This document shows, piece by piece, positions 1 through 41,208 of a DNA stretch of 41,208 bases. The notes beneath the pieces were generated by a model, which was not told where the DNA came from, did no database searches, and saw only the letters and a program-made list of their open reading frames with translations. The translations under genes and the position numbers were made by a program. Source of the stretch: Bdellovibrio sp. CG22_combo_CG10-13_8_21_14_all_39_27. GTDB taxonomy: Bacteria > Bdellovibrionota > Bacteriovoracia > Bacteriovoracales > Bacteriovoracaceae. Each line of letters opens with the position of its first letter. Within the stretch, counting starts at the first letter, position 1. Location of the stretch: NCBI GenBank assembly GCA_002786715.1, contig PCTW01000005.1, forward strand, positions 1-41,208, given 5' to 3'.

Positions 1-72
1 TTCGAATTTGAGCCTGGTAAAAATGAAAAACAATGGCAGAGAAAAATATTAGATTTGCGCGACAACCCATAA
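1..72 (+). CDS. Possible 3' end of a gene entering from the left (partial)
   Basis: Frame 1 is open from the window edge for 23 codons and ends at TAA (70-72). The peptide is charged and hydrophilic, with FEFEPGKNEKQW near its start and LDLRDNP at its end, which looks like a normal protein C-terminus. The stop lies 7 bases from the stop of the convergent minus-strand gene at 80, a spacing like other tail-to-tail pairs in this window. No family can be assigned from so few residues, and the frame could be open by chance. Confidence 0.35.
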   Translation, partial: FEFEPGKNEKQWQRKILDLRDNP

Positions 73-79
73 AAAAGTA

Positions 80-835
80 TCACGCACTTTTAAAGGCCAA
101 TCGGATGATAGGGCCGAACTCGCGGTGAAACAAATATGTCATTGCTCCCAAACGAATCCCCCAAACAAAACTGAAGCGAAAAAGAAAAGCGATAAAGGAC
201 TCGAAGAAAGGTCGCTCAGTTTGTTTCAGCTTACGCTTCCACAACCAAGAAACCACCATGGTGAAAAGAGTAATTCCCAGATAGATAGTAAGCTTTTTCT
301 TTTGTTCAATGATGCTAAAAAAACTGGGTAAGGCCTCGCGATCTTTTAAAGCGCGAAGAAGAAAGTTTTGAAGTTTGGGTGCTTTATTGTAAATCCCACC
401 TAGCGCAGAACTCCCAATGCGTTCGTCGAGATGGGCCTTGAGCTGAGTATCGCTCATGCTGCGAAAACTCTCCAAGGACATCGAGACGAGGGAATTCAAG
501 GTTCCCTGTTTCTCACCTGTTGTGGGATTAATCGCTTGAATCCCAAATTTTTCCATCAACTGGCCGGCCTTTGCCATATTGCCTGAATTGATGGCCTCTT
601 GAAATTCAGCTTTTTGCTCTGGATTTAAGGCCTGAAGTTTTTCCAATATTTGTTGATTGTCTTTCTTTACACTCTCCATCTGGGCCTCAAGGTCATCACC
701 TTTATCATCCATAATTCGAGCATTTTTAGGAGCGGCAGGAAGATCTTCTAAATCATCCTCCTGCCCGTGAGTAGGAGAAAGATTCAGAAGAGAAAAAGAT
801 ATCAGAATAAAAAATAAATTAAGCTTTAACCGCAT
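80..835 (-). CDS. Exported membrane protein of unknown function, coupled to secF
   Basis: This is a 251-residue protein that I do not recognise. Residues 1-24 form a Sec signal peptide (ends SPTHGQ). An acidic stretch and a helical, possibly coiled-coil segment with Gln/Glu/Lys (about 45-95) follow. One hydrophobic helix lies near 181-198 (KKKLTIYLGITLF) and a second near 215-235, so the C-terminus is probably membrane-anchored. The ATG lies inside the end of secF and the two frames share 17 bases (819-835), so translation is probably coupled. Last place in the tgt-yajC-tatA-secD-secF run suggests a role in, or co-regulation with, protein export, but that is inference. It could equally be an unrelated passenger. 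Confidence 0.8.
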   Translation of the reverse strand: MRLKLNLFFILISFSLLNLSPTHGQEDDLEDLPAAPKNARIMDDKGDDLEAQMESVKKDNQQILEKLQALNPEQKAEFQEAINSGNMAKAGQLMEKFGIQAINPTTGEKQGTLNSLVSMSLESFRSMSDTQLKAHLDERIGSSALGGIYNKAPKLQNFLLRALKDREALPSFFSIIEQKKKLTIYLGITLFTMVVSWLWKRKLKQTERPFFESFIAFLFRFSFVWGIRLGAMTYLFHREFGPIIRLAFKSA

Positions 836-1748
836 TGACCACTTTTGGATTCTTGTTGCCTCTGAAGTGATTAAAAATCAACGTGACAGGAGCAGCAATG
901 AATGTTGATGAGTAAGTACCAACAACGATACCAATGGTAATTGCTAAGAAGAAGTCGCGAATAGCAGCGCCACCAGTGACTAACATCACGATCGAAACAG
1001 CAAGAGTCGTACCTGAAGTTAAAATAGTACGCGCAAGCGTATCATTACAGGCATTATCGATGTGCTCTGAAAGTTCAAGTCCTGGAGCCTTTTGTTCATT
1101 TTCACGAACGCGGTCATAAATAATAACCGTATCGTTCACCGAGTAACCAATCACCGCTAAAAGGGCCGCAACGGTTTGAAGAGTGAACTCTGTTCCCGTG
1201 ATAGCATAAGCGCCGAGAACAATACTCACGTCGTGAATCAAGGCAACGATAGCACCTGGAGCGTATTTAAAATCAAAGCGAAGAGCAACGTAAATCATAA
1301 TCGCAATCATCGCCCACATCATGGCCTGAAAACCTGAAAGACGAAGTTGAGCACCTGCCTTCGGTCCAACCACATCAACTTTAATAACTTCCGCTCCTTG
1401 AGCAAGAAAGTCTTTTCTAATAGCTGAATTTACTTGTTCCGTAATTTGATTAAGATTTGATTCGTCACCTTGGACTTTAATCAAAACCTCATTGTCTTGT
1501 GGCTCGCCAATGGTTTGAGCAACAACACCCTTAAAGCCGTTCTTTTCCATATCGGCGCGCACATCGTTTAAAGAAATACTTTCTTGAAACTTCACCTGAA
1601 TTTCAGCTCCACCGCGAAAATCCACACCGTATTGCATTTTTGTGACGGCCAAAATGATTGAAGCCAAGACCATTATGCCAGATACGATCGAAGCGGCTGA
1701 CATATATTTAGTGAATTTAATTTTGGTATCTTTAACTATCTCTATCAT
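819..1748 (-). CDS. secF: Protein translocase subunit SecF
   Basis: SecF forms the SecDF subcomplex of the Sec translocon. It uses proton flow to help pull exported proteins across the inner membrane and release them in the periplasm. The 309-residue length is normal for the family. Residues 19-36 form the first membrane helix, followed by the hallmark DFRGG motif at 43-47 and a periplasmic domain to about 140. The remaining five membrane helices lie in 140-295 and include the conserved IGYSVNDTVIIYDR segment. It lies 24 bases after secD on the same strand and overlaps the next gene by 17 bases, so it belongs to one operon. No residue looks anomalous. Confidence 0.97.
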   Translation of the reverse strand: MIEIVKDTKIKFTKYMSAASIVSGIMVLASIILAVTKMQYGVDFRGGAEIQVKFQESISLNDVRADMEKNGFKGVVAQTIGEPQDNEVLIKVQGDESNLNQITEQVNSAIRKDFLAQGAEVIKVDVVGPKAGAQLRLSGFQAMMWAMIAIMIYVALRFDFKYAPGAIVALIHDVSIVLGAYAITGTEFTLQTVAALLAVIGYSVNDTVIIYDRVRENEQKAPGLELSEHIDNACNDTLARTILTSGTTLAVSIVMLVTGGAAIRDFFLAITIGIVVGTYSSTFIAAPVTLIFNHFRGNKNPKVVNAVKA

Positions 1749-1772
1749 ATGAAACTCCGTTGTCTTTAAAAA

Positions 1773-3479
1773 TTAGATACTCAAGTCCTGACCTTCTACT
1801 TTGTTCATGTAAAGTTCGAAAACGATCTTTGAAACGAAGTAAGAAGTGTAAACAGTTGATGCGATACCAATCAAAAGTGTTACTGCAAATCCTCTAATAG
1901 GGCCTGTTCCGAAGTTCAACAAGCACAAGCCAGCAAGGGCGGTTGTGATGTTGGCATCGAGGATGGTCCAGAAAGCGTGGGCAAAACCATTCTCAACTGC
2001 TTTATAGTATCCAATTCCTTTCTTAATTTCCTCTCGAATCCTCTCGTAAATAATGATGTTGGCATCCACCGCCATACCAATTGTGAGAGCGATACCTGCA
2101 ATACCTGGAAGAGTGAGAGTCGCTTCAAACGCAACCAAGAAAGCGAGAGTGAAGATGACGTTTAAGAACAAAGTGATTGAAGCGATAAAGCCAGATACTT
2201 TGTAGTAAAAAATGATGAAAACAAAAACCAAGACGGCACCAATGGAACCAGCAAGCTCTGCTTTCTTAATTGAATCTTGTCCTAAGCTTGGCCCTACTGT
2301 TCTTTCTTCTTGGAAATCAAGCTGAACCGGAAGCGCTCCAGCGCGAAGAACTAAGGCCAAGTCACGAGCTTCTTTCATGGTGTTGTTGAAATTACCACCA
2401 CCCAAAGTAATTTGAGCGCGACCACCGGCAATCTTTGTTTGAATATTAGGTGCTGAATAAACGTTACCATCGAGCATAATCGCCATGCGCTTGCCGATGT
2501 TTTCACCCGTTACTTCTTCAAAGATTTTTGCCCCTTGAGATTTAAACTCGAGAGAAACGTAAGGTTCATTTTTTTGCTGATCAATCTGAACGCGAGCATC
2601 TTGCAAAAGATCACCCGTCATTCTTGGATTGGCCTCAACTAAATAAGGGATAGCACTTTCAGCTTTATTGGTGGTCTTTGAAATTTTTCTTTCAAAGGCC
2701 AAAGTGCGGTTAGCTGGCAAATCTTTTTTCAAAAAATCGTTTAGAGTTGCAAGATACTCTGACCAACGATTTCCTTCTTTATAAACAATTCCCGCTTGAG
2801 TTGCTTTTTCTAACCACCCTTGGATTGTTGCGAACGGAGTTTGGTCATCGACCATTCTAAATTCGAGCTTCGCCGTTTTACCAATCAAGTCGCGAGCGCG
2901 TTGAATATCTTTGACACCAGGAAGTTGAACGATAATGCGATCACTCCCCTGACTTACGATTTCAGGTTCAGTCACACCAAACTCATCAATACGGTTTCGA
3001 ATAACTTCAATCGACTTGCCTACCGATTGCTCTTGAATTTGCGTCTTGATGACATTGTTCAAAGCGTACTGAAGCTTTTGTCCATTCTCACTAGTCAAAC
3101 GTAAGATGCCTGGAAAAAACTTTTTAATTTCTTCTTTTGCTTTCTCTTTATCAGTAGAAGGGTCGAGCTCAATCCATTGTTTTGGATCGGTAACATCTGA
3201 AGCATCAACTTCACCGCCAGTTCCGCTCATTCCTTGATCTTTCAACACATACTCGATTTTACGAGTGTAGCCTTGAATTTCATCCTTATAAGCTTTGTTG
3301 AAATCGATCCCGAGGATCATATACAATCCCCCCTGAAGATCGAGACCAAGATTAATCTTGGACTTCAACGGGTAAGACGAACTTTCGCCAAAATTCATGG
3401 CGGTCGGAATCAGCATGGAAACTGAAACCAAAACGGCCAAAATCAAAAATGTAAAACGCATCCACCAACTGGTTTTCAT
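1773..3479 (-). CDS. secD: Protein translocase subunit SecD
   Basis: SecD is the larger subunit of the SecDF membrane complex that completes Sec-dependent export using the proton-motive force. The protein has 568 residues. An N-terminal membrane helix (8-28) is followed by the hallmark GLDLQGG motif at 45-51. A large periplasmic region runs to about 400 and includes the conserved VIRNRIDEFGVTEP segment. Five C-terminal membrane helices hold the IGMAVDANIIIYERIREE signature. An AAGGAG ribosome site (3490-3495 on the complement) lies 10 bases before the ATG. The 93-base gap to tatA holds a plausible promoter, so secDF may also be transcribed separately from tgt-yajC-tatA. Confidence 0.97.
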   Translation of the reverse strand: MKTSWWMRFTFLILAVLVSVSMLIPTAMNFGESSSYPLKSKINLGLDLQGGLYMILGIDFNKAYKDEIQGYTRKIEYVLKDQGMSGTGGEVDASDVTDPKQWIELDPSTDKEKAKEEIKKFFPGILRLTSENGQKLQYALNNVIKTQIQEQSVGKSIEVIRNRIDEFGVTEPEIVSQGSDRIIVQLPGVKDIQRARDLIGKTAKLEFRMVDDQTPFATIQGWLEKATQAGIVYKEGNRWSEYLATLNDFLKKDLPANRTLAFERKISKTTNKAESAIPYLVEANPRMTGDLLQDARVQIDQQKNEPYVSLEFKSQGAKIFEEVTGENIGKRMAIMLDGNVYSAPNIQTKIAGGRAQITLGGGNFNNTMKEARDLALVLRAGALPVQLDFQEERTVGPSLGQDSIKKAELAGSIGAVLVFVFIIFYYKVSGFIASITLFLNVIFTLAFLVAFEATLTLPGIAGIALTIGMAVDANIIIYERIREEIKKGIGYYKAVENGFAHAFWTILDANITTALAGLCLLNFGTGPIRGFAVTLLIGIASTVYTSYFVSKIVFELYMNKVEGQDLSI

Positions 3480-3538
3480 GGAATTGAAACTCCTTCTTCA
3501 AACGATATAGAAAATCGAATTATGATAAAATCTTAAAA

Positions 3539-3568
3539 ATTATAGTGGACCCTATAAGGAGAGCGCAA
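3539..3568 (-). promoter_or_regulatory. Candidate sigma70-type promoter for secD
   Basis: On the minus strand a perfect TATAAT (3544 down to 3539) lies 18 bases after TTGCGC (3568 down to 3563), in the gap between tatA and secD. The -35 matches the consensus at only three of six positions, so the call rests mostly on the -10 and its place. It would allow secDF to be transcribed apart from the upstream genes. Confidence 0.35.
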
Positions 3569-3572
3569 GGAA

Positions 3573-3839
3573 TTATGCAGGTTTATCTGAGTCTTTTGTG
3601 GCTTCATCGACTTCTGGAGTCACTCCACTAGGAAGTTGCTCCGTTTTTGTCTCTTGATGGGCGACATGAGTCGGAGCATCAGGAGTGTTTACCTGATGCA
3701 TCAATTCATCTTTTGCTTTTTGGAATTCGCGGATACTTTTGCCTAGGGACTTGGCGAGTTCAGGTAATTTTTTTGGGCCGATGAAAATCAACGCCAAAAA
3801 GAAAATCAGTAATAACTCGCCGCCACCTAAACCGAACAT
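3573..3839 (-). CDS. tatA: Twin-arginine translocase subunit TatA/TatB family
   Basis: This 88-residue protein is a TatA/B-type subunit, which forms the membrane pore or receptor part of the Tat system that exports folded proteins. The N-terminal membrane helix covers residues 6-20 and has Glu at position 8. The hinge FIGPKKLPELAKSLGK (about 19-34) leads into an amphipathic helix. The tail (about 50-88) is Pro/Glu/Thr-rich and probably disordered. The family signature is clear. The choice between TatA and TatB is not: Glu8 is commoner in TatB, while the short length suits TatA. No tatC is in the window. It starts 4 bases after the yajC stop, so it is co-transcribed with Sec accessory genes, an uncommon arrangement. 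Confidence 0.92.
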   Translation of the reverse strand: MFGLGGGELLLIFFLALIFIGPKKLPELAKSLGKSIREFQKAKDELMHQVNTPDAPTHVAHQETKTEQLPSGVTPEVDEATKDSDKPA

Positions 3840-3843
3840 ATAC

Positions 3844-4188
3844 TTAAGCCTTTTTTTCTACTTCAAAAAGTTTAGCAGCAAGACCACTGATTTGCTGGCG
3901 AAGAACTTTAAGTTTTACGCCTTCTGAAACTTCAAGAGTAATCACTTTATCAGTCATACCAACGATAGTTCCAAGTAGACCTGACTTCGTAATAATCTCG
4001 TCACCTTTAGCGAGTGCTTTAAGAGTTGCTTCTTCTTCCATTAAGCGCTTTTTCTGAGGACGAATCATCAAGAAATAAAAAATGAAGAAAATAACCACAA
4101 ATGGCAAAAATGACATCAATGGGTTTGGCTGACCTGCGGCACCAGCAGCAGTTTGGGCAGAAGCTTGAGCAATAAAAAGTGATAGCAT
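3844..4188 (-). CDS. yajC: Preprotein translocase accessory subunit YajC
   Basis: YajC is a small inner-membrane partner of SecDF in the holo-translocon. The protein has 114 residues. A short Ala-rich N-terminus is followed by one membrane helix (about 24-43) containing FFIFYFLMIRPQKKR, the family hallmark. A small cytoplasmic domain carries the typical GDEIITKSGLLGTIVG segment. It sits 21 bases after tgt and 4 bases before tatA, so it is in the middle of an operon. Its place between tgt and secD is the classical order, apart from the intervening tatA. Confidence 0.96.
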   Translation of the reverse strand: MLSLFIAQASAQTAAGAAGQPNPLMSFLPFVVIFFIFYFLMIRPQKKRLMEEEATLKALAKGDEIITKSGLLGTIVGMTDKVITLEVSEGVKLKVLRQQISGLAAKLFEVEKKA

Positions 4189-4209
4189 TATTAACCTCTC
4201 AGATATGAG

Positions 4210-5325
4210 TTATGCAAATTCGTTTGACGTGTAGGATTTATAGAATGAAGCACGAAACTCGTCAAACGATCCGTTAAGAATTGCAGTACGTGCGCGACGC
4301 ACTAACTGTAAGTAAAACCATATATTATGATAGCTAATCATTTGTCCGGCCAAATATTCACCTACGCTATAGAGATGGCGAACGTAGGCGCGAGAATAAT
4401 TGGCGCATACTTTACATTGGCAATCGGGATCAGGGGCCAACTTATCTTCTTTAAAACGTTCTTTTTTGATATTCATCGGGCCTTTTGAAGTCAAAAATTG
4501 GCCGTTGCGCGCATTTCGAGTAGGTAAAACACAATCGAACATATCAACACCTTCACCAATGGCATGAACAATGTCGAGTGGTGTTCCTACACCCATTAAA
4601 TAGCGAGGTTTTTGATCAGGCATTTGATAAACAAAATCTGCTAACAGCTGGCGCATTTCTTCATTTTTTTCGCCGACTGATAATCCTCCAAGAGCGAGAC
4701 CTGGAAAATCCATTTCATTTAAACGTTCAAGACATTCTTGACGGAGATGCAGATGAGTTCCGCCTTGAACGATACCAAAAAGGTTTTGATGAGGCTTAAG
4801 CTCATATTCGCGGCATCTTTTGGCCCATCTCAAAGTAAGCTCCATGCTGGTGCGAAGTGTTTCTTCTGTCGCTGGAAGCTTGGGGCATTCATCAAAGGCC
4901 ATGACGATATCACTGCCTAATGCTTTTTGAATCTCCATTGATTTCTCTGGAGAGAGCATATGACGAGAACCATCGAGATGAGACTGAAAAAGCACTCCTT
5001 CTTCTGTCACTTTATTGAGATCTGAGAGAGAAAAAACTTGATAACCGCCAGAGTCCGTTAGAATAGCGCGCTTCCAATTCATAAAACCGTGGAGCGATCC
5101 GCCCACTTTTTCAATCAACTCATGTCCGGGTCTTAAATAAAGATGATAAGTATTACCGAGAATAATTTCAGCACCAATCTCTTCCAATTCTTGCTGCCAT
5201 AAAGTTTTGACTGAAGCACGGGTTCCGACTGGCATAAAGATCGGCGTGTGAATATCGCCATGAGCAGTTTTAATCACTCCTGCACGGGCCTTGCCATCAG
5301 TTTTTTCAAGTTTAAAAAAAGTCAT
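4210..5325 (-). CDS. tgt: tRNA-guanine transglycosylase (queuine/preQ1 insertion)
   Basis: Tgt exchanges guanine at wobble position 34 of GUN-anticodon tRNAs for preQ1, a step of queuosine synthesis that precedes QueA. The 371-residue length is typical. The active-site Asp is D91 in TDSGGYQVFSL and the nucleophile is D264 in DMFDCVLPTRNARNG. The zinc ligands are C302, C304, C307 and H333, spaced as in characterised bacterial enzymes. The gene is first in the minus-strand run tgt-yajC-tatA-secD-secF. In many bacteria queA lies directly before tgt. Here queA is also present in the same orientation, but a plus-strand three-gene cassette lies between them. All key residues are present, so the enzyme should be active. 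Confidence 0.97.
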   Translation of the reverse strand: MTFFKLEKTDGKARAGVIKTAHGDIHTPIFMPVGTRASVKTLWQQELEEIGAEIILGNTYHLYLRPGHELIEKVGGSLHGFMNWKRAILTDSGGYQVFSLSDLNKVTEEGVLFQSHLDGSRHMLSPEKSMEIQKALGSDIVMAFDECPKLPATEETLRTSMELTLRWAKRCREYELKPHQNLFGIVQGGTHLHLRQECLERLNEMDFPGLALGGLSVGEKNEEMRQLLADFVYQMPDQKPRYLMGVGTPLDIVHAIGEGVDMFDCVLPTRNARNGQFLTSKGPMNIKKERFKEDKLAPDPDCQCKVCANYSRAYVRHLYSVGEYLAGQMISYHNIWFYLQLVRRARTAILNGSFDEFRASFYKSYTSNEFA

Positions 5326-5434
5326 TACATAGCATTATCTTATTTAGCTCTATAAAGGAAGATGAAGATAAAAAATCATTTGTTTTTACGCACATGTATA
5401 TTTAAGATTAATTCAATTAAATAAAGGTTACTCA

Positions 5435-6469
5435 TTGCTTAAAATAATTCTTTTTACTTTGTTCATTTCGACTTCAGTGAATGCTCAATCTCTCAAGCAT
5501 AAAATTTATGGTTACGCCCAAATGGACTGGAACACTTCAAGTGACTCCGACACCAAGGAAGGTTTTCAACTCAAAAGAGTTAATCTCATTAATGATATTC
5601 TTTTAACCAATAATTCTCGTTTCCTCGCCGATGTTGAATTCGAAGAAGGAACTGACCATACTCCAAGTTCAAATAAAGGAACGGTTAAAGTCTCAAGGGC
5701 TTTTTACGAACATTCTTTGTCCCAACATTGGAAATTCCAAGCAGGTAAAGTTCTTACTCCCTATGGACTCCTGAATGAAACCCATGACTTCTCAATCATT
5801 TATTTACCCGTTAATGTGCCCCTTCCCTATCGTTCCCAAAAAATAACAGCTTCTAGAAATGCACGCTTATATTCCAAATACACGACCGGTTTGAGTTTCA
5901 ATTATAAAACATCAAATCATAATCGTTTTTGGGATGCTCAATTATCCATCGGTAATGGTAGTCAGGAAAGTGATGAAGGAACTGATGTCAATAATGATAA
6001 GTCAGTTGCGGTTAAGCAGCAGTTCAAGTGGTACGGAGATAGCATTACAACGAACTGGGGAACTAGTCATTTCACAGAAGGAGACTCGACCCGATACGGT
6101 GGAATTGGTGGTCAAAGAATGTGGTCACATAACACGTTCCTCGGTCTTGAGAGTGACAACTTCCAGTTTAATTTGGAGCTTTTTTATTCGAAATTTAATA
6201 CTGGTTTAACAGCTAAACAGGAATCCGCTTCTGGCTATAGTGTTCTTGGCTATAATCTCTCCGACTCAACCATTCCTTATCTTTACTATGCTCAAAGTAA
6301 AATTGATTTAAGAGAAAAAGAATGGAACTCATCTTTTGGGATTGGACTTGCTCACAATATTTCACCAGCAGTGGTTATTAAGGGGGAATGGATCCGTACA
6401 GATCAACACCAAAATTTTGAAGAAAAAGCAATTGATGATTGGAATACCACTTTGGCCATTTCGTTTTGA
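5435..6469 (+). CDS. Porin-like outer-membrane beta-barrel protein
   Basis: This 344-residue protein has a signal peptide (1-17, ending SVNAQ), alternating beta strands throughout and a C-terminal Phe (TTLAISF), as expected for an outer-membrane barrel. The early segment YGYAQMDWNT, followed by strands with LKRVNLIND and a YGLLNETHDF turn, resembles phosphate-selective porin O/P-type proteins. Family assignment is moderate and the substrate is unknown. The start is TTG at 5435, with AAAGG (5423-5427) 7 bases ahead. An ATG would cut into the signal peptide. The stop lies 2 bases before the next start, so it is translated together with a PstS-like protein and an adenylyl cyclase. That context suggests a solute-uptake or sensing role. 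Confidence 0.85.
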   Translation: MLKIILFTLFISTSVNAQSLKHKIYGYAQMDWNTSSDSDTKEGFQLKRVNLINDILLTNNSRFLADVEFEEGTDHTPSSNKGTVKVSRAFYEHSLSQHWKFQAGKVLTPYGLLNETHDFSIIYLPVNVPLPYRSQKITASRNARLYSKYTTGLSFNYKTSNHNRFWDAQLSIGNGSQESDEGTDVNNDKSVAVKQQFKWYGDSITTNWGTSHFTEGDSTRYGGIGGQRMWSHNTFLGLESDNFQFNLELFYSKFNTGLTAKQESASGYSVLGYNLSDSTIPYLYYAQSKIDLREKEWNSSFGIGLAHNISPAVVIKGEWIRTDQHQNFEEKAIDDWNTTLAISF

Positions 6470-6471
6470 GG

Positions 6472-6903
6472 ATGATGAAGAAAGTACTCTTAATTCTATT
6501 TTTGATCGTAGGTTATTGTGAAGTCTCACAAGCACAATCTATAATCGTGAATGCTCAGAACAGCACCATCACAATTCCTTCTAAATTTGTAAAAGATATC
6601 TTTATTGGAAACATGACTCGATGGAAGAATAACTCTTTGATCGAAGTTGTCGATTACAATGCCAATACTGAACTCAGAACTGAATTCACTGCCAAGTATA
6701 TTGAAATGTCAGTTATGAGGGTTTATAAAAATTGGATACGCCTATCACTCTCTGCAGAAGTGGCACCGCCAAAGATTTTCCATACCCAACAAGAAGTGAT
6801 CGACTTCGTTTCTAAAAATGCCAATGCTATTGGATACATCAAAGACCGACAGCTCATCTCCAAAGATTCTTCTGTTAAAGAAGTAAAAATTTTGGAGAAA
6901 TAA
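6472..6903 (+). CDS. Minimal PstS-like periplasmic binding protein
   Basis: This 143-residue protein has a signal peptide (about 1-21, ending SQAQ). It is a short version of the phosphate-binding-protein fold. The segment DIFIGNMTRWKNN (42-54) matches the conserved 'IFxGxxxxW' stretch of PstS-like proteins, and AIGYI (119-123) matches the late conserved 'GYV' strand. It has about half the length of a true PstS and no ABC transporter genes nearby, so transport is unlikely. A periplasmic sensing or accessory role is inferred. An in-frame ATG 33 bases upstream lies inside the porin gene and would add a non-signal extension. ATG 6472 or 6475, with GAGG beside the porin stop, is preferred. Its stop overlaps the cyclase start by one base. 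Confidence 0.8.
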   Translation: MMKKVLLILFLIVGYCEVSQAQSIIVNAQNSTITIPSKFVKDIFIGNMTRWKNNSLIEVVDYNANTELRTEFTAKYIEMSVMRVYKNWIRLSLSAEVAPPKIFHTQQEVIDFVSKNANAIGYIKDRQLISKDSSVKEVKILEK

Positions 6904-8222
6904 TGATGAGTTGGAAATGGGGTTTACGCCACCAGCTTCTGGTTTCGATGGTTTTATTGACTAGTATTTTTGTTGCTGTTTTCTTTTATTATACTTCTGA
7001 TCAACAATACAAACTTTTTCATCGTGAGTTTATTAGTAAAAATAATAGTGTTACTGAAACAGTTAAAATTGGTTTAGAGATTGGCCTGCAAAATGAAAAT
7101 CTCGAGGCGATTAAATCTATTTTTGATTGGGTTAAAAATCAAAAAGATTTTCATTGGATAGGTATTACCGATTCAAGTGGTGAAATCTTTGCCAGCTACC
7201 CTAGTGAGCTCAGAGAAGATTTCTTAAGCCACCAATCCAGCGATCTCAACCTCCCAACAATCACCACTTCGAGAGATTGGAAATCCCCTCTTGATCACGG
7301 AAGTATCGTGATCGCTTTTTCCACAGATCGCTACCACCTTCAATCTCAAAAACTTTTTAAAGATACCGCTTTTTTTTCATTCATTATTTTATTTTTAGCG
7401 GTCATCCTCTCTCTTCTACTATCTCAGCTCATTGCCAAGCCATTAACTTCATTTCAAAAAACGATTGAACAAATTTCGTCGGGTCACACCCATCACCGCA
7501 TTGATTCAGAATCTGGAGGTGCTGAAGTTAAAGGACTCACCCAGTCTTTCAATATCATGATGGATGAGCTCAATGAGGCACAGATGAAGATTGAGCGAGA
7601 GAAACAAAAATCCGAAAATCTGTTACTTAATATTTTACCGGTCAAAATTGCGGATCGATTGAAATCGGGAGAAAAGATTATTTCCGATAAGCTCGACTCA
7701 GTAACCATCCTTTTTGCGGATTTGGTGGGTTTTACTGTGCTCGCGTCCAAAACACAGGCGCCAGAATTAGTGGCGATCTTAAACAGAATTTTCTCAGATT
7801 TTGATGATCTGTGTGAACAAACGAGAGCTGAAAAAATTAAAACCATTGGCGATAGCTATATGGTGATTTCGCCCTTGGGAAGTGACGCCTCTAAAGGAGC
7901 TCAAATCATGATATCCTTTGCCCAACAAATGCTTAAAATCTTATCTCAAATTAATCGTGAAAATGATCTCTCATTGCAGCTCAGAATTGGTATTCATACT
8001 GGTCCTGCGATTGCTGGAGTCATTGGCAAGAAAAAGTTTAGCTATGATCTTTGGGGCGATACCATCAATATAGCATCTCGACTTGAGTCTCATGGGATCC
8101 CTGATCAAATACAGATTTCTGAGTCGACTCAGCTTTTGATTAAGGACTACTTTAAAAATGAATATCGTGGAGAAATTGAATTAAAAGGAAAAGGGAAATT
8201 TAAGACGTTCTTAATCTCTTAA
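6903..8222 (+). CDS. Membrane class III adenylyl cyclase with periplasmic sensor and HAMP
   Basis: The 439-residue protein should make cAMP as a homodimer at the inner membrane. The domains are: membrane helix 11-31, periplasmic sensor region 32-153, membrane helix 154-176, HAMP about 177-230, short coiled linker, and cyclase domain about 262-439. Both metal aspartates are present (D273 in FADLVGFT, D317 in KTIGDSYM), as are the transition-state residues N389 and R393 (INIASR). K313 and D382 (YDLWG) match the adenine-selecting pair, so cAMP is favoured over cGMP. ATG 6906 has better spacing to GGAG (6894-6897) than ATG 6903. It is the third gene of the porin/PstS-like cassette, and its end overlaps the end of queA by 12 bases. 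Confidence 0.93.
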   Translation: MMSWKWGLRHQLLVSMVLLTSIFVAVFFYYTSDQQYKLFHREFISKNNSVTETVKIGLEIGLQNENLEAIKSIFDWVKNQKDFHWIGITDSSGEIFASYPSELREDFLSHQSSDLNLPTITTSRDWKSPLDHGSIVIAFSTDRYHLQSQKLFKDTAFFSFIILFLAVILSLLLSQLIAKPLTSFQKTIEQISSGHTHHRIDSESGGAEVKGLTQSFNIMMDELNEAQMKIEREKQKSENLLLNILPVKIADRLKSGEKIISDKLDSVTILFADLVGFTVLASKTQAPELVAILNRIFSDFDDLCEQTRAEKIKTIGDSYMVISPLGSDASKGAQIMISFAQQMLKILSQINRENDLSLQLRIGIHTGPAIAGVIGKKKFSYDLWGDTINIASRLESHGIPDQIQISESTQLLIKDYFKNEYRGEIELKGKGKFKTFLIS

Positions 8223-9281
8223 AATAAACATAGCATCGCCATAAGAAAAGAATCGATACTTTTCTTCAACCGCGATTTGATACAACTCAAGCGTTTTTTC
8301 ACGACCCAAAATGGCCGAAACTAACATGATCAAAGTCGATTCAGGCAAATGAAAATTAGTAATGAGTCCTTTAATAGAATGAACTTCCTTGCCAGGGTGT
8401 AAAAAAATATCTGTAGAATTCCACTCACCTGCATTCACTTGAACAGAACCTTCGCAGTAAGAGCTCTCGAGACAACGAAGAGATGTTGTCCCTACCGCTA
8501 TAATCCTTCGTCCAGCATTGAGAAGCTTTAAGCTTTCTTGTTCTATCTTATAATTCTCACTGTGCATTTTATGTTCCAGTAGCGAATCACTTTTAACGGG
8601 GAGAAAAGTTCCAAGACCCACATGCAAAGTCACGGGTGCAAAATCATGACCACTTTGTTTAAGCTCATTCATGAGATCAGGAGTAAAGTGCAGGCCAGCT
8701 GTCGGAGCAGCAACCGAGCCATCTTCTTTGGCAAAAACCGTTTGGTAATCTTCTAGATCTTGTTGATCGCTCTCGCCTTTACGAATATAGGGAGGTATGG
8801 GAATTTTTCCGGCTTCAATGATGAGTGTAGAAAAGTCGCTACCCAAATATTTTAGAGTAAAAGTTCCCTCTTCATTGAGTTTGACGATTTCAAATAAGGG
8901 CTGGTCACTTCGTAGACCAAAAAGATCAGATACTTTCTTCTTGCCACTGGTTCGAATAAGCGCCGGAAAGTTTCCCTCAACATCTAATTCTGGAGCGAGA
9001 ATAAAAATTTCGCCTTTGCCCCCTGTGCTTTTCTCAACTGCCAGTCGACAAGGATAGACTCGACTTTGATTGATGGCGATAACAGAATTTTCAGGGAGAA
9101 AATCTCCAATCTTATTAAAAGTAGTATGAATAACTTCGTTAGATGATTGTCGGTAGACTAGAAGTCGTGATTGAGACCTACCAGGAATGGGTCGCTGGGC
9201 AATGAGTTCTTCTGGAAGCTGATAATTATAACTTTCACGAAGTAAATCTGTATGGCGTGTTGTTTCAGATTGTGTCATCAT
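8211..9281 (-). CDS. queA: S-adenosylmethionine:tRNA ribosyltransferase-isomerase
   Basis: QueA transfers and isomerises the ribosyl part of S-adenosylmethionine onto preQ1 in tRNA, giving epoxyqueuosine, the step after Tgt. The 356 residues cover the whole family length. Hallmarks are YQLPEELIAQRP near the N-terminus (20-31), the SVAAPTAGLHFT motif, VTLHVGLGTFLPV and ITNFHLPESTL. The N-terminus is about 15 residues longer than in many homologues. Two adjacent ATGs (9281, 9278) could start it, and neither has a strong ribosome site. Its stop lies inside the convergent cyclase gene. It is separated from tgt, its usual operon partner, by the plus-strand cassette at 5435-8222. Confidence 0.96.
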   Translation of the reverse strand: MMTQSETTRHTDLLRESYNYQLPEELIAQRPIPGRSQSRLLVYRQSSNEVIHTTFNKIGDFLPENSVIAINQSRVYPCRLAVEKSTGGKGEIFILAPELDVEGNFPALIRTSGKKKVSDLFGLRSDQPLFEIVKLNEEGTFTLKYLGSDFSTLIIEAGKIPIPPYIRKGESDQQDLEDYQTVFAKEDGSVAAPTAGLHFTPDLMNELKQSGHDFAPVTLHVGLGTFLPVKSDSLLEHKMHSENYKIEQESLKLLNAGRRIIAVGTTSLRCLESSYCEGSVQVNAGEWNSTDIFLHPGKEVHSIKGLITNFHLPESTLIMLVSAILGREKTLELYQIAVEEKYRFFSYGDAMFILRD

Positions 9282-9301
9282 ATTTAGAGAGAGGATATGA
9301 C

Positions 9302-9655
9302 ATGAATTTATTAAGAACTCAAATTCTTTTTTTGCTACTAGTCATTATGATTTCTCCACAGTTATTGGCCCAAGATCAAAACCGTGAAATGCAAGAGCTT
9401 GAAGAGTTGTCCCAAGAAGTTCAAATCTTCAAATCTGGCCGCTTAGAATCCAAAGGTGCCATCGTTATAACTAAAGCTGAAGAAGACTGGATGACCGATG
9501 AGCTCAGCACTGGTGCAGCTGCCGCTCCCATTAGGGAATCTGATCAATTGCTCAATCCGACCAATCCTTTGCCTGCTGTTGAATCGAATGAATTCGTCCC
9601 ACAATTTCCTCTCGCACCGGAAGAGAAATCCGCCCCTCGCAGACGCTCCCGCTAA
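9302..9655 (+). CDS. Small secreted protein of unknown function
   Basis: This 117-residue protein has a strong signal peptide (1-23, ending PQLLAQ). An acidic helical stretch rich in Glu and Gln follows (25-45), then a Pro/Ala/Glu-rich, probably disordered C-terminal half ending in a basic RRRSR. I recognise no family. The frame stays open to a start at 9257, but that would add a non-signal extension overlapping queA. ATG 9302, with AGAGAGGA (9287-9294) 7 bases ahead, is clearly better. The next gene begins 16 bases after its stop, so the two secreted proteins probably form an operon. The basic tail could bind an anionic surface, which is speculation. Confidence 0.75.
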   Translation: MNLLRTQILFLLLVIMISPQLLAQDQNREMQELEELSQEVQIFKSGRLESKGAIVITKAEEDWMTDELSTGAAAAPIRESDQLLNPTNPLPAVESNEFVPQFPLAPEEKSAPRRRSR

Positions 9656-9671
9656 ATGATAAAATAGATCC

Positions 9672-10928
9672 ATGTTAAAAATTTTATTCATCATACTTTT
9701 TAGCTCACAGGTATTCGCCCAAGATCGTGGTCTACACGTCTCTTTTGGTGATGTTCAGGTGGCAAGCTCTAGAGTGAACGTCGATCTTCGCAATTTTACC
9801 ATTGTTAAGCTTGTCGAATCGAAGAGAGTGAAAGTGGGACTCATTGCACACTCTGTGCAATGGGTGCGCGATCAAAGTAACCTCCTTATTCCAAGGGCGC
9901 TTCTGCGTATTGATATTGAAAACCCAAGTTCCTCTATCCATGTCTCTTCTGATGGAGCCACTTTTCTTCCGCAACAAAATGATCAATTGGCCCGCACTGA
10001 AATTTACGTCAATCTCTTCAATCCTGGTGTGATCGAAATAAAAGAAGGCGAATACACAATCGGCAAGTACACTCTCTATGCTCGTCAGGCAGAAAACGGA
10101 AAAAGCAAGCTTATTGACTACAGCTGCGCTCCTTATCAATTGCAATTTGAAGGTCTCGACAACGATTATATGAGCGTCGGTTGTCGAATGGAGCGATTAG
10201 GAAAATGGGGACATGAGCGACCTCGATTGATGATTACTTGGTCGACCACAAATTATACGTTAAAAGATGGAACACGCCCGCCCTTCAGAGTGAGCATGCA
10301 AGAAAACATTCCGGTATTACTTACTCTGGTTGATCCCAATGGTCGCGAACAAAAAGTTAAAATCAAGGCCCAGCTTCCCAAACGTCTTCATCGTTTGAAA
10401 ACGGCCTTGGGTTTTGGGCCCTATCAATTTAAAAGTGAATCGGGAACAGAAAGTCGTCCCAATCGTATCGCCGGTGCGGCCATGCTTTATGGACGCTTAG
10501 AATTAACTCAATCCTCATCGCTACGTTTATTTGATGCCGTAGTCGCAGAAAAATCTCTCTTTAATAATGCCGGATTTTATTTTGCTTATGAGCTGGCCGA
10601 TGCTCTTGATAGTCGAATTGAGATTGTTCCTCTGCTTGGATTTCAAGCGCTCTATTTTAGATATGATAATGAACATCCCACACGAAACGGTATTATCCTC
10701 CCTCAAGGGGCGGAAATTGCCTATAAGAATGCCTTTGGTTTTGAAAATTACACTTTGATTGCTGGGGCCTTTTATTTATCGAGCAGCTCTGAGAAATATG
10801 AAAATTACTGGGTTCGCTGGGGTAAGAGAATATTTTGGGAGCTCAATTACATTTCATGGAAGTCAGGTCAGAACCACGCTAGCATGGCGGGGCTTTCTAT
10901 CGGAATTCCATTCGTTAATCTTTTCTAA
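9672..10928 (+). CDS. Secreted or outer-membrane protein of unknown function
   Basis: The 418-residue product starts with a signal peptide (1-16, ending SQVFAQ). The first half (about 20-240) is rich in short beta strands. The second half (about 245-418) has alternating aromatic strands and ends in GIPFVNLF, with a terminal Phe as in outer-membrane barrels. I recognise no named family. A plausible reading is a periplasmic beta domain joined to a small barrel. It lies 16 bases after the small secreted protein gene. Its TAA abuts the TTA of the convergent sugar transferase gene with no base between, so there is no room for a private terminator. Confidence 0.8.
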   Translation: MLKILFIILFSSQVFAQDRGLHVSFGDVQVASSRVNVDLRNFTIVKLVESKRVKVGLIAHSVQWVRDQSNLLIPRALLRIDIENPSSSIHVSSDGATFLPQQNDQLARTEIYVNLFNPGVIEIKEGEYTIGKYTLYARQAENGKSKLIDYSCAPYQLQFEGLDNDYMSVGCRMERLGKWGHERPRLMITWSTTNYTLKDGTRPPFRVSMQENIPVLLTLVDPNGREQKVKIKAQLPKRLHRLKTALGFGPYQFKSESGTESRPNRIAGAAMLYGRLELTQSSSLRLFDAVVAEKSLFNNAGFYFAYELADALDSRIEIVPLLGFQALYFRYDNEHPTRNGIILPQGAEIAYKNAFGFENYTLIAGAFYLSSSSEKYENYWVRWGKRIFWELNYISWKSGQNHASMAGLSIGIPFVNLF

Positions 10929-11609
10929 TTAAGCTTTAAAGAAAGTCAGCATCTTGACCAATGTGTAATAAGAAATAATCACATTGAAGATCACTGATTT
11001 ATGATTGTCGATATAGAAAACATCATAATTGATTTTATCATTAGCAGTAGCATCGTAAGGCAAACAAACTTGGGCCAAGCCAGTAATACCTGGACGAACT
11101 TCACGACGACGACGGTAATCAGGAATTTCTCTTTCAAAAATTTCTACGAACTCTGGTCTTTCAGGACGTGGTCCAACAAAGGCCATATCACCTCTAATGA
11201 CATTAATTAATTGTGGGATTTCATCAATATGGCTGGCCCGTAAAAACTTACCCAATCGAGTAATACGTGGATCGTTTTTAGTAGCAAGCACCGGCCCCGT
11301 AGCAGCTTCAGCATTCAAAACCATGCTGCGAAACTTAAAAATAGAGAATTCCTTGCCATTTTTACCAATGCGGATTTGAGAATAAAAAACGGGGCCAGGC
11401 ATAGTCAATTTAATAGCGATAGCGGTAACAAGCATAATGGGAGACAAAACAATGAGAAGCATAAAAGAGAATACCCTTTCAAAAATCTCAGCAGCCGAGT
11501 CTTCAATTTTTACAGTTTTAAAAACAAATGAATCAGTAAAAAAAGTCGATCTCATATCGAAACTTTTAATATCAAGAACAGTTGAATTGACTACAGCTAA
11601 TGGTGGCAT
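10929..11609 (-). CDS. Initiating sugar (phosphoglycosyl) transferase, short form
   Basis: The protein belongs to the bacterial sugar transferase family (PF02397; PglC/WbaP/WcaJ C-terminal type). It moves a sugar phosphate from a nucleotide sugar to undecaprenyl phosphate and so starts a lipid-linked polysaccharide unit. One hydrophobic re-entrant helix is followed by SQIRIGKNGKEF, the FKFRSM motif, LRASHIDEIPQL, VGPRPERPEF and RPGITGLAQV, all family hallmarks. It has no multi-span N-terminal domain, so it is the small form. I place the start at ATG 11609 (226 residues), 10 bases after AAGGAG (11620-11625). An in-frame ATG at 11645 lacks a good ribosome site. The sugar is unknown. It is probably the first enzyme of the polysaccharide locus that follows. 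Confidence 0.93.
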   Translation of the reverse strand: MPPLAVVNSTVLDIKSFDMRSTFFTDSFVFKTVKIEDSAAEIFERVFSFMLLIVLSPIMLVTAIAIKLTMPGPVFYSQIRIGKNGKEFSIFKFRSMVLNAEAATGPVLATKNDPRITRLGKFLRASHIDEIPQLINVIRGDMAFVGPRPERPEFVEIFEREIPDYRRRREVRPGITGLAQVCLPYDATANDKINYDVFYIDNHKSVIFNVIISYYTLVKMLTFFKA

Positions 11610-11740
11610 AGCTTGAGAGCTCCTTATAAATTGAATTTGGAGCATCTTTTAATTGAAAAAAGGAGCGAGCACAATAGGAGTTTTATTCAGCTTGTTTATT
11701 TAAAGAAAACATCACAAATACTTAATAAAATGTGTAAAAA

Positions 11741-12427
11741 TTACTCGAGAATGGCCAAAAAGGTGATCAAACGCATTTTATTTTGTGACCAAAAAACCCT
11801 AAAAGTTGAACCAAAATCAACCCCAAATTCGTGATTTAAATTTCGAGTCAATTCTATGGTTAATTGACCTCTCTTCAGGTCAATATTGGTCACGGACGCA
11901 GAATCAAAGCCAAAGTAGGTTTGAACAATGGGATAGAGGGCCTTATAGAGGGTTTCTTTGGCCGAAAAGATCAAAGTTAAGAGCTCATTCTGCCCAAGTC
12001 CCGGGACGTCTCTGAGGTCGTTTTGATGGAGGATTTTCTCTGCAATCTCTGGCTTCATTCTCCCCCATTCTTCAACATCAACACCTAGGGCGCGAACTTT
12101 GGAAGTCGAATTGGCAATCGCGACAGCGCCGATTCTGTCATGGCTAATGCTACCTATATAACCGTTTGGCCACAAAGGCTCGCGATTCTGCCCAATGGCT
12201 ATATTTAAGGCCAAACTCTCGTCCAATCCTGAAGTCATGAGTGCTTCAGCGGCGCAGAGCCTACCCAAACAGAGTTGCTTATTTCTTAAAGCAGAAGCCT
12301 TGGGTAAAATCATTAAATTTTCAATGATGGAGAGCCAATCCTGTTGTTTCGACGTCAATGATTGATCAAAATTGATTTGAACCAAATGGCCAGCAAGCGC
12401 TAAATTTTCTAGATTATCCGAGAACAT
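11741..12427 (-). CDS. 4'-phosphopantetheinyl transferase (EntD/Sfp-like)
   Basis: This 228-residue enzyme should move the phosphopantetheine arm of CoA onto a serine of a carrier protein. The conserved signatures are present in order: SISHD (94-97 region), the metal motif GVDVEE with D117 and E119, and FSAKETLYKA (154-163) with E158. The length suits the EntD-like group rather than AcpS. No acyl-carrier, NRPS or PKS gene is in the window, so the substrate must be elsewhere. It may serve fatty-acid ACP or a distant synthase. It lies upstream of the sugar transferase on the same strand and diverges from a glycosyltransferase gene. A role in polysaccharide modification is only a guess. Confidence 0.88.
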   Translation of the reverse strand: MFSDNLENLALAGHLVQINFDQSLTSKQQDWLSIIENLMILPKASALRNKQLCLGRLCAAEALMTSGLDESLALNIAIGQNREPLWPNGYIGSISHDRIGAVAIANSTSKVRALGVDVEEWGRMKPEIAEKILHQNDLRDVPGLGQNELLTLIFSAKETLYKALYPIVQTYFGFDSASVTNIDLKRGQLTIELTRNLNHEFGVDFGSTFRVFWSQNKMRLITFLAILE

Positions 12428-12503
12428 GTCATTCCTTCACACTAGTATATAAATATTATGTCACTCTTTGAGACAGTAGACAAAATAGTTTAAAAGGATG
12501 GAA

Positions 12504-13661
12504 ATGAAAAAAGTGCTCATCATCTCAGGATTACAAATATTTCCGCCGGAATCTGGTGGACAGCTTCGCACCGCCAATCTAGCAAGCTCGCTGGGTCAAT
12601 TAGGATACCAAGTAGAAATTTACTCATTTACTGGCAGAAAAAAAGACTATCTAGAAAGAATGAAGAGCTCTGAATTTATCATCTCAAAAAATATACTAGA
12701 GTATACCAATCGACTTCCGCTGTTAGGAGTACTGCAATGGTTCTGCTATAAAATCAAATGGCCTCCCATTTGGTTAACTCTATTGACTCAATTCATTCTT
12801 CCTAAAAAACTCAAAGAAATGAGCAAAGGCTCAGATCGAATCATTATCGATTTCCCCTTTCTTTATCCCTTGAAGAAAAAACTAGGGAGTCGAATTATCC
12901 TAAACACCCATAATGCAGAATTTAATCTATACAAAGATCGCCCCATCTTAAGCTCAATAGTGAAGAAGCTCGAAATTCAGGCTTTTTCAAAAGTAGAAAA
13001 AATTCTCTTTTGTCACGAAAATGACCTCAATGCTTTTCAATTAGAATCAATTAAAGAGAAAAGTTTTATCCTCACCAATGGATTGGATCTCAGTCGGTTT
13101 GTCACCAATAATGAAGACAGATCGAATATTCGTCGTTCACTTAGAATAAAAGATGATCAATTTCTGTTTCTCTTTACTGGAAGCCAATATGCACCCAATG
13201 TTGAGGCTTACTTATTTTTAAAAAAATTCGAAGAAAAAGAAAGAACAGAACTTCATAAAAATAAGATATGCTTAGTCATCGTTGGAACAGTTGCACAAGA
13301 GAAGGTTGATCTAGACACATTTAAAGTACTTGGTCGCGTAGAGAGCGTCATGCCTTATTTTAGTGCTACCGATTATTGTCTAAACCCCTGTCGCTCGGGA
13401 TCAGGTACCAACGTCAAAATGTTTGAATATTTGGCAGCAAAGAAACTCATTTTATCAACTGATTTTGGAAAACGCGGCCTGCAATTGGAAGATCAGATCG
13501 ATTGCTTAGTTTTTAGCGAAGATAATTTTTTAAATGCCTTGAAAAAGGCGATCAATCTTAAAAATGAAGAAAAAGGCAAAATGGAAGAGCGCGCCTTTAG
13601 CAGAAATATTGATTTATTGGACATGAAACAACAGCTAAAAAATCTAATAACTCAATGGTAA
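12504..13661 (+). CDS. GT4-like glycosyltransferase
   Basis: The 385-residue cytoplasmic protein has the two-Rossmann-fold (GT-B) layout. The N-terminal acceptor domain begins VLIISGLQIFPPESGG. The C-terminal nucleotide-sugar domain contains LFTGSQYAPN and the late GSGTNVKMFEYLA motif, which occupies the place of the usual GT4 'E-x7-E' region. It should add one sugar to the lipid-linked repeat unit; donor and acceptor are unknown. ATG 12504 lies 6 bases after AAAAGG (12492-12497). ATG 12498 overlaps that site and is less likely. It is the first gene of a five-gene plus-strand run (GT4, Wzz-like, polymerase/ligase-like, GT2, GT4). Confidence 0.88.
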   Translation: MKKVLIISGLQIFPPESGGQLRTANLASSLGQLGYQVEIYSFTGRKKDYLERMKSSEFIISKNILEYTNRLPLLGVLQWFCYKIKWPPIWLTLLTQFILPKKLKEMSKGSDRIIIDFPFLYPLKKKLGSRIILNTHNAEFNLYKDRPILSSIVKKLEIQAFSKVEKILFCHENDLNAFQLESIKEKSFILTNGLDLSRFVTNNEDRSNIRRSLRIKDDQFLFLFTGSQYAPNVEAYLFLKKFEEKERTELHKNKICLVIVGTVAQEKVDLDTFKVLGRVESVMPYFSATDYCLNPCRSGSGTNVKMFEYLAAKKLILSTDFGKRGLQLEDQIDCLVFSEDNFLNALKKAINLKNEEKGKMEERAFSRNIDLLDMKQQLKNLITQW

Positions 13662-13712
13662 ATAAAATGAAACTGATTATAATTAAAGAGAATCACTATA
13701 TAAGGAATTAAT

Positions 13713-14459
13713 ATGAAGAATTTCATTCAGAAACATCTCGTTCTTATCATTATAACTCTGTTGGCCGGCCTATCCGGAGTGATCTATGCTTTAGTTTCGA
13801 CTCCTCAGTATTCAGCGATTTCCAAAGTTGCGGTTTTCAGACAAAAATTTGAGGTGCCAGAGCACTCATCAGAAGAAGCGCGAAATAGATGGGTTTGGAT
13901 TAGAGATGGCCTAAGTGTTCAAAGTTCAATCGTAAATGATTCTGTATTGAATGAAATTAAACAAACGATTCCCGAAACGAAAATCCTTTTGTCACATTAC
14001 GATGGCGAAATGGCACAAAGAAAAGCGCTCCTCAAAATGATAAATATACAATTTACAGGAGCAGATGAATTTAACTTTGTGCTAGAAGTAGTTAGTCCCA
14101 TTAAAGATGTTTCAATTCAAATAAACAAGATATTACTTAAAAGACTTGAATACTTGGTCGTAACTCAGCAGCAGAAAATTTTTGATCAGGTCTTGAAAGA
14201 GCTCAAAGGCAAAATGGGAAATGCCATACCAAAATCAGAAAACTATCTCTATTTTCAAGAGCAAATGAGAAAAATGACTTTTGACTACACCTTGACACAA
14301 GTTCAAAGAGAACAAAATTTTCAAGTAACGATGCAACCTTTTGCAGATGACAAGCCAATCTGGCCGAAGAAGAAATTCATTGTCTTAATAGCATTATTCA
14401 TCGGCTTTATTGCAGGTATTGGTTGTGAAGTATTAATGAAGTCAGAGAAGACTGCTTAA
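13713..14459 (+). CDS. Wzz-like polysaccharide chain-length/co-polymerase protein
   Basis: The 248-residue protein has the topology of polysaccharide co-polymerases: membrane helix 9-27, a long periplasmic helical region (about 30-215), a Pro-containing segment KPIWPKKKF before the end, and a second membrane helix (about 222-242). Wzz proteins set the number of repeats added by the Wzy polymerase. It has no C-terminal tyrosine kinase domain. AAGGA lies 7 bases before the ATG. Its TAA overlaps the ATG of the next gene, a Wzy/WaaL-like protein, by one base, so the two are translationally coupled as expected for partners. Primary sequence conservation is low, so the call rests on topology and context. 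Confidence 0.8.
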   Translation: MKNFIQKHLVLIIITLLAGLSGVIYALVSTPQYSAISKVAVFRQKFEVPEHSSEEARNRWVWIRDGLSVQSSIVNDSVLNEIKQTIPETKILLSHYDGEMAQRKALLKMINIQFTGADEFNFVLEVVSPIKDVSIQINKILLKRLEYLVVTQQQKIFDQVLKELKGKMGNAIPKSENYLYFQEQMRKMTFDYTLTQVQREQNFQVTMQPFADDKPIWPKKKFIVLIALFIGFIAGIGCEVLMKSEKTA

Positions 14460-15697
14460 TGATGAACGAATCTCTCACTATACCTCGTCCTTTTCAACCA
14501 TTTGCGATGGCGATCATCGGATTTCTTTTTCTGACGGTGACAACTTTACTTGGGCACAATGAATTATTTAACAATTTGCACATTGAGCTCGTTTTCCTTC
14601 TCTTATCAATTGCCACGACAGTTCATCTCTTTTCTAAAAAGATAATGAATGGTCAGGACTTTCCTCCACTTGTGAGTATTCTCATTCTTTGCGTCTTTAT
14701 ATTTATTTGCTCTCCATTAATAACATCCCTCTTTAATCAAGACTATTTGGCCATCTTAAAAAATGATGAATACAAAAGTCTATTTAAAATGTCTTTATTT
14801 TGCCCTATTGCCTACTTGGGATTTTCAAATAAAAAGATCTCACCTCTTCTACTCAAATTCTTTACTTTTTTCTATGCCATTTTAGGATTCTACTTTCTCT
14901 ACCGATATTTAATTCTTCATGAAGTAAGAGAATACGATCTAAGACCAGCATTAAAGATGAGACATGGTGATGCAAATTTTTTATGTACCTTTTTTTCGAT
15001 GATGGTGCCATTGCCATTAATGCAAGCATGGTGGTCGTACAAATCAAACCAAAAAATAAATATGATCATTATGATAAGTACAGCACTATTCCTAATGGTA
15101 TGTGCCATCTTAACTCAGTCGAGAATGGGATTAATCGCACTGCTTATTGGAATGATCTATCTTTTTTCGAAGCCCTTAATCTCTTCAAAAGTAAAAGTGG
15201 CCTTAGTCGCGCTGTTATTAGTCTTTTCAGGAGCCTTAACTTATTCCGTTGGAGAGAATCTCATCCATCGTTACTCACAACTGAGTGATAAATCAAACTC
15301 TGATCGTTTTTTAACTTTTAAAAATGGATTCAAAGTTTTTGAAGACAATCCCGTTATCGGAGCAGGTTTTCATCGTGCAAAATACTCATTTTATGAGAAT
15401 ACGCAGTACCCTCATTTTCAAAGTGAGTTTCGACCTTTAGAAGTTCATAATACTCCATTAAGTTTATTGGCCGAGCTTGGACTTCTAGGATTTGCATCGT
15501 TTGGGTTGATTTTCTTAATGAGCTTGAAAATTGTTTCAAAAAGTACCCATCCAGGAAAACCCTTTTTACTTTGCTCACTTTTCATTCTCTTTCTTTCAGG
15601 TATGAGTGTTGGAATTGCATACAAAGATCTCGTTCTTTTACAAATGATTATAATTGCTGGAATTTCTCAAGCTCAACTTTACCGTGGTGACATATGA
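14459..15697 (+). CDS. O-antigen ligase/polymerase-like membrane protein
   Basis: This 412-residue protein has about ten to twelve membrane helices and a large outward loop near residues 280-330. The loop contains VIGAGFHRAKYSF and LEVHNTPLSLLAELGLLG, the Wzy_C signature with its conserved His-Asn and Glu. Such proteins either polymerise lipid-linked repeat units (Wzy) or ligate the finished chain to a lipid acceptor (WaaL). Sequence alone cannot separate the two. Its start overlaps the stop of the Wzz-like gene, which favours polymerase. It ends 4 bases into the next glycosyltransferase gene. The sugar linkage is unknown. Confidence 0.87.
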   Translation: MMNESLTIPRPFQPFAMAIIGFLFLTVTTLLGHNELFNNLHIELVFLLLSIATTVHLFSKKIMNGQDFPPLVSILILCVFIFICSPLITSLFNQDYLAILKNDEYKSLFKMSLFCPIAYLGFSNKKISPLLLKFFTFFYAILGFYFLYRYLILHEVREYDLRPALKMRHGDANFLCTFFSMMVPLPLMQAWWSYKSNQKINMIIMISTALFLMVCAILTQSRMGLIALLIGMIYLFSKPLISSKVKVALVALLLVFSGALTYSVGENLIHRYSQLSDKSNSDRFLTFKNGFKVFEDNPVIGAGFHRAKYSFYENTQYPHFQSEFRPLEVHNTPLSLLAELGLLGFASFGLIFLMSLKIVSKSTHPGKPFLLCSLFILFLSGMSVGIAYKDLVLLQMIIIAGISQAQLYRGDI

Positions 15698-16848
15698 CCT
15701 CTCTTATCGAATCCTTTTTTTGGTTTATTTTTTTTCTGATTTGCTTTCACTATTTCATCTTTAACTTGATTGTGATTGTCCTTGGATCATTTAAAAATGA
15801 TAAAAGAGTTAACCAGACAAGATTACCCAAAATTTCATTTATCGTCGCGGCCTACAATGAAGAGAGAATCATTGCTCAGAAAATTGAAAATGATCTTCAA
15901 TCAGATTATCCTCAGGAGCATATACAGTACATTATTGTCTCAGATGGATCTCAAGATAATACCCACCAGATTGTTGAGAGTTATGCAAATCGTGGGATTA
16001 TTTCTCTTTACCAACCTCAAAGACAAGGCAAAACAGCTGCTCTTAATCGCGCTGTTGCTCAAGCCACTGGCGAAATTGTCGTCTTTTCAGATGCCAATTC
16101 CATGTTTCGAAAGGATGCCCTCCATCAGCTTGTAAAACACTTCCATGACGATGATATCGGTGGAGTATGCGGAAGAAAATCTGTACTTTCCAATCAGGAT
16201 CGTAAAGCAAGTCTAGGTGATCATCTCTATTGGAATTATGAGTCCTCTTTAAAGCAAGCCGAATCAAAGTTAGGATCCATTCCCACTGCAGATGGTGAAA
16301 TTTTTGCGTTGAGAAAAGAGCTTTACTCGCCCATTGACCCAAAAATGATTAACGATGACATGGTCATCACATTCAATATTTTACAGGCAGGCAAAAGAGT
16401 TATTTATGAAAAAAATGCCATTACAGAAGAAGAGGCTTCCATTAATTTGAAAGACGACTTTAATGTAAAATCCAGAATGATATATGGGGGAATTCAATTT
16501 ATTACCCAATATCAAAATGAACTCAATCCCCTTCGAACGTGGTTCGGATTTCAATTCTTTATTCACAAAACATTAAGATACTTCATGTGGATTTTACTAA
16601 TTGCCGTTTATATAACAAATATATTTTTATTATCAAAAAATGTATTTTATTTTACTTTTTTCTGTCTCCAATCGCTGTTTTACCTCATGGCCCTTATTGG
16701 TTACATCCTGGATAAAAAAAATAGGGCTCCTGGAATTTTCTACTTACCCTATTATTACTGCAACGTGAACTTGGCAGCTTATAAAGGCTATCAATATTTT
16801 CTCAAGCAGCAATCGACAATCAATATCTGGACTAAGGCAGAACGTTGA
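15694..16848 (+). CDS. Membrane-bound GT2 glycosyltransferase
   Basis: The 384-residue protein is a processive-type family 2 glycosyltransferase at the inner membrane. Membrane helix 8-32 is followed by the GT-A catalytic domain, with FIVAAYNEE (49-57), IVSDGSQDNT containing D84, FSDANS containing D133, and the NDDMV acid pair at D221/D222. Two or three C-terminal membrane helices (about 285-350) follow. A full QxxRW motif is not evident; KSRMIYGG around R261 may take its place. This suits transfer of a single sugar or assembly of a short chain. It overlaps the upstream polymerase-like gene by 4 bases and the next gene by 4 bases. Confidence 0.9.
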   Translation: MTSLIESFFWFIFFLICFHYFIFNLIVIVLGSFKNDKRVNQTRLPKISFIVAAYNEERIIAQKIENDLQSDYPQEHIQYIIVSDGSQDNTHQIVESYANRGIISLYQPQRQGKTAALNRAVAQATGEIVVFSDANSMFRKDALHQLVKHFHDDDIGGVCGRKSVLSNQDRKASLGDHLYWNYESSLKQAESKLGSIPTADGEIFALRKELYSPIDPKMINDDMVITFNILQAGKRVIYEKNAITEEEASINLKDDFNVKSRMIYGGIQFITQYQNELNPLRTWFGFQFFIHKTLRYFMWILLIAVYITNIFLLSKNVFYFTFFCLQSLFYLMALIGYILDKKNRAPGIFYLPYYYCNVNLAAYKGYQYFLKQQSTINIWTKAER

Positions 16849-17990
16849 AAAACCGAGACTTCATCATATTTGGCGAAGACTTCGCAAGACATCCTCATGC
16901 TCTAGAGCATCTCATGCGCCCTCTCTTTGCTTCAAATCGCTTTATTTGGGTTGAAACAATTGGTTTGCGCTCTCCTCATTTTTCTCTTTATGATTTACGC
17001 AGAATTGGTGAAAAAATTAAAAGCTGGATTTTTAATAGTAAAACTCAAAAAATAAACCCTGAGCACATTCATGTCGTTTCCCCCTTCATGATTCCTTTAA
17101 ATCAGTTTAAAATTGTCAGAAAATTCAATCAGTGGAGCGTCCTTAGATCTGTTCGCAAAGTCGCTGAGCAACTTCAGTTTAAGGATATTATTTCGATCAG
17201 CTCTGTTCCAAATGCTGCTGACTATGTTGGGCATTTCAACGAAGTAACCAAGATCTATTACTGTGTTGACGAATTTTCGCTTTGGCCTGGCCTAAACTAC
17301 GATTTAGTTAGTTCTCTAGAAAAGAAGCTTCTAACTAAAGTCGATTTTATAACTGCTACTTCAGATCAACTTTCTCAAAGTAAAGTTCTTAAAGACAAAA
17401 CAACGACCACCATCACTCATGGCGTGGATTTTGAACATTTTTCGATTCCCGAAAAAACCACTCTTTCTAAAGTTAAAATTTGTTATTTTGGTTTATTTGA
17501 TGAGCGCAGCGATCAAGATATCATTCTCAAAATGGCCTTGGATCATCAGGATTGCGAAATACATCTCTTTGGAAATGTGGTTTGTCCTGTTTCAAAGTTG
17601 GAAAAATGCCAGAATATCACCTTCCATGGATCGGTCTCCTATGCAGAATTACCTGCCAAAATTATAGACATGGATATTTTCTTTTTGCCTTATACTGAAA
17701 CAGATCTTACACGTTTCATTAATCCGCTCAAGCTTAAAGAATACCTGTGCACAGGGCGACCAGTGGTCGCAACTCCATTACCAGAAGTTATAAAACTTAA
17801 AGAGTACCTTTCAATAGCAACCACCCCTGATGATTTTTCAGCTTTTATTAACCTGTATAAAAACAAAAGTCGTTCTTTCGATAGAATGAAAATTTTGAAT
17901 TACATAAAGCAAAATGAAACTTGGCAAGTGAAATCACAAATGATGGTAAAGCTTATTGAAGATTTTGAGAGATCAAGGCAATCGAAGTAA
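16845..17990 (+). CDS. GT4/GT-B type glycosyltransferase, TTG start
   Basis: This 381-residue cytoplasmic protein has a GT-B layout. An N-terminal domain begins DFIIFGEDFARHPHALEHLM and contains an ISSVPNAADYVG segment. A donor domain includes VKICYFGLFDERSDQD and the late INPLKLKEYLCTGRPVVATPLPEV stretch, cut here into its key parts INPLKLKEYL and RPVVATPLPE. The Glu in KLKEYL probably contacts the donor phosphate or ribose, as in related enzymes. The start is TTG at 16845, sharing TTGA with the preceding stop, with AAGG (16834-16837) 7 bases ahead. Its last 38 bases overlap the convergent deacetylase gene. The sugar is unknown. Confidence 0.84.
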   Translation: MKNRDFIIFGEDFARHPHALEHLMRPLFASNRFIWVETIGLRSPHFSLYDLRRIGEKIKSWIFNSKTQKINPEHIHVVSPFMIPLNQFKIVRKFNQWSVLRSVRKVAEQLQFKDIISISSVPNAADYVGHFNEVTKIYYCVDEFSLWPGLNYDLVSSLEKKLLTKVDFITATSDQLSQSKVLKDKTTTTITHGVDFEHFSIPEKTTLSKVKICYFGLFDERSDQDIILKMALDHQDCEIHLFGNVVCPVSKLEKCQNITFHGSVSYAELPAKIIDMDIFFLPYTETDLTRFINPLKLKEYLCTGRPVVATPLPEVIKLKEYLSIATTPDDFSAFINLYKNKSRSFDRMKILNYIKQNETWQVKSQMMVKLIEDFERSRQSK

Positions 17991-18840
17991 AATCATAAGT
18001 GGCCATCGGCTTCTTATTTTCATCAATCATTTGTTCAATTGTCATAAATTCAAAATCTCTCAAGAGCTTCTGAAATTTTTGACGATTTTGCTTAAGACCT
18101 ACATAGTGTCTGAACTTCTTTAAGGCGGGAAGATCGATTTTTGGTTGATCTTGATCAAACTCCCATGGATGAAAGTACATAACCACAGGTTCTTTTTGCA
18201 GAGTCTGTGAGAGCGAAGACTTGATGATTCCATAAGGAATCATTCTAAAATAGCCTCCACCGCAAACTGGCAAATCAACCCCAAAGAACTTCCCTTTTTT
18301 CATTGGAACTTCGACAAGGCCTTGAAGATTAGTCACTTGTCCTGGAAAGTTACCTACTCCGTAGTCGGGGTGTGAGATTTTGAAAATACTACTGTCATAC
18401 TCTAGCCCACACTTTTTAAGAATATCAATCGCCCAAGATGTTTCTTTTGTTATAGAAAAGCTAGGAGCCCTAAAACCACGAATTTTCTTATTAGTGATTG
18501 CCTGCAATACTTGAATTGATTTTAAAAGATCAGCTTCAAAGGCTTCAGGTGTAAGCAAATCGATTGGAGTATGAGAATATCCGTGACTTGCAATTTCATG
18601 TCCTTGGTTCATAATTTTCAAAACGAGCTCTGGAGCTCGTTCAGCAATCCAGCCAAGGATAAAGAAAGTGGCCTTAACATTCTTTTCAAGTAAAGAATCA
18701 AGAATAAAATCTAATCCAATATGAACTCGCCACTCTTGTTGCTCCCAAGAATCTTCACTAATATGCTCGCGCATATTACGAACAGTAAACCAGTCTTCGA
18801 CATCGAAGCTTAGGGCAATTTTATTTGTATTCATTGACAT
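17953..18840 (-). CDS. Polysaccharide deacetylase, DUF3473/XrtA-associated type
   Basis: The 295-residue protein has a NodB-type metal-dependent deacetylase fold. Motif 1 is SFDVEDWF (11-18; D13, D16), motif 2 is SHGYSH (H86, H90), and GFRAPSFS (R124) is motif 3. The C-terminal YFHPWEFD (222-229), with H224, is typical of the subgroup carrying DUF3473 found with exosortase/PEP-CTERM exopolysaccharide loci. It should remove acetyl groups from N-acetylated sugars of the polysaccharide. No signal peptide is seen, so it may act in the cytoplasm on lipid-linked units, or export is unrecognised. No exosortase or PEP-CTERM protein is in the window. The start lies within the last 20 bases of the upstream GT4 gene. 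Confidence 0.9.
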   Translation of the reverse strand: MSMNTNKIALSFDVEDWFTVRNMREHISEDSWEQQEWRVHIGLDFILDSLLEKNVKATFFILGWIAERAPELVLKIMNQGHEIASHGYSHTPIDLLTPEAFEADLLKSIQVLQAITNKKIRGFRAPSFSITKETSWAIDILKKCGLEYDSSIFKISHPDYGVGNFPGQVTNLQGLVEVPMKKGKFFGVDLPVCGGGYFRMIPYGIIKSSLSQTLQKEPVVMYFHPWEFDQDQPKIDLPALKKFRHYVGLKQNRQKFQKLLRDFEFMTIEQMIDENKKPMATYDFTSIALISQNLQ

Positions 18841-19912
18841 AATTCTCTACCATTTTGTTCATTGAAAATTTTGACTCAATTAACATTCTCGAAGTTTCTT
18901 TAACTTTATCGAGCTTCAACTCACCTTTTGCATACTGGGAAAGGAGTTCGAATAAAGCATCAGGTTCTTTGTGATTAAAGAAGACGACACCCTCGGAACC
19001 CAATTCTTTATGGGCCGGAATATCACTACAAAAACATAGTTTTTGACAAGACATTGCTTCAAGTACCGAAACAGGATGACCTTCAGTTAATGAAGAACTT
19101 AGAAAAAGGTCTCCTTTATCTAAGATGGATTTCGCATCACTCACAAAACCGTAGAGATGTATCTCTTTTGACAAGCCATTCTCTAATACAAAATTTTCTA
19201 TTTCTCTAACCATATCCGGATTTTTAGCAGTTCCCGCATGATGCCACTCGAAGGCAATACCTGCTTTTTTAAGCATTAAACAGGTCTTTAAAATGTATTG
19301 CAGATTCTTTTCGTAAGAGATTCTAGCAATACTGACGAGTCTCAGGACTGGCGAGTCGTTTTTCTCAAAAGTAGGAATAAAAACATCGGTGTCGACACCA
19401 TTTGGAATGACAGCGAGCACACTTTTATTAATCATTGGACATTTAGCTCGAATGGAATCTTCAACATACTGTGAAACTGAAATAATTCTCGTATAGAAGT
19501 AACTCGCGATTTGAAAAAAGATTGTGTATTTCAACTTGTTCACGAAATGGTGAATGGTGTGCTGAGTATGGACGAGCTTTAGTCTTGGAAATCTTAGTTT
19601 TAAAAGAAAGGCATATTCGATAGGCCCAAAATCATGGGTATGTATGACTTCAATTTTATCTTTCTTAATCACTTCGATTAGCTTTTTTAATAACTTTAAA
19701 TCTGTGCCTGCCGACTTTTTGAAAGTATAAACTTGATGACCCTGGTCTTTAATCTCAAGACCAATACCATTGAGCTGAGTGGTTTCATATGTAAAAAAGG
19801 AAAGCTCTGCCTTATCCCCAGAATGAAGGGCCAGCTGCTGTAGTAATCGCTCAATACCACCTAAATAGAGGTACTCTACGAGATGAAGAATTTTTGGTCT
19901 AGACATGGCCAT
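18821..19912 (-). CDS. GT4 family glycosyltransferase
   Basis: The 363-residue protein is a classical GT4 enzyme. It starts KILHLVEYLYLGGIERLL, with the Gly-Gly loop of the acceptor domain. Further hallmarks are VIPNGVDTDVF at the domain junction, RLVSIARISYEKN opening the donor domain, and EGHPVSVLEAMSC with the E-x7-E donor-binding motif. It should add one sugar to the growing lipid-linked unit. It is co-transcribed with the deacetylase, which it overlaps by 20 bases. A terminator of the next transcription unit upstream (19989-20007) implies that this pair has its own promoter or relies on read-through. The donor is unknown. Confidence 0.92.
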   Translation of the reverse strand: MAMSRPKILHLVEYLYLGGIERLLQQLALHSGDKAELSFFTYETTQLNGIGLEIKDQGHQVYTFKKSAGTDLKLLKKLIEVIKKDKIEVIHTHDFGPIEYAFLLKLRFPRLKLVHTQHTIHHFVNKLKYTIFFQIASYFYTRIISVSQYVEDSIRAKCPMINKSVLAVIPNGVDTDVFIPTFEKNDSPVLRLVSIARISYEKNLQYILKTCLMLKKAGIAFEWHHAGTAKNPDMVREIENFVLENGLSKEIHLYGFVSDAKSILDKGDLFLSSSLTEGHPVSVLEAMSCQKLCFCSDIPAHKELGSEGVVFFNHKEPDALFELLSQYAKGELKLDKVKETSRMLIESKFSMNKMVENYVNEYK

Positions 19913-19980
19913 AATATATCCCAGAAACAGGTTTTTTCCGTGAATACAGGGCCTTCTGTGTAATTTTTATGGGGCAGAGT

Positions 19981-20007
19981 AAAAAAAAGGCCCTCAAGAA
20001 GAGGGCC
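19981..20007 (-). terminator. Intrinsic terminator after the GH44-like pair
   Basis: A 7-bp GC-rich stem (GGCCCTC at 19989-19995 with GAGGGCC at 20001-20007) encloses a 5-base loop. On the minus strand it is followed by at least eight T (19988 down to 19981). It lies just after the stop of the gene ending at 20019, so it should end transcription of the GH44-like operon. Confidence 0.9.
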
Positions 20008-20018
20008 AGAAGGCTTAT

Positions 20019-21665
20019 TTATTTTGAATAACTCGTATCAACTTGGATTCCCATTTCTTTGGCCCCCAATTGGAAGTACTCGTAAGTCTTTGTAAAAAGG
20101 CCTGTATTTCGGTGAAGTTTTAAAACAGATACCGACCAAGCTGGGAATACATGGGATACTCCCTTAGAATTGCGACCATTGAGGATTTCAATTTCGATCC
20201 GCTTAGCAACTGGCTCTTTATTGACTACCAGCACATCGATCATATCTCCATCTAGAGTAGCGTAAGCATTAACAATGTCACCAAGGCTATCTTTTGCTTC
20301 AACAACAGTACCTTTGAAGTTGTTGCTTAGAAGCTTATACATCATGAAATTATCCGTTTTAATCTTTCCACCTTTCAACATGGCCCAAGGAAGATCAACT
20401 CCTTCAGGACTGTTAAAAACAAAATGATTAAAATAGGAAATATCAAAACCAGAAACAATGCCTACGACATCGGCCAAATACAATGGACGAATAATAGGAT
20501 GATAATTAGTGGTACGATAATCTGAATCGAGAGCAAATTCATTAATCGCCAGTTTTGCAGTGGGGTAATTATCTTTAACCCAATTACTCATACGATTTAA
20601 AATATTAGGGCTAGAATTTTTAAATGAACTTAAGTCAATTTTATTAATGTAGGTGTCATCGTTTAAAACTCTAGTCGCTTCCAAAATTCCAGCAACCCAT
20701 TGCTTGCCACTTGAATCTGTAACAATAGAATTAATATCAGAAATTTTAGTTCTAAAATTTGGATAATAATGAAAAGCAAAATAATCTAAAAGCTTATAAC
20801 CTTTTGGGTTTATCGCCGCGTTCTTTTCGGCATTTTTTAGCTTGCTTAAAAAATAAGGAATAAAATGAGTAAAGCGACCATTGTCATAGTGGCAGTTCAC
20901 TTGTCCAGGGGTATCTGACCACTCACAATCATTTGCAAAATTTCCAGTATTCCAGTCCAACCATGAAACAGAAATTTCAGGTCCCCAAATTTTGATACTG
21001 TTAGGATCTCCATTGACTGCTTCTTGACCTGCTCTTAAAGCGATAGCGTAAGAGATGAATCTTTCAATATACTCGTCAGCAGAAATGCCATCCTCACTGC
21101 CCCAAATATGGTTATGAGTTTCATGCCATTGGGCAAATTCATTACCAAGACTGAAATCTTTAATTCCTAGTTTTTTGGCTCCATTCAATTCTTTGATTAA
21201 TCGAGTAGCAGCTTGGGCATCAAAAGTTCTTTTTAAAACATAATCTGAACCGACGAGCTCAGGCTGGTATCCCAACAAATTAATTTGAAAAATCCCTTTT
21301 ACATTATGAGAATTCAGCTTTTGAGCGATTTCATCAAAACCCTTAAGCTTAATGAGACCTCTCGAATTTGTAATGGCAAGATTGCTTTCAGGATTGAAAA
21401 CATCATACTCATTGCCACCGATTCTGATCTTACTCACGTTCAATTCATTAAAGTATTGAGCTGCTGGAATTTCAGACTGTGCATCTAAGTGTGAACCATA
21501 AAAATCGACGGGAAGAGTTCTTCCCGTCTTAGATACGTCAATTTTAATTTGATTTGGATTACTTGAGTCGATATTACGTACATACTTTTCAGAAGAGTTC
21601 GTAATATTCGATGCCCATGCGCATGATTGGATGATGAGTCCAAACACCAAAAGTGATTTAACCAT
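20019..21665 (-). CDS. Secreted GH44-like glycoside hydrolase, paralogue A
   Basis: The 548-residue exported protein has a signal peptide (about 1-18, ending CAWAS). Its catalytic region looks like a clan-A (beta/alpha)8 barrel close to family GH44 endoglucanase/xyloglucanases. The evidence is FSLGNEFAQWHETH with the likely acid/base E176, IKIWGPEIS, LLDYFAFHYYP (292-301), and LAINEFALDSD with the likely nucleophile E376, 200 residues later. A C-terminal beta domain follows, ending GAKEMGIQ. It should cut a beta-glucan-like polysaccharide. Its place inside an EPS locus suggests trimming or release of the strain's own polymer, but predatory or saprophytic degradation is possible. AGGGGG lies 7 bases before the ATG. 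It is downstream of its paralogue with a 55-base gap. Confidence 0.82.
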   Translation of the reverse strand: MVKSLLVFGLIIQSCAWASNITNSSEKYVRNIDSSNPNQIKIDVSKTGRTLPVDFYGSHLDAQSEIPAAQYFNELNVSKIRIGGNEYDVFNPESNLAITNSRGLIKLKGFDEIAQKLNSHNVKGIFQINLLGYQPELVGSDYVLKRTFDAQAATRLIKELNGAKKLGIKDFSLGNEFAQWHETHNHIWGSEDGISADEYIERFISYAIALRAGQEAVNGDPNSIKIWGPEISVSWLDWNTGNFANDCEWSDTPGQVNCHYDNGRFTHFIPYFLSKLKNAEKNAAINPKGYKLLDYFAFHYYPNFRTKISDINSIVTDSSGKQWVAGILEATRVLNDDTYINKIDLSSFKNSSPNILNRMSNWVKDNYPTAKLAINEFALDSDYRTTNYHPIIRPLYLADVVGIVSGFDISYFNHFVFNSPEGVDLPWAMLKGGKIKTDNFMMYKLLSNNFKGTVVEAKDSLGDIVNAYATLDGDMIDVLVVNKEPVAKRIEIEILNGRNSKGVSHVFPAWSVSVLKLHRNTGLFTKTYEYFQLGAKEMGIQVDTSYSK

Positions 21666-21720
21666 TTGAGAGCCCCCTAAAATTCAACCCAAAACTTATG
21701 AAACCCTAAACTTTTATCAA

Positions 21721-23361
21721 CTATTTGATATAAGCAGCTGGGATAGTAATTCCCATTTCCTTAGCACCATATTGAAGAACTTTAATGTCTCCTCTATTAG
21801 CGTTTGGAACTTTTAACACTGTCATTGACCAAGCTGGAAGAGCGATCTCACCAACTGACAAAGTAGTATTTAATTTAACCCCAGTAGTATGAGCAACGGC
21901 ATCTTTATTAACTAAGAAGATGTTCGTTTCAGTAGAGTTTTTTACTGAGTACACGTTTACTTGGTCACCAAACGAGTCTTTGCTCTCTAAAACACTTCCT
22001 AAGAAGTTATTTGAGTACAATGAGTAGACATTGTATAAGTGAGTTTTATTAGTACCATCGATGAGAGACCAAGGATTACCTGCATCACTTCCACTTTGAA
22101 GGAATGACTTAGTAAAAGTGGCAACTCCTGTCGCTGCTACACGGGCCATGAGATCGGCCAAATAAAGTGGTCTCACAATTGGATGGTACGCGATTTTGTC
22201 AGCTGAATCGATTCCGTATTCAGTTACAGCAAGCTCAGCTTGCGGGTAGAACATTTTCATCCAATTTTGGAATTTCTTGATAATTTTTGGCTGAACACCT
22301 TTTGGAGAAGCTGCATCGTACTTGTTGATATAGCTATCGTTATCCCAAAGATTTACTGATTCAAGCATTCCAGGAACATCTTCGTTGCCGTTAGCATCTG
22401 TGATGATTGAACCTTCGTCTGCAAAGCTTGTTCTGAACAATGGGTAGTAGTGGAAAGTTACAAAATCAAGAAGCTTATATCCAAATGGATTCATTTTCTC
22501 ATCACTTTCGAATTCAGCAATACGAGATAAGAAATACGGCATAAACTCAGAGAATTTACCGTCACCATATGAGCACTTCATTTTCTCAGGAAGAGTATAG
22601 TCAACTTGGCAGTCATCAGGGTGAGTTGTTTGCCAACCTACCCAACCAGTAGCAAGTTCTGGTCCCCAGATCTTAAGAGCTGATGGGTCACCACCAGATT
22701 TTTCTTGAGCTTTTTTAAGTTCCATTACGTATTCAATAAATTTTTCGATATATTCATCTGCAGAAGGTAAAGCCTTTCCATGAGTAGATTCCCAATGAAA
22801 TGGTTCGTTACCCATAAGAATATTATTAACACCTAATTTTTTCTCGCCATTCAAATAAGCAATAGCTTGTCCGGCAGTTTCAGCAGTTGCTGATTCTTGT
22901 AATGAGAAATTTCCGTCTTGGTCAACTTCTGGTTGAAACCCCATCATATTCACTTGGAACATTGGTTTAGCATGATAATAGTTTTGAACTAATTGCATTC
23001 TTCTCTCAAGAGGAGAAGAAACATAAGAAAATGAATTCTCATAGAGATCAAAATAAGCATTGAGTTCCCAGTTATAAACTGAGTGTAAATTCCCACCAAA
23101 TTTTACATAACCTAAACTTAATGGAGTTACCAAACTTGGAGATGGAAGTTTTGAAAAGCCATGCGTATCTGCTGCATAATAGTCTTTTCCAACCACAACC
23201 TGATTGCTGGTATTGATTGAAGTGTTAACAGTTACATTTCCATCAACTTTTTGATTTGAGAGCTTCTGACCAAAAGACATTTTAAATTCTTTTACCCCAT
23301 CTGCCATCGCTTGAGTTGAGAACCCTAAAACGATCAATAACATAGACATTGTTGCTTTCAA
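21721..23361 (-). CDS. Secreted GH44-like glycoside hydrolase, paralogue B
   Basis: This 546-residue paralogue of the next gene shares its length, layout and many segments: ADEYIE, KIWGPE, GYKLLD, FHYYP, YHPI-RPLYLAD and a final GAKEMGI. The signal peptide covers 1-20 (ending TQAMA). The acid/base candidate is E186 in LMGNEPFHWESTH and the nucleophile candidate is E381 in LAVTEYGIDS. Both contexts are nearer to the GH44 consensus (NEP, TEY) than in paralogue A. The start is TTG at 23361, with AGG 6 bases ahead, giving a proper Lys-containing signal peptide. Activity on a beta-1,4-glucan-like polymer is predicted. The divergent upstream region carries several dyads that may regulate the pair. 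Confidence 0.83.
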   Translation of the reverse strand: MKATMSMLLIVLGFSTQAMADGVKEFKMSFGQKLSNQKVDGNVTVNTSINTSNQVVVGKDYYAADTHGFSKLPSPSLVTPLSLGYVKFGGNLHSVYNWELNAYFDLYENSFSYVSSPLERRMQLVQNYYHAKPMFQVNMMGFQPEVDQDGNFSLQESATAETAGQAIAYLNGEKKLGVNNILMGNEPFHWESTHGKALPSADEYIEKFIEYVMELKKAQEKSGGDPSALKIWGPELATGWVGWQTTHPDDCQVDYTLPEKMKCSYGDGKFSEFMPYFLSRIAEFESDEKMNPFGYKLLDFVTFHYYPLFRTSFADEGSIITDANGNEDVPGMLESVNLWDNDSYINKYDAASPKGVQPKIIKKFQNWMKMFYPQAELAVTEYGIDSADKIAYHPIVRPLYLADLMARVAATGVATFTKSFLQSGSDAGNPWSLIDGTNKTHLYNVYSLYSNNFLGSVLESKDSFGDQVNVYSVKNSTETNIFLVNKDAVAHTTGVKLNTTLSVGEIALPAWSMTVLKVPNANRGDIKVLQYGAKEMGITIPAAYIK

Positions 23362-23443
23362 TTCTGACCTACCTTCTTTTAGATATAAGTACTGTTGCTT
23401 AAAAAATTAATTTAACAGCCAGTATCATTTAAACCACCGCATG

Positions 23444-23457
23444 ACAACAATTGTTGT
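23444..23457. promoter_or_regulatory. 14-bp perfect palindrome, candidate operator
   Basis: The sequence ACAACAATTGTTGT reads the same on both strands. It lies in the 278-base gap between the divergent GH44-like gene and the barrel-protein gene. Its size and symmetry fit the site of a dimeric repressor or activator. It is about 90 bases from the GH44-like start and 190 from the other. The binding protein is unknown. Confidence 0.5.
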
Positions 23458-23483
23458 TCGCGCTTTGTGAATAAATTTAGACT

Positions 23484-23514
23484 GTAAAAATTTTACTTAG
23501 CTGTCTGTACAGCT
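23484..23514. promoter_or_regulatory. Two adjacent inverted repeats, candidate regulatory sites
   Basis: GTAAAA and TTTTAC flank a single A at 23484-23496. Two bases later AGCTGT and ACAGCT flank CTGT at 23499-23514. With the palindrome at 23444 they make three dyads within 71 bases of the same divergent intergenic region. None is followed by a T run, so they are unlikely to be terminators. The rest of the 23362-23639 gap shows no open frame I would call a gene. Confidence 0.4.
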
Positions 23515-23597
23515 CGGATTTACCTCTTAAAACGAGGGTTTAAATCATTAAAGGATCGGTTCTATTAGCGGTTATTGATAGACCTCAATCCAAGACG

Positions 23598-23606
23598 TGA
23601 TATAAT
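23598..23606 (+). promoter_or_regulatory. Extended -10 promoter for the barrel-protein gene
   Basis: TGATATAAT is a perfect TGnTATAAT extended -10 element 34 bases before the ATG at 23640. No good -35 is seen at the normal distance, which extended -10 promoters can tolerate. The predicted transcript would have a leader of roughly 25-30 bases. Confidence 0.6.
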
Positions 23607-23639
23607 TCAAGCTAACCTTTTGTATAGAAAAATAGACAT

Positions 23640-24626
23640 ATGAAAATACCAACAAGATTTTTACTCATTTCTCTCACAATATTTGCTTCTGCCCCCCTCT
23701 TTTGCGCCGAAAAAGCAATAATCGGGGCCCGGTTCTCACATAAAGAAACGTCAGAAGCGATCAGCATGAACTCCTATCAATTAGGAGGAATTAATCACCG
23801 CAGAGACCTCTTTTGGCCATACGCTGATGAAGAAGTGACCTCGCAAGATTTAGGAGTGATCGCCACCCTTAACTCAGGAAGTTCCAGAGAATATGATTTT
23901 GAAGGTCAAAAGTTGGGTCTAAGCTTTGGCAGGAAATACTCGGACAAGGCTTACTTCACTCTTCAAGCTGGTTTTCACAGGGTCAAGGGAACTTCCGCGA
24001 GAGAAGAAATTGTTCACTCCTCGCCTAGCCTAGAGAGTTCTTTGAAGCTTAAATCAGACAAGACAAACCACAAATTCTCTCTTGATTATGACCTATCCTA
24101 TGAAGATCTTCAGCTTCCAGCAGGTATCAATCAAAACCTGAGAACACTAGGACTGCGCTATTATTTCAGTCACAGTTTTGCTAAAAATCAAAAAATTTAT
24201 ACCAGCATCGGTCAAAAATTCTACAGTGGATCCAATTCCAGAACTCAAGCTGATTCAAGTTATATGATTAAGCCTTCAGAGTCTGAATGGATGCCCTGGT
24301 TTGGATTCGGATTCGAGTATTTAAGCACATCGAAGAATGTCACAGGATATTGGACTCCTCGTAATCAAACTAGCTATGGCCCTAGATTCGAGTGGAGCTA
24401 TTGGCAAAATCAGTATTTTTCCTCTTCTTTTGGGTCTCAAGTTAATCGTTATTATGATTCGAGTGCTAAAAAAAGCGGCTGGAGTCATTACACGGCATTG
24501 TCTTTTTATCTTGGAGATCGAGATCAAATGCACGGAGAAATTGAATTTGTCAGAATGGACTCCACTCAAGAGGGCGGAAAGTGGCACGAAAATGATCTCA
24601 ATTTAAGTTTCAACTATCCTTTTTAA
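23640..24626 (+). CDS. Outer-membrane beta-barrel candidate in the EPS locus
   Basis: The 328-residue protein has a signal peptide (about 1-22), repeated amphipathic strands and the C-terminus LNLSFNYPF with a terminal Phe, typical of outer-membrane barrels. The segment GYWTPRNQTSYGP resembles the 'Y-x-P-x-N' strand seen in C-terminal barrels of exopolysaccharide exporters such as PgaA and BcsC, but it has no TPR domain. The FC at 21-22 does not make a good lipobox. It stands alone on the plus strand, divergent from the GH44-like genes and followed by a strong hairpin. Export of the locus's polysaccharide is a reasonable hypothesis. A general porin role is the alternative. Confidence 0.75.
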   Translation: MKIPTRFLLISLTIFASAPLFCAEKAIIGARFSHKETSEAISMNSYQLGGINHRRDLFWPYADEEVTSQDLGVIATLNSGSSREYDFEGQKLGLSFGRKYSDKAYFTLQAGFHRVKGTSAREEIVHSSPSLESSLKLKSDKTNHKFSLDYDLSYEDLQLPAGINQNLRTLGLRYYFSHSFAKNQKIYTSIGQKFYSGSNSRTQADSSYMIKPSESEWMPWFGFGFEYLSTSKNVTGYWTPRNQTSYGPRFEWSYWQNQYFSSSFGSQVNRYYDSSAKKSGWSHYTALSFYLGDRDQMHGEIEFVRMDSTQEGGKWHENDLNLSFNYPF

Positions 24627-24628
24627 CC

Positions 24629-24655
24629 AAAAAAAAGCCGCTCTTACGAGCGGCT
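24629..24655. terminator. Bidirectional intrinsic terminator between convergent genes
   Basis: An 8-bp stem (AGCCGCTC at 24636-24643 with GAGCGGCT at 24648-24655) encloses a TTAC loop. On the minus strand a run of A/T at 24629-24636 gives about eight T. On the plus strand a T-rich stretch follows less regularly. It serves the minus gene ending at 24683 and probably the plus gene ending at 24626. Confidence 0.88.
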
Positions 24656-24682
24656 ATCTTTAAAATCTTTTTAAGCTAAACA

Positions 24683-26350
24683 TTATCTTACACAAGACTC
24701 GCTGTAATTGTACTTTTGTTCAACTACGTGACGAGTAATTCTTTGTCCTGAAACTTCAAAGCTGAAGTCTTGTCCACAAAGTTTCCCTTGCTCATAGAAT
24801 GCTTTGAAAACGAATGGAGAATTCCAAATCTCTTCACCAAATTTTGCAATTTGCTTAGAGAATGCAGTCTTATCAGCCTTTGCATAACTATCTTTCATTT
24901 TGTTAGCGATACTTTCAAGAACCACAAAGCTCTTTTTCATATCGTAAGCAGTGTTGAACTTACAGTCGTAGAAATCAACATAACCTGAGTCATTGTCTTT
25001 TTCACAAACGTCGAGTGTATCGTTTTTAACTGCGAAGTAAGCTTTTTGCTCTTTTTCAGCAACTTCTTGAATTTTCTTCATGAAGTTACCAGTGAATTTA
25101 CCTTGGCCGATGATTTCACGGATATAGTCATCTTTCATTTTAAGTTCGAGAACGACTTGGTTGAATCCGAGAGAGTCTTTGAAGTCAGGAACTTTAACAC
25201 AAGTTTCTTCAGTTAAAGCAGTTTCAGACTTGATTTTGTCGATATACTTTCTTAAACGACGCTCTTGTCCCCAATCTGATTGATAAGAATACTTGAAGTT
25301 TCCGTAAAGATTTTCTGTAACTTTTCGATCAGAGTTTTCACCTGGAACGTCTTTAACAGTAGATCCCCCCATGAATGACTTAGCAACTTTAAAGTGAAGT
25401 CCAACAATACGTGTGTTTCTTTGCTTAACATACATACCGTAGTTCTTAAGAACTTTTTCGTCCCAAACTGAGTTTTCTTCATACTCATCAACTGATCTAT
25501 TGCTAGCTGATTTGAAAGAAATAAGACCAATAAAAGGAGTATTAAATCCCCAATGATTGCTAAATCCAATTCTCTTTTCAGAAGTATCAGCAATTTTCAT
25601 AACTCCAGAGTTATCAAATGCTGAAAGTTCTTGAGCTTTAGTCACGTCACCATACATAAATCTTTCGAAAGCTTCGATTGATTCATCTGTATCAAGCGTA
25701 AATTCATAAGAAAAACCTGAAGCTGCTTCATAAAGTCTTTCATGACCGATATTTACATAGCCAGCGCCAACACCAAGGTTGATTGAACGAATTTTCTTTT
25801 TTGCTCTTTCAACATAAACCTTATTAGGACCTGTTTTTTGAAGGTAGTTAACCCATCCACCAGTCGCAACAGCAAAAGCACCAATGCTGAATGGAGAAAT
25901 ACCAGTTCCAAGATAGAATGATACTCCACCTTGAGATTCCCAGTAAGCACCATCAGTAACATCCCACTTCGCGAGCTCTTCTGCAGACTTAGGAAGCTTC
26001 TTATTTTTTTCAGCATCAAGCTGATCAAGAGATTCAATTTCACCAAAGCTAATACCAAAACCATTTTTAACTGGTCCGACACCAACTGAAGCCCAGATTT
26101 CATCACTTGGGAACCAGCGTGAAGCTGAAACGCTTGCACTGACCCAATGACTTCTTTCGAGAGCGACTTTAAATCCGTCTCCATAAACATCTACGTCTAG
26201 AGTAGGACATGCGCCTCTCTTAGCAGGTGTCTTGTTAACGATTTTATTCATCCAATCGTAGTTAAGGAAAAATCCATTTCCCGGAGTGAAATCAGCAGCA
26301 TGTGCTGACGACAACAATGCGATAAATGCGAAAGCAAAGAATTTATTCAT
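24683..26350 (-). CDS. Large secreted protein of unknown function
   Basis: The 555-residue product has a signal peptide (1-18, ending SAHAA). The middle is rich in Gly and aromatic residues, with beta-like stretches such as SFYLGTGISPFSIGAF and NLGVGAGYVNIGHERL (about 150-215). The C-terminal 170 residues look helical and charged. Six cysteines are spread through the mature protein, five of them in the last 170 residues (for example YDCKFN, KLCGQD, ESCVR), which suggests disulfides in an oxidising compartment. I recognise no family. GAGAGG lies 9 bases before the ATG. It is flanked by polysaccharide genes and may be part of that system, but no function can be assigned. Confidence 0.82.
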   Translation of the reverse strand: MNKFFAFAFIALLSSAHAADFTPGNGFFLNYDWMNKIVNKTPAKRGACPTLDVDVYGDGFKVALERSHWVSASVSASRWFPSDEIWASVGVGPVKNGFGISFGEIESLDQLDAEKNKKLPKSAEELAKWDVTDGAYWESQGGVSFYLGTGISPFSIGAFAVATGGWVNYLQKTGPNKVYVERAKKKIRSINLGVGAGYVNIGHERLYEAASGFSYEFTLDTDESIEAFERFMYGDVTKAQELSAFDNSGVMKIADTSEKRIGFSNHWGFNTPFIGLISFKSASNRSVDEYEENSVWDEKVLKNYGMYVKQRNTRIVGLHFKVAKSFMGGSTVKDVPGENSDRKVTENLYGNFKYSYQSDWGQERRLRKYIDKIKSETALTEETCVKVPDFKDSLGFNQVVLELKMKDDYIREIIGQGKFTGNFMKKIQEVAEKEQKAYFAVKNDTLDVCEKDNDSGYVDFYDCKFNTAYDMKKSFVVLESIANKMKDSYAKADKTAFSKQIAKFGEEIWNSPFVFKAFYEQGKLCGQDFSFEVSGQRITRHVVEQKYNYSESCVR

Positions 26351-26517
26351 AATATATACCTCTCAATGGGATGCCTTTTATCCTAAAGTTCACAATCAAT
26401 AAACATTTTTTTACTGCGAAGTGATAAAATAATAAAAAGAATCTGCATATGACGAAGGTCAGACCATAGAATAATTACATACAGCTTTGATTTTGATTAA
26501 TAATTGTCAAGATTGGA

Positions 26518-27693
26518 TCACAAATGATTCTTTAATAAGGATTCCATGAGCTTCGGTTCATTTTCCGGGACGTCGTGATAACCGTCCTTAATATAAGGAC
26601 TGTGTGGATCGCGCTTTAATTCATTTGGAAAAAGGGCGATGGTTGCCAGCTTTAATGGATGGGTTTCCTGCTTGATATTATTAAGAGCATTAAATAAGCA
26701 AACACAAAGATCATTGCCAATAACTTCAGCTTTTAAATGGACGGTGGGTATTGGCCTTGGATTCAATTCGATCACGAAGCACTTGCCAGTTGAGTTCTCA
26801 ATCATTACATCCAAAGAACCAAAGCCATTATAATTAAGCTTACTTGCAACTATTTTAGAAAAATTGAAAACTTCATCGTTTTCAAAACCTTGAACAACAC
26901 AACTAGGGCTGGTTTTAGTGGGATAGGTCAACACCTTTATCATGGGGTTTATAGCAAATAACTCTCCCCTTAGAGCAACAAAAGGAGCTAAGGCCACTTG
27001 GCCATCGATATACTGTTGGAGCGAGAGGCCCTCACCGCTATCAAAAATAGAAATAAAAAAGAACTTTCTTAAGATGTGCTTAATTAATACTGTAAAATGA
27101 GGAGGTTCTTGAAATTCTCTAAATTTTTGATTCAGTTCTTCTTGATTTTCACAAACGGCAACCCCACTTCCGCCATAGCCAGAATCCTTTTTTATCACAA
27201 CGGGAAATCCCCCAAGTTCAGGGACTAATTGTGTGGCCTGTTGCAAATGACTAACTGAGAAGCTTTTAGGAACTCTGATCCCCCAATCTCGACAAGATTC
27301 GACAAACAATTCTTTGCTCTCAATAATTGAATCAAACTCAGATGGTGTCATCGAATTTCGAATCAGTTGCTGCCATTTTCCGAGACCTGGAATCAAACCA
27401 AAAAAGACTGACAAGCGATGCAGAACGAGGATGGCTTCCTCATCTCCTGGAATAATAAAATCTGGCTTAAAATAAAAAAGAGAGTAGATCGCAAGGATAT
27501 AAAAAATCTTGCTTCTTGAGTAGCTAAAAATCGGATACTGAATTGAATCGTCAACTTGTACACTTTGAGCGAGAAAGCTCTTTTTTGGGCAAAGAGTGGT
27601 GATTATAAAGCCTGCCCTCTTTAGGCCGGAGGGCAAGCGGCTAATGCCTGGCCAGTGTTGATTCATGGCCACAATTAAAATTCGTTTCGACAT
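26518..27693 (-). CDS. ATP-grasp family ligase
   Basis: This 391-residue cytoplasmic protein has the ATP-grasp layout. It has an N-terminal pre-ATP-grasp domain (about 1-110), then FPVVIKKDSGYGGSGVAV (163-180) with K168 and the Gly-rich loop over the phosphates. The metal-binding stretch GFGSLDVMIEN with D295 leads to FVIELNPRP (E309, N311). Such enzymes join a carboxylate to an amine, thiol or similar group with ATP hydrolysis. The substrate is unknown. It starts 9 bases after the stop of the secreted GH5 gene, so the two are co-transcribed. In a polysaccharide locus, attachment of an amino acid to a sugar acid is conceivable, but this is a guess. Confidence 0.88.
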   Translation of the reverse strand: MSKRILIVAMNQHWPGISRLPSGLKRAGFIITTLCPKKSFLAQSVQVDDSIQYPIFSYSRSKIFYILAIYSLFYFKPDFIIPGDEEAILVLHRLSVFFGLIPGLGKWQQLIRNSMTPSEFDSIIESKELFVESCRDWGIRVPKSFSVSHLQQATQLVPELGGFPVVIKKDSGYGGSGVAVCENQEELNQKFREFQEPPHFTVLIKHILRKFFFISIFDSGEGLSLQQYIDGQVALAPFVALRGELFAINPMIKVLTYPTKTSPSCVVQGFENDEVFNFSKIVASKLNYNGFGSLDVMIENSTGKCFVIELNPRPIPTVHLKAEVIGNDLCVCLFNALNNIKQETHPLKLATIALFPNELKRDPHSPYIKDGYHDVPENEPKLMESLLKNHL

Positions 27694-27702
27694 AGTTAAA
27701 TC

Positions 27703-29106
27703 TTACGGCAACGTCTGTCTGTTGTTTTCAATCAAAAGATCGCGGACATGACCACCCATATGGCCATCACCTATTAACAGATTCCAATTATTATCTACCA
27801 TGCGTGGTCCCCACAGCGGATCGAAACACCATGCGGTCCAACTCATCTTTTTCTGATCCATCCAAGTGACGAGACTATCACCCCAAGCAAAGTTTCCGCC
27901 TTCAGTTCCACCTGTTTCATAACCCCATTCGGTTACAAACATCGGTGAGTAGTCAGGAAGGACGCCATAATTTTTAGACCAAGATGTAGGACCTTGATTA
28001 GAATAAATATGGGCCACGTATACTAAGTTTTCTCCAATGACTGGATCAGTAACGGCCCCTGACATATGTGATGACCAATAAGGACCGCCAACTAAAACTA
28101 AGTTATAAGGAGCAGCCTGACGAATCAAATTCACAATCGGCTGGGCCATTGTTTGTTTCCAAGTTGACCAGCTATCAGGAAGAATTGGCTCATTAAAGAT
28201 TTCATACATGACGTAAGGATTATCTTTAAATTTAGGCGCCATATAAGTCCAAAATTCTGCAACCTTACTATAAAGAGTGTCGTAGTTTGAAACATAATGA
28301 AGATCGATGATGACATAGATCCCCTTACTAGTGAGCTCGTCAACGAGTGGCTGAACATGCTTTAAAAAATAACTCTCTCCACCATTGGTAGGACTGAACC
28401 AACCTTCAGTTGGATAATTAGGATTTCCTGGAAGAATTGGAATTCTTACGACTTTAGCAAAGTAAGTATCGGTTGCTAAACTCGCAACTGATCTGGCCGT
28501 TACACCCGGACGCTCATTGGCCTTAGTATCTAGATGTTGGGGATCGGCAATATTGACGCCTTTGAAAACAACTTGCACGTTGTTGGCATCAACAATTTTA
28601 TTTCCTACCACTCTTAAGAATGAAGCTGGCACATCTGATGAAGGGTCACGAGGTGCTGGATCTGGTGCTGGAGTTGGAGTAGGAGTTGGAGTTGGTTCTA
28701 CGACAACAACTTCTAAACCTGTGCCAGAAAGATTCAAGTTGCTTTCAACCCATGTCCATCCGGTTCCTTTGAAATATCCTACTGTCATAGAATCTGAAAT
28801 AAGACCTGAGTATGTTGGAGTAAATTTAATGGAAAGCGTACAGCTTTTACGCGCTTTAAGAATAAATTCATTAAACTGACAAGTTCCACCTACTACGGAA
28901 TAGGAGTCACTATTGTTAAACCAATATTCTGAAAGTCTTACTTGCTGTCTTGTACTATTCTTGACGGTAACGGACATAGTCTTGCTTGTCCCCACATCGA
29001 TACTCCCAAATTGAAGATTTGAAGTAGAGAAAACCACTGGCGCTGCTAATAAATTCCAACTAAAAATCAGTGCCAAAAATGTCCAAACATAGTGATACTT
29101 TTTCAT
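27703..29106 (-). CDS. Secreted GH5 family cellulase-like glycoside hydrolase
   Basis: The 467-residue exported enzyme has a signal peptide (1-22). An Ig-like domain of the ASH/'choice-of-anchor' type follows (about 24-131; LQFGSIDVGTSKTMSVTVKN, FTPTYSGLISD), then a Pro/Thr linker (PTPTPTPTPAP, 138-148) and a GH5 (beta/alpha)8 catalytic domain (about 165-467). Key GH5 residues are the RIPI strand (221-224), IDLHY, acid/base E306 in YEIFNEP, H366 in AHIY, and nucleophile E393 in VTEWGYE. The fold is that of endo-beta-1,4-glucanases and mannanases; the exact substrate is unknown. It is followed by an ATP-grasp gene 9 bases later. It may trim the polysaccharide made by the surrounding genes. Confidence 0.93.
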   Translation of the reverse strand: MKKYHYVWTFLALIFSWNLLAAPVVFSTSNLQFGSIDVGTSKTMSVTVKNSTRQQVRLSEYWFNNSDSYSVVGGTCQFNEFILKARKSCTLSIKFTPTYSGLISDSMTVGYFKGTGWTWVESNLNLSGTGLEVVVVEPTPTPTPTPAPDPAPRDPSSDVPASFLRVVGNKIVDANNVQVVFKGVNIADPQHLDTKANERPGVTARSVASLATDTYFAKVVRIPILPGNPNYPTEGWFSPTNGGESYFLKHVQPLVDELTSKGIYVIIDLHYVSNYDTLYSKVAEFWTYMAPKFKDNPYVMYEIFNEPILPDSWSTWKQTMAQPIVNLIRQAAPYNLVLVGGPYWSSHMSGAVTDPVIGENLVYVAHIYSNQGPTSWSKNYGVLPDYSPMFVTEWGYETGGTEGGNFAWGDSLVTWMDQKKMSWTAWCFDPLWGPRMVDNNWNLLIGDGHMGGHVRDLLIENNRQTLP

Positions 29107-29314
29107 TCATACTCCAAGAAAGTTGAAAACTTATCGGTAATGACAACTGCTCAATTGAATTCATTTTCGAGAGAATTTTTGTAATTATCCGAGCGACTTT
29201 GTATGAATTATGAGGCGACTAGAGTGAGTTCATTAAAAAAGAAGACAACTACATGAAATAGCTATCATTTTAAGAAAACGAGAAGACATTATTTTATCTT
29301 TTATTTGGCAAAAA
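29107..29314. other. Gap of 208 bases between flippase and GH5 genes
   Basis: The stretch is AT-rich and holds no open frame I would call a gene, no clear terminator hairpin for the flippase and no strong promoter match. It must contain the leader of the GH5 gene: the minus strand has GGAG about 6 bases before its ATG. Confidence 0.5.
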
Positions 29315-30799
29315 TTAGAGGCGGGAGGGAAGAATCTTTTTAATAAGACTCAAAAGATGCTCTTTTTCATCATTTTTAATAATTCCAAAAAGCAGTGACG
29401 AGATAAGAATAAGTAGCAAATAAAGAGTAAATGATGAGGCCAAAATCCAAAAAGGATGCCAGCTGTAGTTTGCCATTAAAACTTTTAACCCATAAGAAAA
29501 GACCAAGCCTAAACTGGTAACACCAAATATTTGTTTCCATCTGAAGAGTTGAAAGAAGTGCGCATTAATAAAGCGAGCACCAATCGCTAAACCGAGAATA
29601 TTCATGAGAAAGAGCACGATGACTTTAGTTATTAGTGTTTCCATGGGTCCATAGAACTTAGCTGCCAAAATAATCAACACAAAGCCACTTGTTGCAAAAA
29701 TGGCCCTTAGCTTTAGAGAAACTCGAGTTTTAGAGGTGGCCCTAAACAAAGGCTCAGGATTGATCGCTAATGCTAAAACAGAAAAATTAAAAGCGATGAA
29801 AAAGGGTACGCTAGATAAATACTTTTCTGAAAAAACAAACGTGATAATTTCAGTCGCAAAAAAACACATGTAGATAATAAAAGGAATCACCACTAACATC
29901 AGCTTGCGATTCATTCTTCTCCAAATCTCAAGCGCCTGCTTAAAATCTCCATGCTTAGTGGCGTCGACCAGTTCTATATTCACTAATTCATACATAGAGG
30001 CTTGAACCGCATTGATTAATGGGTTCTCGAAACATCCTACAGAGTAAAAAGTAAATTGAGTGATGGAAAAAAAAGAGGAGACAATAAATTTTTCCATATT
30101 TAATAAATTCTGAACAATTCTTCCAAGACCTAAAGGTAATCCAAAATGCAATTGTTCTTTAAAGTATTTTTTAGCATCTTGATACTCAAGTTGATATTTC
30201 TCTTTATACTTATTTATTTCAAACCATGTGAGAATTAACTTCGTTGTCATGATGGTAGACAGAAAAACGAGAACCATCGAAATGGAATGGAAAAAGAAAA
30301 ATCCACAGAGGATGGCAGCAGCCTTTAATAACTCCATGCTTAGTTCGACCACTAACCTCTGTTTAAAACGATCCAATCCAATGAGAATGCCTTCATACTG
30401 TGCAGAACAAACCGTCACTAATAAAAGAAAACCCACTAAAGGCAAGTATGAGGCGAGCTCTGGATTATTGAGTGCACTTGCGATTTGAACTCTAAAAAAT
30501 GAAAGTCCACTTAAAATGATAACCATCGCTACAAGATTGAATCTCAAAGCATTAAAACTAAAAAGTGGAAAGAGCTTTGGGGTTTTTCTCAAATGATAAT
30601 AAGCCGAATCATCAATTCCAAAGTTAAGGGCCACTTGAGAGAGCCAAAAAAAGAGCATGATTTGCTTATAGGTTCCGTATGTCTCAACGGTAAGACTACG
30701 TCCCAAATACATAGGAATTGCAATTGAGAAAAGGATCCCAAAAATTCGAGCAAAAGTAAGAAGGAGCATTTTATTAAAAGATTGCTTGTCTTGACTCAA
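29315..30799 (-). CDS. Wzx-like polysaccharide flippase
   Basis: The 494-residue protein has about twelve to fourteen membrane helices and a typical oligosaccharide flippase (MATE-like/PF01943) start, ARIFGILFSIAIPMYLGRSL, with YGTYKQIMLFFW after it. It should flip the undecaprenyl-linked repeat unit to the periplasmic face for the Wzy-like polymerase. The frame is open to an ATG at 30832, but that codon lies in the loop of the upstream terminator hairpin. I therefore prefer TTG 30799 (with a weak GGTG 4 bases ahead) or ATG 30769. No clear promoter is seen between the hairpin and the start. Confidence 0.87.
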   Translation of the reverse strand: MSQDKQSFNKMLLLTFARIFGILFSIAIPMYLGRSLTVETYGTYKQIMLFFWLSQVALNFGIDDSAYYHLRKTPKLFPLFSFNALRFNLVAMVIILSGLSFFRVQIASALNNPELASYLPLVGFLLLVTVCSAQYEGILIGLDRFKQRLVVELSMELLKAAAILCGFFFFHSISMVLVFLSTIMTTKLILTWFEINKYKEKYQLEYQDAKKYFKEQLHFGLPLGLGRIVQNLLNMEKFIVSSFFSITQFTFYSVGCFENPLINAVQASMYELVNIELVDATKHGDFKQALEIWRRMNRKLMLVVIPFIIYMCFFATEIITFVFSEKYLSSVPFFIAFNFSVLALAINPEPLFRATSKTRVSLKLRAIFATSGFVLIILAAKFYGPMETLITKVIVLFLMNILGLAIGARFINAHFFQLFRWKQIFGVTSLGLVFSYGLKVLMANYSWHPFWILASSFTLYLLLILISSLLFGIIKNDEKEHLLSLIKKILPSRL

Positions 30800-30807
30800 A
30801 TTACACC

Positions 30808-30846
30808 AAAAAAAAAGGCCATGCTCTGACAAAAGAGCATGGCCTT
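30808..30846 (-). terminator. Strong intrinsic terminator after the cysteine protease gene
   Basis: A perfect 13-bp stem (AAGGCCATGCTCT at 30815-30827 with AGAGCATGGCCTT at 30834-30846) encloses a 6-base loop. On the minus strand it is followed by about nine T (30816 down to 30808). It lies 15 bases after the protease stop. Confidence 0.95.
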
Positions 30847-30860
30847 AATAACACTTTTAT

Positions 30861-31946
30861 TTATTGAAGTGGTAAGAAGTAGAAAGCCCCATCGCTATGA
30901 GCGTGTTTCTGTACAATCATACCATAACCAGGATAGTTTACACCGTCGATTTCAAAATCCCGACCAAAACTATCTGAACCCCAGCTATTCTTGAAATAAT
31001 AAACACCTTTATAGCTAAATGTTTTCATCGAACCATCGGCCATCTTAATCGTTTTTTTGACGATCTTATTATCATCAAAGCCAACCACTAAAATAGAGTG
31101 ACCTGCTGGCTTCTTTGGAGACTCTTGAGCGTCCATTGAACCAGGTTCAGGATTTCCAACAATCCCTTGTGACCACTGATTCATGTCGCGGCCAATTCCC
31201 ATCTCATCGGCTTTGCGATGGTTCCAAGCACCATAGAAAAAGTCGATTTCGAGAATAACCGGATAGCCTTGAAGAAGAGTGTTTTTAATTTGAGTGATGT
31301 TGTTGAGGTTGTAATAAGTATTGGTGAATGAAATATAATCATTACGAAATTGATAAGCTTCCGTTCTGGCCGCTACAAATTCTGGATCATAATAAGCTGC
31401 ATTTTGATCGAGAATTTGTTGATCAGCGAGACCCAAAAGCTTGGGATCGCGGTGAACAATATAGCATGAGGTTTGTTGATTGCCTTTGAGGTGACCACAA
31501 CGATCTTCTTTTAATGAACTAAAACCAGTAACCCAATCTTCTCCAATATAAGGAAGAGTTTGCTCCGAAGGCATTCCATAACGACGGATGGCCTCAAAGT
31601 TTGAACCGGCATATGAACCATCAGAAGTTTTGTTTCTAACCGCTGTATACTGTAACCACTCTTCAGATAAGTTAATTGTTGCATTAAATTGTCCTTTCTT
31701 AATCAACAATCCCTCGAGATAAGCTGTCGCAGAGAAAATTGAACAAGTTCCGCGAGATTGCTGTGAACGAATGGGAGATTGAAAACCAATAATAGCCTCA
31801 ACATTATTGCGAGGATTGGCCTTATTCATCGAACCATGATCAGCTTTTGGATGCTGCAAATTTGAATAAGCAGAATCTAGAAAGGCTCCATCTTGAGCAT
31901 AAGTAATTAATGGAAGTAGCAAAAATAGAGCTAAGACGTTTTTCAT
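30861..31946 (-). CDS. Secreted papain-like (C1A) cysteine protease
   Basis: The 361-residue exported protein has a signal peptide (1-18, ending ITYAQ). Its papain-type active site is Q62 (oxyanion hole) and C68 in RSQQSRGTCS, H283 in AGHSILVVGF, and N320 in YYFKNSWGSD. The spacing of Q and C (six residues) is as in papain. The mature region starts soon before the catalytic Cys, so a long inhibitory propeptide is absent (at most about 35 residues). Other cysteines (C150, C161) could pair. A role outside the cell or in the periplasm is likely, for example in nutrition or attack on other cells. AAGGAG lies 6 bases before the ATG. A strong terminator follows, so it is a single-gene unit. Confidence 0.93.
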   Translation of the reverse strand: MKNVLALFLLLPLITYAQDGAFLDSAYSNLQHPKADHGSMNKANPRNNVEAIIGFQSPIRSQQSRGTCSIFSATAYLEGLLIKKGQFNATINLSEEWLQYTAVRNKTSDGSYAGSNFEAIRRYGMPSEQTLPYIGEDWVTGFSSLKEDRCGHLKGNQQTSCYIVHRDPKLLGLADQQILDQNAAYYDPEFVAARTEAYQFRNDYISFTNTYYNLNNITQIKNTLLQGYPVILEIDFFYGAWNHRKADEMGIGRDMNQWSQGIVGNPEPGSMDAQESPKKPAGHSILVVGFDDNKIVKKTIKMADGSMKTFSYKGVYYFKNSWGSDSFGRDFEIDGVNYPGYGMIVQKHAHSDGAFYFLPLQ

Positions 31947-32079
31947 TTCTCTCTCCTTAAATGAGTAGGCTTAGAACAGTCAGTTTCAATTGCGCGCAAG
32001 CTACACCCTGTGCCATGGATTGCCAAATTAACTTATTTAATCCACATTTATAGGCCAAACTTATAGCTAGGGCTTATCT

Positions 32080-34560
32080 ATGCGCATGTTCTGCAATATA
32101 TTAATGACTTGCCTCTTTTTATGCATTGCTCCAGTTACATTCTCTCAAACGACCCCATCTCAACCGATGCCACTTCCATCGCCAAATCCGTTACCGAAAC
32201 CCTGGGCCGATGAGTTTATGGGTTACCTATTTAGTGAACTTGGCCATCAATGGAATCAAGCTGGAGATCGCTTCACTTCAACTCTTTTTGCAGCACTAAC
32301 TGATCGCCAATTATTCTCAACTGATCTACTCGGTGGAAACTTATCACTTAATATCAAACGCAACATATATGATAACCGCGATATTTTAGACACATGGACG
32401 GTCGTGGATATTTTTAATGTTCCGCTGTCTTACAATCTTCCCATTGCTGATTGGGTAGAACTTGATAGTGGCCCCATTTCCATTGGTCTCGGTCTCACTT
32501 TTGACATGTCAGCACTCAATATTCGCCAAGTTCGGCCTCACGACATTGTCCTCGAAACAAAAGTGACAGAGCTAAAAGAAGAAATTCAACAGCAAGTTCA
32601 AAATATTGATAATGAAGAAACGAGTGATGAGGATATTCTGATTGCACAGGATGAAGGAGTCATTCCGTGGAGTAAACTCTCTCCTCTGGTAATGGCAAGA
32701 TACTCGAAGCTCCTAAATCTCTTAACTCACCCACTACGCTTACCTTTGACTCCCAAAAAAGCATTAAAGATGCACAAAGGTGAAATCAGTTCCTGGCTTG
32801 CCAGTGGAACAGTTCAAATTGGAGCTTCAGTTGGTTGGAGTATCATCAACCCGACAGGACTCAGTAATACTCATTGGGGAGCAGGTCTTTCAACTTATAT
32901 CAATGGTCGATACCAATTCTCTGTTCATAAAGAGAAAGATGATCAAGTGCTACTGAAGATGACTCGCGTTCAAAATAAAGGCCGCAATATCGTCATTGGA
33001 AATGCAGAAATCAAAAAAGAAATATTCAATGGTTTCTTGGTTTCAGAAAAAAAATATGGAACAATTACGGCCTCTATTATTCCTTTTCAAGTTCTCTTAA
33101 ACACAAATGCCGCTAAACAATTTGATATTGCCTATCGCTTTGATCTCACAAAAATTGAGGCAAGAAAAGCTTATGCAAAAGCAGTCATGGGAAGAACAGC
33201 ACTGGCCCATGAACTTTCTCAAGTCGAAGGTAGTGGTGTCACTTGGGCCTTTCAACGAGAGATGACTTCTCGCTCTCTTTCTCGATCACATCAAACTCTT
33301 CTTACTGTAGTTTTTCAAAGAGCTTCGCATAATTCAATGACCCTAAGTGAAGCCACTATTTCTACGCCCGATGAAGAGAGACAAGTTTTTACAGGTATGA
33401 CTTCTCATACTCGTGGACATCGTACCTTTTGGGGAATCCTCGAAGGAAAACGCTATAGTTTTGGAACAACTTTTGATGATCAAGCTCAAACCTCAAGAAA
33501 AGATGAAGGTTTAATAATTGAAGCTCAATTCAATGACAATCATACCAATGCCCGTGAAATGCATGAGCTCATGAATGAAGTTGAAGAAGGCATTCAAAAA
33601 CCGGGACTTTTTGAACGACCTGCTATTTATGATCCTTCGACTCTTTGCCAAACTCATGAAACCGATTGTCGTCCAACTCTTCTGAAATATGGTCGCTCAA
33701 GCTTTTATTATAAAATATTTTTAAATAAAAAATTATTAGACATTCTCAAGAAGACTTCGACTTCAGAGATGTGGAAAAATCTTGAATACGCCTTTGGAGT
33801 AAAGGAAGGACATTGGTCAAGCAAGGGCAAGAGATGGATGAGTGCTCTTTGGCGATTACCGATTGCAGTCACAAATATACCTTTGAATATCCTCGATCTC
33901 CATGTCAAAGAAGGATCAAAACTTATTTTGGCGCAACAACTGATGAGACGTTTTAAGGATTGGCAAAAGATAAATGATCCTAAAGAACAGGCCTTTGACC
34001 TCGCAGCTTTTTTCCGAGCGCAAAATTACTCTCGTGAATTGATCCGCCTAGTCCGCCAAGCTTTAAAAGGTCAAAAAATTCCCTACTATGTAAGTGCACA
34101 CGCTCCTGAATTGTTTGGCTCACTCTCCACTTCAAGTGATGAAGCCCCTCCAACTCCTGGTCAAGATCCGACAACTGAAATTATCGATTTTGATAGGATG
34201 GGACCTCGAACGACTTATGATCCTGAGGCCAAGCTCAATCAATTTGGAGTTGAAGTCTTAAACAAAAATGAAATCCAAATTCGCTTTGAACTTCCAGTTG
34301 AAAGTCACGCGCTCTATTGGCGAGTGGACAAAATACGCGGTTGGCTAGGTGGCAAGAAATTGATTCGATTAGTAACTTCAACTTCCCATCTGCCTTCAGG
34401 AATGAACGTCATCTCCTTGAAGCGAAATGAATCAAATGGAGAATTTCAGCAATTAGCGGATCACCTTTTTGCGAATAAAGAGGTTCGCTTGATGGTCGCT
34501 CTGGCAATTGAAAGCAACCATTGGGGTGCTATTCAGAGTAAAGATATCGTTCTTCGTTAA
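32080..34560 (+). CDS. Large secreted protein of unknown function (826 residues)
   Basis: The product has a signal peptide (about 1-22, ending APVTFSQ) and then a Pro-rich segment (25-40; PMPLPSPNPLPKPW). The long body is predicted mixed alpha/beta, with Arg/Lys-rich helices in the middle and a short Pro/Thr linker near 690 (EAPPTPGQDPTTE). The last 100 residues look like a compact beta domain. No catalytic motif or known family is recognised. Size and export suggest a surface or periplasmic factor. It diverges from the secreted cysteine protease gene with a 133-base gap, and the two may share regulation. Its stop overlaps that of the cardiolipin synthase gene by 4 bases. Confidence 0.82.
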   Translation: MRMFCNILMTCLFLCIAPVTFSQTTPSQPMPLPSPNPLPKPWADEFMGYLFSELGHQWNQAGDRFTSTLFAALTDRQLFSTDLLGGNLSLNIKRNIYDNRDILDTWTVVDIFNVPLSYNLPIADWVELDSGPISIGLGLTFDMSALNIRQVRPHDIVLETKVTELKEEIQQQVQNIDNEETSDEDILIAQDEGVIPWSKLSPLVMARYSKLLNLLTHPLRLPLTPKKALKMHKGEISSWLASGTVQIGASVGWSIINPTGLSNTHWGAGLSTYINGRYQFSVHKEKDDQVLLKMTRVQNKGRNIVIGNAEIKKEIFNGFLVSEKKYGTITASIIPFQVLLNTNAAKQFDIAYRFDLTKIEARKAYAKAVMGRTALAHELSQVEGSGVTWAFQREMTSRSLSRSHQTLLTVVFQRASHNSMTLSEATISTPDEERQVFTGMTSHTRGHRTFWGILEGKRYSFGTTFDDQAQTSRKDEGLIIEAQFNDNHTNAREMHELMNEVEEGIQKPGLFERPAIYDPSTLCQTHETDCRPTLLKYGRSSFYYKIFLNKKLLDILKKTSTSEMWKNLEYAFGVKEGHWSSKGKRWMSALWRLPIAVTNIPLNILDLHVKEGSKLILAQQLMRRFKDWQKINDPKEQAFDLAAFFRAQNYSRELIRLVRQALKGQKIPYYVSAHAPELFGSLSTSSDEAPPTPGQDPTTEIIDFDRMGPRTTYDPEAKLNQFGVEVLNKNEIQIRFELPVESHALYWRVDKIRGWLGGKKLIRLVTSTSHLPSGMNVISLKRNESNGEFQQLADHLFANKEVRLMVALAIESNHWGAIQSKDIVLR

Positions 34561-35999
34561 AGAATGGGTGAAAAAAGTCGTGACGATTTAATGAGAATTT
34601 TCTCCCATGTTGTCCATTGATCGGGATCGATGATTGGATATACTTGGGCGGAATCAAAATCATTAATAAACATTTCACGAACTTTTTGAGCGAACTCATC
34701 ATCTACAATCACAGCAGTAGCTTCAAAGTTTAAACGAAATGATCTGTTATCTAAATTAGCGGTTCCTACTGCTGCCATCTCTCCATCAACTTGCAATGCT
34801 TTTTGATGGAGAAATCCATTAGTATACATATAGAATTTTACGCCGGCCAATTGCAGAGGATAGATGTAGTCGTAACGGGCCCAATAGACCATGACATGAT
34901 CGGGTCGCTCTGGAATAAGGATTCGAACGTCTACTCCTTTTAAAGCGGCCAACTTCAAGGCACTTTGTATTTTTCCATCTGGCACGAAATAAGGTGAAGC
35001 AATCCAAAGTTCTGTTTGGGCTTGATTAATAATATGAGTAAAAAAGAGACCACAAGATTCCATCGAATCAGCTGGACCCGATGGTAAAATAAGTACCTTT
35101 TTATTTTCTTGAAAAGAGTGTGACTTCCAACTCACTTCAGGAATTTTCTCAGTACTCCAATACCAATCTTCTAAGAAAGGAATTTGAAGTGCCAATACGG
35201 CGGGGCCATAAATTTCAAGATGAGTATCACGCCAAGGAGTTAAAGCTGGATCCAATCCCAAATATTCATCTCCTACATTATGTCCACCCAGATAACCGAC
35301 TTCTCCATCAACAACGACAATCTTGCGATGATTTCTAAAATTAATCTGCCAAGGATAAGCTGGACCTTTTCCGATTTTAAAAGAGTCAATCTCAATTCCA
35401 TGAGAAGCAAGTTCATCAACATAAGCCTGATCTAATTCTCTTGAACCAATAGCGTCATAAAGAAAATAAATTCTCACCCCGCGCTTTCGGGCTTGAATCA
35501 AGTGAGACTTTAATTGATTGCCGAGACCATCATCATCCACAATAAAAAATAAAATTAAAATATAATCTTTTGCTGAGTCGATGGCCGAGAAAATAGCATT
35601 AAAAGTATCTTGCCCATTAATTAATAGTTTTACCTTATTGCCCCGAAAGAATGGCAACAAGGACAATTTTTCTAATACGCGATAAAACTTAAGATCATCG
35701 TCAACACATTCAAAATCTTTGAGCCAGTCGAGTTGGGCCGTATCTTTACCAATGTACTCCTCACCTTTTCTTCTTCTCATTAAATGTGTTTGCAGACGAT
35801 GAGTTCCAAAAACGACATAAAGTGGAATGGAAACCCAAGGCAGAAGAATTAAAGAAATGGCCCAAGCGATCGCTCCTTGGCTTGTTCGCGCCATAAGGAT
35901 TGCTCGAATAGCGAACGCTATCGCCAAAAGCTCAACCAAAAAGTAAACGGAGCCCCAAAAATTAAAATCACTTGGAACTGTGAAATTGAATAAATTCAT
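34557..35999 (-). CDS. cls: Cardiolipin synthase (phospholipase D family)
   Basis: This 480-residue inner-membrane enzyme joins two phosphatidylglycerol molecules to make cardiolipin and glycerol. Two membrane helices (about 14-33 and 42-64) are followed by two HKD motifs: H224-K226-D231 in FRNHRKIVVVDGEVGYLGGHN, given here as NHRKIVVVD, and H398-K400-D405 in LHQKALQVDG, each with downstream Gly-Gly/Asn residues. The layout and length match ClsA-type enzymes. Its own ribosome site is weak. A 23-codon small ORF with a better site ends 4 bases before its ATG, so it may be translated by coupling. It converges with the 826-residue secreted protein gene. Confidence 0.94.
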   Translation of the reverse strand: MNLFNFTVPSDFNFWGSVYFLVELLAIAFAIRAILMARTSQGAIAWAISLILLPWVSIPLYVVFGTHRLQTHLMRRRKGEEYIGKDTAQLDWLKDFECVDDDLKFYRVLEKLSLLPFFRGNKVKLLINGQDTFNAIFSAIDSAKDYILILFFIVDDDGLGNQLKSHLIQARKRGVRIYFLYDAIGSRELDQAYVDELASHGIEIDSFKIGKGPAYPWQINFRNHRKIVVVDGEVGYLGGHNVGDEYLGLDPALTPWRDTHLEIYGPAVLALQIPFLEDWYWSTEKIPEVSWKSHSFQENKKVLILPSGPADSMESCGLFFTHIINQAQTELWIASPYFVPDGKIQSALKLAALKGVDVRILIPERPDHVMVYWARYDYIYPLQLAGVKFYMYTNGFLHQKALQVDGEMAAVGTANLDNRSFRLNFEATAVIVDDEFAQKVREMFINDFDSAQVYPIIDPDQWTTWEKILIKSSRLFSPIL

Positions 36000-36003
36000 A
36001 TTG

Positions 36004-36075
36004 TTATTTTATCCCTAGTACGGCCAGCATTGAAAGTGCTTGTTTAATCACAAAGAAATTGATGATTTCAATCAT
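36004..36075 (-). CDS. Probable 23-residue hydrophobic small protein upstream of cls
   Basis: On the minus strand an ATG at 36075 opens a 23-codon frame ending at TAA (36006-36004). GAGGA lies 8 bases ahead, a better ribosome site than that of cls itself. The peptide starts MIEIINFFVIKQ and ends LAVLGIK: short, hydrophobic and able to span or lie on a membrane. The stop lies 4 bases before the cls ATG. It may be a real small membrane protein or a leader peptide that couples translation to cls. The call rests on frame, ribosome site and position only. Confidence 0.5.
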   Translation of the reverse strand: MIEIINFFVIKQALSMLAVLGIK

Positions 36076-36141
36076 GTTTTATTTCCTCAGCAATTGGTAG
36101 ATATTTCCTGAGATTAAAATCACCATAAGGAGTACGCGTCA

Positions 36142-36567
36142 ATGAAAGCATTATCAATAATTACGGCCCTTTTCTTCATCACTATTGGTCAAGCTTCGGC
36201 CAAGGTTAACTTCATTGAAGCTCTTGTAGAGAAATACCCTAGCGTCATTGACGATTCTGAAAATGGAAAGCTTCTCGATTGCTTTACGTGTCATACAGTT
36301 GATAAGTGGCAAAGAAACGACTTTGGACTTGAGCTTCAAGCTGAGATCAGAGCTGAATATACTGCTCAACATGGACAAGCACCTACTGTAAGTACTGTTT
36401 ATGATCGTGACCTCATCAAAACTGCACTTACAAAAATCGAAGATACAGACTCTGATGGCGACGGTTATACCAACAAAGTAGAAATCGAAAGCAACCATTG
36501 CCCAGGTGATTACAAAGATTATCCGGGTGTTGCCGATTCAAGAACAAACTGTAAAACAGAATTCTAA
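36142..36567 (+). CDS. Periplasmic one-heme c-type protein with EF-hand loop
   Basis: The 141-residue protein has a signal peptide (1-20, ending GQASA). A single heme-attachment motif CFTCH is at 47-51. A canonical 12-residue calcium-binding loop follows at 103-114 (D103, D105, D107, G108, N111, E114; DSDGDGYTNKVE). Two late cysteines (C120, C137) could form a disulfide. A possible distal heme ligand is not obvious. The calcium loop is of the EF-hand/thrombospondin-3 kind often found in secreted proteins. Electron transfer or redox sensing gated by calcium is possible but unproven. AAGGAG lies 9 bases before the ATG, and a strong terminator follows, so it is a single-gene unit. Confidence 0.85.
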   Translation: MKALSIITALFFITIGQASAKVNFIEALVEKYPSVIDDSENGKLLDCFTCHTVDKWQRNDFGLELQAEIRAEYTAQHGQAPTVSTVYDRDLIKTALTKIEDTDSDGDGYTNKVEIESNHCPGDYKDYPGVADSRTNCKTEF

Positions 36568-36592
36568 TATTCACTAGAAAATAACATCAAGA

Positions 36593-36620
36593 AAGCGGAG
36601 TTCATCTCCGCTTTTTTTTT
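36593..36620 (+). terminator. Intrinsic terminator after the c-type heme protein gene
   Basis: An 8-bp stem (AAGCGGAG at 36593-36600 with CTCCGCTT at 36606-36613) encloses a TTCAT loop and runs into nine T (36612-36620) on the plus strand. It lies 26 bases after the stop. It sits against the end of the convergent FecR-domain gene and may also slow minus-strand transcription, although the T run there is poor. Confidence 0.93.
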
Positions 36621-36622
36621 GG

Positions 36623-38479
36623 TTAAAAAATTCGAGAAATGCTTATGAAAAGGCCATTGGAAGTTCGAGTATTTTTAGAAGAATAAAGAGTATTTGATAC
36701 ACTTTGCGTCTCATTAAACATTTTGAAGCCAGCGCTCGCTTTCCAATTACGATTTACCCACCACCCCAAATCAAGTCCAAAATGTAAGCCCAGGCCACTT
36801 TTAACTTGAAATGAACCTGTCTCACGGGGAAGGTTTGAAGAGACTCCAAACAGAGTGTTCACTGCAAAAGAATTAAATTGGATCATATTCCAAAAAAGAG
36901 AATACCCCACTCGAGGAACACTTGCTCTTCTTAACTCATCTACTACAGTCGTTGAGCCTGTATGATCTAAAAAATATTCTTGCATAAGGGCCATTCTCAA
37001 TGAATGTCTCACTCGCTTTCCAGAGGCATAATCTAATCGAACAGCCATTCCTAATAAGTCATGACTATTTTGCACAATGGACCCTGCTGAACTTAAATCA
37101 TATTCTTCACGCTTCGCTGTGAATTCGAAAACGGGGCGCATATTACGGTAGCCAGAAACACCAAGGTTGACTTGATAAAGGCTGGCACTTTTAGTTTTCA
37201 ATGATTGATCAGTTCCCAATCGAGTATCTGAGGTCACTTTGAGATCATTGCTATAACCCATCATCAAGAATTCAAGTGAATCTTTTGAAACTAATTCGTA
37301 CTGAGAGTAACGCTCAAACTCTTCAAGACGATCTAGGGACTTTGAAGTTAAAATGATATCTGTTGCAGAATTCTTATTCATTGATCTAGCTTGCGCCAAC
37401 AAAACTTGAGCTTCTTCTCTCGTCTTTGCCGCAGCTTTCTTAACCATAAAACCTCGAACTGGGTCGAGGGCCAATCCTTTGGGAGCTTGGTATTGACCAG
37501 TATGAACATCGACTTGACCGATCTTATTATCAATAAAAACATTATTCTTTGGATCAAAATTAGCTTCGCTTCCTGGAGGTACATAGATCCCTGTCTCCAA
37601 GTCAATCAAACCTCCAGACTTTGGAGCATATATGCGATTGGCTTCATCATAAAAACCTTCAGGTGGAGTTTCCTGTGGAGCTGCTTTAATGACTAAATCA
37701 TTGGCCTCAAGAGAATCGATATTGGCCTTCACAATGCTTGATTCTTTTTTCTGTAAGAAATCAGAATTTTTATAAAGAGCATTTACTTGGACAGGGTTGA
37801 CGATAACCGGTTCCGTTACTTTGGTAAGGCCTTCCATAGAACCAGAGAACTGTCCTGCCTTTACAACCACAGTTTCTTTCGTTTGAAGTAACTTCTTTAA
37901 TTCAATTTCTTCAGGATTATTACTTTTAGAAACCGTGTTAATTTCAAGATCACCGGCATCGGTGCGATGAACTTCCTTTTCAAAATCCATCAATTGGGTG
38001 TCATCCGTTTTAACCATGGCCACTTCGCCATTATAAGTAAGAAGATTGGTGACTTTATTTTCAGGATTATACAAAGTTTGAAAATCTGTTCCACGAACTC
38101 CCATTGCAGCGGTTCGGGTTTTTACGTAAAACTTTTCTTTCCCTTCAGCATTAGGTTGAACAGCATTACGCATTTTTCCCTTGAGAAGTGATACGATACT
38201 TGGATCTTTCTTGTCGATTTGAACGATTACGGCCTTTGATTCAGGTCCTAAACTCATCACAGAATTATCAATGAAACGAATACGAACAAAACTTCCTCTG
38301 CCAGTAACAATTGAAGTGTCTTCTTTTAACTTATCACCTTCAGAAACTTTGCGAGCAATATACTGCCCTGGAGAAAGTTGAGTAATAGTTCCTCTGACTT
38401 TTTCAACTACGGCCACGTCTGGACGTGACGCCGCAAAACTTACAGAAAATAAAAATAATACAATTTGAATCAAGTTCAT
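36623..38479 (-). CDS. FecR-domain protein with internal repeats and C-terminal barrel-like region
   Basis: The 618-residue exported protein has a signal peptide (1-17). A FecR-type domain (about 50-155; GDKLKEDTSIVTGRGSFVRI, AAMGVRGTDFQ) follows. A middle region has two to three imperfect repeats of about 16 residues (276-345) built on G-x-x-D-x-x-T-G-x-Y-x-x-P-x-G, as in GLIDLETGIYVPPG and GQVDVHTGQYQAPKG. The C-terminal part (about 405-618) has alternating beta strands and ends FISISRIF, like an outer-membrane barrel. No ECF sigma factor or TonB receptor lies beside it, so classical FecR signalling is unlikely. FecR domains in such exported proteins may be structural or bind peptidoglycan or glycans. 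AGG lies 6 bases before the ATG. Confidence 0.85.
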   Translation of the reverse strand: MNLIQIVLFLFSVSFAASRPDVAVVEKVRGTITQLSPGQYIARKVSEGDKLKEDTSIVTGRGSFVRIRFIDNSVMSLGPESKAVIVQIDKKDPSIVSLLKGKMRNAVQPNAEGKEKFYVKTRTAAMGVRGTDFQTLYNPENKVTNLLTYNGEVAMVKTDDTQLMDFEKEVHRTDAGDLEINTVSKSNNPEEIELKKLLQTKETVVVKAGQFSGSMEGLTKVTEPVIVNPVQVNALYKNSDFLQKKESSIVKANIDSLEANDLVIKAAPQETPPEGFYDEANRIYAPKSGGLIDLETGIYVPPGSEANFDPKNNVFIDNKIGQVDVHTGQYQAPKGLALDPVRGFMVKKAAAKTREEAQVLLAQARSMNKNSATDIILTSKSLDRLEEFERYSQYELVSKDSLEFLMMGYSNDLKVTSDTRLGTDQSLKTKSASLYQVNLGVSGYRNMRPVFEFTAKREEYDLSSAGSIVQNSHDLLGMAVRLDYASGKRVRHSLRMALMQEYFLDHTGSTTVVDELRRASVPRVGYSLFWNMIQFNSFAVNTLFGVSSNLPRETGSFQVKSGLGLHFGLDLGWWVNRNWKASAGFKMFNETQSVSNTLYSSKNTRTSNGLFISISRIF

Positions 38480-38498
38480 TACTTACCTAAATGTGTAT

Positions 38499-38527
38499 CC
38501 ATATTCTCTCGTACGCTAGGAATATGG
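38499..38527. repeat. 8-bp inverted repeat between spoVR and the FecR-domain gene
   Basis: CCATATTC (38499-38506) and GAATATGG (38520-38527) flank a 13-base spacer that itself contains the palindrome CGTACG. No T run follows on either strand, so it is a poor intrinsic terminator. It could be an operator for the FecR-domain gene, whose start is about 20 bases away, or a transcript-end stem-loop for spoVR. Confidence 0.4.
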
Positions 38528-38534
38528 TCAACAC

Positions 38535-40043
38535 TTAGATGGGTTTCATTTCACGTCCGTCGTAACAGAAGGTAACGCTTTTTCCCTCTTGAACAGTTGA
38601 CAGGTTTACTGGTCTTTTCCAAAGAGCATAAAGATTGCGAAGGGTATCCGATGCATACCCTAAATCAAGGTCTACACCATGATAAATATGCTTCAAAAGC
38701 ATCTCTCCACGATTAGCAAAGTTAATCTCTTCGACTTCAATCAAGGGCTGACCAAAATTAGTCAGACTCAAAAGCAGCTTTTGCTTAATGGCTTCAAAAT
38801 CTCTGGTATCGATTTCAAATCGTCCAGATCGAGAATTGTACTTATAGGTAAAGAGCTGCTGTCTTTCACAAAATTCCGGAGTAAAGAACTCGTCGATAAA
38901 GGTAATATCGTTATGAGATGCCCTCACTTCAAAGACCTTTTCTCTTCCCATATTGGTAGGACGGTTCCAATTTTCCTTTTCATGAAGGTCAGTACATTCC
39001 AGATATTCCTTTCCAAAACGACCTGTATTCCAACGGAATTCGATATCGCGAAATAGTTCAATTCCTATTTTATAAGGATTGATATTTTTCTTACTCATCG
39101 CCATTACACCTGCATGATGATCAGCAAAATCGATGATTTCACTAGAGCGCAAGGCTTTTTGGGTCATAATTGTTGAATGCCAATAGCTGGCCCAACCTTC
39201 ATTCATAATCTTAGTCATTCTCTGAGGTAGAAAATAGTAAGCTTCTTCTCTTAAGATACCTAAAATATCTGCTTCCCATTCTTTGAGTGGGGCATACTCG
39301 AGCACCCATCTCATGACATCGCGTTTACCAATGAACTTCTTCTTATATTGATGAACGATTTCGTCTTCATCCACTTTGCTAGTTGAAGGATTTTGCGGAT
39401 TAAAGAGCTTAGAACGCATGAAAGACTTGAGAGCAGACGAAACACCGCTATTTTCTTCTCCACTTTCTTCTTCTATCGCTTTAATCTGTTGTTCAATTCT
39501 TTTACGAGCGAGATCAGGAGTTTCAAAAAGCACATCGATATCTAGTAGGTTCTCAAGTGAGAGCACTTTGTCGATAAAATCTTCAACCTTATCTTGACCA
39601 AATCGATCCATATAACGTCGAATTTTGGTTCCATGATTTGCCATAACATCCATCATGTTGCGATCAGTGTTTCTAAACCAAGAATTATTCTTAAAAAAAT
39701 CAGCGTGACCATAAACATGGGCCATCACTGTTTTTTGATCGACAATATGGTTGGCATTGAGAAGATAGGCATACACCGGCTCGGTGTTGATCACCATTTC
39801 ATAAATTTTTTGTAAGCCATAGGCATAGCCTTTGGAGAGCTGGTCGTAATCCATTCCAAAACGCCAATGGGGATAGCGGCTTGGAAAGCCGCCTTGAGCG
39901 GCCAAAATATTGATCGTATCGTAATCACAAACTTCAAATATGACTGGATAAAAATCTAAACCGTAATCAAGCGCATATTGATGAATTTCTTCTTTGAGCT
40001 CAAGCAATTCTCCAGAGATAGGGCGAGATCTTTGAGTTAACAT
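38535..40043 (-). CDS. spoVR: SpoVR family protein (YcgB-like)
   Basis: The 502-residue cytoplasmic protein matches the SpoVR/YcgB family over its length. Hallmarks are the early YALDYGLDFYPVIFEV, GFPSRYPHWRFGM (57-69), the YAYLLNANHIVDQKTVMAHVYGHADFF region shortened here to HVYGHADFF, and EGWASYWHS, where His and Glu residues look metal-binding. The family is needed for normal spore cortex in Bacillus and belongs to a stress or stationary-phase set with PrkA and YhbH in Gram-negatives. The biochemical role is unsettled. Its start overlaps the last base of the upstream YhbH gene, so the two are translationally coupled. Confidence 0.95.
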   Translation of the reverse strand: MLTQRSRPISGELLELKEEIHQYALDYGLDFYPVIFEVCDYDTINILAAQGGFPSRYPHWRFGMDYDQLSKGYAYGLQKIYEMVINTEPVYAYLLNANHIVDQKTVMAHVYGHADFFKNNSWFRNTDRNMMDVMANHGTKIRRYMDRFGQDKVEDFIDKVLSLENLLDIDVLFETPDLARKRIEQQIKAIEEESGEENSGVSSALKSFMRSKLFNPQNPSTSKVDEDEIVHQYKKKFIGKRDVMRWVLEYAPLKEWEADILGILREEAYYFLPQRMTKIMNEGWASYWHSTIMTQKALRSSEIIDFADHHAGVMAMSKKNINPYKIGIELFRDIEFRWNTGRFGKEYLECTDLHEKENWNRPTNMGREKVFEVRASHNDITFIDEFFTPEFCERQQLFTYKYNSRSGRFEIDTRDFEAIKQKLLLSLTNFGQPLIEVEEINFANRGEMLLKHIYHGVDLDLGYASDTLRNLYALWKRPVNLSTVQEGKSVTFCYDGREMKPI

Positions 40044-41158
40044 TATTTCCCCTTCCCTAAAAAATCTCGAATCGAATCGAGAATGGCTTCTTTATTTTTT
40101 ATTTTTGAAAGGATAACATCGTCGTGACTCTCTCCGTACTTTGTCATGAGGTCTTTATAAAATTGACCTGAACCGTAACGAGATTCCACCTGTCCGTAGC
40201 AAAAAACATTTGAGCTTGGAATGATGTCATTATCGAGAAGATCTAAGCACAACTTGGTATCATCAGTTGACCAGTTATCCCCATCTGAAAAATGGAAAGG
40301 ATAGATATTCCATTCCGAAGGATTATAATCCGCTTCAATGATTTCTTTGCACAATTTAAAAGCAGAAGAAATGAGTGTTCCCCCACTTTCTCGAGTTTTG
40401 AAAAAAGTTTCTTCATCCACTTCTTTTGCCGTAGCATCGTGAATGATATATCTCATTTCAATATTCTTATATTGGCTCTTTAACCATAAATTGATCCAAA
40501 AACTTTCAGTGCGAACAATTTCTTTTTGCTCGTCTCCCATAGAACCAGAAACGTCCATCATATAAATGACAACCGCTGAATTCTCGAACTCTACCTTGGT
40601 ACTTGAAGAGCGATAGCGCATATCGCTTTTTATCGGAATAATGACGGGATTATTCTCATCATAAGTTCCAGTTGCAACTTGACGTTTAAGAGCTTCACGA
40701 TAAGAACGTTTAAAATGTTTAAGTGAATCAGGACCGACGGTGCCGATAGAAGAATAACGATGAGTTGTTGCTTCTAATGTTTTTTTGCCTTTTGGTTCAA
40801 TATTTGGAAGAGCTAATTCTTCTCCTAATATGGCGGCCAATTCTTCGAGCGATAGATCGACTTCAAGCTCTTTGTTACCAGCTTGATTACCTACTTCGCC
40901 TTCACCCGGTTCGCCCTCACCTGGTTGACCATCAACGGGATCTCCCTGCTGACCATCACCCTGACCCATTCCGCCTTGGCTTTTTTCACCAAATTTAAAA
41001 CGTGGTGTTTCAATTTGAGGCATGGGGATTTTGAAAGTGCCATCACCTTTAGGTACTGGCATTTCTCCACCTGATACATATTTTCTGAGATTGTCTCGAA
41101 TTTTGCCTTTAACAATTTTGCGAAATCGAGAGTGATCCCTTTTTATGGGATGATCCAT
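40043..41158 (-). CDS. YhbH/YeaH family protein (DUF444, VWA domain)
   Basis: This 371-residue cytoplasmic protein belongs to the DUF444 family found with PrkA kinase and SpoVR. The N-terminal [20 protein letters not shown] is typical. A Gly/Gln/Glu-rich, probably disordered linker covers about 58-95. The C-terminal von Willebrand A-like domain (about 190-365) carries the metal motif D202-x-S204-x-S206 in [10 protein letters not shown]. The protein is thought to act with PrkA in nutrient-stress or stationary-phase response; direct targets are unclear. AAGGAG (41169-41164 on the complement) lies 5 bases before the ATG and overlaps the stop of the upstream gene. It shares a base with the spoVR start. 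Confidence 0.95.
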
Positions 41159-41167
41159 GAGTTCTCC

Positions 41168-41208
41168 TTAAGATTTTGCCGAATCACCCTTGGCAAAAAT
41201 AGAAGCTA
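41168..41208 (-). CDS. C-terminal end of an upstream gene, probably prkA (partial)
   Basis: On the minus strand twelve whole codons (ASIFAKGDSAKS) run from the window edge to TAA at 41170-41168. The stop overlaps the ribosome site of the YhbH gene, as expected inside an operon. The prkA-yhbH-spoVR order is common, so this is probably the end of the PrkA serine kinase gene. The identification rests on context, since twelve residues cannot show a family. Confidence 0.45.
   Translation of the reverse strand, partial: ASIFAKGDSAKS

Follow-up and report, generated by a model that had tools for sequence, protein, structure and literature searches.

YfiBNR, a c-di-GMP system of Pseudomonas aeruginosa (PMC3375315, PMC4887326), relays information across the cell envelope by means of a small periplasmic protein, YfiR, which is sequestered from YfiN by YfiB (PMC4887326). 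A second group of described systems comprises the receptors stimulated by periplasmic binding proteins, among them chemoreceptors, kinases, c-di-GMP enzymes and Ser/Thr kinases (PMC9602780). Here we describe a three-gene locus within a 41,208-nucleotide stretch of a Bdellovibrio sp. genome (contig PCTW01000005.1; this whole stretch is hereafter called the window) that has features of both.

Like YfiBNR, the locus combines an outer-membrane protein, a small soluble periplasmic protein and a HAMP-coupled nucleotide cyclase with two transmembrane segments. The components themselves differ: the outer-membrane protein of the window is a 16-strand porin whereas YfiBNR has a lipoprotein of the OmpA/Pal type, the place of YfiR is taken by a lobe of PstS (referred to here as mini-PstS) with no match to the YfiR family in Pfam or NCBIfam, and the output is a class III cyclase. 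In YfiBNR the signal passes from one membrane to the other by way of the periplasmic protein, a role that is only proposed for mini-PstS. The resemblance, drawn by analogy, is one of layout and not of parts. As with the binding-protein-stimulated receptors, a relative of the periplasmic binding proteins is associated with chemoreceptors, kinases and c-di-GMP enzymes, but it is a single lobe that lacks the ligand loop, its gene almost always has a porin gene as neighbour, and in the window it is paired with an adenylyl cyclase, a type absent from the reviewed list of receptors activated by binding proteins (PMC9602780).

The three genes and their borders are listed in Table 1. Translation of the porin begins at TTG 5435, the only other in-frame starts past the stop at 5369 being TTG 5459 and GTG 5477. 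The ATG of mini-PstS at 6472 leaves a 2-base gap from the porin end at 6469, and the cyclase ATG begins at 6903, where the mini-PstS TAA ends, which gives a 1-base overlap; the open reading frame boundaries thus confirm the coordinates and spacing of the first-pass annotation. A promoter and terminator scan of the locus yielded no terminator-like sites between the trio genes and two on the plus strand, both within the cyclase gene, while its promoter predictions were not enriched relative to shuffled sequences. Elsewhere in the window, inspection by eye revealed a gene for a TatA/B-like small membrane protein (3573–3839) between yajC and secD, in what is otherwise a classical queA–tgt–yajC–secDF run.

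Table 1. The trio and its borders in the window.
Feature	Position	Strand	Remarks
tgt, left border, ancestral neighbour of queA	4210..5325	-	
Outer-membrane porin	5435..6469	+	344 aa, signal peptide, C-terminal Phe
mini-PstS (secreted single lobe, PstS fold)	6472..6903	+	143 aa
Membrane class III adenylyl cyclase	6903..8222	+	TM1, periplasmic domain of ~125 aa, TM2, HAMP, catalytic domain
queA, right border	8211..9281	-	Convergent; 12-base overlap with the cyclase stop at its 3' end

The AlphaFold model of the porin (pLDDT 89) has 16 strands, with a long loop (108–148) between strands 5 and 6, and its best Foldseek matches are VhChiP, OmpT, OmpC and OmpU (E from 4e-13), which together bear out the outer-membrane barrel that had been claimed. 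The protein has all the hallmarks of a 16-strand porin, namely the barrel, the signal peptide and the C-terminal aromatic residue. A profile of the porin family searched against PDB also matched OprO/OprP (8.8e-8, 7.5e-6). The window porin is like OprO/OprP and the general 16-strand porins in barrel topology, and like OprO/OprP in profile, but differs from both groups in that its gene lies beside mini-PstS and in that no Pfam porin family matches it above cut-off; OMP_b-brl appeared only below threshold, and Porin_O_P was not matched by the window porin, although two of its relatives match that family below cut-off.

In PstS, two lobes close around phosphate, each supplying half of the site, and the SGT/RST loop of the lobe that mini-PstS retains binds the anion. 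The mini-PstS model (pLDDT 93) spans a single lobe and has no second one to close against; Foldseek aligns it with the PstS structures 4exl, 1twy and 4gd5 (TMq 0.62–0.66), and it matches positions 121–218 of the 295 in the NCBIfam profile ptsS_2 with 21.3 bits, while scoring far below the curated cut-offs of the PstS families (TIGR02136, PF12849). The half-size binding-protein fold put forward in the first-pass annotation is upheld as a PstS-type fold, but only one lobe is present and its anion-binding loop is not conserved. This loop is missing from 85 of 87 mini-PstS sequences, the window protein having NTEL in its place, and is retained in four of five full-length sequences. Compared with the PstS/PBP_like_2 proteins (TIGR02136, PF12849), mini-PstS is alike in the sequence and fold of one lobe and unlike in its size (~145 aa versus 250–320), in the loss of the anion loop and in having no pst transporter genes adjoining it. 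As had been claimed, no PstC, PstA or PstB gene lies beside mini-PstS, whose neighbours are the porin and the cyclase; a separate pst-like cluster is found on another contig of the same genome (C40, L086). Because of the lost lobe, the lost loop and this separate cluster, ‘phosphate-binding’ is a statement of ancestry for mini-PstS rather than of demonstrated function. Several plasmid records label half-PstS proteins as components of phosphate ABC transporters, which is probably misleading. A YfiR fold was considered as well and rejected, there being no YfiR-like structure among the best 50 fold matches.

The third gene encodes a catalytic domain (PF00211, E 4e-59) coupled to HAMP (PF00672, E 1.2e-8). 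Its residues D273, K313, D317, D382, N389 and R393 provide the two metal Asp, the adenine-specifying Lys/Asp and the transition-state Asn/Arg of class III enzymes, in agreement with the earlier assignment of HAMP and a full catalytic set, and the enzyme should make cAMP. Domain order and catalytic residues are those of other HAMP-coupled class III adenylyl cyclases, from which it differs in being linked to a porin and mini-PstS. Searched alone, the periplasmic stretch gave sub-threshold matches to sCache_4 (17.3 bits; cut-off 22.1) and CHASE8 (12.8 bits), so that this domain appears weakly single-Cache-like. Homology of this domain to YfiN is not supported: the NCBIfam matches to DgcN and to the YfiR-associated kinase disappear when HAMP and the transmembrane segments are left out, and the likeness to YfiN is thus put forward as analogy only. 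Full-length matches to the N-terminal half of the cyclase, from TM1 through HAMP, occur only in the three genomes with the cyclase form of the locus, each time beside mini-PstS, and a search of plasmids with the window cyclase returned, among the matches listed, only relatives of the catalytic region (59% query cover). The genome has 14 matches to the cNMP_binding domain, 13 of them above cut-off, and these predicted proteins could be effectors for cAMP or another cyclic nucleotide. Its sole other class III cyclase domain is in a 744-aa protein (L024 5610–7844, G000:C79) that adjoins a predicted secreted protein of 480 aa.

Among the relatives examined for queA, 26 of 29 have queA and tgt directly adjacent on the same strand; the other three show no tgt in the fetched flank, in at least one case because of a contig end. 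In the window the trio sits between these two genes on the opposite strand, and given the adjacency in the relatives it most likely arrived there as a unit. The surroundings of the other two cyclase-form trios (L061, L070) differ from those of the window, and this is most simply read as the trio moving as one unit. A 21-nt imperfect direct repeat (76%) at 5427–5447 and 8207–8227, almost exactly at the ends of the insert, may be a trace of insertion or may be due to chance.

Beyond the window, we surveyed 129 genomes of the Bacteriovoracaceae, including Halobacteriovorax and Bacteriovorax, of which 40 contain matches to the mini-PstS profile, some of these being full-length PstS. Neighbourhoods were compared for 86 short mini-PstS homologues (L098 and L181 being one locus in this set), 39 from the Bacteriovoracaceae and 47 from other bacteria, for the most part members of the Malonomonas rubra phylum, with further loci from Calditrichota and from beta- and gammaproteobacterial plasmids. 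A porin matched by one and the same profile, itself partly built from the surveyed loci, adjoins mini-PstS at 81 of the 86 loci and is found for none of 238 control genes, which were drawn from 20 arbitrary 20-kb stretches in 19 of the same genomes. Membrane transducers recognised by kinase, chemoreceptor, GGDEF/EAL or cyclase motifs lie within three genes of mini-PstS at 54 of the 86 loci, an undercount in that Pfam identifies eight more neighbours as kinases, chemoreceptors or a GGDEF protein, as against 14 of the 238 control genes, an enrichment of about tenfold over background (for both comparisons the loci are related, and Fisher p values overstate their independence). Built from ten seeds, the porin profile recovered 85 proteins among 1289 open reading frames, 81 of them adjacent to mini-PstS, and it matched none of 358 control genes. 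Conservation past close relatives, on which the first-pass annotation had staked its case, therefore holds for the porin/mini-PstS pair with a transducer, but the exact trio with a cyclase occurs in only three of the 129 family genomes (the window, L061 and L070, one of which is cut by a contig end).

Several pairs have no adjoining transducer, i.e. L148 and L149 from Calditrichota, L138 and L144 from Alteromonas plasmids, and L152, L153 and L157, which suggests that porin and mini-PstS may have a role without one. A clade of three Bacteriovoracaceae loci (L019, L060, L062) has kept mini-PstS and a histidine kinase, with a GAF domain in the L019 kinase, and has no recognisable porin adjoining. 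The survey also brought to light some individual arrangements: the pairs at L138 and L144 on Alteromonas plasmids lie beside type IV CRISPR genes (csf1-3) and an N-6 DNA methylase, L154 (3976–8403) has a tandem duplication in the order mini-PstS, porin, mini-PstS, porin, porin next to a single chemoreceptor, and the histidine kinase of L015 (5750–7142) is in two open reading frames (220 and 236 aa) and may be broken or frameshifted.

The outputs confirmed with Pfam are the cyclase (window, L061, L070), HATPase, MCPsignal, GGDEF and EAL. Replacement of the cyclase by GGDEF proteins or chemoreceptors had been predicted, and both are found beside the same porin/mini-PstS pair, as are histidine kinases and EAL proteins. 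In Malonomonas rubra (L098) the porin (3757–4971), mini-PstS (4968–5420) and a PAS-GGDEF protein (5420–7087) follow one another in the same compact order with tight junctions; the order is porin, mini-PstS, chemoreceptor in Massilia putida, chemoreceptor, porin, mini-PstS on a plasmid of a P. aeruginosa river isolate, and porin, mini-PstS, GGDEF-EAL in Caballeronia. On the mini-PstS tree, which is a quick tree with SH-aLRT support only, the four outputs require about 14 changes, where the minimum would be three if each had arisen once. Sister pairs may carry unlike outputs (MCP in L143 and EAL in L145, support 97; MCP in L167 and GGDEF-EAL in L174, support 95), and the three cyclase loci form a single clade (support 96). 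The periplasmic regions of the transducers are diverse among the mini-PstS loci, which makes a single docking surface for mini-PstS awkward.

We think it probable that the trio represents one form of a modular sensory unit spanning the envelope, with the half-PstS connecting the porin to a swappable transducer. The contacts between the proteins, the way control runs, the stimulus and the making of cAMP are inferred as follows. The half-PstS would be a periplasmic go-between that associates with both the porin and the transducer's periplasmic domain. Changes in solute entry, in occupancy or in the state of the porin would alter this association, and the alteration would be passed via the periplasmic domain and HAMP to the rate of cAMP synthesis, with cAMP then acting on CRP-type proteins in the cell.

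Alternatively, porin and mini-PstS may by themselves form the functional unit, as a channel for a solute, with a periplasmic partner that aids capture, gating or assembly, and the transducer would then be an independent sensor for that solute, often adjoining but without direct contact with mini-PstS. The pair is indeed much more constant, at 81/86 loci against 54/86 for a transducer by motif, it exists without a transducer, it is tandemly duplicated beside one chemoreceptor in L154, and both outputs and sensor domains vary. We nevertheless regard this explanation as somewhat unlikely; against it stand the roughly tenfold enrichment of transducers, the persistence of mini-PstS with a transducer and without the porin in the clade of L019, L060 and L062, and junctions that are equally tight on the transducer side (the 1-base overlap in the window).

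The solute signal originally envisaged, with phosphate as a candidate, fares less well. A sensor in which mini-PstS binds phosphate or a similar anion arriving via an OprP-like porin and then activates the cyclase would agree with the PstS ancestry of the one protein and the distant OprO/OprP similarity of the other, but mini-PstS lacks the second lobe needed to close on phosphate, the SGT/RST loop is absent from nearly all mini-PstS and present in most full-length sequences, and Foldseek favours general porins for the window porin. The loop and lobe tests leave such a signal unsupported; phosphate sensing was rejected as the main reading and seems to us improbable. That the three genes lie together by coincidence, through a single insertion and with no functional link, we consider very improbable indeed: the rarity of the cyclase version (3/129 family genomes) and the fact that the trio is an insertion are in keeping with coincidence, but the same pair recurs with transducers in several phyla, in varied genomic places and gene orders, and the control comparison speaks against it.

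Returning to the sensory unit, a more specific version of it is possible, which we offer tentatively: the porin itself may be the sensor, with the half-binding-protein as messenger or as part of a composite ligand site shared with the transducer periplasmic domain, in a widespread, unnamed receptor family with kinase, chemotaxis, c-di-GMP or cAMP outputs. If this is true, the window would hold the first binding-protein-coupled adenylyl cyclase. The module is not described in the open-access full-text papers searched, and it is testable in cultivable carriers, e.g. Malonomonas rubra, Pseudoalteromonas, Massilia and Halobacteriovorax. To our knowledge, few systems for sensing from the outer membrane to the cytoplasm are known in Gram-negative bacteria. 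If the sensory-unit reading is true, a pair of porin and half-binding-protein that is combined repeatedly with outputs of four kinds would represent a general answer to the problem of outer-membrane sensing.
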